Source: an uncultured Lachnospiraceae bacterium
GTDB lineage: Bacteria > Bacillota > Clostridia > Lachnospirales > Lachnospiraceae
NCBI GenBank assembly: GCA_947644545.1
Contig: CANRZW010000005.1
Span: 62,001-126,000, forward strand
Direction: 5' to 3'
Length of the DNA: 64,000 nucleotides
Below the pieces are notes generated by a model. That model was not told the DNA's origin and did no database searches. It worked only from the letters and a program-made list of their open reading frames with translations. Both the position numbers and the translations under genes were made by a program. The first letter of the stretch is position 1. The number at the start of each line of letters is the position of its first letter. Of the stretch, positions 1-64,000 are shown piece after piece.

Positions 1-138
1 AAAGATTCCGTCATTCTTCTGGAGCAGCTGCGGACGATCGATAAAAAACGTTTGAAAGACAGGATCTGCCATCTTGATCAGGATATCATGAAAACCGTAA
101 ATGTTGGATTAATGGTCAGCCTCGAATTAAATACATAA
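1..138 (+). CDS. mazF: MazF/PemK-type endoribonuclease toxin, C-terminal end (partial)
   Basis: The window opens inside a reading frame whose last 45 residues include [20 protein letters not shown] followed by an acidic and hydrophobic helix. This is the typical C-terminal end of the MazF/EndoA family (about 115 residues in full). Family members are single-strand-specific mRNA endoribonucleases, paired in Firmicutes with a small antitoxin encoded just upstream. The start, most of the catalytic barrel and any antitoxin gene lie outside the window. The gene ends in TAA and is followed by a separate promoter, so it probably closes its own operon. Identification rests only on the C-terminal signature. 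Confidence 0.75.
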
Positions 139-194
139 GAAAGGCTGAAAAGACATGCCGGCGAATGCGGTGATGCGGAGAATAAGACTGGGAT

Positions 195-223
195 TTGACA
201 CTTCTTCCAATCCTTGCTATATT
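195..223 (+). promoter_or_regulatory. Sigma-A type promoter for the CBS-domain membrane protein
   Basis: TTGACA at 195-200, a 17-base spacer and TATATT at 218-223. This is a near-consensus housekeeping promoter, placed to start transcription near 230, about 40 bases before the next gene. The rest of 139-270 holds an A-rich leader and the AAAGGAGAGG ribosome site. Confidence 0.7.
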
Positions 224-270
224 AATAGTAAAAATCTGAAAAGAAAAGGCAAAGGAGAGGATGAAGACGC

Positions 271-1641
271 ATGGACGATGGTGTCGCGAGTAGCAGCTAT
301 TTTGTATGGTTCATTGTTTTGCTATTGTTGGAGATGTTATTTTATACGTTTGATTCTGCTTTTCAATATCGCAAGGAGGCAGAGGATAGTCACGAGGATA
401 AGGACGAGGGAGGCGGTACAGACAAGAAGGTTCTAAGGATCGCTTATCTGACAGGTCACCTGCCCCAGTATACCAGTGCAGTACAGCTGGGGATCGTGAC
501 GGTCAATATACTGTTTGGCGCCCTGTATCTGTATCAGCTGAATCAATATTTTACTTATCTGGTTTACCGGACAGCAGAGGGCAGCATCGGACATCTGCTT
601 GGCTGGCATATCCGTCTGTTCGCGATTGTCACGGCGGTGCTGGTCACATTTGTTCTGTTATACATAATCGTGACATTCGGCATTTCGATTCCGAGGAAGG
701 TCACATCGCGCAATCCGGAGAAATGGTTTCGGATGTTTGTTACTCCGATCTATTATTATGTGCGGATTACGTCTCCGCTTACGACGCTTATTTCCGTGAC
801 CGCAGGCGGTATCCTGCGCATATTCGGAATCAAGGGCGCCGGACGCCGGGCGGACGTGACGGAAGAGAAGATCCTGTCCATGGTGAGCGTGGGGCATGAG
901 CAGGGGATCCTGGAAGCCAACGAGGCGGAAATGATCAACAATATTTTCGAGTATGGGGATAAAGAAGCCAAGGACATCATGGTGAACCGCAATAATATGG
1001 TCGGTATTGAATCTACACTGACGTTGCAGGAGGCGGCGGCTTTTATCGTGGATGCTCATAACAGCCGTTTCCCGGTATATGATGGCACGATCGATCATAT
1101 TATTGGCATCCTGCATCTGAAGGACGTCATGCGTATGCAGATGAACAGCAGAATGAAGAACCGGCCCATCGGTAAGATCAAGGGTCTTCTGCGGGAGCCA
1201 AGATTTATTACGGAGAAGCGCAAGATAGACGATCTGTTCCGTGTCATGAGGGCAGAGAAGATCCAGATGGTGATCGTTGTTGATGAATATGGTCAGACTG
1301 CCGGCCTGGTGGCGTTAGAAGACATTCTGGAAGAGATTGTCGGAAACATCGAGGATGAGTATGATGTGGAGTCCAGCTATATCGTTAAGAATGACACGAA
1401 CGGCTATGTGATCCAGGGGAAAATGCCTCTGGAGGAACTGGAAGAACAGCTAAACATTAATTTTGATGAAGAACCCTTTGATACGGTCAACGGATTTGTG
1501 ATCTCCAGGCTGGAACGTATACCGGAAGAAGGGGAAGATTTTGAATTCGAATACGAAGGCTACGTGTTCAGGATCCAGGAGGTTAAAGACCGAATGATTC
1601 AGAGTGTGCTTGCGCACCCGGTTGAATCTGCTTCAAATTAG
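271..1641 (+). CDS. Hemolysin-type CNNM/CBS/CorC_HlyC membrane protein
   Basis: A 456-residue integral membrane protein of the HlyC/CorC (TlyC, YhdP) family, linked in other bacteria to magnesium or other cation efflux and not demonstrably hemolytic. Domains in order: a CNNM/DUF21 membrane region with hydrophobic helices in residues 1-180; an acidic helix with the family signature EANEAEMINNIFEYGDKEAK near 215; a pair of CBS domains (about 235-360, including VVDEYGQTAGLVALEDILEE); and a C-terminal CorC_HlyC domain (about 370-450, including FDTVNGFVISRL). The start at 271 follows an AAAGGAGAGG ribosome site and leaves a standard-length N-terminus. The ion moved cannot be told from the sequence. 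Confidence 0.88.
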   Translation: MDDGVASSSYFVWFIVLLLLEMLFYTFDSAFQYRKEAEDSHEDKDEGGGTDKKVLRIAYLTGHLPQYTSAVQLGIVTVNILFGALYLYQLNQYFTYLVYRTAEGSIGHLLGWHIRLFAIVTAVLVTFVLLYIIVTFGISIPRKVTSRNPEKWFRMFVTPIYYYVRITSPLTTLISVTAGGILRIFGIKGAGRRADVTEEKILSMVSVGHEQGILEANEAEMINNIFEYGDKEAKDIMVNRNNMVGIESTLTLQEAAAFIVDAHNSRFPVYDGTIDHIIGILHLKDVMRMQMNSRMKNRPIGKIKGLLREPRFITEKRKIDDLFRVMRAEKIQMVIVVDEYGQTAGLVALEDILEEIVGNIEDEYDVESSYIVKNDTNGYVIQGKMPLEELEEQLNINFDEEPFDTVNGFVISRLERIPEEGEDFEFEYEGYVFRIQEVKDRMIQSVLAHPVESASN

Positions 1642-1666
1642 TGATATGATATTGAATCGGCGCTTA

Positions 1667-1693
1667 GTGTCCGTCTGCAGGCCGGACGGGCAC
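1667..1693 (+). other. Stem-loop between the CBS protein gene and yebC
   Basis: GTGTCCGTC at 1667-1675 pairs with GACGGGCAC at 1685-1693 (nine pairs, one of them G-T). No T-run follows, so it is not a classical terminator. It could be an RNA-stability or processing element between the two genes. Confidence 0.4.
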
Positions 1694-1732
1694 AGGAAAC
1701 AGAATCAGATTAGAGGACAAAGGAGATAGGAT

Positions 1733-2461
1733 ATGTCAGGACATTCAAAATTCGCAAATATCAAACATAAGAAAGAGAAGAACGATGCTGCCAAGGGGAA
1801 GATCTTTACTATTATCGGAAGAGAAATCGCAGTGGCAGTCAAGGAAGGCGGGCCGGATCCGGCGAACAATTTCAAGCTGGCTCAGGTGATTGCCAAGGCA
1901 AAGGCGAATAATATGCCGAACGATACGATCGACAGAGGGATCAAGAAGGCGGCAGGAGAAGGCGGCAACGTCAACTACAAATATGTGACTTATGAAGGAT
2001 ATGGTCCTAACGGCATTGCCATTATTGTAGATGCACTGACCGATAACGCGAACAGAACGGCTGCTAATGTGAGAAGCGCGTTTACGAAAGGACAGGGCAA
2101 TGTAGGGACACCGGGATGCGTTTCTTTCATGTTTGACAAGAAGGGCCTGATCATGATCGATAAGGAAGAGTGCGACATGGAAGCGGATGATCTGATGATG
2201 ACGGCCTTAGATGCCGGCGCGGAAGATTTCTCCGAAGAAGAGGACTGTTACGAGATCTATACGGATCCGGATCAATGGAGCGAGGTGGATGCGGCCCTGA
2301 AAGAAGCCGGAATCGTGCCCGTGTCTTCGGAAGTAACGATGATCCCGCAAAACTGGGTAGAACTTACGGATGAAACAGCGATCAAGAATCTGCAGAAGAC
2401 TCTGGACCTTCTTGAGGATGATGACGATGTACAGGCGGTATACCATAACTGGGATGAATAA
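1733..2461 (+). CDS. yebC: YebC/PmpR family protein
   Basis: A 242-residue protein of the YebC/PmpR/TACO1 family. It opens with the diagnostic MSGHSKFANIKHKKEKNDAA and contains PNDTIDRGIKKAAGEG and YEGYGPNGIAIIV. Members were named as transcriptional regulators, and recent work on the family links them to relief of ribosome stalling on proline-rich stretches. Full length with all three domains present. The start is set by the AAAGGAGATAGG ribosome site just upstream. It sits between a membrane protein and metY with short gaps. Confidence 0.95.
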   Translation: MSGHSKFANIKHKKEKNDAAKGKIFTIIGREIAVAVKEGGPDPANNFKLAQVIAKAKANNMPNDTIDRGIKKAAGEGGNVNYKYVTYEGYGPNGIAIIVDALTDNANRTAANVRSAFTKGQGNVGTPGCVSFMFDKKGLIMIDKEECDMEADDLMMTALDAGAEDFSEEEDCYEIYTDPDQWSEVDAALKEAGIVPVSSEVTMIPQNWVELTDETAIKNLQKTLDLLEDDDDVQAVYHNWDE

Positions 2462-2492
2462 GGGATAGCGCAGAAAGGGCAGTATTACGAAG

Positions 2493-3779
2493 ATGAGCAG
2501 GCAGTATAAGAAAGAGACAATATGCATTCAATCCGGATGGAAACCGGGGAACGGCGAACCGCGCGTGCTCCCGATCTATCAGAGCACGACGTTTAAATAT
2601 GAGTCTTCGGAACAGATGGGAAGGCTCTTTGATCTGGAAGAGAGCGGCTATTTTTACAGCCGGCTGCAAAATCCAACCAATGATCATGTGGCAGCCAAGA
2701 TCTGTGAGCTGGAGGGCGGTGTGGCGGCGATGCTCACATCTTCCGGTCAGGCGGCCTGCCACTATGCGGTATTCAATATCTGTGAGGCAGGGGATCATGT
2801 GGTGCTTTCTTCCACCGTATATGGCGGAACCTTCAACCTGCTCACCTGTACGATGAAGAAGATGGGGATCAGCTGTACCGTGGTGGATCCTGATGCACCG
2901 GAAGAGGAGATCGCAAAGGCCTTTGAAGCGAATACGAAATGTGTCTTTGCGGAGACCATTGCCAATCCGGCGCTGGTGGTTCTGGATATCGAGAAATTTG
3001 CCCGCCTCGCACATGCGCATCAGGTACCGCTGATTGTAGATAATACGTTTGCTACGCCGATCAACTGCAATCCGTTTGCGTGGGGAGCAGACATCGTCAT
3101 CCATTCAACAACCAAATATATGGATGGACACGCGATGGCTGTAGGCGGCTGTATCGTAGATTCCGGCCTGTTTGACTGGAACGCCTGTGCGGACAAATTC
3201 CCGGGGTTATGCACTCCAGATGAATCTTATCACGGCATTACCTATACGGAGAAGTTTGGCAAGGCTGCCTATATTACGAAGGCGACAAGCCAGCTGATGA
3301 GAGATCTTGGTTCCATACAGTCGCCGCAGAATGCTTTTCTTCTGAATGTCGGTTTGGAGACGCTGCCGCTTCGCATGGAACGGCACTGCTACAACGCCCT
3401 TAAGACGGCCGAGTACCTGGAGCAGAATGAGAAAGTGGCCTGGGTAAATTATCCGGGACTTCAAAGCAGCAAATATTATGAACTGGCACAAAAATATATG
3501 CCAAACGGCACCTGCGGCGTGATTTCCTTTGGATTAAAGGGAGGAAGGAAGGCCGCGGCACAGATGATGGATCATTTGGAATTGGCTGCAATCGTGACGC
3601 ATGTAGCGGATGCTAGAACAAGTGTCCTGCACCCGGCAAGCCATACCCATAGACAGATGAATGATGAACAGTTAAGAGAAGCGGGGGTTGCCCCCGATTT
3701 GATCAGATTATCGGTTGGGCTGGAGCATATTGAAGATATCATTGCCGATCTGGAACAGGCAATCTCAAAAGTTTCGTAA
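2493..3779 (+). CDS. metY: O-acetylhomoserine sulfhydrylase (homocysteine synthase)
   Basis: A 428-residue PLP-dependent enzyme of the Cys/Met metabolism family. The N-terminus (TICIQSGWKPGNGEPRVLPI) and length match O-acetylhomoserine aminocarboxypropyltransferase, which makes homocysteine from O-acetylhomoserine and sulfide. The PLP lysine lies in IHSTTKYMDGH, and the substrate-side motif TSSGQAACHYA is present. The C-terminal HPASHTHRQM and SVGLEHIEDIIADLE are typical of the family. No SAM riboswitch or T-box is visible in the 31-base gap upstream, so regulation is not evident. The B12-dependent MetH encoded 36 kb downstream could methylate the product. Cystathionine gamma-synthase is a less likely reading because of the length and N-terminus. 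Confidence 0.93.
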   Translation: MSRQYKKETICIQSGWKPGNGEPRVLPIYQSTTFKYESSEQMGRLFDLEESGYFYSRLQNPTNDHVAAKICELEGGVAAMLTSSGQAACHYAVFNICEAGDHVVLSSTVYGGTFNLLTCTMKKMGISCTVVDPDAPEEEIAKAFEANTKCVFAETIANPALVVLDIEKFARLAHAHQVPLIVDNTFATPINCNPFAWGADIVIHSTTKYMDGHAMAVGGCIVDSGLFDWNACADKFPGLCTPDESYHGITYTEKFGKAAYITKATSQLMRDLGSIQSPQNAFLLNVGLETLPLRMERHCYNALKTAEYLEQNEKVAWVNYPGLQSSKYYELAQKYMPNGTCGVISFGLKGGRKAAAQMMDHLELAAIVTHVADARTSVLHPASHTHRQMNDEQLREAGVAPDLIRLSVGLEHIEDIIADLEQAISKVS

Positions 3780-3795
3780 AGGAATACCTATTATC

Positions 3796-5340
3796 ATGAC
3801 TTATCGTAAAATATGGTTCAGCTATGTATTATGGGTGATATATACGATGCTGTGCATCATTTTCCTGGCACTTGTGGGGAATTATGTATGCGTCAGCTAT
3901 TTTTCCGAACTGTTTGCGCAGTTCGGATCTTCTTCACTGTCCGTCTATGCAAAGGATCTGTCCGGATTTCTGCTCATTCCGGCGGCGGCTGTCCTGTATT
4001 GGATCATCCGGGGTATTTCCGAATCGCTCAGAAGAAGATTCTTATGTCCGCCAAAGATCCGGAAGATCATAGAGGGCATCGTCGTATTATCGGCACTGAC
4101 GCTTGGCATTTATCTCCGGATCCTATGTGTGACGGACCCTGCGCAGATCCAGTCTGGCGTGAACGGAATGGAATATTATGACATGGCAGTGGTGAAGGCC
4201 GGCAGTTCCATACAACCGCTTACTTACGGCGGCGCCTATCTGTATGTGGCGTTATTATCAGTAGTCTTATCGTTTCTGGGGAATAAAGCGGTTTCCGCGA
4301 TCATTCTGCAGATGGCGCTGCAGGCAGCGGGGCTTATACTGGTTTATCTGGTGACGAGGAAGATTGCGGGCAGGATCCCCGCCTACACAGCTCTTTTTTA
4401 CTTCGCGTGTTCTATCAGTTATCGGGAAATGATGACCAATCTCGGACCGGAATGCCTCTTTTTTGTGTTGTTTCTGATCGGAATGCTGGCAGTGGCGGGG
4501 GTTGTCCGATATTATTGCCGGGACAATGCCACAAACAGGCAGCTGTTACTCAGAGCCGCCGCAGCGGGTCTTCTGTTTGGGATACTGGGATACCTGGATC
4601 TTGCAGCGGTCATACTTTTATTGTCCATGATCGCAGGGATCGTTCTGTGCCAGAGAAAATGGTCCGGAATCAGTACGGCAGTTGTCCTGACAGCAGTCTT
4701 TACCTGTGCGGCAGGCTGGTTTGGCGCTTGTTTCGTTATTTCTCTGTTACAGCAAACCGGAATGGAAACCGGCATCGAGATCTGGGTGACGCAGCAGATC
4801 CTGAATACCCGCACCTTTGGGTTCAGACCGCTGTATCCCTATTCGCTGGATATGCTTTTGTTCGGTATTCTGACCGTCCTGGCAGCTTTTCTTGTGTTTG
4901 AATTCTTTCGGAAGGGAAAAGAGCGAAATGATACGTTGTGGATCCTGCTGTGTATCATTGCCGCACCTACGCCGATGGCGGTTCTCGGCGTACAGCCTTT
5001 TGGGATCCTGTCCATGTATATCTGGGGCGTTTTGGCCGGACTCGGACTACAGAACTGTATCTTTGGCGGCAAAGATCAATTTGTGAAAACAAAGATTGAG
5101 GAGATCAATCGTTCCGTTCCGGAAACAGACGCGGAAGAAGAGAGGCCGGTGATCGAAGCGCCTGAGCCGGCGACCGATGTTCCGGCACAGGAAACGGACC
5201 CAAAGCCGCGTTATCTTGAGAATCCGCTGCCGCTTCCGAAGAAACATGTACGCAGACAGATGGATTATCAATATAAGGTAGAAGAAAAAGATATGAAATT
5301 CGATCTGGAAATAAAAGACGATGATGATTTTGATCTTTAG
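3796..5340 (+). CDS. Polytopic membrane protein, GT-C glycosyltransferase-like
   Basis: About 514 residues, with roughly ten to twelve hydrophobic helices across residues 1-430 and a charged cytosolic tail rich in Glu, Pro and Lys. The helix pattern, and GVNGMEYYDMAVVKAG at the end of the first outer loop, recall the GT-C fold of lipid-linked sugar transferases, but no family motif is strong enough to name a substrate. I chose ATG 3796 (MTYRKIW), after AAAGGAATACC, because a longer frame would run back into metY. The tail ends KFDLEIKDDDDFDL. It closes an operon with metY and is followed by a terminator. An alternative is an uncharacterised Lachnospiraceae membrane protein unrelated to glycosylation. 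Confidence 0.7.
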   Translation: MTYRKIWFSYVLWVIYTMLCIIFLALVGNYVCVSYFSELFAQFGSSSLSVYAKDLSGFLLIPAAAVLYWIIRGISESLRRRFLCPPKIRKIIEGIVVLSALTLGIYLRILCVTDPAQIQSGVNGMEYYDMAVVKAGSSIQPLTYGGAYLYVALLSVVLSFLGNKAVSAIILQMALQAAGLILVYLVTRKIAGRIPAYTALFYFACSISYREMMTNLGPECLFFVLFLIGMLAVAGVVRYYCRDNATNRQLLLRAAAAGLLFGILGYLDLAAVILLLSMIAGIVLCQRKWSGISTAVVLTAVFTCAAGWFGACFVISLLQQTGMETGIEIWVTQQILNTRTFGFRPLYPYSLDMLLFGILTVLAAFLVFEFFRKGKERNDTLWILLCIIAAPTPMAVLGVQPFGILSMYIWGVLAGLGLQNCIFGGKDQFVKTKIEEINRSVPETDAEEERPVIEAPEPATDVPAQETDPKPRYLENPLPLPKKHVRRQMDYQYKVEEKDMKFDLEIKDDDDFDL

Positions 5341-5367
5341 ACATTAATTTGTTCCATAAGGTATAAA
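5338..5367 (+). promoter_or_regulatory. Possible promoter upstream of the tepA leader
   Basis: TAGACA at 5338-5343 and TATAAA at 5362-5367 are separated by 18 bases. It lies before the hairpin at 5392-5430, so a transcript from it would have to pass that hairpin to reach the TepA gene. The match is moderate. Confidence 0.35.
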
Positions 5368-5391
5368 TACCGGTAAAAAACACAGACTATG

Positions 5392-5430
5392 GGAGAATCA
5401 CAATGCAGAGTGCAGGTGGTTCTCCTTTTT
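5392..5430 (+). terminator. Rho-independent terminator, or attenuator ahead of tepA
   Basis: GGAGAATCAC at 5392-5401 pairs with GTGGTTCTCC at 5416-5425 (ten pairs, one of them G-T), followed directly by TTTTT. It ends the metY operon. The next ribosome site (GGAGGT, near 5450) is only about 20 bases on, leaving no room for a new promoter, so tepA expression should depend on readthrough. Confidence 0.75.
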
Positions 5431-5459
5431 GATATTTTGTCTGAAAGCGGAGGTACAGG

Positions 5460-6281
5460 ATGGGACATAAAGAAAACAATAAAAACAAGGAAAAAGAAAA
5501 GGACGAAAAAGCAGGTAAGAGTGCAAGAGAGGAAAAGCGCGAGGAGCAGGAGAAGCAGCGGGAAAAGGAAGAGCATAAGGATACCCGGATCGAAGAGTCC
5601 GGACAGGTCACACTGGATGAAAACGACAGGCATAATAAGATACATCTGATCACGATCATAGGCGAGATCGAAGGTCATGACAATCTGAGCAGCTCATCCA
5701 AAACTACGAAATATGAACATGTGCTGCCACAGCTGGCAGCGATTGAAGACAGTAAGGAGATTGACGGAGTTCTGATCCTGCTCAATACGATGGGCGGAGA
5801 CGTGGAAGCCGGTCTGGCGATTGCGGAAATGATCGCATCCTTAAGCAAACCGACGGTATCTTTGGTGCTTGGCGGAAGCCATTCGATCGGTGTGCCGATC
5901 GCGGTCAGTACAGATTATTCTTATATCGTGCCGACCGGTACTATGGTGATCCATCCGGTAAGGCTTACAGGCATGGTGATCGGCGTGCAGCAGACCTTTG
6001 ACTATTTCAGACAGATCCAGAATCGGATCACCGGGTTTGTGTGCGGACACTGCAAGATCTCCAAAGCAAGAATTGAGGAGCTGATGATGGAAACGGGCGT
6101 ACTGACAAAGGACGTCGGAACCATACTCGTCGGGCAGGAAGCCGTGGAAGAAGGGATCCTGTGTGAGGTGGGAGGGATCAAGGATGCGATCGCCAAACTT
6201 CATGACATGGTGGATAAGAGAAAAGCGTCAATGGAATTTTCGGCAAAGGAAGCAAAGGAATTGAAACAAAATAAAGGATGA
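5460..6281 (+). CDS. tepA: TepA-like ClpP-family serine protease
   Basis: A 273-residue ClpP-fold protein of the TepA/YmfB group, which in Bacillus is described as a translocation-enhancing or spore-related peptidase. Residues 1-60 are a highly charged Lys/Glu linker, unlike ClpP itself. The catalytic triad can be placed at Ser142 (GGSHSIGVP), His165 (MVIHPVRL) and Asp218 ([10 protein letters not shown]). The oligomer-forming core spans about 60-255. It lacks the ClpP N-terminal loop, so docking with Clp ATPases is uncertain. The gene lies directly before the FtsK/SpoIIIE gene, an arrangement also seen in Bacillus (ymfB-spoIIIE region), which supports the assignment. Confidence 0.88.
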
Positions 6282-6340
6282 CAAGCGAAAATGAAAATGC
6301 TATACTATATGAAGTCTTAATTTGGTCAGGAGGCATAGTA

Positions 6341-9076
6341 ATGGCATCAGGACAGGGAGGAAATCGTTCTTCCGCGAAGAAAAAAACGGCGTCTTCAAGC
6401 AGAAGTACGGCTAAAAATAGAAATACACAGACAAGAAAAAGAAATACCGGCAGTAGAAGTACACACACAGAACCGATGGATGTGGCAATCCGCAACGAGA
6501 TATTACTGATCGTGTTTCTTGCGCTTGCGATCATCCTTTTTCTTTGCAATTTCGGTGTGGTCGGTAAAGTCGGAGATGTGGCCAGCGATGTAATGTTTGG
6601 GATCTTCGGCCTGACTGCCTATATCGCACCGGTGATTATTTTTCTGGCGATCGCTTTTGGGATGTCCAATGTGGGGAGCACGATAGCAGCCAGGAAACTG
6701 GTCGCCGGTGCCGTCCTCTTTCTTCTGGTCAGCATGGTCTGTGAATTGTTCGGCACGGATCCGGCACAGGCGGAAAGTTACCAGGCAGGGGAGATCTTCG
6801 CAAGATGCAGTGAACAACATAACGGGGGCGGTTTGATAGCCGGTTCTCTTCTATACGCGTCTTACAAGTTCCTGGGCATGGTAGGAACCGTGCTTGCGCT
6901 CCTTGTTGTGGGTGTGATCTGCATGGTGATCGTCACCGAGAAGTCACTGATCGGCGGCGTTACGAAACAGGGCCGCAGAATGTATGAGAGATCGGTGGAG
7001 GATGCCCAGTATCGGCGGGAGCGGGCTAAAGAGAGACGTATCGCGCAGGAAGAAAAGCGTGCAAAAGCGGAAGAAAAACGTATGAAGGCGGCAGAGGAAC
7101 GCAGACTTCGTGCGGAAGAGATCGAGAATGAAAAGATACTGCGCATGGACAAGAAAGTATCCGGCGTCATGCTTGATACGTCCTTGAATAAGAGCAGGGA
7201 GAAGGAAACACCGGAGAAAACGCGGGATGACCTGCATGAGATCACACTGCAGATACCGGAAGAGGGCGTCTATGAAGAAATGCCCAAGCCGCCTGTAAAG
7301 GAGGAACTCTCCAGTCATTACATAGCAAATGAATCGGATGATCTTGGCGAGATACGCATCTACGGAGCGGCGGAAGAGAAAGAAAGAGAGCCGGAGAAAG
7401 AGAGAGAGACAGTACAGATTCAGGATATGCCCGTTTCTGCGGAACCGGCAATTCATCAGCACGGGAGAACGATCGGAGCCGGTAACGGCAGTGAACTGAC
7501 GAATGCCATGGCGCCGCATCCGGACGAAGAACGGGTTCCGGCAGAGCATTCCATTGCCGGAGAGGTGTCCGAACAGGAGTTAAAGACGCCCAGACCGTAT
7601 AAATTTCCTTCTTATGATCTGCTACAGAAGGCAAAGAACAAAAACGGCGGCGATTCTGCCAGGGAATTAAAAGAGACGGCAATGCATCTGCAGCAGACGC
7701 TGGGGACGTTCGGCGTCAAAGTGACCATCACGGATATCAGCCAGGGCCCCTCGGTCACACGGTATGAGCTACAGCCTGAGCAGGGCGTAAAGGTGAGTAA
7801 GATCGTTGGACTTGCCGATGATATCAAGCTGAACCTTGCGGCTACGGATATCCGTATAGAAGCGCCGATACCCGGTAAGGCGGCTGTCGGGATCGAGGTT
7901 CCCAATAAGGAGAACACTTCGGTATCCTTCAGAGAACTGGTGGAATCCAAGGAGTTCCGGGAGTTCCCCTCGAATCTTGCCTTCGCGGTCGGTAAGGACA
8001 TCGGCGGTAAGATCGTGGTGACGGATATTGCCAAGATGCCCCATATGCTGATCGCCGGGTCTACCGGTTCCGGTAAGTCGGTCTGTATCAATACGATCAT
8101 CATGGGAGTTTTGTACAAGGCGAAGCCGGAAGACGTGAAATTGATCATGGTTGATCCGAAAGTCGTGGAGCTGAGCGTCTATAACGGAATCCCGCATCTG
8201 CTGATCCCCGTGGTGACAGATCCCAAGAAAGCGGCAGCCGCTTTGCACTGGGGGGTAGCCGAGATGACGGATCGTTATAAGAAGTTTGCGGATTACAATG
8301 TGCGTGATCTCAAGGGCTATAACCATAAAGTGGAGGAGCTGCAGAAGAAGGGGGATCCGGAAGCGCCGGCGAAGCTGCCGCAGATCCTGATTATCGTGGA
8401 CGAGCTTGCAGATCTGATGATGGTATCGCCGGGTGAGGTGGAAGAGTCTATCTGCCGCCTGGCACAGCTTGCAAGAGCGTGCGGCATCCACCTGATCATT
8501 GCAACCCAAAGACCGTCTGTGGATGTCATCACAGGTCTGATCAAGGCCAATATGCCCAGCCGGGTGGCTTTTGCCGTTTCCAGCGGTGTGGATTCCCGTA
8601 CGATTCTGGATATGGTCGGGGCCGAGAAGCTGCTGGGTAAGGGCGATATGCTCTTTTATCCGCAGGGTTATCCCAAACCGGCACGTGTACAGGGAGCCTT
8701 CGTATCGGATAAAGAAGTCTCGGATGTCGTGGATTTCCTGAAAAATCAGGCCATCGGCAATGTCTACAGTGATGATATAGAAGAAAAGATCAAGAATATC
8801 GGCAGCGGCGCGGCGTCACCCGGCGGCAGCGGAAACGGTGACAGCGGTTCCGAGTATGATCAGTATTTTGCGGAGGCGGGCAGATTCATTATCGATAAGG
8901 ATAAGGCGTCCATCGGTATGCTGCAGAGAGTCTTCAAGATCGGATTCAACCGGGCAGCGCGGATTATGGATCAGCTGTGCGAGGCAGGCGTCGTCGGGGA
9001 AGAAGAGGGCACCAAGCCCCGTAAGGTATTGATGAGTGCAGAGGAATTTGAACAGTTTGTGGAAGAAGTGATCTAG
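6341..9076 (+). CDS. ftsK: DNA translocase FtsK/SpoIIIE
   Basis: About 911 residues. The motor moves chromosomal DNA through the division or sporulation septum. N-terminus: a short basic, Ser/Arg/Thr-rich cytosolic stretch, then four membrane helices (about 45-195). A charged Glu/Arg-rich linker follows (about 210-420). The motor domain carries Walker A in [10 protein letters not shown], Walker B in [13 protein letters not shown] and the downstream [19 protein letters not shown]. The C-terminal gamma winged helix ([21 protein letters not shown]) reads DNA orientation sequences. Start ATG 6341 sits behind AGGAGG; an earlier in-frame ATG at 6278 overlaps tepA and has no good ribosome site. In a sporulating host one protein may serve both division and sporulation. 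Confidence 0.95.
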
Positions 9077-9095
9077 TAGAAAGGGTGGATTGGGC

Positions 9096-10766
9096 ATGAA
9101 GACAGATATTGAGATTGCACAGGAAGCAAGAATGGAAAATATTGTGGCTGTTGCCGGCAGGATCGGGATAGAGCCTGATGATCTTGAGTTATACGGGAAG
9201 TACAAGGCGAAGATCTCAGACGAGTATATCGACCGTATCCAGCAGAACCCTGACGGAAAACTGATCCTTGTAACGGCGATCAACCCTACGCCGGCCGGGG
9301 AGGGCAAGACGACTACGAGCGTAGGGCTTGGGCAGGCATTTGGCCGCTTGGGGCTTAAGGCCGTCATAGCGCTCAGAGAGCCGTCGCTTGGTCCCTGTTT
9401 TGGCATCAAAGGAGGCGCGGCCGGCGGCGGTTACGCGCAGGTGGTGCCGATGGAAGACTTGAATCTGCACTTTACAGGCGATTTCCATGCCATTACTTCA
9501 GCCAATAATCTGCTGGCGGCGCTTTTGGATAATCATATTCAGCAGGGGAACGAGCTGGGGATCGACACCAGACAGATCGTCTGGAAGAGATGTCTGGACA
9601 TGAATGATCGCGCCCTGAGAAATATCGTGACAGGCCTTGGGAGCAAGGCTGACGGTTTTGTCAGAGAAGACCACTTTGTGATCACGGTCGCCTCGGAGAT
9701 CATGGCGATCCTGTGTCTGGCCTCCGATATGGAAGACTTAAAGGCACGGCTGGGCCGGATCATCGTCGCGTATACCGTTCAGGGCGATCCGGTGACCGCC
9801 TCCGATCTTAAGGCAGTCGGCGCTATGGCAGCGCTGTTAAAGGATGCCATGAAACCGAATTTGATTCAGACGCTGGAGCATACACCTGCATTGGTCCACG
9901 GAGGACCTTTTGCCAATATCGCACATGGATGCAATTCTGTACGGGCTACCAGGACAGCTCTCAAAATGGCGGATTATGTCATTACGGAGGCCGGCTTCGG
10001 CGCGGATCTTGGCGCAGAGAAATTCTTCGATATCAAGTGCCGTATGGCAGGATTAAAACCGGATGCGGTGGTTTTGGTGGCAACCATCCGCGCTTTAAAG
10101 TATAATGGAGGCGTTGCCAGGGAAGCTCTGTCGGAAGAGAATCTGCCGGCATTACAGGCAGGGATCGTAAATCTGGAAAAACATATTGAGAACTTACATA
10201 AATATCAGGTGCCGATCGTGGTGACGCTGAATTCTTTTGTTACAGATACACCGGCGGAGATTGCGTTTGTTAAAGAATTCTGTCAGGAACGGGAATGTGA
10301 ATTTGCTATTTCCGAAGTCTGGGAAAAAGGCGGTGACGGCGGCGTAGAATTGGCCTCTAAGGTATTGGAGACGCTTGAGAAGAAGGAAAGCCATTTCAAG
10401 GTATTATACGAGGATTCCTTAACTTTGCGGGAAAAGATCGAAACGATAGCATCCGAGATCTACGGTGCGGGGGGTGTGAGCTATACCGCGGCCGCTGTAA
10501 AGCAGCTTACGAATCTGGAGGCGCTTGGCTTCGGAAACCTGCCGGTCTGCATGGCCAAGACGCAGTATTCCCTTTCGGATGACCCGTCTCTTCTTGGAAG
10601 GCCTGTAGGCTTTCATATGCAGGTAAGAGAAGTATATGTTTCCGCAGGCGCAGGCTTTGTAGTGGTTCTGACGGGCGCCGTCATGACAATGCCGGGACTG
10701 CCGAAGAAACCGGCGGCCTATCAGATCGATGTGGACGAACAGGGTAAGATCACAGGACTGTTCTAG
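9096..10766 (+). CDS. fhs: Formate--tetrahydrofolate ligase
   Basis: A 556-residue enzyme that makes 10-formyl-THF from formate, THF and ATP. The nucleotide-binding loop [16 protein letters not shown], the conserved [17 protein letters not shown] and [13 protein letters not shown] are all present, and the length is standard. Start ATG 9096 follows AAAGGGTGG by seven bases; a TTG two codons earlier is a weaker choice. It is followed 25 bases later by folD, giving the two steps from formate to methylene-THF used by purine synthesis, by metH and, in acetogens, by the methyl branch of the Wood-Ljungdahl pathway. No other Wood-Ljungdahl genes are visible here. Confidence 0.97.
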
Positions 10767-10791
10767 CGGGAGAATCAGAATGGAGGGAATT

Positions 10792-11643
10792 ATGCCGCAG
10801 ATTATAGATGGTAAGAAGATTTCGGCCATGATCAAGGACGAATTAAAGACACAGGTGACCGCGTTAAAGAGTAAGCAGGAAGTTTCCATCTGTCTTGCCG
10901 TGATACAGGTAGGGAATGATCCGGCATCGGCGGTCTATGTAGGGAACAAAAAGAAGGCATGTGCCTATATCGGTATAGATTCTTTGTCTTATGAACTGCC
11001 GGAAGAAACGTCACAGGCACAGCTGATGGACCTGATCGGGGAGTTAAACCATAAGGCGGAAGTGACGGGGATCCTTGTACAGCTTCCGCTGCCTGAGCAC
11101 ATTGATGAAGACGCGGTCATCCGTGCGATCGATCCGGCGAAGGACGTGGACGGTTTCCATCCCCAGAGTGTCGGTGCACTCTGCATCGGACAGCCGGGAT
11201 TCGTGTCCTGTACGCCGGCCGGGATTATTCAGCTTCTGAAACGATCCGGAATCGAGATAGCCGGCCGGGAGTGCGTTGTCGTTGGCAGAAGCAATATTGT
11301 GGGAAAACCGATGGCGCTGCTTCTTTTGCGGGAAAACGGAACGGTAACGGTCGCGCATTCCAGGACAGAGAACCTGAAAGAAGTGACAGGCAGAGCGGAC
11401 ATCTTGGTAGTCGCGGTAGGGCGGCCCAAAATGATAACCAGAGAATATGTAAAAGAAGGCGCCGTTGTGATAGACGTCGGCATCCATCGAAATGAAGACG
11501 GCAGACTGTGCGGGGATGTGGATTATGAGGATGTTGCCCCGATATGCAGTGCGATCACTCCGGTACCAGGCGGTGTCGGCCCGATGACGATCGCCATGTT
11601 GATGCATAATTGTGTGGAGGCTGGAAAGGCCGGCAGGCGATAG
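10792..11643 (+). CDS. folD: Bifunctional methylene-THF dehydrogenase / methenyl-THF cyclohydrolase
   Basis: A 283-residue FolD, interconverting 10-formyl-, methenyl- and methylene-THF with NAD(P). Recognised by the catalytic region YVGNKKKACAYIGI, GILVQLPLPEHI, DVDGFHP, the Rossmann-type VVGRSNIVGKPMALLLL and the C-terminal TPVPGGVGPMT. Start ATG 10792 lies after TGGAGGGA. It is co-transcribed with fhs (26-base gap). The lysine of the YxxxK catalytic motif is present in YVGNKK. Confidence 0.97.
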   Translation: MPQIIDGKKISAMIKDELKTQVTALKSKQEVSICLAVIQVGNDPASAVYVGNKKKACAYIGIDSLSYELPEETSQAQLMDLIGELNHKAEVTGILVQLPLPEHIDEDAVIRAIDPAKDVDGFHPQSVGALCIGQPGFVSCTPAGIIQLLKRSGIEIAGRECVVVGRSNIVGKPMALLLLRENGTVTVAHSRTENLKEVTGRADILVVAVGRPKMITREYVKEGAVVIDVGIHRNEDGRLCGDVDYEDVAPICSAITPVPGGVGPMTIAMLMHNCVEAGKAGRR

Positions 11644-11662
11644 ATAAGAAAGGGAACTGTTT

Positions 11663-13108
11663 ATGAAGTGTCCACATTGCGGCAACGAGATGGTCGAGGG
11701 ACATCTGATCTGCGAGGTATGCGGAGAGGAGATCCGGATCGTTCCCGATTTTGAGCCGGAAATAGAAAACAGTATAACAGAAACGCTTACCACTTTGGCT
11801 GCGGAACAGGATGAAAAGGACAACGGGCAGGTGCAGCCGGAAAGTGTTGAACAGATAGAGGAATTTACAGAACCGGAAGAAGAAAATACAGATGGCAGAA
11901 GGATATGGGTGATCGCGAGTCTTGTTATATTTTTTGTCGTCGCATCCGTAACCTATGGCGCGTATGCCTATCATATTCAGACAATAGAATATCAGATAGA
12001 CAAAGCAAGGGAATATGCGGCAAACGGATCCTACACGGAGGCGATTGCCTGCCTGGAAGCCGCCTACGAAAAGAATCCGGCTGAGGCGAGGCTTCTTTTT
12101 CAGGAAGCGGATTATTACTATGTACAGGAGGATCATACCTCGGCAATCCGGGTGTTATTCCGGATCATAGATAACGGAAATTTTCCTTACGAGGATGTGG
12201 AGGAAGCATATAACAAGATCATAACAATCTATGCGAACCAGGGCGCATATGGGGAGATCAACGATCTGCTCAAAAACTGTCCGGAGAGCGATGTCGTCAA
12301 TATGTTCCAGAGTTATCTGGCCATGGAACCGGAATTCAGCTATGTGGAAGGAAATTATGCGGAGGTCATTCCGCTGAAACTCAGTTCCAATACTTCTGGA
12401 ACGATATATTATACCATGGATGGATCTTTGCCGAATAAGAACAGTGAGATTTATACAGCCCCCTTATTTCTGGAGGACGGAGAACATACGATAAGAGCCT
12501 TCTTTGTCAACGACTACGGCATCGAGAGTGAGATCGTCACCAAGAAGTATATTATCAATCTGTCTGTGCCAAACGCGCCGGAAGTAGAGCTGTACAGCGG
12601 AGAATATACCGAGCCGATGATGATCGAGGCGGAAGAGATTGAAGGATGCCGGATCTTCTATACGACAGACGAGTCTGATCCTACGGCAGACAGTGTCCCC
12701 TACACGGGACCGATCCCCATGCCGCTTGGAAAGACATTATTCAAATTCGTCAATATCAGCGATGAGGGCGTGTCCAGCGATATTACAATGCGTACCTATA
12801 CATTGAAGCTAAAGGATGCCATTCCGACAGACAGGGCCGAGATCCACCTTGTACAGCGTCTTGTCGAAACCGGCTATCTTGAGGATACACTCGGTAACAG
12901 CAAGCGTCTGACCGGCAGGCTGAGCTATCAGTTCAGCTCTGTGCTGGGAATCAATGGCGCCAGCTATTATACGATCAATGAATACTATGATGATGGCACA
13001 GGGATGCTGAACCGGACAGACAAGGTGTTCCTGGTTCAGATCTATACCGGGGAAGCAGCACAGCTTGGATATGACGAGAAGGGAAACTTTATTGCGGTGA
13101 TTATTTAG
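11663..13108 (+). CDS. Zinc-ribbon, TPR and chitobiase-like repeat membrane protein
   Basis: A 481-residue protein of unknown function with a clear mosaic layout. Residues 1-22 form a zinc ribbon with Cys3, Cys6, Cys17 and Cys20. An acidic linker leads to one membrane helix (about 75-98, RIWVIASLVIFFVVASV). Outside the membrane, about 105-210 hold TPR-like helices. Two immunoglobulin-like modules of the chitobiase C-terminal type follow; the first carries YYTMDGSLPNKNSEIYTAPL and the second FYTTDESDPT with PYTGPI. A last 90-residue domain is unassigned. The gene follows folD by 19 bases and is probably in that operon by position only. Related proteins occur widely in gut Clostridia; a role in sensing or holding the cell envelope is a guess. 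Confidence 0.7.
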   Translation: MKCPHCGNEMVEGHLICEVCGEEIRIVPDFEPEIENSITETLTTLAAEQDEKDNGQVQPESVEQIEEFTEPEEENTDGRRIWVIASLVIFFVVASVTYGAYAYHIQTIEYQIDKAREYAANGSYTEAIACLEAAYEKNPAEARLLFQEADYYYVQEDHTSAIRVLFRIIDNGNFPYEDVEEAYNKIITIYANQGAYGEINDLLKNCPESDVVNMFQSYLAMEPEFSYVEGNYAEVIPLKLSSNTSGTIYYTMDGSLPNKNSEIYTAPLFLEDGEHTIRAFFVNDYGIESEIVTKKYIINLSVPNAPEVELYSGEYTEPMMIEAEEIEGCRIFYTTDESDPTADSVPYTGPIPMPLGKTLFKFVNISDEGVSSDITMRTYTLKLKDAIPTDRAEIHLVQRLVETGYLEDTLGNSKRLTGRLSYQFSSVLGINGASYYTINEYYDDGTGMLNRTDKVFLVQIYTGEAAQLGYDEKGNFIAVII

Positions 13109-13141
13109 AGGCCGTCCGTGTTTTCCAAATTTTAAAAACAG

Positions 13142-13170
13142 TTGCAAATTATGATGAGTTCCATTATTAT
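13142..13170 (+). promoter_or_regulatory. Sigma-A type promoter for nfnA-nfnB
   Basis: TTGCAA at 13142-13147, a 17-base spacer and TATTAT at 13165-13170, about 50 bases before the nfnA start. A small dyad, ACAC-N4-GTGT, follows near the expected transcript start. The AGGAGG ribosome site is at 13206-13211. Confidence 0.65.
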
Positions 13171-13221
13171 TAGTGAGATACACGATTGTGTGAGGATATT
13201 AGTTTAGGAGGATAAGTAGCG

Positions 13222-14115
13222 ATGTACAGGATACAAAAAGCAGAAGAACTTACAACGAACATTTATCTTATGGACGTTGAAGCGCCGCGAGTTGCCAGAT
13301 CTTGTCAGCCGGGACAGTTTGTGATTGTCAGAATGGATGAGGGCGGAGAGCGTATTCCGCTGACGATCTGTGATTATAACAGGGAGACCGGAACGGTCAC
13401 GATCGTATTCCAGGTTGTCGGAGCGGCAACAGAGATGATGCGCAATTTGAAGACGGGTGACGGCTTTCACGATTTTGTCGGACCGCTCGGCTGTCCTTCT
13501 GAATTTATACACGAAGAAATAGAGAGTCTGCGGGCTAAGAGAATTCTTTTTGTAGCCGGAGGTCTCGGCACAGCACCGGTTTATCCGCAGGTGAAATGGC
13601 TGCATGAGCATGGAGTGGATGCGGATGTGATCGTTGGTGCGAAGACGAAGGATCTGCTGATCATGGAAGAGGAAATGAAAGCTGTGGCCGGCAATCTCTA
13701 TATTACGACAGATGACGGTTCTTATGGAAGAAGCGGCATGGTTACGAAGGTGATCGACGATCTGATCAGCGAAGAGGGAAAGCATTATGACCTGTGCGTT
13801 GCCATCGGACCGATGATCATGATGAAATTTGTCTGTCTGACAACGAAGAAATATGATCTGCCGACGATTGTCAGCATGAATCCCATTATGGTGGACGGCA
13901 CGGGGATGTGCGGCGCCTGTCGTCTGACGGTTGACGGGGAAGTCAAATTCGCATGTGTGGATGGACCGGAGTTTGACGGACATAAGGTAGATTTTGACCA
14001 GGCCATGAAGCGTCAGCAGATCTATAAGACAAGAGAGGGCAGAGCATTCCTGAAGGCACAGGAGGGAAATACCCATCATGGCGGATGTGGAAACTGTGCG
14101 GATGAAGCACAATAA
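13222..14115 (+). CDS. nfnA: NADH-dependent ferredoxin:NADP oxidoreductase small subunit (NfnA-like)
   Basis: A 297-residue flavoprotein of the sulfide dehydrogenase / dihydroorotate dehydrogenase electron-transfer family. An N-terminal FAD barrel (RIPLTICDYN near 50) is followed by an NAD-binding domain (VAGGLGTAPVYPQVKWLHEHG near 115). A [2Fe-2S] site follows with MCGACRLTVDGEVKFACVDG near 235, and a further Cys pair lies at the end (GGCGNC). Paired with the next gene it matches NfnAB, which couples NADH, ferredoxin and NADPH by electron bifurcation in anaerobes. A simpler role as an electron partner of a glutamate synthase-type subunit cannot be excluded by sequence alone. Confidence 0.85.
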   Translation: MYRIQKAEELTTNIYLMDVEAPRVARSCQPGQFVIVRMDEGGERIPLTICDYNRETGTVTIVFQVVGAATEMMRNLKTGDGFHDFVGPLGCPSEFIHEEIESLRAKRILFVAGGLGTAPVYPQVKWLHEHGVDADVIVGAKTKDLLIMEEEMKAVAGNLYITTDDGSYGRSGMVTKVIDDLISEEGKHYDLCVAIGPMIMMKFVCLTTKKYDLPTIVSMNPIMVDGTGMCGACRLTVDGEVKFACVDGPEFDGHKVDFDQAMKRQQIYKTREGRAFLKAQEGNTHHGGCGNCADEAQ

Positions 14116-14145
14116 GGTTCGGTCGGGAAAGGAGCAGATGAGATA

Positions 14146-15534
14146 ATGGAAGCAGATGTATTGAAGAAGGTGCCTGTCCGCGAGCAGGATGCGAAGGTAC
14201 GTGCAACGAATTTTGAAGAAGTATGTCTTGGTTATAATAAAGAAGAGGCCATGTGTGAGGCGACCAGATGCATTAACTGCAAGAATGCGCAGTGTATCAA
14301 GGGATGCCCCGTGGCGATCAATATTCCCGGGTTTATCGAGAAGGTAAAGGAAGGGGACATAGAAGCGGCTTATCAGATCATCAGTGAAGCATCTGCGCTT
14401 CCGGCTGTATGCGGACGTGTCTGCCCGCAGGAGAGCCAGTGTGAGGGCAAGTGTATTCGCGGAATCAAGGGAGAACCGGTATCGATCGGTAAACTGGAGC
14501 GTTTTGTAGCGGATTGGGCAAGAGAGAATCATATTAAACCGGAAGGTCCCAGGGAGAAGAAGGACAAGAAGGTGGCCGTGATCGGTTCCGGGCCGGCCGG
14601 GCTGACCTGTGCAGGAGATCTGGCCAAAATGGGATACGAGGTAACCATCTTTGAAGCGCTGCATGAGCCGGGCGGTGTGCTGGTATATGGTATTCCCGAG
14701 TTCCGTCTCCCCAAACAGAATGTGGTGGCAGAGGAGATCGAGAACGTGCGCAATCTGGGCGTTAAGATCGAGACCAATGTCGTGGTGGGCAAGTCCGTCA
14801 CGATTGATGAGTTATTGGAGGAGGAAGGATTTGACGCGGTATTCATCGGATCAGGCGCGGGGTTGCCGAAATTCATGGGTATTCCGGGAGAGCAGGCCAA
14901 CGGAGTCTTCTCCGCCAACGAGTACCTGACAAGAAGCAATCTGATGAAAGCTTTTGATGAGAATTCCAACACCCCGATCATGCGCGGATCGAAAGTAGCT
15001 GTTGTAGGCGGCGGCAATGTGGCCATGGATGCAGCCAGGACGGCGCTTCGTCTCGGAGCGGAAGTACATATCGTATACCGCAGAAGCGAGGAAGAGCTGC
15101 CTGCCCGTGTGGAAGAAGTGCACCACGCGAAGGAAGAGGGGATTATATTTGATCTGCTGACTAATCCGACGGAGATCATCGCGGATGAAGAAGGCTGGGT
15201 TTCCGGGATCAAGTGTGTCAGAATGGAACTGGGAGAGCCCGATGCCTCAGGCAGAAGGCGTCCTGTGGTGATTGAGGGGTCCGAATTCATGATGGAAGTA
15301 GATACCGTCATCATGTCACTGGGAACTTCACCGAATCCTCTGATCTCTTCCACGACCAGGGGATTGGAAGTGAACAAATACAAGTGTATCGTGGCGGAGG
15401 AAGAGTTTGGGCAGACATCCAAGGAAGGTGTCTATGCCGGTGGTGATGCCGTTACGGGAGCTGCTACGGTCATTCTGGCCATGGGAGCAGGCAAGGCAGC
15501 CGCTAAGGGAATTGATGAGTATTTGAGCAGATAA
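14146..15534 (+). CDS. nfnB: NfnB-like / GltA-type glutamate synthase small-subunit flavoprotein
   Basis: A 462-residue iron-sulfur flavoprotein. The N-terminal ferredoxin-like part has the Cys sets CINCKNAQCIKGCP and CGRVCPQESQCEGKC for two [4Fe-4S] clusters. FAD binding is at VAVIGSGPAGLTCAGDLAKM (about 145), NADPH binding at VAVVGGGNVAMDAARTALRL (about 285), and the closing motif is GVYAGGDAVTGAATVILAM. Such proteins are often annotated as NADPH-dependent glutamate synthase, homotetrameric type. No glutamate synthase large subunit is nearby and the NfnA-like partner lies 30 bases upstream, so the bifurcating transhydrogenase reading is preferred. Confidence 0.85.
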   Translation: MEADVLKKVPVREQDAKVRATNFEEVCLGYNKEEAMCEATRCINCKNAQCIKGCPVAINIPGFIEKVKEGDIEAAYQIISEASALPAVCGRVCPQESQCEGKCIRGIKGEPVSIGKLERFVADWARENHIKPEGPREKKDKKVAVIGSGPAGLTCAGDLAKMGYEVTIFEALHEPGGVLVYGIPEFRLPKQNVVAEEIENVRNLGVKIETNVVVGKSVTIDELLEEEGFDAVFIGSGAGLPKFMGIPGEQANGVFSANEYLTRSNLMKAFDENSNTPIMRGSKVAVVGGGNVAMDAARTALRLGAEVHIVYRRSEEELPARVEEVHHAKEEGIIFDLLTNPTEIIADEEGWVSGIKCVRMELGEPDASGRRRPVVIEGSEFMMEVDTVIMSLGTSPNPLISSTTRGLEVNKYKCIVAEEEFGQTSKEGVYAGGDAVTGAATVILAMGAGKAAAKGIDEYLSR

Positions 15535-15560
15535 GAAATGTAACGTTGTCATAAATCAGG

Positions 15561-15589
15561 AAAGAGTCTGTCGGATGGCGGACTCTTTT
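15561..15589 (+). terminator. Rho-independent terminator after nfnB
   Basis: AAAGAGTCTG at 15561-15570 pairs with CGGACTCTTT at 15579-15588 (one G-T pair). The hairpin runs into a short T-run and lies 26 bases after the nfnB stop. Confidence 0.7.
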
Positions 15590-15684
15590 CATCCTATGGG
15601 ACAAAAGCAATGATTGCACTGCGGCTGAATCGTAAAACCGGAAACCGGAAATTTATTGTCTGTCAGATAAGGGGTTAGGAAATT

Positions 15685-15729
15685 CTTAATAATTTGAATA
15701 GTAGTTTATTAAGGAATGGCGGCTATAAT
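15685..15729 (+). promoter_or_regulatory. Possible promoter with a perfect dyad, ahead of the MORN protein gene
   Basis: TATAAT at 15724-15729 is a full -10 match, but the -35 region is weak (TAGTTT at 15702-15707). Over that region lies a perfect inverted repeat, CTTAATAA at 15685-15692 and TTATTAAG at 15706-15713. A weak -35 covered by a dyad suggests an activated or repressed promoter. This is the only signal seen in the 263-base gap apart from the terminator. Confidence 0.45.
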
Positions 15730-15797
15730 AAAGAGGTAGTGTTGGGAGGGAAGAACTGCTAGTCTGTGAGCAGGGATCAGAAAGGTTGTGGTGAGCT

Positions 15798-17015
15798 ATG
15801 AATTTGATGGAACGAAAGAATGATCATTCAAAGGGGCAGGACTGGAGAGAGGATATCCGGAGTGACAAGATGCAGGAACTGCAGGAAGATGATTTGCTGA
15901 TGGAGGATCTGGATATTGACGACAATGAAGAGACCGAGGAGACGGCCGTCGGGCTGCAGGGATTGCTGCAGCGGCCGTATATGACGACGGTACTGCTGGG
16001 TGTGATCGTTGCACTTTTAATCTGCATCATCATGCTTCTGGTACTGATGCCGGGCAGGAAAACCGTATCGGAGGGCAATGGCGATCTGCAGCAGAATATT
16101 ACAGACTATGTGCAGGAGCAGAAGCTCAACGACAGTGTTAAGAATGTATCGGGAGATGCCGTTGTCGTGAAATTACCGGAGGAGAATGAAGAGAAGCCGC
16201 CTGTCGGGACAGTCAGCGGACAGGAACAGCAGTCCGGCACGAAGAACGGCCAGGAGGCAATGCCGTCAAGCGATGCGTTTGTTTCGGCGGACGGTGATAA
16301 GACCGCGATCGTCGTAGATATTGAGAATGAAAATGATGTCGCTTATACGAAAGAATTCATCTTAAATGAGGCGTTGCCTTATTTTGCAGACAACAACCAG
16401 GATGCGATCTGGGACCTGGCCCACTTAAAGAGATATGTCAAATTGTCTTCGGAGTTGGCGGGTACGAATCAGTACTACTATATGGGAGGAGTCAACGGTA
16501 ATGGACGCCCTGAGGGCAAGGGTCTGGCAATCTATGAGAAGAACAGTTATTATTATGGAGACTGGTCTGACGGGAGCAGAAACGGAGAGGGCATCTGGTT
16601 CAAATTCTATATCGGACAGAAGGACTCGGAAAATGCCATGGGCAAATATATGGCACACAGCTATTCCGGCAGCTGGGCGAATGATCTGCCAAACGGCCAG
16701 GGTGCGGAGCATTATGACGTGGACACCTCCAAATTACAGGTCAGAGAGCGGATCATGCAGAATGTAGTCGGTAATTTCAGTGACGGCTTATACGACGGTG
16801 AATTGTACATGAATACGGTAGATTATACGGGTAATGTGGAAGAATGGAGCGGTATTACCACGAAGGGCGTATTTACCTTATGGAGAGATATGAGCGCCAT
16901 CGGTGAGTGCTCCGTGTGGAAGAAGAATGAGGATCCTTCGCTCTATATGGATATCGATCAATCCGAAAACAAGAATCAGGGAATACGTGAACTTCTGAAA
17001 CCGGAAGCTAAATAG
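15798..17015 (+). CDS. MORN-repeat membrane-anchored protein
   Basis: A 405-residue protein of unknown function. An acidic cytosolic N-terminus (1-60) precedes one membrane helix (about 67-86, TVLLGVIVALLICIIMLLVL). A low-complexity linker (about 90-180) is followed by MORN-like repeats near 230-330, for example GRPEGKGLAIYEKNSYYYGDW, and a second copy with GEGIWFKFY. MORN repeats bind lipids or act as structural hairpins in other proteins. The topology places the repeats outside the cell. The ribosome site before ATG 15798 is weak (AAAGG with long spacing). It is probably a one-gene unit, with its own promoter before and another promoter after it. Confidence 0.72.
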   Translation: MNLMERKNDHSKGQDWREDIRSDKMQELQEDDLLMEDLDIDDNEETEETAVGLQGLLQRPYMTTVLLGVIVALLICIIMLLVLMPGRKTVSEGNGDLQQNITDYVQEQKLNDSVKNVSGDAVVVKLPEENEEKPPVGTVSGQEQQSGTKNGQEAMPSSDAFVSADGDKTAIVVDIENENDVAYTKEFILNEALPYFADNNQDAIWDLAHLKRYVKLSSELAGTNQYYYMGGVNGNGRPEGKGLAIYEKNSYYYGDWSDGSRNGEGIWFKFYIGQKDSENAMGKYMAHSYSGSWANDLPNGQGAEHYDVDTSKLQVRERIMQNVVGNFSDGLYDGELYMNTVDYTGNVEEWSGITTKGVFTLWRDMSAIGECSVWKKNEDPSLYMDIDQSENKNQGIRELLKPEAK

Positions 17016-17069
17016 GCGTTGTAAATGCATGACAAACATCCAATTGAGCATCGTTCTGACAGGTTGTTC

Positions 17070-17098
17070 TTGCAATTCGTACAAAATGATTATAAAAT
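17070..17098 (+). promoter_or_regulatory. Sigma-A type promoter for the zinc-ribbon membrane protein and rlmH
   Basis: TTGCAA at 17070-17075, a 17-base spacer and TAAAAT at 17093-17098, about 100 bases before the next gene. The surrounding leader is A/T-rich and shows no further clear structure. Confidence 0.6.
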
Positions 17099-17194
17099 AA
17101 ATGTGTGTGATGGAGAATTCTGGCAATTTTTCTTATATACAGAAGTTGGATATGCGTAAGATAAAGTCGAATTGTTATAAGGAGAGTGACGGTT

Positions 17195-17896
17195 ATGCCT
17201 TGGTGTCCGGTTTGTAAGAACGAGTACAGGGAAGGAATTGAACGCTGTGCGGAGTGTAAAGTCGCGTTGGTGGAAAGTCTTGCAGAAGCTGACGATGATG
17301 GCGGGAAGGCTGCCAGACTGCAGCAGGAGAAGCTGGCGCGTCTGCAGGCCATGTATGCTGCGGAACAATTACAACAAGAGGCAGACAGTGAGGATGCAGC
17401 AACCGAAGAGCGGCCGTCTTATCATCCTTATCAGAACAGCGCCGCGAAGGCGGAAGACAATAAGTCTTCCGCATACATATTATTATTTGTAGGTATTGTA
17501 GGTTTTGTTTTTGTTTTTCTTATATTTATGAGGATCATCCCTCTCTATCAGAACGAGAGCACCACAAGATATCTGGTATGCGGTGTCATGGGGGCAATGT
17601 TCGTTCTCTTTATCGTGTTTGGTATCGTATCCATGCGTAATTCCAGGATTCTGCTCGTGAAGGCCAAGTCAGAAGATTCCTTGTTGAGCGAGCTGACGAA
17701 ATGGTGTGAGAACAACCTGTCGACTGAGATGATTGATGACGGACTTTATGGAGCGGATACCGGGGAAGAGCAGAAGTATTTTATGCGCACGGACCGGATG
17801 CGCACGATCATCAGCGATAAGTTTATGAATCTTGACGAGGCTTTTTTGGAACATTTTGTAGATGAGTATTATCAGAGGCTGTTTGAAGACGAATGA
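17195..17896 (+). CDS. Zinc-ribbon membrane protein of unknown function
   Basis: A 233-residue protein. The N-terminus MPWCPVCKNEYREGIERCAE carries Cys4, Cys7, Cys18 and Cys21, a zinc ribbon. A Gln/Glu/Ala-rich, likely coiled stretch follows (about 30-80), then two membrane helices (about 95-117 and 130-152) and an acidic C-terminal domain. ATG 17195 lies ten bases after AAGGAG; an in-frame GTG at 17186 is too close to that ribosome site. The stop overlaps the rlmH start by four bases (ATGA), so the two are translationally coupled. I do not recognise a named family. Zinc-ribbon-plus-helix proteins of this type are common in Lachnospiraceae. Confidence 0.72.
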   Translation: MPWCPVCKNEYREGIERCAECKVALVESLAEADDDGGKAARLQQEKLARLQAMYAAEQLQQEADSEDAATEERPSYHPYQNSAAKAEDNKSSAYILLFVGIVGFVFVFLIFMRIIPLYQNESTTRYLVCGVMGAMFVLFIVFGIVSMRNSRILLVKAKSEDSLLSELTKWCENNLSTEMIDDGLYGADTGEEQKYFMRTDRMRTIISDKFMNLDEAFLEHFVDEYYQRLFEDE

Positions 17897-18372
17897 AGAT
17901 AACTGTGATCGCGGTAGGCAAAATAAAAGAGAAATTCTACAGGGATGCCCTGGCCGAATATGAGAAGCGGCTGAGCCGTTACTGTAAGCTGGAGATCCTG
18001 CAGGTAGAAGATGAGAAGACGCCGGATAAAGCAGGCGAAGCTTTGGAACAGCAGATCCGCAGGAAAGAAGCCGACAGAATCCTGAGATACATCAGGGAGG
18101 ATGCCTGTGTGATCACGCTGGAGATTCTCGGCAGGGAATACGATTCGGAGGGGTTTGCCGGCGCGTTGGAGAAGCTGGCAACACAGGGTGTCAGCCATAT
18201 TCAATTTATCATAGGCGGATCCCTTGGACTGCATGAAGAGATATGTAAGAGAGCTGACCACAAGGTCAGCTTTTCTAGAATGACCTTTCCGCACCAGCTG
18301 ATGCGAGTCATTCTCCTGGAACAGATTTACAGGAGCTTCCGCATCATAAACGGCGAACCCTATCACAAATAG
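17893..18372 (+). CDS. rlmH: 23S rRNA (pseudouridine1915-N3)-methyltransferase RlmH
   Basis: A 159-residue SPOUT methyltransferase that methylates pseudouridine 1915 in helix 69 of 23S rRNA. The opening MKITVIAVGKIKEKFYRDAL, the SAM-knot segment FIIGGSLGLHEEI and the C-terminal FPHQLMRVILLEQIYRSFRI with GEPYHK are diagnostic. Full length. Coupled by a four-base overlap to the zinc-ribbon gene upstream. Confidence 0.97.
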   Translation: MKITVIAVGKIKEKFYRDALAEYEKRLSRYCKLEILQVEDEKTPDKAGEALEQQIRRKEADRILRYIREDACVITLEILGREYDSEGFAGALEKLATQGVSHIQFIIGGSLGLHEEICKRADHKVSFSRMTFPHQLMRVILLEQIYRSFRIINGEPYHK

Positions 18373-18389
18373 TACGATGCGTGATCGTA
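18373..18389 (+). other. Short stem-loop after rlmH
   Basis: TACGAT at 18373-18378 pairs exactly with ATCGTA at 18384-18389, immediately after the rlmH stop. There is no clear T-run, so its role as a terminator is doubtful. Confidence 0.35.
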
Positions 18390-18451
18390 ACTTTGAGATC
18401 AAAGGCTGAATAGTTAAGCATGATTTCTGTTCATCAGACATATAGTGAACT

Positions 18452-18751
18452 ATGAGAAGAAATAGCAAAAAACTGTCAAGACCAATTTTATCCGGTTCCA
18501 AAGAGTTGATCGTGGAATCGCTGAAACTCCCCAAAGATACCATGCTGGGGGCGTCGATCGTCACTCTTACCGGAAACAGGGAGGCATTTATAGAGAACTA
18601 CAAAGGAATCCTGGAGTACACGAAAGAATCCATTGTACTGCAGGGCAAGAACTGTAAGATCTGTTTTGAGGGAACACGCTTGTCCATCGACTATTATACC
18701 AATGAAGATATGAAGATCAGCGGCAGCATCGACGCCGTCCGCTATATCTAG
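18452..18751 (+). CDS. yqfC: Sporulation protein YqfC
   Basis: A 99-residue YabP/YqfC-family protein. Central segments ESLKLPKDTMLGASIVTLTG and the following NREAFIENYKGILEYT match the family, whose members act in the mother cell during sporulation. It heads the block yqfC-yqfD-phoH-pgpH-ybeY, the same order as in Bacillus subtilis, where this group is under sporulation control by sigma-E at yqfC. No Shine-Dalgarno sequence is visible before ATG 18452. CATATAGT at 18439-18446 resembles a sigma-E -10 but lies so close to the start that a transcript from it would be almost leaderless. Confidence 0.88.
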   Translation: MRRNSKKLSRPILSGSKELIVESLKLPKDTMLGASIVTLTGNREAFIENYKGILEYTKESIVLQGKNCKICFEGTRLSIDYYTNEDMKISGSIDAVRYI

Positions 18752-18780
18752 TATAACGTTCTGAGAATATGGAGGTAGGA

Positions 18781-20037
18781 ATGCTTCATTGGGTGCAATA
18801 TATCCGCGGTTATGTGACGATTAAGGTATGGGGATATTCTACAGAGAGGCTGCTGAATCTATGTGGGAATCATAATATTCTTGTATGGAATATCGTGAAT
18901 CACGGCGATCATGATACCATGAATATCAGTATAAAGGGCTTTTTTGCGCTAAAACCATTGCTGAAAAAGACTGGAACCAGGGCAGCCGTTTTGGGGAAAT
19001 ATGGACTGCCTTTTTTTGTGTCTAAAATGCAGCGTCGTAAAGTGTTTGTCGCCGGTCTTCTTTGCTGTCTTGCATTCTGGATGATTACGGCGGGGTATAT
19101 CTGGAATATTGAGATTGAAGGAAATTATGTGCTGACAGAGGATATTCTGTTGGATTATCTGGATGCCCATGATGTACACGTTGCGATGAAGAAGAGCCGG
19201 CTGCACATTGAAGATCTGGAGAAAGCGCTGCGCGAAGATTACGATATCATCACCTGGACTTCTGTCCAGATCAGGGGAACCACACTTCTGATCCACATCA
19301 AGGAAAACGAGATGCCTGTTTATGAGCAATCCAGGCAGTTACAGGAGGAGCAGGGCACGGACATCGTAGCCGGCAAAGCGGGCGTTGTATCTTATATCAT
19401 TACGAGAAGCGGAGTGCCGCAGGTTGCACCGGGAGATACCGTTGAGAAAGGTGATATCCTCGTCAGCGGAGCGGTACCTGTCTACAACGAAGACACGACT
19501 ATCAGAAAATATCAGTTTGTGCAGTCGGATGCCGATATCCTGATACGCTATACGGAATCAATTTCCGTCAAAAAAGACATTCTATATGAAGAGAAGATCT
19601 ATTCGGGCCGGCAGAAGAAAATGATCACATTGGGTATAAATGACAGGGAGTGGAACCTTAGATTTGGGAAGATTCCCTATGAAGAGTACGATATCAGCGG
19701 TGAAAAAAAGCAGGTACGGCTGCTAGACCGCCTGTATCTGCCGTTTTTTTACGGAAGTAAGACGATCCAGGAATATGAGATGGCACGACAAAAATATACG
19801 GAAGAAGAAATGAATCAGATCATTCAGGAGGAATGGCACAAAATTATATCAACTTTAGACGAAAAGGGGGTACAAATTACAGAAAAAAATGTTACAATAA
19901 AAAAGAATGATAATAATTGGGTGTTGAATGCCCGTATGCAGTTAGAGGAAGAAGCGGTAACGTCTGTACCCACCAGCACGGAACCTGTGCTGCCTGAGAC
20001 GGTGTCCGAAGAAGAGCCGGAGATAACTGCGGAATAG
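18781..20037 (+). CDS. yqfD: Sporulation protein YqfD
   Basis: About 418 residues. YqfD-family membrane protein needed in the mother cell around engulfment in Bacillus. The N-terminal domain opens MLHWVQYIRGYVTIKVWGYS, a membrane helix lies near 88-108 (FVAGLLCCLAFWMITAGYIW), and the outer part includes YDIITWTSVQIRGTTLLIHI. I set the start at ATG 18781 behind GGAGGTAGGA; an ATG at 18769 overlaps that ribosome site. The Glu/Pro/Thr-rich C-terminal tail (from about 395) is likely unstructured. It lies 29 bases after yqfC. Confidence 0.9.
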   Translation: MLHWVQYIRGYVTIKVWGYSTERLLNLCGNHNILVWNIVNHGDHDTMNISIKGFFALKPLLKKTGTRAAVLGKYGLPFFVSKMQRRKVFVAGLLCCLAFWMITAGYIWNIEIEGNYVLTEDILLDYLDAHDVHVAMKKSRLHIEDLEKALREDYDIITWTSVQIRGTTLLIHIKENEMPVYEQSRQLQEEQGTDIVAGKAGVVSYIITRSGVPQVAPGDTVEKGDILVSGAVPVYNEDTTIRKYQFVQSDADILIRYTESISVKKDILYEEKIYSGRQKKMITLGINDREWNLRFGKIPYEEYDISGEKKQVRLLDRLYLPFFYGSKTIQEYEMARQKYTEEEMNQIIQEEWHKIISTLDEKGVQITEKNVTIKKNDNNWVLNARMQLEEEAVTSVPTSTEPVLPETVSEEEPEITAE

Positions 20038-20052
20038 AAAGGCTGAAGATAG

Positions 20053-21066
20053 ATGGAACAATTTACAATAAGCATTGACATGCCTGTGGAGCATATGCAG
20101 AATCTTTTCGGCAGGCATGATACTCACATCAGAAAGATCGAAGAGGATCTGCATGTGATGATCGTAGACCGGGATGGTTCAGTGAAGATCAGCGGAGAAC
20201 CGGAGCAGGTCAGGAAGGCCTCGCATATCGTAAGGGAGCTTCTGACCTTGTCGGAAAGAGGCAATGTTCTGGAAGAACAGAATGTGAATTACGCGCTGGA
20301 GATGGAGAAAGAGAGCGCCTCGGACGTTCTCCTGACAATCGACAGCGACTGTATCTGCCATACCGTAAGCGGTAAACCGATCAAACCAAAGACCCTGGGG
20401 CAGAAGAAATATGTGGATGCGATCAGGGATCACATGATCGTGTTTGGCATCGGTCCGGCCGGAACGGGTAAGACTTATCTGGCCATGGCCATGGCGATCA
20501 CGGCTTTTAAGAATAATGAGGTGAGCCGGATTATACTGACAAGACCGGCGATAGAGGCCGGAGAGAAGCTGGGCTTTCTGCCCGGAGATCTGCAGAGCAA
20601 GGTGGATCCTTATCTGCGGCCGCTGTATGATGCCCTGTATCAGATCATGGGAGCAGAGAATTTTACGAAGAATATGGAGAAGGGCCTGATCGAGGTGGCG
20701 CCTTTGGCTTATATGCGTGGAAGGACTCTGGACAATGCATACATTATTCTGGACGAGGCACAGAATACGACGCCGGCGCAGATGAAGATGTTTCTGACCC
20801 GCATCGGATTTGGTTCCAAGGTGGTAGTCACCGGCGACGCCTCTCAGAAAGATCTCACACCGGATACGAAGTCTGGTCTGGATATCGCCGCCAGAGTGTT
20901 ATCCAGGATTGACGATATTGCGTTCTGTAAGCTGAGCAGCAAAGACGTGGTAAGGCATCCTCTTGTGCAGCAGATCGTCAAAGCATATGAGGATTATGAG
21001 GCGAAAGAGATCAGACGCAGCGAATCAAAACAGAAAAGCAGGAATTATACTCGTGGAAAAAAGTAA
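20053..21066 (+). CDS. phoH: PhoH family ATPase
   Basis: A 337-residue PhoH-like protein, a predicted P-loop ATPase/helicase-related enzyme linked to RNA metabolism. An N-terminal KH-like part (MEQFTISIDMPVEHMQNLFG) precedes Walker A, GIGPAGTGKTYLAMAMA (near 135), and Walker B, YIILDEAQNTTPAQMKMFLT. The segment RTRPAIEAGEKLGFLPGD is represented here by LTRPAIEAGEKLGFLPGDL. The gene order with yqfD before and pgpH and ybeY after is conserved across Firmicutes. The leader AGAAAGGCTGAAGATAG just before the start is repeated before the BofC-like gene at 24587. Confidence 0.95.
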   Translation: MEQFTISIDMPVEHMQNLFGRHDTHIRKIEEDLHVMIVDRDGSVKISGEPEQVRKASHIVRELLTLSERGNVLEEQNVNYALEMEKESASDVLLTIDSDCICHTVSGKPIKPKTLGQKKYVDAIRDHMIVFGIGPAGTGKTYLAMAMAITAFKNNEVSRIILTRPAIEAGEKLGFLPGDLQSKVDPYLRPLYDALYQIMGAENFTKNMEKGLIEVAPLAYMRGRTLDNAYIILDEAQNTTPAQMKMFLTRIGFGSKVVVTGDASQKDLTPDTKSGLDIAARVLSRIDDIAFCKLSSKDVVRHPLVQQIVKAYEDYEAKEIRRSESKQKSRNYTRGKK

Positions 21067-22252
21067 AATAAGCACCGTAAAAAGAATATTGATCCTTGGC
21101 ATGATGTTTCTGCTTTCAGGCGGGATCGCATGTGCCGGAAGTTTGTTGTATCAGCCGGAGACGGAGTCGCTGATCCGTAATGTAGTGATGGCTCTGGCAG
21201 GCACGGGCATCGTGATCTACGCATATCTGTTCAGCGAGACGGCAGGTTTGTTTATTTATCGGAATGAAGGGAAGTACGACAAGTTTGCAGTCGTCTATCT
21301 GGGCAGCATGATCGCGGCCATATTCTTTCCCTGGCTGCCGGTCACAGGATGGCCGTTTCTGGTGATCTTCGTGCTCCTGGGTGTTTTCAGCAACGGTATA
21401 ACGGGCATGATGGCCGGCAGTGTATGCCTGCTCCTGGCTGTGAACTTTGCAGGCGGGGATCTGTCTGTTTTCTGGCTGTACTTTATCAGTGGGCTGGCCG
21501 GTATTCTCATGTTTTCCAATTTGAACGATGATTTTCTGGTAGGACTTCCGGTCATTGTCTCCCTGTTGGTACTGATCCTGTGTCTGACTGCGAACGTGGT
21601 TCTTTTTTCCAGGGAGCAGCTTGCTGTGGAACAGTTTACCATTCCGGCAATGAACATGATGATCTGCTGTATTTTACTGCTGGTGATCTTAAAGGCTTTC
21701 AGTTCGTCCGTCATTCATAAGGATCAGGAGAAATACATGGAGATCAATGATCCGGAATGTCCGTTACTGGTACAGCTTAAGAATATGTCCAAGGAAGAAT
21801 ATTATCATGCGATACACACTGCCTATCTGGGAGACCGGATCGCCAAGCGTCTGCAGCTGGATGATGCGGCCGTGAAGGCCTGCGGCTATTATCACAGAAT
21901 CGGCAGGCTTAAGGGTGAGAATACCTGGGAGAATGTTTCCAAGATCTGTGATGAATTTCACTTTCCGGCTTATACAAGAAAAATATTAAAGGAATATGTA
22001 GACGGGAAAGAGAAAGTGGTATCAAAGGAAACGATCGTCGTATTGTTTGCCGACTGTATCGTCTCCTCTATCTTATATCTGTTTGACAAAGATCCAATGG
22101 CGCAGTTGGATTATAAGCAGCTGATCGATACGGTGTTCAATAAGAAGCTGGAGACGGACGAGCTGTGGAGCAATGAGATTTCTCTTGCGCAGCTTCACGA
22201 GATGAAGAAAATCTTTATCGAGGAGAAATTATACTATGACTTCTTACGTTGA
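21053..22252 (+). CDS. PgpH/YqfF-like membrane protein with a degenerate HD domain
   Basis: About 399 residues. Position between phoH and ybeY and the layout (seven or so membrane helices in about 8-225, then a cytosolic HD-like domain) match PgpH, the membrane c-di-AMP phosphodiesterase. It is much shorter than PgpH (about 700): the large extracellular domain between the first helix and the 7TM region is missing. The HD dyad, normally YYHDIGK, reads YYHRIGR here (His281, Arg282), and the later metal-binding HH segment is not found. The aligned EYYHAIHTAYLGDRIAKRL and TIVVLFADCIVSSILYL show common descent. It is therefore probably catalytically dead and may sense a ligand or regulate. The GTG start at 21053 overlaps phoH by 14 bases; AGGA lies nine bases before it. 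Confidence 0.78.
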   Translation: MEKSKISTVKRILILGMMFLLSGGIACAGSLLYQPETESLIRNVVMALAGTGIVIYAYLFSETAGLFIYRNEGKYDKFAVVYLGSMIAAIFFPWLPVTGWPFLVIFVLLGVFSNGITGMMAGSVCLLLAVNFAGGDLSVFWLYFISGLAGILMFSNLNDDFLVGLPVIVSLLVLILCLTANVVLFSREQLAVEQFTIPAMNMMICCILLLVILKAFSSSVIHKDQEKYMEINDPECPLLVQLKNMSKEEYYHAIHTAYLGDRIAKRLQLDDAAVKACGYYHRIGRLKGENTWENVSKICDEFHFPAYTRKILKEYVDGKEKVVSKETIVVLFADCIVSSILYLFDKDPMAQLDYKQLIDTVFNKKLETDELWSNEISLAQLHEMKKIFIEEKLYYDFLR

Positions 22253-22739
22253 GAATGAAACAGAATACAGCTTTCCGTTTGAGATACAGGAACTTCTGGA
22301 CCGGATCATGGAGGCAGTGATGGATCGGGAGAACTGTCCTTATGAGACCACGGTCAATCTTCTGCTGACGGACAATGCGGGAATCAGGGAATATAACAGG
22401 GAGTACCGCAGTCTGGACCGGGAAACGGACGTTTTGTCTTTTCCCAATATAGCGTTTGTAAGAGAAGGGGACTTCTCGGTGGTGGAAGCAGATGAGGCGG
22501 ATTATTTTGATCCGGACAGCGGTGAATTGGTGCTGGGCGATATCATTCTTTCCGTGGAGCGTGTGGTCACGCAGGCACAGGAGTACGGACATTCGATTCT
22601 CCGCGAGGCGGCGTTTCTGATGGCGCACAGCATGTTTCATCTATGCGGATATGACCACATGGAAGAGAAGCAGGCGGCCGTCATGGAACGGAAGCAGGAA
22701 GCGATCCTGCAGCAGCTTAATATTGTACGTGAAGCATAG
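22236..22739 (+). CDS. ybeY: Endoribonuclease YbeY (rRNA maturation)
   Basis: A 167-residue zinc endoribonuclease that acts in 16S rRNA 3'-end maturation and ribosome quality control. The metal site is H-x3-H-x5-H in AHSMFHLCGYDH, and the segment YRSLDRETDVLSFP is also typical. It overlaps pgpH by 17 bases, with the GAGGAGAAA ribosome site inside the upstream gene, so translation is coupled. The region after it (22740-22829) holds no convincing gene. Confidence 0.96.
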   Translation: MTSYVENETEYSFPFEIQELLDRIMEAVMDRENCPYETTVNLLLTDNAGIREYNREYRSLDRETDVLSFPNIAFVREGDFSVVEADEADYFDPDSGELVLGDIILSVERVVTQAQEYGHSILREAAFLMAHSMFHLCGYDHMEEKQAAVMERKQEAILQQLNIVREA

Positions 22740-22829
22740 CGATGCATATTGCATGGGAAACGTCATGCAAACAGCAGATAAACAGGCATGCTTTTACAGC
22801 ATGGATGATAAAGAGGCAAGAATAAGATT

Positions 22830-24497
22830 ATGAAATTACAGAAGAGAGGAAATTTTCGTAAAAGTTCTGCGGGAACATCAATCCGAACAGTTTTGATCCA
22901 GTCTGCGGGAATTTTATCCTATATTATTTTATTACTGATGAGGATTCCCTTGTCGAAAGTGATCGGGGATGCCGGCATGGGGTTATTTGCCCCCGCTTTT
23001 GAGATTTTTATGATGATCACCTTTGTCCTGTCATACAGCATGACGGGCGCTATGTCAGGCGTGATCCGTTACAGGGTAAAGCGCGAACAGCACAGGAACG
23101 CCAAAAGTGTGTTTCATGCAGTATTCCTGATGAATATTCTGTTAAGCGTCATTCTGGGCGCGGCACTGGTGTTTGCGGCATCGAAGACGGCCGACTTCTT
23201 TGTGTTGGAATCTTTGAGCCGTATGGCAGTACTGGCGGCAGCGCCGGCGATTCTTTTTTCCGCGGTCATCGGCACGTTCCGCGGCTATTTCAATGGGTAT
23301 GGCCTGGGGACGCTTTCGGCGCATTCTCAGTATATCGAGAAGGTTTCCATGTTATTTTTTGCTTCCGGGTGCGGGGGAACGTTCTACACTTATGGGAAGA
23401 AAGTTTCCGCACTGTTACAGAGCGCGGATTACGGCTTTGCCTATGGCGCGCTGGGGGCCATGGTGGGTGTTATGCTGTCACAGGCAGTGACGACGATCTA
23501 TCTTCTCGTCATTTACCTGCTCTATTCCCGCACACTGCGGGGAAGAATAAAGGAGGATGGCAGTAAGCGCGGGGAATCACAGTTTTCCATACAGCGGAAC
23601 GTATTTGTCAATTGTATTCCCATGGCGATCGTTACCTTGTTCACGAACTTATTCATGCTGATCGATCAGCGTATGTTCAATTACTGCATGAATAAAAGGG
23701 TGGAGGAGTTAGGAGAGGTCCGCACGGCAATGTGGGGCGCCTATTACAGCAAATTTGCCGTATTGATCGGTGTCGGCGCGGCTCTTTGCCTGTTGGCGGT
23801 ATCTGCCGCGTCCGGTAAGATCAAGATTGCCTATGACAGAGAAGAATATCGTTTGATGCGGGAACGACTGGAAAAAGCCGTTTCCAAATTGTCCATTCTG
23901 GCATTTCCGTTGTCTGTTTATCTGGCGGCGCTTTCTGAGGCGGTCGTGGAATGCTTTTATAAGAATGAAATGGAGCATATTACATCCTGGATTCAGAAGG
24001 GAGCCGTTATCATTCCGCTATGTGGATTTGGTTTTTTCTTTGCACAGCTGCTTTATAAAATGCGCATGTTGAAAGAATTGTTCCTTTCCGTCTTTGTCTC
24101 CATGGCGGTGCATATTGTGATCGCCTATTTATTTGTGCAGAAGGCCCTTCTTGGCGCGGACGGCATTATCTATGCTTTGATCGCCTATTTTGCGCTTTTT
24201 GCGGCTTTGAATTTCCTGTTTGTCACCAGAAATCTGAAGTATCGGCAGAACTGGTTAGCAGGAGTGGCCTTTCCGGCGGCGGCCGCCTGCGTATCGGGCC
24301 TGGCGGTCATGCTGATCGGCAGATTTATGCTGGAGCCTGCCGGCGCGGCTGTGACGATCCTTTCCGGAACAGTCGCCGGTGTCTTTCTCTATATCACGCT
24401 CCTGATGATCCTGCGGGTGATCGGTGAAGAAGAATTGTCCAGGATTCCTTTGGGATTTTTCTTTATTATGTTTGGAAAAAATATTGGCGTTTTATAA
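22830..24497 (+). CDS. SpoVB-like polysaccharide/lipid flippase (MOP superfamily)
   Basis: A 555-residue membrane protein with about 14 helices. It fits the PST/MATE-like exporter group containing SpoVB and MurJ, which flip lipid-linked sugar precursors across the membrane. The N-terminal helix IQSAGILSYIILLLMRIPLS followed by GDAGMGLFAPAFEIFM matches the family pattern in which glycine and small residues line the first half-channel. SpoVB of Bacillus acts in spore cortex synthesis; the placement between sporulation genes supports that use, but a general wall or capsule flippase is possible. The ribosome site (AAAGAGG) is weakly spaced. Confidence 0.8.
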   Translation: MKLQKRGNFRKSSAGTSIRTVLIQSAGILSYIILLLMRIPLSKVIGDAGMGLFAPAFEIFMMITFVLSYSMTGAMSGVIRYRVKREQHRNAKSVFHAVFLMNILLSVILGAALVFAASKTADFFVLESLSRMAVLAAAPAILFSAVIGTFRGYFNGYGLGTLSAHSQYIEKVSMLFFASGCGGTFYTYGKKVSALLQSADYGFAYGALGAMVGVMLSQAVTTIYLLVIYLLYSRTLRGRIKEDGSKRGESQFSIQRNVFVNCIPMAIVTLFTNLFMLIDQRMFNYCMNKRVEELGEVRTAMWGAYYSKFAVLIGVGAALCLLAVSAASGKIKIAYDREEYRLMRERLEKAVSKLSILAFPLSVYLAALSEAVVECFYKNEMEHITSWIQKGAVIIPLCGFGFFFAQLLYKMRMLKELFLSVFVSMAVHIVIAYLFVQKALLGADGIIYALIAYFALFAALNFLFVTRNLKYRQNWLAGVAFPAAAACVSGLAVMLIGRFMLEPAGAAVTILSGTVAGVFLYITLLMILRVIGEEELSRIPLGFFFIMFGKNIGVL

Positions 24498-24586
24498 AAT
24501 TGGGGATTATATTGTATAAAATTTAGGAATTGACTGATACTGATTACAGAAAATCCGATCAGAAAGGCTGAAGATAGGGTGGAAGG

Positions 24587-25240
24587 ATGAAAGTTGTAAG
24601 ACGTGTCAGTCTTTTTCTTGTATTATCCGTTTTTTTATTGGGAACAGGCGGATATACGGCATTGAAAGTGGAGCAGTTTTTTTATCCTAACAAATATCAG
24701 GAGAAAGGAACTCACAATGTGCCCGATGCCGGAGAAGAATCTGTATTTGACGTATCGGAAATGGAAGAACAGGTTATCGAGACCGCAGTCGAGAAGGTGC
24801 CGGTCGTCACGGCAGATACCACATATCTCATTGAAGAGATCAATCTGCTGGACGGCACCATACAGGAGCGGCAGGAAGAGGTTCCGGTCAAATATATCGG
24901 GCTGGACCGCGACAGTCTGATCCGGGAACTCGAATCCTATGACAGAAATCCTCCGCTTACCGAACTGGAGATGGGGTTTGAGACGATCGAACTGACTGCC
25001 TTTTCCAAGGACAGAGTGGTTATATGCAAGTACTATAAAGAAGAGGAAGAAAAAAGCTACTACCTGATGGTAGAAGATCATTTTGTAGTTGTCTATGAGG
25101 AGGACAAGCATCGTCTTCATATGAATACGGATATTCTCCTGGAAAACCTGAGTGATACGCTGAAAGCAGAGATCATACAGGGGAAATTCATAGAAAATGA
25201 GGAGGAACTCTATAATTTTCTTGAATCTTATTCCAGTTGA
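24587..25240 (+). CDS. BofC-like secreted or membrane-anchored protein
   Basis: A 217-residue protein with an N-terminal hydrophobic segment (about 8-24, SLFLVLSVFLLGTGGYTALK) serving as signal or anchor. The rest is likely outside the cell. The pattern YLIEEINLLDGTIQERQEE (near 80), then an extended region and a C-terminal LSDTLKAEIIQGKFIENEEE, resembles BofC, the forespore protein that restrains SpoIVB proteolysis in Bacillus. Similarity is by pattern and length, so the function is not secure. It lies 90 bases after the SpoVB-like gene and could share its regulation. Confidence 0.55.
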   Translation: MKVVRRVSLFLVLSVFLLGTGGYTALKVEQFFYPNKYQEKGTHNVPDAGEESVFDVSEMEEQVIETAVEKVPVVTADTTYLIEEINLLDGTIQERQEEVPVKYIGLDRDSLIRELESYDRNPPLTELEMGFETIELTAFSKDRVVICKYYKEEEEKSYYLMVEDHFVVVYEEDKHRLHMNTDILLENLSDTLKAEIIQGKFIENEEELYNFLESYSS

Positions 25241-25370
25241 GGATAAGATAAGAAGGCATCATACATGTGAGTCACGCATGTGGGGCTCTCGATGACAGGC
25301 ATCCCCGCAGAAGAAACGGAGCGCTTGATGAAGAGAGGTTTGAAGGAATAGAGGTTTGAAAGATAGAGAT

Positions 25371-26618
25371 ATGAGGAAAGAGATTGCCGTGATTGGCGGC
25401 GGCGCGGCAGGGATGATGGCTGCGATTCAGGCGGCATATGCCGGCGCGGCGGTGACCATATACGAGAGAAATGACAGAGTCGGCAAGAAAATCCTGTCTA
25501 CGGGGAACGGAAAGTGTAATTTTTCCAATGAAATCATGAATGCGGACTGCTATTACGGCGGCGGCGCTTTGTTTGTGGACAGAATCTATGAAAGCTTTGG
25601 TGTCGATGAGACCAAAGCATTCTTTGACAGCCTTGGCATGCGGATCAAGGATAAGAATGGTTATCTGTATCCGGCCAGCGAGCAGGCGGCAACCGTACTG
25701 GATGTGCTGCGGTATGAGGTGCAGCGTCTCGGAATCCGCTGTCGTATGGGATGCCTGGTGAGTGCAGTCCGGTCGGAGAAATCCGGTAACCGGTTTGTGG
25801 TAGAGACGGACGCGAAAGAACACGGAAAGCATGCCTATGATGCGGTGATCCTGGCCTGTGGCGGCCGGGCGGCTCCCAGGACAGGATCGGATGGCAGTGG
25901 ATATGCACTGGCCAAACAGTTCGGACACGGAATCATACCGGCTGTGCCGGCGCTCACGGCGCTTCGGTGCGAGGAATCCTTCCTGAAACAGGTGGCGGGG
26001 GTGCGCTGTGATGCGCGGCTGACGCTGTACATAGACGCGGAGAAGGTCAGCGAAGTACAAGGTGAATTACAGCTGACCGATTATGGGATTTCGGGAATCC
26101 CGGTTTTTCAGTTCAGCAGGCTGGCGGCATATGCACTGCGGGAGAAAAGGCATACCACGGTGACAATCGATTTTATGCCGGATGCTGCCGCCGAAAACGG
26201 AAACTTCTGGAATCAGCGATGGCACAGACAGCGGGAACAGGGTATGGAGCAGTTTGTGACCGGAATAGTCAATAAGAAAGTGGGACTGCTGTTGTTAAAG
26301 CTGGCCGGGATCCGGGAAGCGGAACGGGCCTGTGAGATTGACGCTGTCCGGCGGGAGAAACTTAAGAGGCTGTTTCGCTCTCTTGAGGTGACCGTGCGGG
26401 AGACGAATTCTTTCGACCAGGCACAGGTCTGTGCCGGCGGAATAGACTTTAGGGAAGTTACCAAAGACCTGCAGTCGGTCAGAGCGCCGGGATTGTTCTT
26501 TGCCGGTGAAATATTGGATATAGACGGTATCTGCGGCGGGTATAACCTGCAGTGGGCCTGGAGCAGCGGCTCTGTGGCAGGTCGCGCGGCCGCCGGGATA
26601 ACGTTACGGGAGAAGTGA
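25371..26618 (+). CDS. HI0933/YhiN family flavoprotein
   Basis: About 415 residues. FAD-binding protein with the dinucleotide motif IAVIGGGAAGMMAAIQAAYA at the start and the family-specific GNGKCNFSNEIM. The C-terminal FFAGEILDIDGICGGYNLQW is also diagnostic. Members are often annotated as aminoacetone oxidase or NAD(P)/FAD-dependent oxidoreductase; the true substrate is unknown. The start is uncertain: ATG 25371 lacks a strong ribosome site, while TTG 25356 sits eight bases after AAGGA and would add five residues. It is followed by a second FAD protein eight bases later, so the pair is an operon. Confidence 0.88.
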   Translation: MRKEIAVIGGGAAGMMAAIQAAYAGAAVTIYERNDRVGKKILSTGNGKCNFSNEIMNADCYYGGGALFVDRIYESFGVDETKAFFDSLGMRIKDKNGYLYPASEQAATVLDVLRYEVQRLGIRCRMGCLVSAVRSEKSGNRFVVETDAKEHGKHAYDAVILACGGRAAPRTGSDGSGYALAKQFGHGIIPAVPALTALRCEESFLKQVAGVRCDARLTLYIDAEKVSEVQGELQLTDYGISGIPVFQFSRLAAYALREKRHTTVTIDFMPDAAAENGNFWNQRWHRQREQGMEQFVTGIVNKKVGLLLLKLAGIREAERACEIDAVRREKLKRLFRSLEVTVRETNSFDQAQVCAGGIDFREVTKDLQSVRAPGLFFAGEILDIDGICGGYNLQWAWSSGSVAGRAAAGITLREK

Positions 26619-26625
26619 CAGGCAG

Positions 26626-28338
26626 ATGATTAGGATTAATCAGATCAAGGTTCCGCTAGATCACAGCGAACAGGATATTCTACAAAAGGCCGCCGCCGTA
26701 CTGCGTATTAGGCCGGCGGAGATCCTGGACTTCAGGATCGTAAAGAAGTCGATCGATGCCAGAAAGAAACCGGAGATCCGGATCAGTTATTCTCTGGATG
26801 TTTCCGTTGCCTCACAGAAGAAAACGCTTGCCAGATGCAAGGGGGCGCAGGTACAGGCAGTGGAAGAGATAAGATATCGGTTCCCGGCGACAGGAAAGCA
26901 GCCGCTTCGCGGCAGGCCGGTCATTATCGGTACAGGGCCTGCAGGCCTGTTCTGCGGTTATCTGTTAGCAAAGCACGGCTATAAGCCCCTGCTCTTAGAG
27001 CGGGGTAACTGTGTGGAGCAGCGTCTTGTGGATGTGCAAAGATTCTGGCAGGAAGGCGTGCTTGATCCGGATTCCAATGTACAGTTTGGAGAAGGCGGCG
27101 CCGGGACATTCTCGGACGGCAAACTAAATACACTGGTAAAGGATAAATTCGGCAGAAATAAAGAAGTTCTGCGTATCTTCACGGAAGCCGGCGCGCAAAA
27201 GGAGATTCTGTATGAGGCGAAGCCGCATATCGGTACGGATGTTCTCGTTTCCGTGGTAAAGAACCTTCGGGAACAGATCACCGCCTGGGGCGGGGAAGTG
27301 AGATTCGGCGCCCGGGTGACAAAGCTGTCTTGCGAAGGAGAACAGGTAAAAGGGGTAGTTGTTCAGTACCGGGAGAATAACAGGGAAGCGATAGAAACGA
27401 TAGAGAGTGAGACGGTCGTGCTGGCGATCGGACATAGTGCACGTGATACTTTTGAAATGCTGTACCGGATGCAGGTTCCGATGGAGGCCAAAGCCTTCGC
27501 CGTAGGACTGCGTATGGAGCACCCGCGCAGGATGATCGATCGGATGCAGTATGGCAGCGCGGATCATCCGCTTCTGCCGGCGGCCAGCTATAAAGTAACA
27601 GCCAGAACATCTTCCGGGCGAGGGGTTTACTCCTTCTGCATGTGTCCTGGCGGTTATGTGGTCAACGCTTCTTCCGAGCCGGGGCGGCTGGCCGTAAACG
27701 GCATGAGCTACAGCGGTCGCGACGGCGATAACAGCAACAGCGCCATGATCGTTACGGTGACGCCGGAAGATTACAGGGACAAGTCTCCCCTTGGCGGGAT
27801 TGCTTTTCAGCGGGAGCTGGAGGAGCGGGCTTATTGCATCGGCCAGGGTGCCGTTCCGGTGGAAACCTATGGGCAATTCAGGCAGTCGGTGACGGGACAG
27901 CCAAACCTATTGTCCGCAGCCGAAGGGACGGAAGGGCTGCAGGCATTGGCAGATTCGGACAGGGCAGTGATCGGACAATACGATCCCGAATTTGTTCCCA
28001 CAATCAAAGGCCGTTACTGCCTGGCGCCGGTACATGATATCCTGCCGCCGGAGCTGAACCGGGCATTGGTGGAAGGAATTGACTTGATCGGTCAGACCGT
28101 GCATGGGTTTGCGGACGAAAACGCCTATCTCTCCGGTGTTGAGAGCAGGACTTCTTCCCCTGTGCGGATCATGCGGGACGAGACCGGGCAGTCGCTGTTT
28201 CGGGGGCTTTATCCGTGCGGAGAAGGAGCCGGCTATGCAGGCGGCATTACTTCGGCGGCGATGGACGGTATGGTGACCGCCGAAAAGATCGCGGCAGAAT
28301 TTGCCCCGTTCGATAAGCCGGAAGAGAGGCCGAAGTAA
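26626..28338 (+). CDS. Uncharacterised FAD-dependent dehydrogenase (COG2509 type)
   Basis: A 570-residue flavoprotein. An N-terminal small alpha/beta domain (1-90, MIRINQIKVPLDHSEQDILQ) is followed by FAD binding at VIIGTGPAGLFCGYLLAKHG (near 103). Further conserved parts are FGEGGAGTFSDGKLNT, PHIGTDVL and the C-terminal PCGEGAGYAGGITSAAMDG. The family is widespread in Firmicutes and Bacteroidetes and is called FAD-dependent protein or oxidoreductase. Its reaction is not known. It probably forms an operon with the flavoprotein upstream. Confidence 0.88.
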   Translation: MIRINQIKVPLDHSEQDILQKAAAVLRIRPAEILDFRIVKKSIDARKKPEIRISYSLDVSVASQKKTLARCKGAQVQAVEEIRYRFPATGKQPLRGRPVIIGTGPAGLFCGYLLAKHGYKPLLLERGNCVEQRLVDVQRFWQEGVLDPDSNVQFGEGGAGTFSDGKLNTLVKDKFGRNKEVLRIFTEAGAQKEILYEAKPHIGTDVLVSVVKNLREQITAWGGEVRFGARVTKLSCEGEQVKGVVVQYRENNREAIETIESETVVLAIGHSARDTFEMLYRMQVPMEAKAFAVGLRMEHPRRMIDRMQYGSADHPLLPAASYKVTARTSSGRGVYSFCMCPGGYVVNASSEPGRLAVNGMSYSGRDGDNSNSAMIVTVTPEDYRDKSPLGGIAFQRELEERAYCIGQGAVPVETYGQFRQSVTGQPNLLSAAEGTEGLQALADSDRAVIGQYDPEFVPTIKGRYCLAPVHDILPPELNRALVEGIDLIGQTVHGFADENAYLSGVESRTSSPVRIMRDETGQSLFRGLYPCGEGAGYAGGITSAAMDGMVTAEKIAAEFAPFDKPEERPK

Positions 28339-28389
28339 TAACGGTCATAATGACGATAAGCGAAAGATTGCAGGACAGGAGAAGAAGAC

Positions 28390-29259
28390 ATGTCGGAAAA
28401 TACACAGATTCGGGAAATGATGAAAGACAAAAAGAGGATCGTGATCAAAATCGGCTCCTCCTCGTTACAACATGTTCAGACGGGGGATCTGGATTACACG
28501 AAGCTGGATGTACTGGTACGGGAGCTGTGCGATATCAGAAATCGTGGCAAGGATGTGGTGCTGGTGACGTCCGGCGCCGTGGCAGTAGGCAGAAAAGCGG
28601 TAATGATGCAGGGGATTGACGAGGACGATCCGACGGCGGTGAAACAGGCCTGCGCGGCCATCGGACAGGCCAGGCTGATGATGACATACCAGAAGATCTT
28701 CGCGGAATATAATCAGGTGGCGGCACAGATCCTGATGACGAAGAATACGATTATTGATAATCTGAACCGTTTTAACGCCCGCAATACATTTGCGGAATTA
28801 TTTAAGCTGGGCGTAGTGCCCATCGTCAATGAGAACGATACGGTAGCGACCTACGAGCTGGGCATCGGCGACAATGATACTTTGTCAGCCATTGTGGCGG
28901 CGCTGATCGACGCGGATATGCTGATTCTGTTATCGGATATCGACGGACTCTACACCGATGATCCGAGGAAAAATCCGGATGCCAGATATATAGAAGTGGT
29001 GGACGGGCTGACAGACGAGTTGATGGAAATGGGAAAAGCTTCCACCGGAAGTTCTTCCGGTACAGGCGGTATGAATACGAAACTACAGGCGGCCAGAATC
29101 GCCGGCAATATGGGCGTGGATATGGTGATCGCGAACAGCGCGGATATCAAGGTGATTCATCGGATCCTGGCGGGACAGAATATCGGCACTCTTTTCAAAG
29201 CGCACCGGGAAGAGGGATTTGACCTGCCGCTGTATGTGCAGCAGATGTCACACGAATAA
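28390..29259 (+). CDS. proB: Glutamate 5-kinase
   Basis: A 289-residue amino-acid kinase that phosphorylates glutamate in the first step of proline synthesis. The phosphate-binding IVIKIGSSSL, LVTSGAVAVGRKAV, FNARNTFAELF, DIDGLYTDDPR and GTGGMNTKLQAARIA are present. It lacks the C-terminal PUA domain found in the 367-residue Escherichia coli enzyme, which is common in Clostridia. The GGAGAAG ribosome site precedes ATG 28390. The partner proA lies 5.4 kb downstream, not adjacent. Confidence 0.96.
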   Translation: MSENTQIREMMKDKKRIVIKIGSSSLQHVQTGDLDYTKLDVLVRELCDIRNRGKDVVLVTSGAVAVGRKAVMMQGIDEDDPTAVKQACAAIGQARLMMTYQKIFAEYNQVAAQILMTKNTIIDNLNRFNARNTFAELFKLGVVPIVNENDTVATYELGIGDNDTLSAIVAALIDADMLILLSDIDGLYTDDPRKNPDARYIEVVDGLTDELMEMGKASTGSSSGTGGMNTKLQAARIAGNMGVDMVIANSADIKVIHRILAGQNIGTLFKAHREEGFDLPLYVQQMSHE

Positions 29260-29277
29260 GGCGGCAAGAAGCCGCCT
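29259..29277 (+). other. Strong stem-loop right after proB
   Basis: AGGCGGC at 29259-29265 pairs exactly with GCCGCCT at 29271-29277 around an AAGAA loop, overlapping the proB stop. No T-run follows. It may stabilise the proB message or mark a processing point. Confidence 0.45.
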
Positions 29278-29332
29278 CATGGCAGGAACTAACAGGCGTA
29301 AGGGAACGAGACAGGAAAAGAGAGGAAACGTT

Positions 29333-29554
29333 ATGAACGTAGAGCAGATGACAGCCAGAATCAATGAATTGTATCATAAATCACAGGCGGAAGGGCTGAC
29401 GGATGCGGAGAAGGAAGAGCAGAAGCAGCTGCGCAGCGCTTATGTAGCGAACGTGCGTGCTAACTTAAGAGGGCAGCTTAACAATATCTCTATCGTGGAG
29501 AAGGACGGTTCCATCACGGATCTGGGGAAAAAACATGGAACGGGAAACAGATAA
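29333..29554 (+). CDS. DUF896 (YnzC-like) small protein
   Basis: A 73-residue protein of the DUF896 family. The signature INELYHKSQAEGLTDAEKEE, then QLRSAYVANVRANLRGQLNN is complete. Bacillus members (YnzC, YneA-linked YnzC) form a two-helix bundle and are tied to the SOS operon in some species; the biochemical role is unknown. Start ATG 29333 follows AGAGGAAACG. Its end overlaps the start of the next gene by 20 bases. Confidence 0.9.
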   Translation: MNVEQMTARINELYHKSQAEGLTDAEKEEQKQLRSAYVANVRANLRGQLNNISIVEKDGSITDLGKKHGTGNR

Positions 29555-30194
29555 AGCGCATTTGGAGAAAAGTACGTATAAAAGCGAGATCCGCAGGCAG
29601 ATCCTCTCGATGCGTGACAAACTGGAACCGCAGACAAAAGCGCAGTACGATAAGGCAATCCGGGAACAGGTCTTCGCACATCCGCTCTATCAGGAGTCAC
29701 AGATCATTCTTGCCTATGCAAGTTATCGGAGCGAAGTGGATACGAGCGAGATGATCAGACAGGCGTTAGCCGACGGAAAGTATGTGTTTGTGCCTAAAGT
29801 TTCCGGCCCGGAAATGGAATTCTGGCAGATCACGTCACCGGCAGATCTGCACCGTGGCTATAAGGGCATTCCGGAACCGGCGGCACATGTTTCCTTTCCG
29901 GAATGGAGGAAGCAGGCGGTGTGCCGGATCGACAGCTCCTATCAGAAGACGCAGTATAGAGCAATGATGTGGATGCCCGGCGCCGTATTCGACCGTAAGC
30001 GGCACCGGATCGGATACGGCAGGGGATTCTATGACCGTTATTTGGGCAGACTCTACGGGGAAGCCGGAGAACGGAAGATGCTTTTGACTACGGCGGCGCT
30101 TGCTTATCTGTGTCAGCTGGTGGAAGAACTGCCCTGTGAAGCGCATGATGTGAAGCCGGATCTGGTGATCACGGAAGCCGGAATCATAAGCTGA
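29535..30194 (+). CDS. 5-formyltetrahydrofolate cyclo-ligase
   Basis: A 219-residue enzyme that converts 5-formyl-THF to methenyl-THF with ATP, returning a stored folate form to the active pool used by FolD. Recognised by KSEIRRQILSMRDKL at the N-terminus, ASYRSEVDTSEMI, PGAVFDRKRHRIGYGRGFYD and the final HDVKPDLVITE. It overlaps the DUF896 gene by 20 bases and is translated in another frame. Full length. Confidence 0.94.
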   Translation: MERETDKAHLEKSTYKSEIRRQILSMRDKLEPQTKAQYDKAIREQVFAHPLYQESQIILAYASYRSEVDTSEMIRQALADGKYVFVPKVSGPEMEFWQITSPADLHRGYKGIPEPAAHVSFPEWRKQAVCRIDSSYQKTQYRAMMWMPGAVFDRKRHRIGYGRGFYDRYLGRLYGEAGERKMLLTTAALAYLCQLVEELPCEAHDVKPDLVITEAGIIS

Positions 30195-30302
30195 GGTACG
30201 TCAGACATACATTGTCATAGGCAAATACCCGCGTCAGGCATGGCACTTTGCGCATGGCCCGCGGGAATACTATAGAGAAATCATTACATATGAGGGGACA
30301 CC

Positions 30303-31046
30303 ATGAAAAAGACGATCATTGTCATGCCGGTAGCCAACGAGGAAGACACCATGGAGCAGATCCTGGATGAAATTCTTGCGCTGCCTTATGACAACTTACA
30401 TATTTATCCGGTGATTGACGGCTATTCCAGGGATCGGACAGAGGCAATCATCCGGAAGAAAGCCGAGGAGAATACCCGGGTAAAATGTATTTATTATAAG
30501 GAATCCAAAGGTGTGATCAGCTGTTATCTGGAGGGTTTTCGACAGGCTTTGGCAGACGGGGCGGAACAGATTCTGGAGATGGACGGCGGCGGAAGCCATC
30601 TGCCTGCAGAAATTCCCCAGTTTCTTGAGAAGATGTCGGAAGGATATGACTGTGTATGGGGATCACGGTTTATGGAAGGCGGTTCCATGCGCAAACAGCT
30701 TTTATACAGAAGAATCTTAAGCCAGGGCGGCACGATTCTGGCCAATCTGGTGCTGGGAACAAAGCTGCGGGATATGACGAGCGGGTTTGAAGGCTTCCAG
30801 CGTAAAGTTTTGGCAAATATGAATCTGGATGCGTTTTTATCAACGGGACATATGTATCAGACAGAAATGCGTTTCTATTGCAGGAATCTGCGCACTATTG
30901 AGGTGCCGATCCATTATGTGGGAACGGCTTCCAGCTTAAAGGGCAGTTCCGTAACGGAAGCGCTGCGCCTGTTATTTCAACTGAAAAAGAATGAGCGTCG
31001 GGTGGTCCCTCGCCGGACAGATTCGCACGCTGAGAATGGAGCTTGA
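30303..31046 (+). CDS. Family 2 glycosyltransferase, dolichol-phosphate mannosyltransferase-like
   Basis: A 247-residue soluble GT-A enzyme without membrane helices. TIIVMPVANEEDTMEQILDE opens the nucleotide-sugar domain and YPVIDGYSRDRTEAII follows. The metal-binding DxD position reads EMDGGGSHLP, so the second Asp is Gly; related enzymes with DAGGSH or DGGGSH exist. GSRFMEGGSMRKQLLYRRIL and TSGFEGFQR are polyprenyl-phosphate sugar synthase features. It starts a three-gene cassette (with an FAD protein and a GT-C membrane protein). It probably makes a polyprenyl-linked sugar for the GT-C enzyme at 32389; this is inference from the neighbourhood. Confidence 0.85.
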   Translation: MKKTIIVMPVANEEDTMEQILDEILALPYDNLHIYPVIDGYSRDRTEAIIRKKAEENTRVKCIYYKESKGVISCYLEGFRQALADGAEQILEMDGGGSHLPAEIPQFLEKMSEGYDCVWGSRFMEGGSMRKQLLYRRILSQGGTILANLVLGTKLRDMTSGFEGFQRKVLANMNLDAFLSTGHMYQTEMRFYCRNLRTIEVPIHYVGTASSLKGSSVTEALRLLFQLKKNERRVVPRRTDSHAENGA

Positions 31047-31053
31047 TCATACT

Positions 31054-32277
31054 ATGGAAAAAGTAAAATATCTGATTCTTGGCGCCGGCCCTTCGGGCCT
31101 TACGCTGGCAAATCGATTGAAGGATCTGGGCGAAACCAATTTCCTGATTCTGGAGAAGGAGCAGGAGGCAGGAGGCCTGTGCCGTTCCGTGACGGTGGAC
31201 GGCAGTCCCTTTGATATCGGCGGCGGTCATTTTCTGGATGTGAGAAGACCGAACGTCAATGCATTCCTGTTCCGGTTTATGCCGCAGGAGGAGTGGGATC
31301 TTTATACGCGGGACAGCCGGATCCGGGTGGACGGTATGGAGATTGGCCATCCGCTGGAGGCTAATATCTGGCAGTTTGACTTGCCAGAACAGGTATCCTA
31401 CCTGACTTCCATCGCAAAGGCCGGCTGTAATCTGGATGCCCCCATGCCGGAGCGGTTCGTAGAGTGGATCGTCTGGAAGCTGGGTCAGCGGATCGCCGAT
31501 CACTATATGCTTCCTTACAATCAGAAGATGTTTGCCGACGAACTGGACGAACTGGGAACTTATTGGCTGGAAAAGCTGCCGAACGTGAGTTTTGAGGAAA
31601 CCCTTTTGTCCTGTCTTACGCACAAACCCTATGGAACACAGCCGGGCCATGCATCCTTCTATTATCCGAAGAAATATGGCTATGGAGAAGTGTGGCTGCG
31701 CATGGCGCAAGAACTGTCACCGCAGGTTCTGTACGGAATGGAGGCCGACATCCTGGACTGTGATAAGCGCAGAGTCAAAACGAAAACCGGCGAGATCTTT
31801 GAAGCAGAGCATGTGATCACCACGGTTCCGTGGCAAAGTTTCGGGCAGATTATCGGTATGCCGGAAGAAATCAGAGGATTGGCAGCCAAACTGAGATCAA
31901 GTGCCATAGAGACCCGTTACGTGCCGGATGATCTTCCTACGGCGGCACAGTGGATCTATGAGCCGGATCTGCAGGTTCCGTGGCACAGAATCCTGGTACG
32001 GCACAACTTCTGTCCGGGAAGCAGAGGCTATTGGCTGGAGACACGCAAGGAACGAGTAGCGATGTTTGGCGATAAACCGGCGGCATATCATTATCTGAAT
32101 GAATATGCTTATCCGCTGAATACTGTCGGTAAGCCGGAGGCAATGCAGAAACTGTCTGCGTTCTGCCAGGCGAGACAAATCTACGGCCTGGGACGCTGGG
32201 GCGAACACTGCCACTACAATTCGGATGCAGTGGTGGAACTTGCCATGCAGTCTGCACAGCGGCTGGCGCTGCTATAA
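31054..32277 (+). CDS. FAD-dependent amine-oxidase-like / mutase-like flavoprotein
   Basis: About 407 residues. The FAD motif YLILGAGPSGLTLANRL opens the protein and EKEQEAGGLCRSVTVDGSPF with DIGGGHFLD follows. This arrangement is shared by protoporphyrinogen-oxidase-like proteins and UDP-galactopyranose mutases found in glycan clusters. The C-terminal LGRWGEHCHYNSDAVVELAM is typical of the same group. Start ATG 31054 follows GGAG; an in-frame ATG at 31036 would overlap the glycosyltransferase. Its place between two glycosyltransferase genes suggests a sugar-nucleotide or lipid-linked sugar substrate, but heme or carotenoid chemistry cannot be ruled out from sequence. Confidence 0.75.
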   Translation: MEKVKYLILGAGPSGLTLANRLKDLGETNFLILEKEQEAGGLCRSVTVDGSPFDIGGGHFLDVRRPNVNAFLFRFMPQEEWDLYTRDSRIRVDGMEIGHPLEANIWQFDLPEQVSYLTSIAKAGCNLDAPMPERFVEWIVWKLGQRIADHYMLPYNQKMFADELDELGTYWLEKLPNVSFEETLLSCLTHKPYGTQPGHASFYYPKKYGYGEVWLRMAQELSPQVLYGMEADILDCDKRRVKTKTGEIFEAEHVITTVPWQSFGQIIGMPEEIRGLAAKLRSSAIETRYVPDDLPTAAQWIYEPDLQVPWHRILVRHNFCPGSRGYWLETRKERVAMFGDKPAAYHYLNEYAYPLNTVGKPEAMQKLSAFCQARQIYGLGRWGEHCHYNSDAVVELAMQSAQRLALL

Positions 32278-32388
32278 GAGTACGGCGTGCCTGCGAAGCG
32301 GATTAGATAGATAACGACAGCCGAAGCCTGTACCGCAGTAACAGCCGAATCATACATCCATACCAGATACGAGGGAATCACAGATAAA

Positions 32389-34575
32389 ATGAAAAAAGAA
32401 ATAATCCGTAAAATAATCTATACGCTCATACTTTTCCTGTTTTTTGGCGCCGTTATGCTTTTGCTGACCCATACGGCCCAGAACGGGATGCAGACCACAC
32501 AGATTCTGCCGGGTATCAATCCGGACCCTGTTTATGTGGAATGCGAGCCAGGAGAGACACTGGAAGTCATGCTGACGGCGAAAGAAGATTTTCAAGTCAG
32601 CGGTTTTCCGGTTCTTCTGGTCAATATCGCCGAGGACAGCAGAGGGACGCTGCGGTTTACGGTAACCGACGATACTTCCAGCATTCTGGTCAGCCAGGTG
32701 ATTCCGGTTAAGACCATTACCCCGGGGAAATGGTTTACGATTGCCGGAGCCATGTCTTTTACGGCCGGGCAGTCCTATAAGCTGTCTGTCTTCGCGGACG
32801 GAAGCGCGCCGTATTTTATGCAGGTGCCGGAGGGAGAGGGAGCCATTCTGCCTTTTACCGAACAGGTCATCAGGGACGGCGCAACTTTGGAATGCGGCAT
32901 TTCTCTTGGAATTGATCGGGTAGTGCCCGTCAGGATGACTTATGGGGATATTTTTTACTATTCGATACCGTTTTCCGTACTGTTTACCCTGACCGGACTG
33001 CTGTGTATCTGGGCCGGCAGGCGGAAGGTGTGGACGGCTGTCTCCAGGCTGAGGATGCCGGCAGGCGCATTTGTCGACAAGTACGGCAATGATTTGTTCC
33101 TGGTGTTGTTGTTTTTGGGTATCTGTGTGAGCATTTATTCCCGGGCTTATCTGAAAGGAGCCTATATTTCGGCGGATTCGGCCGGATATCTGCGGGAAGC
33201 CGTGAATCTGGCGGCGGGAAACGGATTCTCTTATGATGGTCTGGCCGGATATGATACCTGGTTTGCTAACTGGCCGATCCTGTATCCGGCGCTGATTGCG
33301 GCAGTGATGTTTGTTACCGGGACCGGAGCTTATCTGGCCTCCAAGATCGTAGCCATGGTGACGGCCGGGCTGATCCTGCTTGTGTTTCGTAAATGCTTTG
33401 GTAAAGATGCATGGCTATATGGCCTGTGTCTGACCAATATCGGTTATCTGAATCTGAGCTATTATACGTGGAGTGAGATTCCGTTTATGCTGTTCATGCT
33501 TTTGTTTGCCCTGCTTTTTGCCAAAGTGCTGCAGGAGGAGCATCCTGCATGGGGATGGTATGCCGGCCTGGGAGCTGCGGGCATCTGCTGCTTTCTGACC
33601 AGATATTACGGCATCTTTGTGTGGATCGTGACAGGACTGTATCTGCTCATACTGTTTGCATCTTACCGAAAGACAAGAGAGCGGGCGGTCTTATCCAAGC
33701 TTGCTGCGATGACGGTGACGGCGTTTATATCAGGTGCTTTGAGTATGATATACCTTCTTGTAAATAAGATGAAGAACGGTATGGCGTCCGGGGTGAGCCG
33801 TACCATGTGGTGGGACGATTACCGAATCCTGACGGATGATCTGATTGAGAGCCTGCTGACAGAATTTTTCAATATCTTTTCCATGCAGATTCCGGATTTG
33901 GTGGAGGGCTTCCCCTACCAGATCAAGGTCTTTGTAGTGGCAGGCATTCTGGCAGGAATTGGCTGGCTGATCGTCAGAAACTGCCGGCATTTCACGAGAG
34001 AATCCGTGCTGATCGTGATGGCGGTGGTCTATGATGTGGTCTTTATCGGTATCCGCTATGTCTCTTCGATGGACAGCTTTTATTTCCGCTTCTTTGAACC
34101 GGCAACTTTCCTGCTATGTATAGCGCTGATCAGCCTGTTGCTGCCGTACCTGAGGGGCAGAAAGGGATTTCGTTATTTTGCCGGAATGGTGACCTTGCTG
34201 CTTGTGACTGCGGTGTGGTCCGTCTTTGCAAACGGCGGCATGGACCGGCAGGATCCTTATTATCCGGCATTGGAAGCGCAGTGGGAGGAAGCTTATAAGG
34301 GGATTCCCGCAAAGTCTGTGGTAATCTTCAATGATATCGACTTCCGGTCTTCCTATTACCGTCCTGATGTGGTGGAGGGAACCGTCACGCCGGGAGATGA
34401 GTTTACGGATCTGCAGCATACTTATTATGGTTCCGACTATTTATGTATTCGGGCAGAATTTGCAAAGACCATGCTGGAATCCGGGGAATATCACAGCAGT
34501 GTGGCAAAGAGGCTGCAGGCAGGAATGGAAGGGAAGACTGCGGCCGAGTTTGTCGTGATTTCCCTGCGGGAGTGA
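32389..34575 (+). CDS. GT-C type membrane glycosyltransferase (ArnT/PMT-like)
   Basis: A 728-residue membrane protein. One N-terminal helix (about 8-28) is followed by an outer beta-rich domain (about 40-175), a second helix (about 190-210), and about ten helices from 235 to 615. The first loop of the multi-helix part holds AYISADSAGYLREAVNLAAG, with an Asp placed as in GT39/GT83 enzymes, and TWSEIPFMLFMLLFALLF comes later. A last outer domain follows from about 620. Such enzymes transfer sugars from polyprenyl phosphate to lipids, proteins or glycans outside the membrane. It closes the cassette whose GT2 could supply its donor. The acceptor is unknown. Confidence 0.78.
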   Translation: MKKEIIRKIIYTLILFLFFGAVMLLLTHTAQNGMQTTQILPGINPDPVYVECEPGETLEVMLTAKEDFQVSGFPVLLVNIAEDSRGTLRFTVTDDTSSILVSQVIPVKTITPGKWFTIAGAMSFTAGQSYKLSVFADGSAPYFMQVPEGEGAILPFTEQVIRDGATLECGISLGIDRVVPVRMTYGDIFYYSIPFSVLFTLTGLLCIWAGRRKVWTAVSRLRMPAGAFVDKYGNDLFLVLLFLGICVSIYSRAYLKGAYISADSAGYLREAVNLAAGNGFSYDGLAGYDTWFANWPILYPALIAAVMFVTGTGAYLASKIVAMVTAGLILLVFRKCFGKDAWLYGLCLTNIGYLNLSYYTWSEIPFMLFMLLFALLFAKVLQEEHPAWGWYAGLGAAGICCFLTRYYGIFVWIVTGLYLLILFASYRKTRERAVLSKLAAMTVTAFISGALSMIYLLVNKMKNGMASGVSRTMWWDDYRILTDDLIESLLTEFFNIFSMQIPDLVEGFPYQIKVFVVAGILAGIGWLIVRNCRHFTRESVLIVMAVVYDVVFIGIRYVSSMDSFYFRFFEPATFLLCIALISLLLPYLRGRKGFRYFAGMVTLLLVTAVWSVFANGGMDRQDPYYPALEAQWEEAYKGIPAKSVVIFNDIDFRSSYYRPDVVEGTVTPGDEFTDLQHTYYGSDYLCIRAEFAKTMLESGEYHSSVAKRLQAGMEGKTAAEFVVISLRE

Positions 34576-34616
34576 GGAAGAGGAATCTACACTGGTAAAA
34601 GAACGAAGATCCGTGT

Positions 34617-34622
34617 TATAAT
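34617..34622 (+). promoter_or_regulatory. Possible -10 element for proA
   Basis: TATAAT at 34617-34622 is 35 bases before the proA start. The -35 position (34594-34599) is a poor match. It would let proA be expressed apart from the glycan cassette. Confidence 0.35.
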
Positions 34623-34656
34623 ACCGGAAAAGTCAGGAACAGAAAAGAGGAGCCAT

Positions 34657-35904
34657 ATGGAATATTTAGATAATCTGGGACAAAAAGCCGTTGCGGCCAG
34701 GTATGAATTGCAGAAACTGTCGACGGAAGACAAGAACAAGGCGCTGCGAAAAGCGGCGGCTGCCCTGACGGCGTCTGCGGAACGCATCTTAGCGGCAAAC
34801 GATAAAGATTCTGAGATCGCGGCGGCAGGCGGCATGGCGGAGGGCCTGTTAGATCGGCTGAAACTGACGCCGGAACGCATCCAAAGCATGGCAGAGGGAT
34901 TGTTACAGATCGCCGCGTTAGAAGATCCGGTGGGTGAGGTGATGGAATCCTTTGAACGGCCCAACGGGCTGCACATCGATAAGGTCAGAGTGCCCATGGG
35001 GGTGATCGGCATCATCTATGAAGCCCGGCCGAATGTGACGGCGGATGCTTTCGGCCTGTGTTTTAAGACCGGGAATACCGCGATCTTAAAAGGCGGCAGG
35101 GATGCGGCTTATTCGAATGCCGCCATCACGGAAGTAATCAGAGAGGCGCTTTGTGCAGAGCATATTACCGCGGATGCGGTACAACTGATCGAGGATAATG
35201 ACAGGGCGGTTACGGCAGCTTTCATGAAGCTTAAAGACTACGTGGATGTGCTGATTCCCCGGGGCGGAGCGGGATTGATCCGTGCGGTAGTGGAGAACAG
35301 TACTATCCCGGTGATCGAGACGGGCACAGGCAACTGCCATATCTTCGTGGACGAAGATGCGAACGTGGAACAGGCCGTGTCCATCATCATCAATGCCAAG
35401 ACACAGCGGATCAGCGTATGCAATGCCTGCGAATCTCTGCTGATCCATGAGAAGATCGCAGACAAGCTGTTACCGGCACTTGGATGTGCCCTGCGGGAAA
35501 AGAACGTGGAAATGCGCGGTGACGAGCGGGTACGGGAACTGATCCCGGATGCCGGGAAAGCAACAGAAGAAGACTATGGCAGGGAATATCTCGATTACAT
35601 CCTGTCCATGAAGACCGTAACGTCCGTAGACGAAGCCATAGCGCATATTAACCGCTATCATACGAAGCATTCCGATGCCATTCTCACCAGGAACAAGGAA
35701 CATGCAGAACAGTTTCTGCAGGGCGTGGATTCCGCCTGCGTGTATGTCAATGCATCCACACGCTTTACGGACGGTTTTGAATTCGGGTTTGGTGCGGAGA
35801 TTGGGATCAGCACGCAGAAATTACATGCCAGGGGGCCTATGGGGTTGAAGGAACTGACAACCTATAAGTATCTGATCCATGGAGACGGACAAATCAGAGG
35901 ATAA
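34657..35904 (+). CDS. proA: Glutamate-5-semialdehyde dehydrogenase
   Basis: A 415-residue NADPH-dependent gamma-glutamyl phosphate reductase, the second step of proline synthesis. Catalytic Cys in QRISVCNACESLLIH. Other signatures: PMGVIGIIYEARPNVTADAF, ILKGGRDAAYSNAAI, and the C-terminal FTDGFEFGFGAEIGISTQKL. Full length with a standard N-terminus. The ribosome site is AAAAGAGG. It is separated from proB by DUF896, 5-FCL and three glycan-type genes. Confidence 0.97.
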   Translation: MEYLDNLGQKAVAARYELQKLSTEDKNKALRKAAAALTASAERILAANDKDSEIAAAGGMAEGLLDRLKLTPERIQSMAEGLLQIAALEDPVGEVMESFERPNGLHIDKVRVPMGVIGIIYEARPNVTADAFGLCFKTGNTAILKGGRDAAYSNAAITEVIREALCAEHITADAVQLIEDNDRAVTAAFMKLKDYVDVLIPRGGAGLIRAVVENSTIPVIETGTGNCHIFVDEDANVEQAVSIIINAKTQRISVCNACESLLIHEKIADKLLPALGCALREKNVEMRGDERVRELIPDAGKATEEDYGREYLDYILSMKTVTSVDEAIAHINRYHTKHSDAILTRNKEHAEQFLQGVDSACVYVNASTRFTDGFEFGFGAEIGISTQKLHARGPMGLKELTTYKYLIHGDGQIRG

Positions 35905-35915
35905 TCAGAAATAGA

Positions 35916-35944
35916 TTGACAGAGACTGGAAAATTTATTATTAT
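35916..35944 (+). promoter_or_regulatory. Sigma-A type promoter for arsR-hma
   Basis: TTGACA at 35916-35921, a 17-base spacer and TATTAT at 35939-35944. It is one of the best promoter matches in the window. The transcript would have a leader of about 130 bases with two hairpins (TTCCG-CCTT-CGGAA near 35996 and AGCGGAC-GTCCGCT near 36032). Confidence 0.75.
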
Positions 35945-35946
35945 AC

Positions 35947-35966
35947 ATATGAACAGTTGAACATAT
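35947..35966 (+). promoter_or_regulatory. SmtB/CzrA-type operator overlapping the arsR transcription start
   Basis: ATATGAACAGTTGAACATAT is an imperfect palindrome (ATATG..CA..TG..CATAT) just downstream of the -10. It has the spacing of the 12-2-12 operators bound by ArsR/SmtB metal sensors and shares ATGAACAGTT with the known smt operator. Binding here would block transcription, so autoregulation by the adjacent sensor is likely. Confidence 0.6.
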
Positions 35967-36080
35967 GTTGGATAAATCTTGCGTACTGTGGCTGCTTCCG
36001 CCTTCGGAAAGCCCCGGCAAAGCAAGTATATAAGCGGACTCGTCCGCTGGAAGTCTGTGAGAAAGGGAAGGTGACAGTGC

Positions 36081-36464
36081 ATGGAAGAAGACGGCAGGAG
36101 AGCAGAAAGTGTAAAGTCCGCTGCGGAGGGGGAATTGTCGGATGCGAGAGAGAATATTATCAGGAATATTCAGGAGCAGCAGCCAGATGATGAGATCCTC
36201 TATGATCTTGCAGAATTATTTAAGGTGTTCGGGGATTCGACCAGGATCAAGATCCTGTATTCCATGTTTGAGAATGAGTTATGTGTCAACGATATCGCCA
36301 GACTGCTGAATTTGAGCCAGTCTTCCGTGAGCCATCAGCTGCGGATCTTAAAGACGTCGAAGCTGGTGAAGTTCAGACGGGAAGGCAAATCTATCTTTTA
36401 TTCGCTGGATGACGAGCATGTGCGGGCGATCATCAGCATGGGGATGGAACATGTTGAAGAGTAA
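36081..36464 (+). CDS. ArsR/SmtB family metal-sensing repressor
   Basis: A 127-residue winged-helix repressor. The DNA-recognition region is ENELCVNDIARLLNLSQSSV, with HQLRILKTSKLVKFRREG after it. The C-terminal helix carries Asp111, His113, His124 and Glu127 (DDEHVRAIISMGMEHVEE), the same D-x-H-x10-H-x2-E set as the alpha-5 zinc site of SmtB. Cys68 in ELCV is the alpha-3 position, but the other Cys ligands of the CadC type are missing, so zinc (or cobalt) is the likely effector. It has an operator-like palindrome at its own promoter and is followed by a small HMA protein gene. The first 35 residues are an extra acidic tail. Confidence 0.88.
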   Translation: MEEDGRRAESVKSAAEGELSDARENIIRNIQEQQPDDEILYDLAELFKVFGDSTRIKILYSMFENELCVNDIARLLNLSQSSVSHQLRILKTSKLVKFRREGKSIFYSLDDEHVRAIISMGMEHVEE

Positions 36465-36553
36465 CGTTAAGGTTCTCCAGCATTCGTTCATGAGCAAGAA
36501 AGCATGGCAGCTGTTCAGGTAAATTGGAGAAGCCAGAAAACGGAGGAATCGGA

Positions 36554-36772
36554 ATGAACAAAACGTATAAGATCGAAGTAGATTGCGCCAACTGTGCAGA
36601 GAAGATGCAGGAGGCGGCTAAGAAGACAGAAGGCGTGGCAGACGCTGTGGTCAGCTTTATGACGCAGAAGATGAAGGTAGAGTTTACTGAGGGCGCTGAC
36701 GAGAAGGCGGTCATGAAGAAGGTGCTCAAGGCCTGCCGGAAGGTAGAGCCTGACTGCGAGATAGAATTATAA
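36554..36772 (+). CDS. Small HMA-domain metal-binding protein
   Basis: A 72-residue stand-alone heavy-metal-associated domain. The metal site is Cys11 and Cys14 in EVDCANCAEKMQ, resembling the N-terminal domains of zinc/cadmium P-type ATPases (DCAxC) more than the MTCxxC of copper chaperones. Start ATG 36554 lies after GGAGGAAT; a TTG at 36524 is less likely. In many Firmicutes an ArsR gene and such an HMA gene precede a P-type ATPase gene; here no ATPase follows, and the next gene is uraA on the other strand. Confidence 0.85.
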   Translation: MNKTYKIEVDCANCAEKMQEAAKKTEGVADAVVSFMTQKMKVEFTEGADEKAVMKKVLKACRKVEPDCEIEL

Positions 36773-36817
36773 AGATAATGGAATAGAAAAGTGCATGATC
36801 TTAAACAGGAAAAAGAA

Positions 36818-36861
36818 GCCGCTGCAGGGTGTTGGTTACATACCCGGCAGCGGCGCTTTCT
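36818..36861. terminator. Bidirectional terminator between hma and uraA
   Basis: GCCGCTGC at 36818-36825 pairs with GCAGCGGC at 36847-36854, with A-rich sequence before it and GCTTTCTTT after it. It can act on both converging transcripts (hma on plus, uraA on minus). Confidence 0.75.
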
Positions 36862-36870
36862 TTAAGAGTG

Positions 36871-38247
36871 TTATTTCTTCTGCGGATTGAAGCTGACGCC
36901 TCTGTTGATATCTCCGCTTGGATTCGCACCGAAAGTATAATCGTTACCCGGCAGGACGGCATTCAGAAGGATACCCGCCAGCGCGGCGATTGCGAGAGAA
37001 GTCAACGTGATGGAGGTGCCGCCCACGGTAAAGGTAAGACCACCGGAGAAACCGAGGCCGCATACGAGGATTACGGCAGCGATAATCAGATTCCTTGATT
37101 TCGTGAAATCCACTTTGTTTTCCACGATGTTTCTCACACCGATGGCGGAGATCATACCGTAGAGGATAAAGCTGACGCCTCCGATGATGGCCGAAGGAAG
37201 AGAGCCGATGATGGCGGCCATCTTCGGAATAAAGCTTAAGATGATGGCATACAGGGCCGCCAGACGGATCACCTTCGGATCGTGAACACCGCTTAATTCC
37301 AGCACGCCTGTGTTCTCTCCGTAAGTCGTGTTGGCGGGGCCGCCAAACAGAGCCGAGAGAGAAGTGGCAAGGCCGTCACCGATCAGCGTGCGGTGCAGGC
37401 CGGGATCCTGCAGGTAATTTTCACCAACGGTTGCGGAGATGGCGGAGATATCACCGATATGTTCCATCATCGTAGCCAGTGCAATGGGCGCCATCACCAG
37501 GATCGCCGTCACATCGAATTTGCAGATAAGGAACGGCGGCAGCCCCACGATAGAGGAGGAAGCGACGCCGGAAAAGTCCAGGATAGCGCTTCCGTCTGCG
37601 TTGGTAAAGCCTGCCGCATTCATGAGCAGCGCCACAAGATAAGAGATCACAACGCCGAGCAGAATGGGGATGATCTTCCACATGCCTTTGCCCCAGATAT
37701 TAAAGATGACGATCACTGCCAGCGCGACCAGCGCCAATAACCAGTTAGAGGAGGCATTGTTCACTGCGGACGGAGCCAGACTTAAACCGATACAGATGAT
37801 GATCGGTCCGGTCACCACAGGGGGCAGGAACCGCATGACCTGTTTCACGCCGACCAGTTTGATCACCAGTGCCAGGATCAGATACAGAATGCCGGCAACC
37901 ACGATACCGCCGCAGGCATAGGGCAGCTTCTCACCGTAGGTCATCCCGGCGAAGATACCGCTGTCTAAGTTTGCCACCGTGGCGAATCCGCCCAGAAAGG
38001 CGAAAGAGGAGCCGAGAAAAGCCGGCACTTTCAGCTTCGAGCAGACATGGAAAAAGAGGGTGCCGATTCCTGCAAAGAACAATGTTACCTGAATCGAAAG
38101 GCCCTCTCCGTTAAAATAGCTGTTGACCAGGATCGGTACAAGAATCGTCGCACCGAACATTGCGAACATGTGCTGCAGTCCAAGCAGCAGCATCTTGGGA
38201 ACGCCAAGGCTCCTTGCGTCGCGAATGGTTTCAAAGTTGTTACTCAT
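36871..38247 (-). CDS. uraA: Uracil permease, NCS2 family
   Basis: A 458-residue proton-coupled nucleobase transporter with about 14 helices. N-terminal DARSLGVPKMLLLGLQHMFA and MFGATILVPILVN are diagnostic; the substrate region includes ALATMMEHIGDISAISATVG (the conserved Glu in the eighth helix) and GGPANTTYGENTGVLELSG. It reads on the minus strand, divergent from upp, with its own promoter and AGAAGGGAGA ribosome site. Together with upp it takes up and traps uracil. Confidence 0.95.
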   Translation of the reverse strand: MSNNFETIRDARSLGVPKMLLLGLQHMFAMFGATILVPILVNSYFNGEGLSIQVTLFFAGIGTLFFHVCSKLKVPAFLGSSFAFLGGFATVANLDSGIFAGMTYGEKLPYACGGIVVAGILYLILALVIKLVGVKQVMRFLPPVVTGPIIICIGLSLAPSAVNNASSNWLLALVALAVIVIFNIWGKGMWKIIPILLGVVISYLVALLMNAAGFTNADGSAILDFSGVASSSIVGLPPFLICKFDVTAILVMAPIALATMMEHIGDISAISATVGENYLQDPGLHRTLIGDGLATSLSALFGGPANTTYGENTGVLELSGVHDPKVIRLAALYAIILSFIPKMAAIIGSLPSAIIGGVSFILYGMISAIGVRNIVENKVDFTKSRNLIIAAVILVCGLGFSGGLTFTVGGTSITLTSLAIAALAGILLNAVLPGNDYTFGANPSGDINRGVSFNPQKK

Positions 38248-38304
38248 TATAAATCTCCCTTCTCATAATGTATCATCTGTTGGATTAACAGGTAGCCTAA
38301 AGAG

Positions 38305-38333
38305 ATTATAAAGACTGTAGTCCTTTTTGGCAA
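38305..38333 (-). promoter_or_regulatory. Sigma-A type promoter for uraA
   Basis: On the minus strand TTGCCA (38328-38333) and a perfect TATAAT (38305-38310) are 17 bases apart. The leader of about 50 bases has a small CTGTT-AACAG hairpin. No PyrR attenuator was found. Confidence 0.75.
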
Positions 38334-38370
38334 GCAAATTGTGAAACTCTGGGAAAACAGATAAAAGTTG

Positions 38371-38399
38371 TTGACTTAAACGTCAGAAATCATTACTAT
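38371..38399 (+). promoter_or_regulatory. Sigma-A type promoter for upp
   Basis: TTGACT at 38371-38376, a 17-base spacer and TACTAT at 38394-38399. It is back to back with the uraA promoter, with 37 bases between the two -35 boxes. The leader is about 80 bases. Confidence 0.75.
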
Positions 38400-38487
38400 C
38401 TATAGATAGGAGTAACCATAGAAGATACTTGTACCCGCTTGTCAGGGGCAGGAAACATTTGTGTCGGGGAAGAAAAGAGGACGAAAG

Positions 38488-39126
38488 ATGGAGAAGAAGG
38501 AAAACGTATTTATTATGGATCATCCGCTGATACAACACAAGATTTCCCATATCAGGGATATCAACACGGGAACCAATGAGTTCCGCAAATGTATCGAGGA
38601 GATCGCGATGCTGATGGGATATGAGGCGCTCAGGGATCTGCCTCTGGAGAACGTGGAGGTGGAGACACCGATCGAGAAGTGCATGACCCCCATGCTGGCG
38701 GGCAAGAAGCTGGCCGTGGTACCGATCTTAAGAGCAGGACTGGGCATGGTCAATGGTATCCTGGCACTGGTGCCCAGCGCGAAGGTGGGACACATTGGAC
38801 TGTACAGAGATCCCGAGACGCATGAACCGCATGAATATTATTGTAAGCTGCCTGAGCCGATCGATTTAAGAACGATCGTGGTGGTTGATCCGATGCTTGC
38901 TACGGGCGGTTCCGGTTCCGAGGCGGTGGACTTTATCAAGCAGCACGGCGGCAAGAATATCAAATTCATGTGCATTATCGCTGCGCCGGAAGGGCTGGAG
39001 CGTCTGAAAAAGGATCATCCGGATATTCAGATCTATGTGGGACATCTGGATCGCTGCCTGAATGAGCACGCTTATATCTGTCCGGGTCTGGGAGATGCCG
39101 GAGACAGGATTTTTGGTACCAGATAA
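38488..39126 (+). CDS. upp: Uracil phosphoribosyltransferase
   Basis: A 212-residue enzyme making UMP from uracil and PRPP. N-terminal [18 protein letters not shown] is diagnostic; the PRPP loop is in [20 protein letters not shown], and the C-terminal [12 protein letters not shown] is standard. Start ATG 38488 follows AAGAGG by seven bases; a GTG at 38461 is in frame but less likely. It works with the divergently read permease. Confidence 0.96.
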
Positions 39127-39170
39127 GGCAGGTCTGGGGATAAAATGTATGACCGGAGGAAATATTTGTG

Positions 39171-39854
39171 ATGACTGGGAAGGAAGTCTCGAAGATTCGG
39201 GACGTTTTCCGATGTAATAAAATAGCGATCTTGTGTGCTGTCCTGCTGTGTAGTCTTTTGCTCACGGCTTGTAGAGAGGATGAGGAGCTGACGGCGTATC
39301 AGGCGGATATGAGTCTGTTTTTTGAACATATCGCTTCTTACCACGAAGGCATGAATGCGATCGACGCTTCCGCTCCGGATGCGAAGAATCAGCTGCTGTC
39401 TTATCTGGATCAGCTGGAGGCAGAATTCACCTGGATGGCAGAGCTTACCGTGCCGGACGAGTTCTCGGCAGTGGACAGTCTGGCGGATGAAGCGGACGAG
39501 AATATGCGTCAGGCGGTGGCGCTTTACCACAGCGCCTATGAGGCGGAAATCTTTGACGAACCGACGGCGCAGGCGGCCAGAGAGTATTATGACAGAGCCA
39601 ATATCCGCATCCAGTATATTATCTCTATCCTGCACGGGGAGATCCCGGAAGGCGAGGGAATCACTTACACGGAGGAGAGCGGCATCCTGGGCGGCGGCTA
39701 TCTGAATAAAGAGAAAGAAGAAGACGGGGAAGCCGGTGAAGAGATGCCCGCAGAGACAGGTACAGATGCCGAAACAGAAGACGGGGCGGATAATTTCGAT
39801 ACGGATGATACCGTTTTCTATGAGGAACCTGAGGAACCGCAGGCAGAAGAATAA
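39171..39854 (+). CDS. Predicted lipoprotein of unknown function
   Basis: A 227-residue protein with an N-terminal basic and hydrophobic signal segment ending in the lipobox LLLTAC (Cys34). Residues 40-165 are predicted mainly helical, with ADMSLFFEHIASYHEGMNAI and a repeated D/E-rich pattern. The last 50 residues are a low-complexity acidic tail. It would be fixed to the outer face of the membrane. The family is not recognised. A GTG at 39168 is equally close to the GGAGGA ribosome site. It precedes metH by 38 bases, so it may share its operon, though no link in function is visible. Confidence 0.7.
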   Translation: MTGKEVSKIRDVFRCNKIAILCAVLLCSLLLTACREDEELTAYQADMSLFFEHIASYHEGMNAIDASAPDAKNQLLSYLDQLEAEFTWMAELTVPDEFSAVDSLADEADENMRQAVALYHSAYEAEIFDEPTAQAAREYYDRANIRIQYIISILHGEIPEGEGITYTEESGILGGGYLNKEKEEDGEAGEEMPAETGTDAETEDGADNFDTDDTVFYEEPEEPQAEE

Positions 39855-39892
39855 TGCGCCGTCATTTTCAACACAGGAGAGTACATTAGCGA

Positions 39893-42391
39893 ATGAAGAA
39901 ACAGGAATTTCAAGCATTGCTCAAAGAAAAGCCCCTTTTGCTGGATGGAGCAACAGGGTCGAACCTGCAGCAGAAGGGAATGCCTACGGGGGTATGCCCG
40001 GAGAAATGGATTCTGGAGAACAGGGAGATTCTGATAAGACTTCAGCAGGATTTCGTGGATGCAGGTTCCAATATCGTGTATGCACCCACGTTTACGGCCA
40101 ACCGTATCAAACTGGCGGAGTACGGACTGGAAGAGCAGGTACGCCGGCTCAACCACGATCTGGTGGCATTGTCTAAGGAAGCCGTCGGGGACAGAGCGCT
40201 GGTGGCGGGAGATATTACCATGACAAGCGCACAGCTGGCGCCGATGGGAACTCTCGATTTTGAAGAATTAATCAATGTCTATAAGGAGCAGATCACTTAT
40301 CTGGCACAGGCCGGGGTGGATCTTCTGGTGGTGGAGACGATGATGAGCCTGCAGGAGACCAGGGCGGCCCTGATCGCAGCGAAAGAAGTCTGTGATCTGC
40401 CGGTGATGGCTACCATGACCTTTGAGTCGGACGGCAGGACCTTGTACGGAACCGATGCGGTGACGGCGGCGGTGACGCTGGAGAGCCTGGGCGCCGATGC
40501 GGTGGGAACCAACTGTTCTACGGGTCCTGATAAAATGGCGGATATCATCCGCCGGATGGCCGAGGTGACCTCCATACCGATCATCGCCAAGCCCAACGCC
40601 GGGCTGCCTTCCCTTGACCGGAACAAAAACACGGTCTATGACATGGAGCCGGCCGCTTTTGGCGAGAGCATGAAGGAACTCGTGGAAGCCGGCGCTTCCA
40701 TCGTGGGTGGCTGCTGCGGAACGACACCCGCTCATATCCGGGCGCTGAAGGAAGCGGTAGGCGTCATGCATCTGACACCCCGTCATAAACCGGAGAAGCG
40801 TTTCCTGACAAGCGAACGGCAGACGGTGGCCTTCGGTCTGGATGATAACTTTCTTATCGTCGGGGAGCGGATCAACCCAACCGGCAAGAAGAAGCTGCAG
40901 GAACAGCTGCGGGCCGGTTCCATGGAGATGGTGGCCGATTTCGCCGAAGAACAGGAAGCCTGCGGTGCGGGTATTCTGGATATCAATATGGGGATGGGCG
41001 GCATTGACGAGAAGTCGATGATGTTAAAGTCCATCGAGACTGTGGGGGGAATCACGAATCTTCCCCTTTCGCTGGATTCCAGCCATGTGGACGTGCTGGA
41101 AGCGGCGCTTCGCAGGTATCCCGGCCGGGCGCTGATCAATTCCATCTCTTATGAAAAGGCTAAAGTGGACGCGCTGTTACCGATTGCAAAGAAGTACGGT
41201 GCCATGTTCGTTCTTCTGCCGCTGTCGGATGCGGGCCTGCCGGACAGTCTGCAGGAGAAGATCGATATTATAGAGAAGATACAGGAACGGGCCTACGCTC
41301 TTGGTATGGATAAAGAGGATATCGTGGTGGACGGTCTGGTAACCACGGTGGGCGCTAACAGGAAGGCGGCCCTGGAAACATTGGAGACGATCCGCTATTG
41401 CAAGGAAAGAGGACTGGCAACGATCTGCGGCCTTTCCAATATTTCCTTCGGCCTGCCGGAGCGCAGCTTTGTCAACACCACCTTCCTGACCATGGCGATC
41501 CAGGCCGGTCTGACTATGGCCATCGCCAATCCGTCGCAGGAACTGCTTGTCAGCTGTGCCTTCGCTTCGGATCTCCTCCTTGGGAAAAAGGAGGCCGATC
41601 TGCGCTATATTCAGCTGATGGATGCGGTGAAAGCCAAACGGGAGGCGCTTGGATGCGTCCGGACGCAGAACACCGGCATACGTATTCGGCAGACAGCGGC
41701 CGGTCCGGCACAGGCCGGTACCATTAAGGACAAGCTGTATGCCGACGTACTGAAAGGCAGCGGCAGCGTTATTGTGGAGGATACGAAGCAGGCGCTGGAG
41801 GAGGGTCATGCGGCGAAAGCGATCCTGGACGATATCTTACTGCCGGCCATCAATGAGGTGGGAGAACTTTTTGACAAGGGAAAATATTTCCTGCCCCAGC
41901 TGATCGCCAGCGCGGAAGCCATGAAAGCCTCCATAGAGTATCTGGAGCCTGTTTTGGCAAAAGATCGTTCCGATCAGGAGATGGCTACGGTGGTGATCGC
42001 TACCGTGGAAGGCGATATTCATGACATCGGCAAGAACCTGGTGGCGCTGATGCTCAAGAATTACGGTTTTCGGGTGATCGATCTGGGGAAGGACGTACCG
42101 AAAGAGAAAATCATCGAGGCGGCAAAAGAACATCATGCGCAGGTGATCGCACTGTCAGCGCTGATGACGACTACCATGCAGCAGATGCAGCATGTGATCG
42201 ATTATGCCAGAGAACAGCAGATAGATGCCAAGATCATTGTGGGCGGCGCCGTGATCACCCAGGAATATGCGGATGAGATCGGTGCGGACGGATATTCCAG
42301 GGATGCCGCGGATGCCGTAAAGCTGACGAAACGAATCTTGTTCTCCGATACGGAACAACGGCAGGATATGGCCGGCAGCTGCTGTCAATGA
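39893..42391 (+). CDS. metH: B12-dependent methionine synthase (MetH without activation domain)
   Basis: An 832-residue modular enzyme. Homocysteine-binding zinc domain: residues 1-300, with GATGSNLQQKGM at the start, a Cys in GTNCSTGP and the Cys pair in GGCCGTTPAH. Methyl-THF (pterin) domain: about 325-590 (IVGERINPTGKKK; ILDINMGMGGID). Cobalamin cap and binding modules: about 610-820, with EGDIHDIGKNLVALMLKNYG providing the lower-axial His. The C-terminal SAM-dependent reactivation domain of the 1,227-residue Escherichia coli enzyme is missing, as is common in Clostridia, where a separate reactivating protein may serve. It makes methionine from homocysteine and methyl-THF. No cobalamin riboswitch is visible in the 38-base gap upstream. 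Confidence 0.92.
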   Translation: MKKQEFQALLKEKPLLLDGATGSNLQQKGMPTGVCPEKWILENREILIRLQQDFVDAGSNIVYAPTFTANRIKLAEYGLEEQVRRLNHDLVALSKEAVGDRALVAGDITMTSAQLAPMGTLDFEELINVYKEQITYLAQAGVDLLVVETMMSLQETRAALIAAKEVCDLPVMATMTFESDGRTLYGTDAVTAAVTLESLGADAVGTNCSTGPDKMADIIRRMAEVTSIPIIAKPNAGLPSLDRNKNTVYDMEPAAFGESMKELVEAGASIVGGCCGTTPAHIRALKEAVGVMHLTPRHKPEKRFLTSERQTVAFGLDDNFLIVGERINPTGKKKLQEQLRAGSMEMVADFAEEQEACGAGILDINMGMGGIDEKSMMLKSIETVGGITNLPLSLDSSHVDVLEAALRRYPGRALINSISYEKAKVDALLPIAKKYGAMFVLLPLSDAGLPDSLQEKIDIIEKIQERAYALGMDKEDIVVDGLVTTVGANRKAALETLETIRYCKERGLATICGLSNISFGLPERSFVNTTFLTMAIQAGLTMAIANPSQELLVSCAFASDLLLGKKEADLRYIQLMDAVKAKREALGCVRTQNTGIRIRQTAAGPAQAGTIKDKLYADVLKGSGSVIVEDTKQALEEGHAAKAILDDILLPAINEVGELFDKGKYFLPQLIASAEAMKASIEYLEPVLAKDRSDQEMATVVIATVEGDIHDIGKNLVALMLKNYGFRVIDLGKDVPKEKIIEAAKEHHAQVIALSALMTTTMQQMQHVIDYAREQQIDAKIIVGGAVITQEYADEIGADGYSRDAADAVKLTKRILFSDTEQRQDMAGSCCQ

Positions 42392-42431
42392 GGAAGATGA
42401 TTCTATAAATGAAGAAAAGGGAGAGTGGACT

Positions 42432-44048
42432 ATGTTAGGTGCAGACGCGATCGTAAAATGTCTGGAAGAAGAAGGTGTAAAGTATGTATTCGGTTATCCG
42501 GGGGTGGCCATATGCCCTTTCTACAACAGTATCCTAAATTCCCCGGTTGAGACGATATTAATCCGCACGGAGCAGAATGCCGCACATGCGGCCAGCGGTT
42601 TTGCCCGGGTGACGGGACAGGTGGGCGTTTGTGCCGTTACATCCGGTCCCGGCGCCACGAATGTGATCACCGGCATCGCGACGGCTTTTGCGGACAGCAT
42701 ACCGCTTGTATGCATCACGGGACAGGTGAACAGCGAACTGATCGGTTCCGATGTGTTCCAGGAGGCGGATATCACCGGTGCGGTGGAGTCTTTTGTCAAA
42801 TACAGCTATCTGGTCAAAGATGCGGCCGAGATACCGCGGATCTTCAAGGAGGCGTTTTACATCGCCAATTCCGGCAGGAAAGGACCGGTGCTTATCGATG
42901 TACCCATCGACATCCAGAATGCGGTTGTGGGTAAGTTCAAGTATCCGGAAGAGGTCAGCCTGCGCACCTATAAGCCGACCATCAAGGGACATGCGGTACA
43001 GATTCAGAAGGTGGTTAAGGAACTGTCCAAAGCGAAACGCCCGATCATCTGTGTGGGCGGTGGAGTGCTTTTAAGTGAAGCCGTAACGGAATTCAGGTCT
43101 TTCGTGGACAAACACCGGGTGCCGGTAGTTTCCACGATGATGGGCATCAGCGTCATGCCCACCAGACATCCGTTGTATTACGGTATGGTTGGGAATAACG
43201 GACATCCCTATGCCAACCGGGCCATGAACGAATCGGATCTGCTCATCATGGTGGGCGCCAGAGTGGCGGACCGGGCGATCAGCCAGCCGGATCTGATTAC
43301 GGAAAACAAAGTACTGGTACATATCGATGTGGATCCTGCGGAGATCGGTAAGAATGTAGGACCTACCATCCCTTTGGTGGGTGACGCAAAGCATATTTTT
43401 GAAGATTTTAACAGGGAATCTTTTGTCTGCGAACATGAGGAATGGATCGGTACGCTGGATGCCTACCGCGCCGGCATGGCACGGGTGCGGAAACCCGATC
43501 CGGCTTATGTGGATCCGGCCGAATTTATCCGGATGCTTTCGGAGGCCATGGAGGAGGATGCTGTCTACGTGGCGGATGTAGGTCAAAACCAGATCTGGTC
43601 CTGCAATTATCACGTAGTCAAAAACGGACGCTTCCTGACCACGGGCGGCATGGGAACCATGGGCTATTCCATTCCGGCGGCTATGGGCGCCAAGCTGGCA
43701 GCGCCGGACAAACAGGTGGTGGCCGTATGCGGCGACGGTTCGTTCCAGATGTCCATGATGGAACTGGCAACCATGCGGCAGTTCCATGTGCCGGTGAAGA
43801 TCATCGTGCTCAAGAATAATTACCTCGGCATGGTAAGAGAATTCCAGCATTATACTTATAAAGACAATTATTCCGTGGTGGACCTGTCGGGAAGCCCGGA
43901 TCTGGAAAAGCTGACTTCGGCCTATGACATGAAATTTATGCGGCTGCATACGATGGAGCGCGCTAAGGAGACGATCGAAGAATTTCTGGCGAAAGATGAG
44001 TCTGTGCTGTTAGAGTGTATCATCGACCCGATGGATCTGGTAAAATAG
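42432..44048 (+). CDS. ilvB: Acetolactate synthase large subunit (IlvB-like)
   Basis: A 538-residue thiamine pyrophosphate enzyme that forms acetolactate or acetohydroxybutyrate. The catalytic Glu is in RTEQNAAHAASGFAR, SGPGATNVITGIATAFADSI follows, and the TPP-Mg motif is GDGSFQMSMMELATM ending in NN. The length is close to the family norm of about 550-570. It is followed by two small-subunit genes and ilvC, confirming a biosynthetic role in valine, leucine and isoleucine. The FAD-region identity to catabolic AlsS is lower than to IlvB by motif reading. Confidence 0.93.
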   Translation: MLGADAIVKCLEEEGVKYVFGYPGVAICPFYNSILNSPVETILIRTEQNAAHAASGFARVTGQVGVCAVTSGPGATNVITGIATAFADSIPLVCITGQVNSELIGSDVFQEADITGAVESFVKYSYLVKDAAEIPRIFKEAFYIANSGRKGPVLIDVPIDIQNAVVGKFKYPEEVSLRTYKPTIKGHAVQIQKVVKELSKAKRPIICVGGGVLLSEAVTEFRSFVDKHRVPVVSTMMGISVMPTRHPLYYGMVGNNGHPYANRAMNESDLLIMVGARVADRAISQPDLITENKVLVHIDVDPAEIGKNVGPTIPLVGDAKHIFEDFNRESFVCEHEEWIGTLDAYRAGMARVRKPDPAYVDPAEFIRMLSEAMEEDAVYVADVGQNQIWSCNYHVVKNGRFLTTGGMGTMGYSIPAAMGAKLAAPDKQVVAVCGDGSFQMSMMELATMRQFHVPVKIIVLKNNYLGMVREFQHYTYKDNYSVVDLSGSPDLEKLTSAYDMKFMRLHTMERAKETIEEFLAKDESVLLECIIDPMDLVK

Positions 44049-44129
44049 CCAAGTATCGGGAACCGTTGCGTTTTAAGCAGATAAGGATGAAAGAGCGGCA
44101 ATATATGCGCGTAGAAATGGGGATGGAAG

Positions 44130-44618
44130 ATGAAGAAAATATATTCGGTTTTGGTGGAAAACAGATCCGGTGTTCTCTGCAAGGTGTCCGGACTTTTTTC
44201 CAGAAGATCTTTTAATATTGACAGTCTGGCGGTGGGAGAGACCGACGATCCCACAACTTCCTGTATGACAATTGTCAGCAGCGGCGACGAGCGGACGCTG
44301 GAGCAGATCGAGAAACAGCTGAATAAGAAGCTGGATGTCTTCAAGGTAAAGACCTTTGACGAGACAGCCAGCATCAGCAGGGAATTGATGTTAATGAAGG
44401 TCAAATATAACAAGGGCAATCGTCGGGATATCATGGAGACGTGCGAGATCATGAAAGCGCAGATCGTGGATATGTCCAGGAAGACGATGATCATTCAGAT
44501 TTGTGACGTGCCGGAGCGGATCCAGCTGTTCATCGGCATGATGCAGTCGATCAGTATCGTGGAAGTGGCGCGTACCGGGACATTGGCACTGCAGAAATGC
44601 CTGGAAACGGATAATTAG
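44130..44618 (+). CDS. ilvN: Acetolactate synthase small subunit, first copy
   Basis: A 162-residue regulatory subunit. An N-terminal ACT domain (KIYSVLVENRSGVLCKVSGL, then FSRRSFNIDSL) is followed by a C-terminal half ending IVEVARTGTLAL. Residues Asn11, Gly14 and Asn29, used for valine feedback in characterised homologues, are kept. It lies 82 bases after ilvB, so it is the likely direct partner. It diverges clearly from the second copy 105 bases downstream, and the C-terminal segment LQKCLETDN differs from the usual GLSRG ending. Confidence 0.9.
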   Translation: MKKIYSVLVENRSGVLCKVSGLFSRRSFNIDSLAVGETDDPTTSCMTIVSSGDERTLEQIEKQLNKKLDVFKVKTFDETASISRELMLMKVKYNKGNRRDIMETCEIMKAQIVDMSRKTMIIQICDVPERIQLFIGMMQSISIVEVARTGTLALQKCLETDN

Positions 44619-44644
44619 TAGTAAACTCTAAGAAACAACAGTTA

Positions 44645-44673
44645 TTGACTTTTGTCTGGTAAATTGTTAAAAT
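44645..44673 (+). promoter_or_regulatory. Internal sigma-A type promoter before the second ilvN copy
   Basis: TTGACT at 44645-44650, a 17-base spacer and TAAAAT at 44668-44673. It would start transcription near 44680, right before a dyad, and could drive the second ilvN copy, ilvC and the TetR gene. Confidence 0.65.
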
Positions 44674-44684
44674 AATGGACAGCG

Positions 44685-44705
44685 TGTGACAGGTAAGTTG
44701 TCACA
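44685..44705 (+). promoter_or_regulatory. Perfect dyad at the start of the second ilvN leader
   Basis: TGTGACA at 44685-44691 and TGTCACA at 44699-44705 form a perfect inverted repeat with a seven-base centre, just downstream of the expected transcript start. It could be a repressor operator or a small leader hairpin. Confidence 0.55.
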
Positions 44706-44723
44706 GGCGGAAAGGTTTACTTT

Positions 44724-45224
44724 ATGCAGAAAAAAGTATTTCAGTTATTAGTGGATAATACCTCCGGTGTGCTCAGCCGGATCGCAGGACTTTTTTCCAG
44801 GCGGGGCTATAACATCGACAGCATCACGGCGGGCGGGACTGCGGATGAGCGGTTTACCCGTATCACGATCGTCACATCGGGAGACGACGAGATCCTGGAT
44901 CAGATCGAGAAACAGGTGGCGAAGCTGATCGATGTGCGGGATATCAAGGAATTAAAGCCGAGTGACAGCGTATACAGGGAACTTGTGATGATCAAGGTCA
45001 AGACTTCCGAGAAGGAGCGGCAGGGCGTGATCGCCATCGCCGATATCTTCCGGGCGAAGATCATCGATGTGGCGCCCGAAAGCCTGGTGATCGAGCTGAC
45101 CGGTACGCAGGATAAGGTGGGAGCCTTCATCAATCTGCTGGAAAGCTATGAGATCCTGGAGCTTGCCAGAACCGGTATTACGGGGCTGGGACGAGGCATC
45201 GAGAACGTGACGTATTTGGAGTAG
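44724..45224 (+). CDS. Acetolactate synthase small subunit, second copy
   Basis: A 166-residue small subunit of the canonical IlvN/IlvH type: KVFQLLVDNTSGVLSRIAGL, then FSRRGYNIDSITAGG, and the C-terminal ILELARTGITGLGRGIEN. The N-terminal ACT valine site residues are present. Unlike the first copy it has its own promoter and lies 98 bases before ilvC. Two small subunits could give the single large subunit two feedback settings. Confidence 0.9.
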   Translation: MQKKVFQLLVDNTSGVLSRIAGLFSRRGYNIDSITAGGTADERFTRITIVTSGDDEILDQIEKQVAKLIDVRDIKELKPSDSVYRELVMIKVKTSEKERQGVIAIADIFRAKIIDVAPESLVIELTGTQDKVGAFINLLESYEILELARTGITGLGRGIENVTYLE

Positions 45225-45298
45225 GATGCTGCGGATCAAACAGTACGATATAAGGCAGTGCGCCCATCTTATGACGGACGCATAGCCGGTAATTATAA

Positions 45299-46339
<1,041 letters not shown>

Positions 46340-46355
46340 TCAGTCGGAGACAGAC

Positions 46356-46919
46356 ATGCAGGCCAAAACCAATGTGGATCAGATGTTGGCGGAAAGTTTT
46401 AAGAATCTGGCGCTCAGAATGCCGATCGATAAGATAACGATCAGGCAAATTACGGACGGCGCCGGTGTGATCAGACCTACCTTTTACAATCACTTCCAGG
46501 ACAAGTACGAGTTGTTGGAATGGATTATCTGTACGGAGATCATAGATCCGGTAAGGACGCTGATGCAGTCAGGGAATCTGAAGGACAGTATGGTACAGAT
46601 CTTCTGTCATATGCAGCAGGACAAGAAATTCTACAAGAAGGTGTCCCGGCTGGAAGGACAGCATTCCTGTGAACGGATTGCCAGGAAGTTCATTATGGAG
46701 ATTCTCTTTACTGTCATCAATGAGAAGGCCAGTGAGCAGAAGTTGGCCAGGAGGGGTCTGACGGTCGGTATGGTAGCGGAGTACTATGCACAGTGTATGG
46801 CTTTTGTTGTCATCCAGTGGACGAAGATGGATATGAGCCTGACGCCGGAACAGATGGCAGATCTTTTTGAATACATTACGACTCATTCCATGGATGATGT
46901 GATAGCCAAGATGAGTTGA
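46356..46919 (+). CDS. TetR/AcrR family transcriptional regulator (DhaS-like)
   Basis: A 187-residue regulator. The N-terminal TetR helix-turn-helix is in ITIRQITDGAGVIRPTFYNH followed by FQDKYELLEWI. The C-terminal helical ligand domain resembles the TetR_C group of DhaS-type regulators. It lies 16 bases after ilvC, so it is co-transcribed with the ilv genes and is followed by a terminator. Control of the ilv or leu operons is a reasonable inference; the perfect dyad at 44685-44705 is a candidate site. The ligand is unknown. Confidence 0.82.
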   Translation: MQAKTNVDQMLAESFKNLALRMPIDKITIRQITDGAGVIRPTFYNHFQDKYELLEWIICTEIIDPVRTLMQSGNLKDSMVQIFCHMQQDKKFYKKVSRLEGQHSCERIARKFIMEILFTVINEKASEQKLARRGLTVGMVAEYYAQCMAFVVIQWTKMDMSLTPEQMADLFEYITTHSMDDVIAKMS

Positions 46920-46924
46920 CAGCG

Positions 46925-46959
46925 GGGCTTGTCTGGGATTTCCGGATAAGCCCTGTTTT
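46925..46959 (+). terminator. Rho-independent terminator after the TetR gene
   Basis: GGGCTTGTCTGG at 46925-46936 pairs with CCGGATAAGCCC at 46942-46953 (two G-T pairs), followed by TGTTTT. It separates the ilv transcript from the leu genes. Confidence 0.72.
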
Positions 46960-46999
46960 CTGGATATATGTGTGTATATATGTGTGCAGGACAAAGAGC

Positions 47000-47030
47000 G
47001 TTTGCGCCGGGTGCGGCGCGCAGCGCAAAC
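47000..47030 (+). other. Structured leader upstream of leuC with alternative hairpins
   Basis: GTTTGCGC at 47000-47007 pairs exactly with GCGCAAAC at 47023-47030. Inside it GCGCC (47004-47008) can instead pair with GGCGC (47015-47019), excluding the outer stem. No T-run follows. A clear promoter for leuC was not found; the T/G-A repeat region before it (46965-46990) is only suggestive. Confidence 0.45.
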
Positions 47031-47060
47031 AGGTAAATAACAGGTAAGGAGAACGGGATT

Positions 47061-48326
47061 ATGGGAATGACAATGACACAGAAAATTCTGGCGGCTCATG
47101 CGGGATTAGACCGTGTGGAAGCGGGACAGCTGATCGAAGCCGATCTGGATCTGGTGCTGGGAAATGATATCACAAGCCCGGTTGCCATTAAGGAAATGGA
47201 GAAGATGAATGTGGACGGTGTGTTCCACAAGGATAAGATCGCGCTTGTGCCGGATCATTTCGTGCCGAATAAGGATATTAAATCGGCGGAGCACTGTAAA
47301 TGTGTGAGAGAATTTGCGAGGCGCAATGAGATCACCAATTATTTTGAAGTGGGTGAGATGGGAATTGAACACGCCCTTTTACCGGAAAAAGGATTGACGG
47401 TTGCGGGAGACGTGATCATCGGTGCGGATTCTCACACCTGCACCTACGGGGCGCTGGGCGCCTTCTCTACAGGCGTAGGCAGTACGGATATGGCGGCCGG
47501 TATGGCTACCGGCAAGGCCTGGTTCAAAGTTCCTTCCGCCATCAAATTCAATCTGGTGGGCAAACCGGCAAAGTGGGTGAGCGGTAAAGACGTGATCCTG
47601 CATATCATCGGGATGATCGGTGTGGACGGTGCGCTGTATAAATCCATGGAATTTGTGGGAGAGGGTATCCGGAATCTGTCCATGGATGACCGTTTCACCA
47701 TTGCCAATATGGCGATCGAGGCGGGCGGCAAGAACGGGATCTTCCCGGTGGATGAATTGGCTGTTGCCTACATGAAGGAACATTCCACGAAAGAATATAA
47801 GATTTACGTGGCTGATGAGGACGCGGTATATGACGAGGAATATACGATCGATTTGAGTACATTGCGGCCGACCATTGCGTTCCCGCATCTTCCGGAGAAC
47901 ACGAAGACGATCGACGAGATCAGCGAAGATATTGAGATCGACCAGGTAGTGATCGGTTCCTGTACCAACGGTCGGCTGGACGATCTGCGGATTGCCGCCG
48001 AAGTTTTGCAGGGCAGACATGTGGCGCCGGGAATGCGCTGTATCGTGATCCCTGCGACGCAGGCGATCTATTTGCAGGCTATGGAGGAAGGCCTGTTAAA
48101 GACCTTTATCGAAGCCGGCGCAATCGTCAGTACGCCTACCTGCGGGCCCTGCCTTGGCGGTTATATGGGCATCCTGGCGGAAGGGGAGAGATGCGTCTCC
48201 ACTACCAACCGCAATTTCGTCGGACGTATGGGACATGTCAATTCCGAGATTTATCTGGCGAGCCCGGCGGTAGCGGCGGCAAGCGCAGTGGCCGGGACAA
48301 TTTCCTGTCCCTGCAGACTGGCATAA
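47061..48326 (+). CDS. leuC: 3-isopropylmalate dehydratase large subunit
   Basis: A 421-residue aconitase-family protein. [4Fe-4S] ligands lie in [11 protein letters not shown] and [14 protein letters not shown]. Substrate-side motifs include [20 protein letters not shown]. It is of the shorter, separate-subunit type common in Archaea and Clostridia. The AAGGAG ribosome site sits nine bases before ATG 47061. With leuD it isomerises isopropylmalate in leucine synthesis. Confidence 0.96.
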
Positions 48327-48369
48327 AATAACAGCAGTAAGATGCACTTATGGAAACGGAGGTAGGATC

Positions 48370-48858
48370 ATGCAAGCAGCAAAAGGAACTGTTTTTAAAT
48401 ATGGAGACAATGTGGATACGGATGTCATTATTCCGGCACGGTATCTGAATTCTTCCGATCCGGCAGAACTGGCGACACATTGTATGGAAGATATCGATCA
48501 GGAATTTATTCATAAAGTCAACAAGGGGGATATCATCGTGGCAACCAGGAATTTCGGCTGCGGTTCTTCGAGAGAGCACGCACCGATCGCCATCAAAGCC
48601 GCCGGGGTAAGCTGTGTTATCGCCGAGACTTTTGCCAGGATCTTCTATCGGAATGCGATCAATATCGGCCTGCCGATCATCGAATGCCCGGAAGCCGCCC
48701 AGGCGATCGAAGCAGGCGATATCGTTGAGGTGAATTTCGACACCGGTGTGATCACGGATGTGACGAAAGGTACGAACTATAAAGGGCAGGCTTTCCCGGA
48801 ATTTATGCAGAAGATTATTGCCGCGGAAGGACTTGTGAATTATATCAATCAGAAATAA
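48370..48858 (+). CDS. leuD: 3-isopropylmalate dehydratase small subunit
   Basis: A 162-residue swivel-domain subunit. [20 protein letters not shown] and [20 protein letters not shown] are diagnostic. It follows leuC by 43 bases behind an AAACGGAGGT-like ribosome site. No leuA or leuB is in the window after it; the next gene reads on the opposite strand. Confidence 0.96.
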
Positions 48859-48861
48859 TCC

Positions 48862-48892
48862 CTGCTGTGAAAGGCAGAGACTTTCACAGCAG
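48862..48892. other. Perfect 12-bp stem-loop between converging genes
   Basis: CTGCTGTGAAAG at 48862-48873 pairs exactly with CTTTCACAGCAG at 48881-48892. There is no long T-run on either side. It lies just after the leuD stop and probably protects or ends the leuCD message together with the next hairpin. Confidence 0.55.
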
Positions 48893-48909
48893 TCAGGAAC
48901 TGCTTACGG

Positions 48910-48942
48910 GCCGTGTTATCCTCTTCGGACATCACGGCTTTT
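48910..48942 (+). terminator. Rho-independent terminator after leuD
   Basis: GCCGTG at 48910-48915 pairs with CACGGC at 48933-48938, with partial pairing inside, followed by TTTT and further T-rich sequence. It lies just before the end of the convergent acetyltransferase gene. Confidence 0.6.
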
Positions 48943-48945
48943 GTA

Positions 48946-49548
48946 TTATATGTTGATCCGCCGGATCACGCGGCAGGGATTTCCGACAGCAAGTGAATTC
49001 TCCGGGATATCTTTCGTGACGACACTTCCTGCTCCGATTACACAGCCGTCTCCGATTGTCACACCCGGCAGTACGATTACGCCGCCGCCCAGCCAGCAGC
49101 CGCTGCCAATCCGGATCGGCAGTGCATAGGTACGGCAGAAATACTGCCCGCTCTCAGGATTCCAGTCAGGCGTCAGCCGGTCAGACAGCTCTACGGGATG
49201 CGTCGCCGTATAGAGCTGCACGTTGGAGGCAATGAGCACATGGTCGCCGATGGTGATCCGGTTACAGTCAACAAAGGTACAGTTCATATTGATCGACACA
49301 TTATTGCCGATGTAAATATTTTGTCCATAGTCACAGATAAACGGCTGCCCCACGGATACATTCGCACCGATACTGCCGAACAGCTGTCTTAGGATATCCG
49401 CCTTTTCGTTCTTTTGTTCATAGGCAAGCGCATGATATTCTTTCAGTAGTTTCCTTGCCTGAGTCTTATATTGCAGAAAAATCTCGTCATGGCAGTTATA
49501 GTATTCGCCCGCCATACATTTCTCCAGTTCATTCTTAAGTTCGCTCAT
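48946..49548 (-). CDS. Maltose/galactoside O-acetyltransferase-like enzyme (LbH family)
   Basis: A 200-residue left-handed beta-helix acetyltransferase on the minus strand. The N-terminal Mac domain has EKCMAGEYYNCHDEIF. The hexapeptide repeats follow (NIYIGNNVSINMNCTFVDCN; RIGSGCWLGGGVIVLPGVTI), ending IGDGCVIGAGSVVTKDIPEN. The catalytic His lies in LYTATHPVELSDR. Members add acetyl groups from acetyl-CoA to sugars, either for detoxification or for glycan decoration. It is divergent from the HTH-FlhA-like gene. Confidence 0.88.
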   Translation of the reverse strand: MSELKNELEKCMAGEYYNCHDEIFLQYKTQARKLLKEYHALAYEQKNEKADILRQLFGSIGANVSVGQPFICDYGQNIYIGNNVSINMNCTFVDCNRITIGDHVLIASNVQLYTATHPVELSDRLTPDWNPESGQYFCRTYALPIRIGSGCWLGGGVIVLPGVTIGDGCVIGAGSVVTKDIPENSLAVGNPCRVIRRINI

Positions 49549-49638
49549 TCTGCCTCAACCTTCTTTGTTGTGTTGTTATCAGGGTATGATCATCCCTCGC
49601 ATTCAATAATGCCTTGTATCGCTGTCGATGATACTGCA

Positions 49639-49667
49639 ACTATATCATACAATTGACGGAGCTACAA
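49639..49667 (-). promoter_or_regulatory. Sigma-A type promoter for the acetyltransferase gene
   Basis: On the minus strand TTGTAG (49662-49667) and TATAGT (49639-49644) are 17 bases apart, about 90 bases before the start codon. Confidence 0.55.
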
Positions 49668-49776
49668 CGCCTTATCTGCCTTTTGACAAGCTGACTTTTT
49701 AGACTGTGCCCGTTGCTCTGTAAGCGGCACTTTCCGGAAATTATCATGGTTGAAGTTCGCTGCAACAGACAGTTGT

Positions 49777-49805
49777 TTTACAACACGGGATGTATGGGAT
49801 ATCAT
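49777..49805 (+). promoter_or_regulatory. Promoter with an overlapping dyad for the HTH-FlhA-like regulator
   Basis: TTTACA at 49777-49782, a 17-base spacer and TATCAT at 49800-49805. The inverted repeat GTTGT-TTT-ACAAC at 49773-49785 covers the -35 box, as expected for an autoregulatory site of the HTH protein encoded downstream. This and the minus-strand promoter account for the 49549-49835 gap. Confidence 0.55.
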
Positions 49806-49835
49806 ATCGGTATAACATGTAAGGAGGAAAAGAAT

Positions 49836-50579
49836 ATGCAGCAAATCGGTGAAAACATCAGCAGGTTCAGAAGAGAGCAGAACATGACACAGGACGAGTT
49901 TGCATTACGGCTGGGCGTGACGCCGCAGGCCGTGAGCAAATGGGAGCGGGGATACAGTCTTCCGGATGTTACTCTGGTTGTACAGATCTGCCAGCTATTG
50001 AAAGTCCGGGCGGATACGTTATTGGGCATAGACAACGTATCTTTTTGTGAAAACGAGAATACCGCGGCAGAGCGGGAGATCAGGCAGAACCTGATCGCAG
50101 AGCCGCTCCGTGTCGAAATAGGCGTCGGGCTGATTTCCTGTATTTCGGAAGGATTAAAGACCGATTACGTAAATCAGTGCCGGAAGAAACTTGCCGCCGA
50201 GACAGGAATGCTCCTGCCGATTCTCAGAATTCGGGATTCCCTGCAGCTGTCAGAGACGGGACTTTGTATTACGGCTTATGATCAGGTGTTACTGCAAACG
50301 GAATATGCGGACACGGACGAACACACATTTTACAGGATCATTGATGAAACCGTCAGACTGTGCAAAGAGCATTATGACAGAATCTTAAACAAGCAGCTTG
50401 TCAAAAGCCTGCTGGATAATCTGCAGGCGCAATATCCGGGCACATTGGACGGCCTGGTGCCGGACAGGGCAGGATATTACGAAGTCATGGAATATCTGCG
50501 TAAGACGATCGCGCAGAAAGGGAATCTTCGGGATCTGATCCACATTATGGAGGAGCTGGAATGCGGATTTTATCGTTGA
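49836..50579 (+). CDS. XRE-type HTH regulator fused to a FlhA-like C-terminal domain
   Basis: A 247-residue soluble protein with two parts. Residues 5-64 are an XRE helix-turn-helix (ISRFRREQNMTQDEFALRLG, then VTPQAVSKWERGYSLPD). Residues 86-243 resemble the cytoplasmic domain of the flagellar export protein FlhA. The matching pieces, in FlhA order, are EPLRVEIGVGLI (89-100), LPILRIRDSLQL (127-138), LLDNLQAQYPGTLDGLVPD (192-210), and NLRDLIHIMEEL (230-241). In FlhA these sit in the segments that open with DPL.xEIGxxLI, reach xxIRDN..L, and close with LLD.....P.L...LVP and IRD...ILE.L. The middle of the FlhA domain is shortened here from about 75 to about 30 residues, and all the membrane helices are missing. 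ATG 49836 lies eight bases after AAGGAGG. No flagellar or type III secretion gene is nearby. The ligand and targets are unknown. Confidence 0.8.
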   Translation: MQQIGENISRFRREQNMTQDEFALRLGVTPQAVSKWERGYSLPDVTLVVQICQLLKVRADTLLGIDNVSFCENENTAAEREIRQNLIAEPLRVEIGVGLISCISEGLKTDYVNQCRKKLAAETGMLLPILRIRDSLQLSETGLCITAYDQVLLQTEYADTDEHTFYRIIDETVRLCKEHYDRILNKQLVKSLLDNLQAQYPGTLDGLVPDRAGYYEVMEYLRKTIAQKGNLRDLIHIMEELECGFYR

Positions 50580-50585
50580 TAGTGG

Positions 50586-50614
50586 TTGCTTTCCGGGATA
50601 GAACAGGATATACT
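50586..50614 (+). promoter_or_regulatory. Promoter, first copy of a repeated element
   Basis: TTGCTT at 50586-50591, a 17-base spacer and TATACT at 50609-50614, starting seven bases after the HTH-FlhA-like gene ends. Preceded by TGATAGTGG. The same element recurs at 51494-51522, with identical boxes and flanks. It should drive the 50656 gene. Confidence 0.65.
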
Positions 50615-50655
50615 GAGACAAAGAACGATAACGGGCAAAGCGAAAGAAAGAGACC

Positions 50656-51381
50656 ATGATCAACAGAGTCAGCGACAACGATTATTATGATTACAAAAAA
50701 TTAAATATGCCAACGGCCGCGGATACGAACAGCAACGGGGAGAAATTCAGCCTGGGTTACCAGCGTGCCGATGACAAAAAAGAGGAGGAAGATAACAAAG
50801 AGAAGATCTCCAAAAACGGACTGGATAAAAACCTTGCCGGGAACAGATCTCGCACGGTATTGCAGAGCGGTGTCAAGCTGGAGCTGTCCGGAAAGGGGCC
50901 GGAACAGGAAACAGCGGCGAAGGAAGATACCTTTTCGGATTTGTTTCGCACCGTCCGCTCCTGGATCACCACATTTATCCAATCTTTCAAGGGACTTCTT
51001 GACAGGATCTGGAACGATCCGGCGCCCGAAGATACGGTATTGTCCGCAGAAGAGGCGCCGCTTGAAGAGACGGACCGGTTATCGGAAGAGTATCTGGAGA
51101 TGAATCCGGATGTATTGTCGGCAGAGACGGGACAGACGGCCGCTAAGACACCGGAAGAAGTAATGTCCGACAATATGAAGAAGGACAAAGAGATTCAGCA
51201 GTATCTGCGCTCCGGCAATCTGGAACAGGTACTCAACCTGCTGACGGAGAACGGCCATAAGACCATGGCCAGGAATTCTTCCCTGTTGACTTACTACGAT
51301 CGGACCGGCAGGCTTACGTCCTTAAGCGCGTCGGATCAGGAACGGATCCTGCACGGTGACCGGCATGTGAAGAAACTATAG
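50656..51381 (+). CDS. Unknown protein with a low-complexity linker and a C-terminal helical domain
   Basis: A 241-residue protein I cannot assign to a family. Residues 1-90 are polar and charged, rich in Asp, Glu, Lys and Asn. An amphipathic helix follows (about 95-115, DLFRTVRSWITTFIQSFKGL), then an acidic linker. Residues 175-241 form a likely helical domain (EIQQYLRSGNLEQVLNLLTE, ending YYDRTGRLTSLSASDQERIL). There is no signal peptide or membrane helix. The ribosome site before ATG 50656 is AAAGAGAC-like and weak. It lies in the same small region as the HTH-FlhA-like and nuclease-like genes and shares a promoter element with the latter. Confidence 0.62.
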   Translation: MINRVSDNDYYDYKKLNMPTAADTNSNGEKFSLGYQRADDKKEEEDNKEKISKNGLDKNLAGNRSRTVLQSGVKLELSGKGPEQETAAKEDTFSDLFRTVRSWITTFIQSFKGLLDRIWNDPAPEDTVLSAEEAPLEETDRLSEEYLEMNPDVLSAETGQTAAKTPEEVMSDNMKKDKEIQQYLRSGNLEQVLNLLTENGHKTMARNSSLLTYYDRTGRLTSLSASDQERILHGDRHVKKL

Positions 51382-51418
51382 AAAGATTCTCGGAGCATAT
51401 TCGGGAAGGCATTGCAAC

Positions 51419-51447
51419 AAAGGCATGGCTGTATGGTCATGCTTTTT
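51419..51447 (+). terminator. Rho-independent terminator after the 50656 gene
   Basis: AAAGGCATG at 51419-51427 pairs with CATGCTTTT at 51438-51446 (one G-T pair), continuing into the T-run. It is the first of three signals in the 306-base gap 51382-51687; the other two are promoters. No gene is supported in that gap. Confidence 0.65.
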
Positions 51448-51493
51448 CTTGTGTGCAGCCACTGTTATTCATTGCCCGGAAATCTGATAGTGG

Positions 51494-51522
51494 TTGCTTT
51501 TGAGGTGAGAAAAAGATATACT
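51494..51522 (+). promoter_or_regulatory. Promoter, second copy of the repeated element
   Basis: TTGCTT at 51494-51499, a 17-base spacer and TATACT at 51517-51522. The stretch TGATAGTGGTTGCTTT is identical to the copy before the 50656 gene, as is GATATACTGA at the -10. The transcript would read toward the 51688 gene. Confidence 0.65.
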
Positions 51523-51567
51523 GAATCAGAGAATACCGGAATTTCTATAATAAACACTTTACGAAAC

Positions 51568-51603
51568 AAAACACTTGTTCGGAACATGAGTTTCTGCTAT
51601 ACT
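51568..51603 (+). promoter_or_regulatory. Third promoter with two overlapping LexA-like boxes
   Basis: TTGTTC at 51575-51580, a 17-base spacer and TATACT at 51598-51603. AAAAC-ACTT-GTTCG (51568-51581) overlaps the -35 box and GGAAC-ATGA-GTTTC (51581-51594) fills the spacer. Both resemble the Gram-positive LexA site CGAAC-N4-GTTCG (one half-site exact in the first, GAAC...GTTT in the second). This would place the 51688 gene under SOS control. Confidence 0.5.
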
Positions 51604-51687
51604 ATGATAGAAGATCGCAGCACATAATCTGATTCTTATGAACAGGCGATCTGGCAAATACAATCGCGACAGTAAGGAACAACGGCT

Positions 51688-52440
51688 GTGAACACACTAA
51701 ATAAGGAGGCTTTTGAGCAGGCGAAGCTCAAAGTGCTTTTAAAACAGAACGAGCCCCACGGCTTCGGTACATTGCAGGAGAAGACGGTTCATGCGGTGAT
51801 GAAGCTATATTACGAGCCGAATGAAGATTATCATGAAGTACCGATCGAGGGTTATATCGCGGATATTTATACGGGAGAACGCATCATAGAGATCCAGAAC
51901 GGCAACTTTAACAGGCTGCGGCCGAAGCTGGAAGCCTTTTTACCGCTGTATCCTGTAACGGTGGTCTATCCGATTCCGCACCACAAATGGCTGATCTGGA
52001 TGGATGAGGCGACGGGAGAGCTGTCGAAGAAGCACAAGTCTCCCGTCACCGGCAATGTCTATCTCGCGTTTCCGGAGCTGTATCGGATCAAGCAGTTTCT
52101 GGGACATCCCAACCTGTCCTTTGCCTTTCCACTGCTGGACATTGATGAGTACAGGCTGTTAAACGGCTGGAGCAAGAACAGAAAGAGAGGCTCGAGCCGC
52201 TACGACAGGATGCCTTTAGCTCTTTTTGATGAGGTACGGATCGAGCGGGTGGAGGATTTCCTGCAGCTTGTGCCCTATGAACTGGAGGAGCCTTTTACGG
52301 TAAGAGAGTTCGCGAAGGCCGCCGGGATCCACCGGGATCTGTCAGGATCGGCGCTGCCTCTGCTTACTTATATGCAGCTGCTTTCGCGGGCCGGTAAGCG
52401 AGGGCGGGAGTATTTATATGAAGTGAATGAGTTAAAGTAG
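51688..52440 (+). CDS. PD-(D/E)XK nuclease-like protein with a C-terminal winged helix
   Basis: A 250-residue protein. Near residues 55-85 the sequence IADIYTGERIIEIQNGNFNR followed by a Lys-containing helix (LRPKLEAFL) has the spacing of a PD-(D/E)XK active site: an Asp, then E-x-Q, with an earlier Glu in LQEKTVHAVMKLYY. Gln in place of the usual Lys occurs in some families of the fold. The C-terminal part (about 205-248, PFTVREFAKAAGIHRD...) looks like a winged helix that would bind DNA. The GTG start 51688 lies nine bases after AAGGA. Its function is unknown; the two promoters and LexA-like boxes before it suggest DNA-damage control. Confidence 0.65.
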   Translation: MNTLNKEAFEQAKLKVLLKQNEPHGFGTLQEKTVHAVMKLYYEPNEDYHEVPIEGYIADIYTGERIIEIQNGNFNRLRPKLEAFLPLYPVTVVYPIPHHKWLIWMDEATGELSKKHKSPVTGNVYLAFPELYRIKQFLGHPNLSFAFPLLDIDEYRLLNGWSKNRKRGSSRYDRMPLALFDEVRIERVEDFLQLVPYELEEPFTVREFAKAAGIHRDLSGSALPLLTYMQLLSRAGKRGREYLYEVNELK

Positions 52441-52460
52441 ATGTAAAACGGGGTTTTCTT

Positions 52461-54656
52461 ATGGGAATGATCATATTAGTACACGGGATCGGCTTGCTGA
52501 TCTGCTTTGTCATGGTCCTGTTTGTATGGAGGGCCAGGCCCTCGGTACAGCAGAAGATTCTGCTGGTAGGGACGATCTGTACTTTTCTGGATGTGACAGG
52601 ATATTTTCTGGAACTGCAGAGCGTCAGTGAGGAAGCGGCGCGCCTTTCCATCAAGATCGAGTATATCGGTACCACGCTGGGATTGCTCAGCTTCCTGTAT
52701 TTTTCCTGTCTGTACAGTAACCATCGGAAAGATTGGCATGTCAGACTGATCAAGCGTTTCTATACGATCGATCATCTGTTTATTCTGGCTGTTGTGTTTA
52801 CGAACGATTCCAATACGATCTTCTACAGAAAAGTGGAGCGCGTCGTACAGAACGGCAACTATCTGTGGTCCATCGTGCCGGGGCCGGTCTATTACTGGTG
52901 GGGCGCGACAACGATGATCCTCGGGCTTCTGATTTCTTTCATTGTGCTGCAGTCGGCGCTGGAACACAGGGGTGAGAAGCGCCCGGAGCTGTTTCTGCTC
53001 TGTCTGGCATCGCTGAATCCGATCTGTCTGTGGCTTTTCCGAGTGGCCGGGGTATTCGGATATTACGATCCTTATCCGATGTCCATGGTGATCACGGAAT
53101 GTTTCCTCGTGTTTGTCATGTATAAATACCGCTTGTTTGACACGGTCAAGACGGCCAAGGATCGGGTGATTGACAATATCAGAGAAGGAATTCTCGTCAC
53201 CGACCACACCGGGGAGGTTATCTACTTAAACCGGGAGATTTCAAGGATCTTTCCGGAGGTTGACTGGAAGGAAAAACAAGAGATCGAGGAGACGGTATTT
53301 GCTTTCCTGGAGCAGCATCAGGAGGGATTTACGGTAAGGGACAAATATTACCAGTGGGAAGCCGGCGAGATCTTTGACGATAACCATCGCCGTGCGGGCG
53401 TGCTCTATCGTATCAGCGACAGGACAGAAGGGCATCTGTACACGCGGCAGCTGATCAGCCTGAAGGAGGAAGCCGAGCGTGCCAACACAGCCAAGAGCGT
53501 TTTCCTTGCACATATGTCCCACGAGATACGAACGCCGATCAATGCGGTTCTGGGAATGAATGAGATGATCCTGCGTGAGAACTGTTCTGACTCCATCAAG
53601 GATTATGCCCTGAATATCCAGAATGCAGGCAAGATACTGCTCTCCATCATCAATGACATCCTGGATCTGTCCAAGATAGAATCCGGACAGATAGAGATCG
53701 TGGAGAAGAATTATCATCTGGGCAAAATGCTGATCGATATTGAGAATATGATGACCATGCGGGCGGAGGAGGGCAGTCTTGCTTTACACATTCAGGCAGA
53801 TCCGATGCTGCCGGAGATGCTCTACGGGGACGAGCAGCGGATCAAACAGTGCATCATCAACTTCCTGACCAATTCGATCAAATATACAAGAGAGGGACAG
53901 GTCACGCTTAAGGTAGACTTTACGGACAAGGACAAAGATAACATCGACCTGCAGATCACCGTGGAAGATACCGGTATCGGCATCGAGGAGGATAAGCTTT
54001 CCGTGCTCTTTGACCCGTTTGTCAGATTGGACAGATCAAAGAACGAGAACATAGAAGGAACGGGGCTGGGGTTAAGCATTACGAAGAATCTGATCGACAG
54101 AATGAACGGCAGTCTGCGTGTTGAGAGCGTGTACGGGGAGGGAAGCGTTTTTGCGTTTACAGTCCCGCAGAGAGTTGCCAGTCCGGAGCTGTTAGGAGAC
54201 TACAGAGAAAGGCTGCGCCGGGTCGCAGAACGGGAATATTCCCGAGAGAAATTCGTCGCGCCGGAAGCTAAGATTCTGGCGGTGGATGATAATCGCGTCA
54301 ACATTACAGTGGCAAAGGGCCTGTTAAAAAGATTAAAAGTTCAGTTTGATTCTGCGATAAGCGGACAGGAATGTCTTGCCAAATTCGGCAAAAACGATTA
54401 TGATATCATTCTGCTGGATCATATGATGCCCGTGATGGATGGCGTGGAGACGCTGCACCGGCTGCAGGAGACGGAACGTTACCGGCGCAAGATGCCTGTC
54501 GTCATCGCGCTTACGGCCAATGCCGTCACGGGAGCAAGAGAGAAGTATCTCGAAGAGGGCTTTACGGATTATCTGTCGAAGCCCATCGATCACAAGAAAC
54601 TGGAAGAAATGATCCGTACATACCTGCCGGAGGATATGATCCGGTACGATGGGTGA
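52461..54656 (+). CDS. Hybrid histidine kinase with a seven-helix sensor and receiver domain
   Basis: A 731-residue sensor kinase. Residues 1-215 hold about seven membrane helices resembling the histidine kinase N-terminal 7TM region. A PAS-like domain follows (about 225-330, VIDNIREGILVTDHTGEVIY). The phospho-accepting His354 is in AHMSHEIRTPINAVLGMNEM. The ATP-binding domain (about 440-570) has DTGIGIEEDKL and GTGLGLSITKNL. The receiver domain (about 605-725) has phospho-acceptor Asp653 in DIILLDHMMPVMDG. No response-regulator gene is adjacent, so the output is unknown; signal and partner are not visible. It follows the nuclease-like gene by 20 bases. Confidence 0.9.
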   Translation: MGMIILVHGIGLLICFVMVLFVWRARPSVQQKILLVGTICTFLDVTGYFLELQSVSEEAARLSIKIEYIGTTLGLLSFLYFSCLYSNHRKDWHVRLIKRFYTIDHLFILAVVFTNDSNTIFYRKVERVVQNGNYLWSIVPGPVYYWWGATTMILGLLISFIVLQSALEHRGEKRPELFLLCLASLNPICLWLFRVAGVFGYYDPYPMSMVITECFLVFVMYKYRLFDTVKTAKDRVIDNIREGILVTDHTGEVIYLNREISRIFPEVDWKEKQEIEETVFAFLEQHQEGFTVRDKYYQWEAGEIFDDNHRRAGVLYRISDRTEGHLYTRQLISLKEEAERANTAKSVFLAHMSHEIRTPINAVLGMNEMILRENCSDSIKDYALNIQNAGKILLSIINDILDLSKIESGQIEIVEKNYHLGKMLIDIENMMTMRAEEGSLALHIQADPMLPEMLYGDEQRIKQCIINFLTNSIKYTREGQVTLKVDFTDKDKDNIDLQITVEDTGIGIEEDKLSVLFDPFVRLDRSKNENIEGTGLGLSITKNLIDRMNGSLRVESVYGEGSVFAFTVPQRVASPELLGDYRERLRRVAEREYSREKFVAPEAKILAVDDNRVNITVAKGLLKRLKVQFDSAISGQECLAKFGKNDYDIILLDHMMPVMDGVETLHRLQETERYRRKMPVVIALTANAVTGAREKYLEEGFTDYLSKPIDHKKLEEMIRTYLPEDMIRYDG

Positions 54657-54733
54657 GTGGCAAATGCTTATGCAGATTGGACGATCGGCTCATTGCCATG
54701 GAAACAAACAGGAAACAAGAGGTGCATAACAAT

Positions 54734-56665
54734 ATGGCGAAGACAAATACAGCAAACACTTACGATGCCTCGAGCATCACCGTACTGGAGGGCTTAGAGG
54801 CGGTGCGTGTCCGGCCGGGCATGTATATCGGCAGCGTTTCCACCAAGGGACTGAATCATCTGATCTATGAGATCATGGACAACGCGGTGGATGAGCATCT
54901 GGCGGGATACTGTTCCACCATACATGTGACGCTGGAGGCGGACGGATCGGCCACAATCTCGGACAACGGGCGGGGCATTCCGGTGGGGATGCACGAAAAG
55001 GGCATCAGCGCGGAGCGTCTTGTCTTTACCACGCTTCACGCGGGCGGCAAATTCGACAACGACGCTTACAAGACCAGCGGCGGCCTGCATGGCGTAGGCT
55101 CTTCGGTGGTAAATGCCCTGTCGGCGCATATGCATGTGACGGTGAAGACCGGCGGCTATATTTATGAAGACCGGTATGAGAGAGGCATTCCCACGCTGGA
55201 ACTGCAGGACGGCCTCCTGCCGGTGGTGGGAAAGACAAAGGAATCCGGCACTACCATTAATTTCCTGCCTGACGATACCATATTCGACCGGACGCGGTTT
55301 AAGGAGGACGAAGTAAAAAGCCGTCTTCATGAAACCTCTTATCTGAACCCGGCTCTGACGATCGTCTATGAGGATAAGCGCAGGGAAGAGACCGAACATA
55401 TCGAATATCATGAGCCGGAGGGCATCATCGGCTTCATCAAGGATATGAACAAATCCAAGGAAGCCATCCATGATGTGATCTATTACAAAGGAGAATCGGA
55501 AGGAATCACGGTGGAGGTGGCGCTGCAGTATGTGAATGAATTTCACGAAAACGTGCTGGGCTTCTGCAACAATATTTACAATGCGGAGGGCGGCACCCAT
55601 CTGACCGGTTTTAAAACCATGTTTACCAACGTGATCAATACCTATGCCAGAGGTTTAAATATCCTAAAAGAAAAGGATGTCAATTTTACCGGTGCGGACG
55701 TACGTAACGGCATGACCGCCGTGGTATCCATCAAGCATCCGGATCCACGGTTTGAGGGACAGACGAAGACCAAACTGGATAACCAGGATGCGGCGAAGAT
55801 CGTGAGCAAGGTGACCGGGGAGGAGATCGTCCGCTTCTTTGACCGCAATCTGGAAACCTTGAAGAGTATCATTGGCTGTGCGGAGAAAGCGGCGAAGATC
55901 CGTAAGACGGAGGAGAAAGCAAAGACGAATCTGCTGACCAAACAGAAATTCTCCTTCGATTCCAATGGCAAACTGGCCAACTGCGAGTCCAGGGACGCCT
56001 CCAAATGCGAGATTTTTATCGTGGAGGGAGATTCTGCGGGCGGCAGCGCCAAGACTGCACGTAACCGCATGTTTCAGGCGATACTGCCTATCCGCGGTAA
56101 GATCCTGAATGTGGAGAAGGCCAGTATCGATAAGATCCTCGCCAACGCGGAGATCAAGACGATGATCAATGCGTTTGGATGCGGTTTTTCGGAAGGGTAC
56201 GGCAATGACTTCGATATCAGTAAACTGCGCTATGACAAGATCATCATTATGGCCGATGCGGACGTGGATGGCGAACATATTTCCACCCTGCTTCTGACAT
56301 TGTTTTACCGGTTCATGCCGGAACTAATCTATGAGGGACACGTATATATCGCCATGCCGCCTTTATATAAGGTCATGCCCTCCAAAGGAAAAGAAGAATA
56401 TCTTTATGACGATAAGGCGCTGGAGAAGTACCGGAAGCGTCACAAAGGGCCTTTTACCCTGCAGCGGTATAAGGGTCTGGGCGAGATGGACGCAGAACAG
56501 CTGTGGGAAACCACCCTGGATCCGGACACCAGGCTGTTAAAGCAGGTGGAGATCGAGGATGCCCGCATGGCTACGGAAGTGACAGAGATGCTGATGGGGA
56601 CGGAGGTACTGCCGCGTAAGGAATTCATCTACCAGCACGCGCAGGATGCGGAACTGGATATCTAG
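54734..56665 (+). CDS. parE: DNA topoisomerase IV subunit B
   Basis: A 643-residue GHKL ATPase subunit. VLEGLEAVRVRPGMYIGSVS and the ATP-site IMDNAVDEHLAGY lie at the N-terminus, with GGLHGVGSSVVNAL after them. The Toprim motif EGDSAGGSAK and DADVDGEHISTLLL bind Mg. Paired with parC and lacking a GyrA-box partner, it is topoisomerase IV, not gyrase. ATG 54734 follows AAGAGGTG; longer in-frame starts would overlap the kinase gene. It decatenates daughter chromosomes. Confidence 0.9.
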   Translation: MAKTNTANTYDASSITVLEGLEAVRVRPGMYIGSVSTKGLNHLIYEIMDNAVDEHLAGYCSTIHVTLEADGSATISDNGRGIPVGMHEKGISAERLVFTTLHAGGKFDNDAYKTSGGLHGVGSSVVNALSAHMHVTVKTGGYIYEDRYERGIPTLELQDGLLPVVGKTKESGTTINFLPDDTIFDRTRFKEDEVKSRLHETSYLNPALTIVYEDKRREETEHIEYHEPEGIIGFIKDMNKSKEAIHDVIYYKGESEGITVEVALQYVNEFHENVLGFCNNIYNAEGGTHLTGFKTMFTNVINTYARGLNILKEKDVNFTGADVRNGMTAVVSIKHPDPRFEGQTKTKLDNQDAAKIVSKVTGEEIVRFFDRNLETLKSIIGCAEKAAKIRKTEEKAKTNLLTKQKFSFDSNGKLANCESRDASKCEIFIVEGDSAGGSAKTARNRMFQAILPIRGKILNVEKASIDKILANAEIKTMINAFGCGFSEGYGNDFDISKLRYDKIIIMADADVDGEHISTLLLTLFYRFMPELIYEGHVYIAMPPLYKVMPSKGKEEYLYDDKALEKYRKRHKGPFTLQRYKGLGEMDAEQLWETTLDPDTRLLKQVEIEDARMATEVTEMLMGTEVLPRKEFIYQHAQDAELDI

Positions 56666-56724
56666 GCTACCGGTACAGGCCGCAGACAGGATGAGAGCAT
56701 GTGTAAGGAGGCATACTGACAGGT

Positions 56725-58968
56725 ATGAGTGTAAACGATAGAATCATCAAGACAGAATATTCCGAGGTCATGCAGAAGTCTTTTATCGACTATGCCATGA
56801 GCGTGATCATTGCCAGAGCGCTGCCGGATGTGCGGGACGGCTTGAAGCCGGTACAGAGAAGGACCCTGTATGATATGTATGAGCTGGGGATCCGTTACGA
56901 CAGACCCTACCGTAAGTCGGCGCGTATCGTGGGCGATACCATGGGTAAATACCATCCGCACGGTGACAGTTCGATCTATGAGGCGCTGGTAGTCATGTCC
57001 CAGGACTTCAAGAAGGGCCTGCCCCTGATCGACGGACACGGCAACTTTGGCAATATAGAGGGGGACGGCGCGGCGGCCATGCGTTACACGGAAGCAAGGC
57101 TGGAGAAGATCACGCAGGAGGCGTTCTTGTCCGATCTGGATAAGGATGTGGTCGATTTTCTGCCCAACTTCGATGCCACGGAGAAGGAGCCAAGCGTGCT
57201 GCCGGTGAAGATTCCCAACCTGTTGATCAACGGATCCGAGGGCATCGCGGTTGGTATGGCTACCAGTATTCCGCCTCACAACCTGGCGGAGGTGATCGAG
57301 GCCGTCAAAGCCTATATGCTGGATGAAAATATTACTACCAGAGAACTGATGCGCTACGTAAAGGGACCGGATTTTCCCACCGGGGGCATCGTCATCAATG
57401 AAGACGAGCTGTTGGAGATCTACGAGAGCGGAACAGGCAAGATCAAGATCCGCGGTAAGGTGGAGATTGAGAAGGCCAAAGGCGGCAAGACCAATCTGGT
57501 GATCACGGAGATTCCCTACACCATGATCGGCGCCGGTATCGGCAAATTCCTAATGGATGTGGCGGCTCTGGCGGAGACCAAGAAGACGCAGGATATCGTA
57601 GACATCACCAATCAGACTTCCAAGGAAGGCATCCGCATCGTCATCGAACTGCGAAAGGACGCGGATGTGGAGAACTTCAAGAACCTGCTCTACAAAAAGA
57701 CCCGGCTGGAGGATACCTTTGGCGTCAATATGCTGGCCATTGTCGACGGCAGGCCGGAGACCATGGGACTAAAACAGATCCTTAAGGAAAACGTCAAATT
57801 CCAGTTCGAGGTGACCACAAGAAAATACACGAATCTGCTGGCGAAGGAGCTGGAACGCAAGGAAATCCAGGAAGGGCTGATCAAAGCCTGCAATGTGATC
57901 GATCTGATCATAGAGATCCTTAGGGGTTCCAAGGACCGGGCTATGGCGAAGGCCTGCCTGATTGAGGGAAAGATCGATGGTATCAAGTTCAAATCCAAGG
58001 AATCCAAGATCATGGCGACCCAGTTGATGTTCACGGAGAAACAGGCAAACGCCATTCTGGATATGCGGCTCTATAAATTGATCGGCTTAGAGATCGAGGC
58101 CCTGATCAACGAGCATGAGGATACCATGGCCAATATCTACCGCTATGAAGATATTCTTGCCAGAAGAGATTCCATGGCCCAGGTCATCATCAACGAATTG
58201 GATGAGATCCGGGAAGCATACCGGCGAAACCGCAGGACGGTGATCACACAGGCCAGCGAGGCGGTCTATGTGGAGAAGAAAGTGGAAGAGATGGATATCG
58301 TCTTCCTGCTGGACCGTTTCGGTTATGCCAGAACGATCGATACGGCCACTTATGAGAGAAACAAGGAAGCCGCAGACAGCGAGAACCGCTATGCGTTTGT
58401 CTGTAAGAATACGGGCAAGATATGTCTGTTTACGAATACAGGCCAGCTCCATACATTGAAGGTGATGGATCTGCCCATGGGCAAATTCCGTGACAAGGGT
58501 GTGCCGGTAGACAATATCAGTAACTTTGATTCTTCAAAGGAATGCATCCTCCATGCCGCAAGCCAGAGCGACCTGAATCTCTACCGGGTCATCTTTGCCA
58601 CAAGGCAGGCCATGATCAAGGTAGTGGATGGCGGCGAGTTCGATGTAGCCAAACGTACGGTAGCGGCCACTAAGCTGGCAGATGAGGACGAGGTGGTAAG
58701 CGTTGTGACATTGAAAGAACAGCGCAATATCGTACTGCAGTCTGCAGAGGGCTATTTCCTGCGGTTCCCGGTGGAGGAGATTCCGGAGAAAAAGAAAGGC
58801 GCCATCGGTGTCCGCGGCATGAAACTGGGTGCGAAGGACCGCCTGGAGGCGGTTTACTATACCCGCAATGCGATAGAGCAGACGATTGCGTACGGCGGGA
58901 AGGAAATCGAGCTGAATAAGATCAAGCTGGGAAAACGCGACGGTAAGGGCGTAAAGATCAGGGTGTGA
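56725..58968 (+). CDS. parC: DNA topoisomerase IV subunit A
   Basis: A 747-residue breakage-reunion subunit. Catalytic Tyr121 is in [13 protein letters not shown], and [20 protein letters not shown] starts the DNA gate. The quinolone-region [16 protein letters not shown] is present. The C-terminal beta-pinwheel (from about 490) lacks the GyrA box QRRGG(K/R)G, reading [15 protein letters not shown] in its place, which favours ParC over GyrA. It lies 59 bases after parE. Confidence 0.9.
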
Positions 58969-59026
58969 CGAAGTATCACAAATTCTGTTCGCGTCCTTGT
59001 CACAAAGCGCTTTGAAGGAGGTAAGT

Positions 59027-59584
59027 ATGAGAGTAATAGCGGGAACGGCAAGAAGCCTGCGGCTTAAGACACCGGAAGGAATGGATACCAGGCCGACTAC
59101 GGACAGGATCAAGGAGACCCTGTTTAATATGCTGCAGCCTTATCTGGCCGATGCCGTATTCCTGGATCTGTTCAGCGGAAGCGGCGGGATCGGGATCGAG
59201 GCGTTAAGCCGCGGAGCGAGACATGCCTATTTCGTGGAGAACAATCGGAATGCGGTGGGCTGTATTACGGAGAATCTGCAATTTACCAGGTTTACGGACA
59301 GGGCAACCGTACTGCGGCAGGATGTTTTAAGTGCGCTGCCGGGGATCCGTGAGAAGGAAGTGGATGTGATCTTTATGGATCCGCCTTATCAAAGCGCCTT
59401 TGAGCAGCCGGTGATGCAGATGCTGCGAACCCTGCCTTATGTGACGGAAAATACGCTGATCGTGACTGAAGCGGCCCTTGATACGGACTTTTCCTATGTG
59501 AAGGAATTGGGATTTACAGTGGAGAAGGAGAAGCGCTATAAGACGAACAAGCATGTGTTTTGCAGAATTTTTTTAAAAAAGTAA
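59027..59584 (+). CDS. rsmD: 16S rRNA (guanine966-N2)-methyltransferase RsmD
   Basis: A 185-residue SAM-dependent methyltransferase acting on G966 in 16S r[23 protein letters not shown] at the N-terminus, [19 protein letters not shown] for SAM and the catalytic DPPY in [12 protein letters not shown] are diagnostic. The GAAGGAGGTAAG ribosome site fixes ATG 59027. A 12-base palindrome CAAAGCGCTTTG lies just before it. The order rsmD-coaD is common in Firmicutes. Confidence 0.96.
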
Positions 59585-59612
59585 AGACATTTCGGGAAAA
59601 GTGATTTATAAT
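59584..59612 (+). promoter_or_regulatory. Possible promoter for coaD
   Basis: TATAAT at 59607-59612 is a full -10 match; AAGACA at 59584-59589, 17 bases upstream, is a four-of-six -35. Located at the end of rsmD. Confidence 0.45.
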
Positions 59613-59675
59613 GCCAAAAGTAGGATATATTTCCAAAGGTGCGAAGCAGGGTATTGTGATAAGAGGGAGAATATT

Positions 59676-60164
59676 ATGAAAGCAGCAATTTATCCGGGCA
59701 GTTTTGATCCGGTTACTTTTGGGCATTTGGATATTATCAGGCGTGCGGCCGAAATTTTTGATGAATTAACGGTGAGCGTGTTGAATAATAAAACAAAGAC
59801 TCCATTGTTTTCTGTGGAAGAACGTGTTAAGATGTTAGAGGAAGCGACGAAAAATATGCCTAATGTGGTGGTGGACTCTTTCAGCGGACTGCTGATCGAT
59901 TATGCAAGGAAGAAGGATATCCATGTAGCGATCAGAGGTTTGCGGGCTATCACGGATTTTGAATACGAACTGCAGATCGCGCAGACGAACAGGAAATTTT
60001 CCGGTGGTGATCTGGATACGATGTTTCTGACCACCAGTTTGGAATACGCATATTTGAGTTCTTCTACTGTCAGGGAATTTGCCAGCTTTAACGGTGATAT
60101 TTCTCAGTGTGTGCCGGACTTTGTTGCGAAATTAATCTATGAGAAGTATGGGCATGGGAAATAA
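59676..60164 (+). CDS. coaD: Phosphopantetheine adenylyltransferase
   Basis: A 162-residue nucleotidyltransferase in coenzyme A synthesis. [20 protein letters not shown] carries the T/HxGH ATP motif, [19 protein letters not shown] binds substrate and [17 protein letters not shown] the C-terminal phosphate. ATG 59676 follows AGAGGGAG. It matches the usual length. Confidence 0.96.
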
Positions 60165-60220
60165 GCAATAGCCAGGTTAGTGCATGACCCCGGCAGAAAT
60201 ATTTAGGAATGAGGATAAAG

Positions 60221-60823
60221 ATGAGCAGCAGAATCGAACAACTTATCGATGAGATCGAAGATTACATTGATGGCTGCAAGTATCAGCCATTGTCTAAGAC
60301 GAACATAATCGTGAACAGAGAAGAAATTGACGAGCTTCTGCGAGAGCTGCGGATGAAGACACCCGACGAGATCAAGCGCTATCAGAAGATCATTACCAAT
60401 AAGGAAGCTATTTTGAACGATGCGCGCGCCAAGGCGGAAGCGTTGATCAAGGATGCGACCGTCCAGACCACGGAGCTGATCAATGAGCACGAGATCATGC
60501 AGCAGGCCTATGCGCAGGCGAACGAGGTGGTGCGAATGGCCACCACACAGGCACAGGAAATTCTCAACAATGCCACAATGGAGGCCAATGGCGTCCGTAC
60601 TTCCGCCATGCAGTATCTTGACGAGATGCTGGCCAATCTGGAGAACGCCATGTCGGCGACGCTGGCAACGACGACGGAACACTATGAGAGTTTTTATAAT
60701 ACGATCAGTGGTTACAATGAAACCGTTAAGGCAAATCGCGCCGAACTGCGTCCGATCGAAGTAGAACAGATGCTGAAGGAAGCTGAGGGCGAAAGTGAAC
60801 CGGCTGAACTGAATTTGATGTAA
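60221..60823 (+). CDS. Coiled-coil protein, V-type ATPase subunit H-like annotation group
   Basis: A 200-residue soluble, mostly helical protein. The N-terminus (SSRIEQLIDEIEDYIDGCKY) and the Ala/Gln/Glu-rich coiled coil in about 60-150 place it in a Lachnospiraceae group often labelled ATPase or V-type H+-ATPase subunit H, which is probably only coiled-coil similarity. A DivIVA-like or cell-envelope scaffold role is possible but not shown. The GAGGATAAAG ribosome site precedes ATG 60221; ATG 60209 is too near AGGA. It ends before a strong terminator. Confidence 0.72.
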   Translation: MSSRIEQLIDEIEDYIDGCKYQPLSKTNIIVNREEIDELLRELRMKTPDEIKRYQKIITNKEAILNDARAKAEALIKDATVQTTELINEHEIMQQAYAQANEVVRMATTQAQEILNNATMEANGVRTSAMQYLDEMLANLENAMSATLATTTEHYESFYNTISGYNETVKANRAELRPIEVEQMLKEAEGESEPAELNLM

Positions 60824-60848
60824 AGCCACCGAGGTTGGCTTGAAGAAC

Positions 60849-60878
60849 AGAGTTTGCCACAGGGCAGGCTCTTTTTTT
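60849..60878 (+). terminator. Rho-independent terminator just before the amidase gene
   Basis: AGAGTTTGCC at 60849-60858 pairs with GGCAGGCTCT at 60863-60872 (two G-T pairs) around an ACAG loop, then a run of seven Ts. It is preceded by another small hairpin (AAGCCA/TGGCTT near 60824-60841). The amidase start is only ten bases after the T-run, so the amidase can be expressed only by readthrough or from a promoter inside or beyond the hairpin. Confidence 0.8.
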
Positions 60879-60888
60879 GAAATGAGAG

Positions 60889-62259
60889 ATGAATAGAATT
60901 AAGATAACAATAACGATAGTTTCAAAGATGACTGTATGGCTGATATCGGCTGTAACTTTGGTCTGGATCTGCGGGGGAATCACAGCAAAAGCGGAGGAAA
61001 GTACGGCCGCAGAGGAGGTCGAGGAGACCGCGGCAGAATCGAAAGCCGCAGAGGATACGTTGTGCATTGTAATAGATCCCGGGCACGGCGGAGAGAATCT
61101 GGGCGGCGAATACGAGGATTATACCGAAAAAGAGATGACTTTGGTCGTGGCCAAAGCCATGAAGGAAGAGTTGGAGAAATATGAGGGGGTTACCGTATAT
61201 CTGACCAGAGACGGTGATCAGGAATTATCGCTGGAAGAGAGATGCGAGTTTGCCGAGAGCGTGCATGCAGATTTCCTGTTCTGCCTGCACTTTAACCTGT
61301 CGGAACATCACACGCTGTTTGGGGCGGAATGCTGGGTGTCTGCATATGGCGAGAACTATAGCAAGGGATATAGCTTTGCCAACGTTGAGATGGAACTGTT
61401 GCAACAGCTTGGAATTTATTCCCGCGGCATCAAGACCAGGCTGGGCAGCAAGGGGCTCGACTATTACGGAATCATCCGCCATGCCACAAAGCGGGATATT
61501 CCCTGTGTATTGATCGAACATTGTCATCTGGATCATGACAACGATAAGCCGTTCTATGACCATGATGAGAAGTTGAAAGGCTTTGGCCGGCTGGATGCTG
61601 CCGCCGCCGCGCAATATTTCAATCTCAGTTCCGCTGAGCTTGGCACAGATTACAGCAATTATCAGAATCTGGCGGTAGATGTGCCGACGGATGTGGTGAA
61701 GCCGGATGACACGGAACCGGAGTTCTGTGCGATAGAAGTACTGGAGCAGAATGCGGATAACGGGGATGTGACGGTGCAGGTGTCTGCGGCGGACAAGGAC
61801 AGCGGTATGCTGTATTATGCTTACAGCTACGACGGCGGAGAGAGCTTTTCCGGGCTTTTTCCGTGGCCGGACCGCTCTTGTGATACGTTCAGCTTTACCA
61901 TGCAGGTGCCGCCCCGGGTGGTGCCGCGTATCGTAGTGAACGCATATAACGGTTACGACCTGTTTACCGCCAGCAATGTTGTTTCGCTGCCTGCCATGGA
62001 TTATAAGACGCCGGAAGAGATTGCGGAAGAACTGGCAGAGAAAGAAGCCCTTAAGAGCGCTTCCGATCAGGTAAGTTCCACGAAGAACGAATCCGAGGAT
62101 GCCATGGCGGATAACGGTGCAAAACAGGCGGAAGATGACCGATTCTTCCTTGTCATGTGCGCCGCATGTGTATTGCTTGCCCTGGGAATGACCGTTTCCA
62201 TGGTGATGATCCTGCATGGCAGGGGCCGGAAAAGACGGCGCAGGCGAAGAAAACGTTAA
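60889..62259 (+). CDS. N-acetylmuramoyl-L-alanine amidase (Amidase_3) with C-terminal membrane anchor
   Basis: A 456-residue peptidoglycan hydrolase. An N-terminal hydrophobic segment (about 8-30, ending at GITAKAEES) is a signal or anchor. The Amidase_3 domain lies at about 55-245. Zinc ligands are in IDPGHGGENLGGEY, the Glu after YTEKEMTL, and CLHFNLSEHHTL, with IEHCHLDHDNDKPF near the catalytic Glu. A region of about 290-370 may be Ig-like. A C-terminal helix (about 418-445, RFFLVMCAACVLLALGMTVS) and a basic tail (RGRKRRRRRRKR) follow, so the enzyme is held at both ends and the domain faces out. It overlaps the convergent YlbJ-like gene by four bases. No clear ribosome site precedes ATG 60889. 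Confidence 0.85.
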   Translation: MNRIKITITIVSKMTVWLISAVTLVWICGGITAKAEESTAAEEVEETAAESKAAEDTLCIVIDPGHGGENLGGEYEDYTEKEMTLVVAKAMKEELEKYEGVTVYLTRDGDQELSLEERCEFAESVHADFLFCLHFNLSEHHTLFGAECWVSAYGENYSKGYSFANVEMELLQQLGIYSRGIKTRLGSKGLDYYGIIRHATKRDIPCVLIEHCHLDHDNDKPFYDHDEKLKGFGRLDAAAAAQYFNLSSAELGTDYSNYQNLAVDVPTDVVKPDDTEPEFCAIEVLEQNADNGDVTVQVSAADKDSGMLYYAYSYDGGESFSGLFPWPDRSCDTFSFTMQVPPRVVPRIVVNAYNGYDLFTASNVVSLPAMDYKTPEEIAEELAEKEALKSASDQVSSTKNESEDAMADNGAKQAEDDRFFLVMCAACVLLALGMTVSMVMILHGRGRKRRRRRRKR

Positions 62260-63245
62260 TAGGACTGCATTCCGTGCAGATACAGGAACAGATAACATAT
62301 CGCCGTGACGGCTGTCTGTATCGTTTTGTGGAAGATATAGGGGCGGATGGAAAGGTCGGTATGCCGGATCATGCTGTAGGTCTGGGCAATACAGGAAAAA
62401 CCGCCGAAGGGAAGCAGGATCAGGACTGCGTAATAGATTGACCGACCGGAATAGTCAATGCCGCTGGTGATTTCCAGTAAACACCTGTACACATTGAGGA
62501 GTTTACTGCTAACATGATAAAAGGGCTGAAACATAATATTTAACAGGTTGAAGAAGACCATATAACCGCCCAGCTTGGCAATCCCGATCAATCCTGACAA
62601 TACGGAAGCATCGATGGCTGCCAGCAAAGAGCAGGGGCGTTGGTTGGCAGACTGTTCCTGTTTTCCGGACAAGGGAACCGGCGTGGGGGAGGATGTCATA
62701 CAAAGCTCACGCGTCCCGCGAAGATGCCGCAATACCGGTGTGATCCGCAGAAGCAGGAAACCATACAACAGCGGAATGCCATACATGAGCAGAAACGGCC
62801 CAAGCGGCCTTTCGATTCCCAGCGTAGGGACCACATAGCTTAAGAAGTAGATGGGTCCGATATTATTGCAGAAATGCAGCAGCAGTTCGCCTTCTTCCCG
62901 GGAAAGCTTCTGCTGTTCATAGAGTTCGCCCACGATTCTGGCGCCCATCGGAAAACCGCACAGAAAGCCCATGACCATGGTATAAGAGCCGTTTCTGGAA
63001 GTGCCAAACAGGCGATATAAGAGCGGATGGAGCAGGCGAACGAAGTTTTCCGTCAGATTCATGCGGATCATGATTCCGGAGAGGATCATAAACGGCAGGA
63101 GGGTGGGCACCATTTTGGTAAACCAGAGATTCAGCCCCGTGAAGGCATAGGCAAGCGCCTGCGCCGGATCGTAGAGCATCAGGAAGATCAGATAGAGCGC
63201 CAGCGCCGTGAACAGGAGCTGGTATAAGGTGTCTTTCTTTTTCAT
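62256..63245 (-). CDS. ylbJ: YlbJ-like sporulation integral membrane protein (nucleoside recognition/gate family)
   Basis: A 329-residue minus-strand protein with about eight helices. The central FTKMVPTLLPFMILSGIMIR, MGFLCGFPMGARIVGELYEQ and FCNNIGPIYFLSYVVPTLG are typical of the gate-domain family that includes YlbJ (Bacillus sporulation) and SpmA/SpmB. The GAGG ribosome site is upstream of the start at 63245. It converges with the amidase gene with a four-base overlap of the stops, so no terminator separates them. Family fit is strong; whether it is the YlbJ orthologue is inferred from length. Confidence 0.75.
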   Translation of the reverse strand: MKKKDTLYQLLFTALALYLIFLMLYDPAQALAYAFTGLNLWFTKMVPTLLPFMILSGIMIRMNLTENFVRLLHPLLYRLFGTSRNGSYTMVMGFLCGFPMGARIVGELYEQQKLSREEGELLLHFCNNIGPIYFLSYVVPTLGIERPLGPFLLMYGIPLLYGFLLLRITPVLRHLRGTRELCMTSSPTPVPLSGKQEQSANQRPCSLLAAIDASVLSGLIGIAKLGGYMVFFNLLNIMFQPFYHVSSKLLNVYRCLLEITSGIDYSGRSIYYAVLILLPFGGFSCIAQTYSMIRHTDLSIRPYIFHKTIQTAVTAICYLFLYLHGMQSY

Positions 63246-63396
63246 GGCGGCGGTTCCTCGCGGAAGGATAGCTTACTTAATATATATTCCGGGTGCTGCT
63301 TTCTTATTAACAGGTTATGTTTTGAAACCGTAAGGAACAGGATTTCGCCGCAGCCGTTTTGGGCGTAAGCGTTCAGGATTAGTGGATGGGATGAAG

Positions 63397-64000
63397 ATGC
63401 GTTTGGACAGGTATTTATGCGAATTGAATCTGGGCACAAGAAGCCAGGTAAAAAGGGATATCAAGGCCGGTCTGGTATCTGTCAACGACAGGACGATCCT
63501 GCGTCCGGAAGAGCAGATCCGCACGGATACGGACTGCATTTGTTATAAAGGACAGCCCTGCATTTATGAAGAATACGTCTACTATCTGCTTCATAAACCG
63601 GCAGGCGTAGTGTCGGCCACAAGAGACCGGCAGGATCGGACGGTCCTTGACCTGATTGGAGATACAACGCGGAAGGATCTCTTTCCGGTGGGAAGACTGG
63701 ACAAGGACACGGAGGGCCTTTTACTGCTCACCAATGACGGCGCGTTGGCGCATGATCTGCTGGCGCCCGGCAGGCATGTGGAGAAAGAATACGAATGCCA
63801 TCTGGCCCATCCTTTCGATGAGAGGCAGCGGCAGCTATTGGAACAGGAGATGGAGATCGGAGAGAAGAAGCCGGTCAGGCCGGCGGTGGTACAGGTGCTG
63901 GAAGACAAGAAGATTACACTGACGATCACCGAGGGTAAATTTCATCAGGTAAAGCGTATGCTGCACGCGGCCGGCAATGAAGTTGTCTACCTGAAAAGGA
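63397..64000 (+). CDS. RsuA/RluB-family pseudouridine synthase (partial, 3' end cut)
   Basis: About 201 residues are visible; the gene runs past the window end. An S4-type RNA-binding start (RLDRYLCELNLGTRSQVKRD) leads to the catalytic core with the Asp in FPVGRLDKDTEGLLLLTNDG. LLHKPAGVVSATRD and TITEGKFHQVKRMLHAAGNE are also conserved. The last motif fits the small-subunit RsuA type (16S rRNA U516) or RluB/RluE; the missing end would help decide. ATG 63397 follows GGATGGG; ATG 63391 is an alternative two codons earlier. Confidence 0.9.
   Translation, partial: MRLDRYLCELNLGTRSQVKRDIKAGLVSVNDRTILRPEEQIRTDTDCICYKGQPCIYEEYVYYLLHKPAGVVSATRDRQDRTVLDLIGDTTRKDLFPVGRLDKDTEGLLLLTNDGALAHDLLAPGRHVEKEYECHLAHPFDERQRQLLEQEMEIGEKKPVRPAVVQVLEDKKITLTITEGKFHQVKRMLHAAGNEVVYLKR

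Follow-up and report, generated by a model that had tools for sequence, protein, structure and literature searches.

An FlhA-like D1–D3 piece joined to an XRE DNA-binding domain in a probable autoregulator of Lachnospiraceae

One gene of an uncultured Lachnospiraceae bacterium encodes a D1–D3 piece of the cytoplasmic domain of FlhA (FlhA-C), without the membrane part, joined to a DNA-binding domain. The protein is probably a gene regulator which controls its own gene. On balance we favour the reading that a transcription factor of the XRE type, which regulates its own gene, took over a piece of FlhA-C, namely D1 and D3, as its C-terminal half. The gene lies in a stretch of 64,000 nucleotides, the whole of which is called the window here. 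Its parts and neighbours are collected in the table, where the D1, D2 and D3 boundaries, which follow the FlhA literature, are approximate.

Table. Positions in the window of the fusion gene, its parts, its predicted control elements and its two neighbours
Feature	Coordinates	Strand	Remarks
XRE-FHIPEP fusion gene, 247 aa	49836..50579	+	
Ribosome-binding site AAGGAGG of the fusion gene	49821-49827		Read from sequence
XRE/Cro-CI helix-turn-helix domain, residues 1-66	49836..50033	+	
Linker, residues 67-88	50034..50099	+	Lower model confidence
FlhA D1-like region, residues 89-178	50100..50369	+	D2 missing at about residues 150-163
FlhA D3-like region, residues 179-247	50370..50576	+	Without the last FlhA D3 helix and without D4
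Conserved predicted operator	49749..49775	+	Half-sites GTTGA, (T)(C)AAC, GTTG
Predicted -35 box TTTACA	49777..49782	+	Conserved in logo
Predicted -10 box TATCAT	49800..49805	+	17-bp spacer; logo consensus TATAAT
Maltose-acetyltransferase-like hexapeptide gene, divergent	48946..49548	-	Pfam Mac and Hexapep
Hypothetical ORF, 241 aa, downstream	50656-51381	+	No Pfam match

The initial annotation had seen an XRE domain and an FlhA-like cytoplasmic domain in one protein, and both the sequence profiles and the predicted fold confirm this. In a Pfam profile search HTH_3 scored 55.6 bits (cut-off 23), and PF00771 (FHIPEP) scored 56.8 bits against a curated cut-off of 29.1. In the predicted structure, which is that of a monomer, the N-terminal domain matches the folds of P22 c2, SinR and ImmR, and the fold of D1 and D3 matches FlhA-C, with CdsV, YscV and SsaV matching too. 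Model confidence dips between the two parts, with block means of 57-68 across residues 61-90. An artefact or a chance similarity to FlhA is ruled out by the profile scores, the fold and the list of homologues.

The absence of the membrane part and the shortening of the central part, both of which had been noted from the sequence, were borne out. Pfam profile positions below 315 are unmatched, the N terminus being the helix-turn-helix (HTH) instead of the membrane export domain. When aligned with the full-length FlhA encoded by its own genome, the fusion shows a gap at D2, and profile positions 400-457 are unmatched. D4 is absent as well, since by that alignment and by the predicted fold the protein stops within D3. 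The equivalog profile for FlhA, TIGR01398, gave 57.2 bits, far under its cut-off of 772.1. Classification as a merely shortened FlhA was therefore rejected, since the membrane part is missing along with D2 and D4 and the equivalog score is low, and the fusion cannot act as an export gate in the membrane.

When 26 non-redundant fusions were compared with 30 non-redundant FlhA sequences, 13 aligned positions showed strong conservation on both sides, including G96, R116, G124, P128, D134, P209 and E239. Several dozen further residues conserved in FlhA are lost from the fusions, and fusion-specific conserved residues arise, such as Y148, Y180, N185 and Y214. The module is thus FlhA-like, but under different constraints. 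One deep-branching fusion of 300 aa (L157) still aligns through part of D2, with an unbroken Pfam match over profile positions 314-542, and is the only one of 25 fusions in the alignment to carry an insert of approximately D2 size. A deeper group of fusions retains the last D3 helix of FlhA. Both forms would fit a history in which a copy of FlhA-C joined the XRE domain and was then trimmed step by step.

A protein search with the fusion gave 422 matches at E<=1e-3 among 903 candidates, and of the best 120 of these all contained PF00771 and all except one an HTH. Of 3328 candidates searched with a profile of D1-D3, over a length range that excludes full-length FlhA, 147 matched at E<=1e-5; in the best 120 of the 147, PF00771 was present in all and an HTH in all except 5, which are 169-192 residues long. 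Invariant residues occur in the HTH and in the FlhA-like domain alike across 33 aligned sequences. Some homologues (P0027, P0030, P0069) bear source names such as "FHIPEP family type III secretion protein" or "flagellar biosynthesis component FlhA", which are misleading and would inflate counts of export genes.

The distribution is patchy. With at most about six candidates scored per genome, a fusion match above 100 bits was found in 17 of 397 family genomes, the 17 belonging to 16 genera, and within the genus of the window the fusion is present at E<=1e-25 in 16 of 77 genomes. In a class-wide sample of 391 genomes with few Lachnospiraceae, the D1-D3 profile matched 147 genomes at E<=1e-12, a cut-off which may miss weaker or divergent fusions. 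Among the frames read, the only fusion was the window's own and the others were long FlhA-type frames; the matches also took in five short frames (G824, G842, G641, G623, G741).

A tree was built from 33 fusions together with the D1/D3 regions of 37 FlhA, and in it all fusions fall on one side of a branch with support 100/100; the midpoint root and the long branches limit how the internal order can be read. The tree left out fusions shorter than 235 residues (L015, L153, L155, L156, L190), the near-copies L180, L182, L185 and L187, the FlhA L278 and the split FlhA of G016. The grouping is consistent with a single origin of the fusions, though not proof of one. Over 66 pairs of hosts, mean identity is 32% for the fusion module versus 84% for FlhA, and the two divergences show no significant correlation (Mantel r 0.19, p 0.14). 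Fast divergence is therefore not to be distinguished from hidden paralogy or from horizontal transfer. Three of the 17 family fusions are degraded (G174, G349 and G045), and two of these, the fragmentary or internally deleted copies of G349 and G045, sit in hosts which have FlhA.

An element with at most two mismatches from GTTGTTTTACA was found in 31 of 42 fusion upstream regions (a set which left out L007, L010 and L016) and also before the fragment L156; 10 of the 42 have no clear element, at 3-5 mismatches. The logo of 27 non-redundant regions, which takes in fragment L156, reads GTTGA or GTTTA (-23 to -19), then TCAAC or AAC (to -6), then GTTG (0 to 3), and the last of these runs into TTTACA, 17 bp and TATAAT. 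When the loci were scored with a matrix by leave-one-out, 28 of the 42 outscored the best of 98 control XRE upstream regions (24.5 bits); the control median is -1.2 and the maximum over 210 shuffles is 7.8. Three loci (L155, L156, L190) were scored with the matrix although it was built without them. Even where the module shares only about 25-30% identity with that of the window, the element can still be recognised.

The full operator pattern has its sole exact copy in the window's genome at the site in the table. Across 14 fusion genomes there are 10 exact copies in 9 genomes, the other 5 having none, and all 10 precede fusion sequences, nine of them intact genes in the list of fusions and the tenth a truncated relic. 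That relic (L210 1500-1760, G437:C18) consists of the HTH part followed by a stop, with operator and promoter intact, and a second, full-length fusion is found in the same genome. Allowing one mismatch in the 14 genomes gave 30 extra places, of which 2 are fusion promoters and 28 are not, the 28 being somewhat above the 17 for a reversed-pattern control. A short pattern with 2 mismatches in 5 genomes gave, among the matches listed, 204 places versus 192 for its control. A pattern with a variable spacer gave 9 matches in 5 of 12 genomes versus 3 for its control; 2 of the 9 are fusion promoters, and two are one place read on both strands. Of 8 non-fusion places viewed, 6 from the variable-spacer search and 2 from the 14-genome search, five lie inside long frames, one stands before an unrelated HTH-type gene (G434) and two are in neither position. 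The exact, one-mismatch, short-pattern and variable-spacer searches over these sets of 14, 5 and 12 genomes revealed no further recognisable target carrying the full operator.

The top-scoring control XRE genes (L023, L025, L035), whose products have long C termini, carry a near-identical operator, GTTGA-N7-TCAAC-N5-GTTGTTTG, with a spacer one base shorter. In each of these loci it precedes the XRE gene located near position 10001. The pattern suggests that XRE autoregulators of clostridia may form a broader group which shares one DNA code. Since the operator also precedes XRE genes that are not fusions, it informs on the HTH and not on the FlhA part.

Because the operator abuts a near-consensus promoter, an autorepressor is the most likely account. 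The HTH would bind the GTTGA, TCAAC and GTTG sites beside the -35 box, and the bound protein would, we infer from this placement, repress its own promoter. The D1-D3 module would then serve as a domain for contacts between proteins. In FlhA, D1 and D3 contribute to the ring, and one option is that the surfaces which help to build that ring allow the fusion to assemble with itself on the three half-sites. In the other option the module would contact some component of the export machinery of the flagellum, such as FlhA-C, and DNA binding would respond to flagellar assembly. In its specific form, D1-D3 would attach to the FlhA-C ring, or be built into it, or do the same with another export part, and the number of export gates would decide whether the protein is kept off DNA or let onto it; this is possible, though less likely than not. 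If it were true, flagellar assembly would be linked to transcription along a path other than secretion of the FlgM type.

The fusion is associated with hosts which have flagellar genes. With two candidates scored per genome, PF00771 matches 211 of 397 family genomes; in two of these (G272 and G174) the match comes only through the fusion, which leaves 209. Of the 17 fusion genomes, 15 contain full-length FlhA, which in G016 lies in two parts on separate contigs, versus 194 of 380 others, with a one-sided Fisher p of 0.0019 when kinship is ignored. In G272, FlhA is missing from the assembly, and 4 flagellin_N and 6 Flg_bb_rod matches make it very probable that the host is flagellated. In the remaining host, G174 (76% complete), profile searches of the genome found no FlhA and no Flg_bb_rod match, and its fusion match has three stops inside. 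Within the genus of the window, strong FlhA matches occur in 75 of 77 genomes, including 16 of the 16 with the fusion (in G410 in pieces), so co-occurrence is uninformative at that level.

Two further observations were made on individual genomes. The genome of the window (G000) has 10 Flagellin_N matches on contigs C4, C9, C20, C21, C23, C34 and C37, with frames of 649-706 aa among them and three of the matches within 9 kb of one contig. Genome G470 has two full-length FlhA matches, at C1:17697-19721 and C21:42553-44505 (820.7 and 884.3 bits), which may reflect either a second system or contamination, estimated at 6%.

The four closest relatives, L176-L179, retain both genes that flank the fusion (85-91% identity for the acetyltransferase-like gene, 67-81% for the hypothetical), and in these loci as in the window the divergent acetyltransferase-like gene shares its intergenic region with the fusion. 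Within the clade of the window, the divergent gene might be another target of the regulator. In a tblastn search of 45 loci (the 30 loci named below and L176-L190), the divergent gene was found beyond these relatives only in L154 (36%), and the 241-aa hypothetical was not found beyond them. When genes within 9 kb were clustered for 30 loci (the window, L004-L016 and L142-L157), no wider shared neighbourhood was seen, the largest cluster besides the fusion covering 5 of the 30. Two of the 30 hold only a piece of the fusion, of 180 aa (L016) and 72 aa (L155), L007 is the same place as L145, and L010 is close to L148. The L157 fusion (about 8000-8740) lies downstream of a 258-aa ORF which clusters with an ORF near the L143 fusion (c44). 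No flagellar gene was recognised among the nearest genes of 26 loci.

The host pattern, together with the broken copy in G174, favours a flagellar connection, while the lack of flagellar neighbours, the fast divergence and an operator common to other XRE genes call for caution about it. In another account, D1-D3 would be only a self-association scaffold of an ordinary autoregulatory XRE protein, with no flagellar input and with the flagellated hosts incidental. Three half-sites fit more than a dimer, a similar operator stands before XRE proteins with unrelated C-terminal domains, no flagellar neighbour was recognised, and the gene evolves fast. However, the enrichment in FlhA-bearing genomes spans 17 fusion genomes and 16 genera, and the broken copy is in the one host without an FlhA or rod-gene match, though that is a single incomplete genome. 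We consider this account unlikely.

The initial annotation went further and suggested that the binding surface of FlhA could have become a sensor which controls transcription; in the form weighed here, that surface is kept and detects late substrates or chaperones of the flagellum. The module is FlhA-like by profile and by fold, and flagellar genes are present in most hosts, as this would lead one to expect. However, FliT, FliS and FlgN are described as binding FlhA in the cleft between D1 and D2 (PMC5932034), with Asp456 and Leu461 essential for binding and Ile476 a minor contact with FliS (PMC5932034), and Phe459 of D2 is placed in the same dimple (PMC9431611). From these passages Asp456, Leu461 and Ile476 appear to be situated in D2. 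As the cleft needs D2 and D2 is absent here, the known chaperone site is missing from the fusion, and intake of chaperones through it very probably does not occur. The FliJ site is modelled between FlhA D4 domains and the GYXLI motif is located in D1, according to the same source (PMC9431611); D4 is absent too, and the Tyr of GYXLI, present in 30 of 30 non-redundant FlhA sequences, is found in 0 of 26 non-redundant fusions. A soluble, shortened FlhA domain on an XRE protein thus stands, but reuse of the FlhA chaperone and substrate surface as a sensor is not supported, and we regard it as quite improbable.

That the gene is a decaying or selfish leftover without function is very improbable, for although the patchy spread in the family and in the genus, the relics in G174, G349, G045 and L210 and the fast divergence would suit it, full-length two-domain homologues make up most of the best 120 matches, invariant residues occur in both domains, and the promoter element persists when the module has drifted to about 25-30% identity.

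The favoured reading, an autoregulator with an exapted FlhA-C piece, describes a structural piece of an export machine recruited into an apparent regulator, and the case is a clear one, with a deep-branching form which keeps a remnant of D2. If the module senses the export apparatus, a new question follows: how flagellar assembly feeds back on transcription in motile gut Lachnospiraceae. Among open-licence papers, nothing was found on FHIPEP or FlhA joined to an XRE or other DNA-binding domain; the accessible portion of a Roseburia/Eubacterium motility paper (PMC3720852) contains "FHIPEP" and "HTH" 0 times, and a search for Lachnospiraceae motility regulators brought up nothing on the subject, judged by title.

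Several known systems resemble the fusion in part. The closest is the cytoplasmic domain of FlhA (PF00771; PDB 3mix, 3a5i, 6ch2), which belongs to the same sequence family and has the fold predicted for D1 and D3. Unlike FlhA, the fusion has no membrane domain, D2 or D4, carries an N-terminal XRE domain, has lost many residues conserved in FlhA, and is adjoined by no recognised flagellar gene. The SctV/HrcV type III export gates share superfamily and fold with the fusion, but the score for TIGR01399 (SctV), 17.9 bits against a cut-off of 692.25, is far too low for membership. The clostridial XRE proteins of about 350 residues (L023, L025, L035) have a similar promoter operator and a similar recognition helix (TPQAVSKWE), but their C terminus is unrelated to FlhA and gave no match to the D1-D3 profile. 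With SinR, ImmR, PlcR and ComR, autoregulators of the XRE/Cro-CI type, the fusion has in common the N-terminal HTH fold and a likely autoregulation. The C-terminal parts of those proteins are TPR bundles, short helical domains or other domains, whereas that of the fusion is a piece of an export gate.
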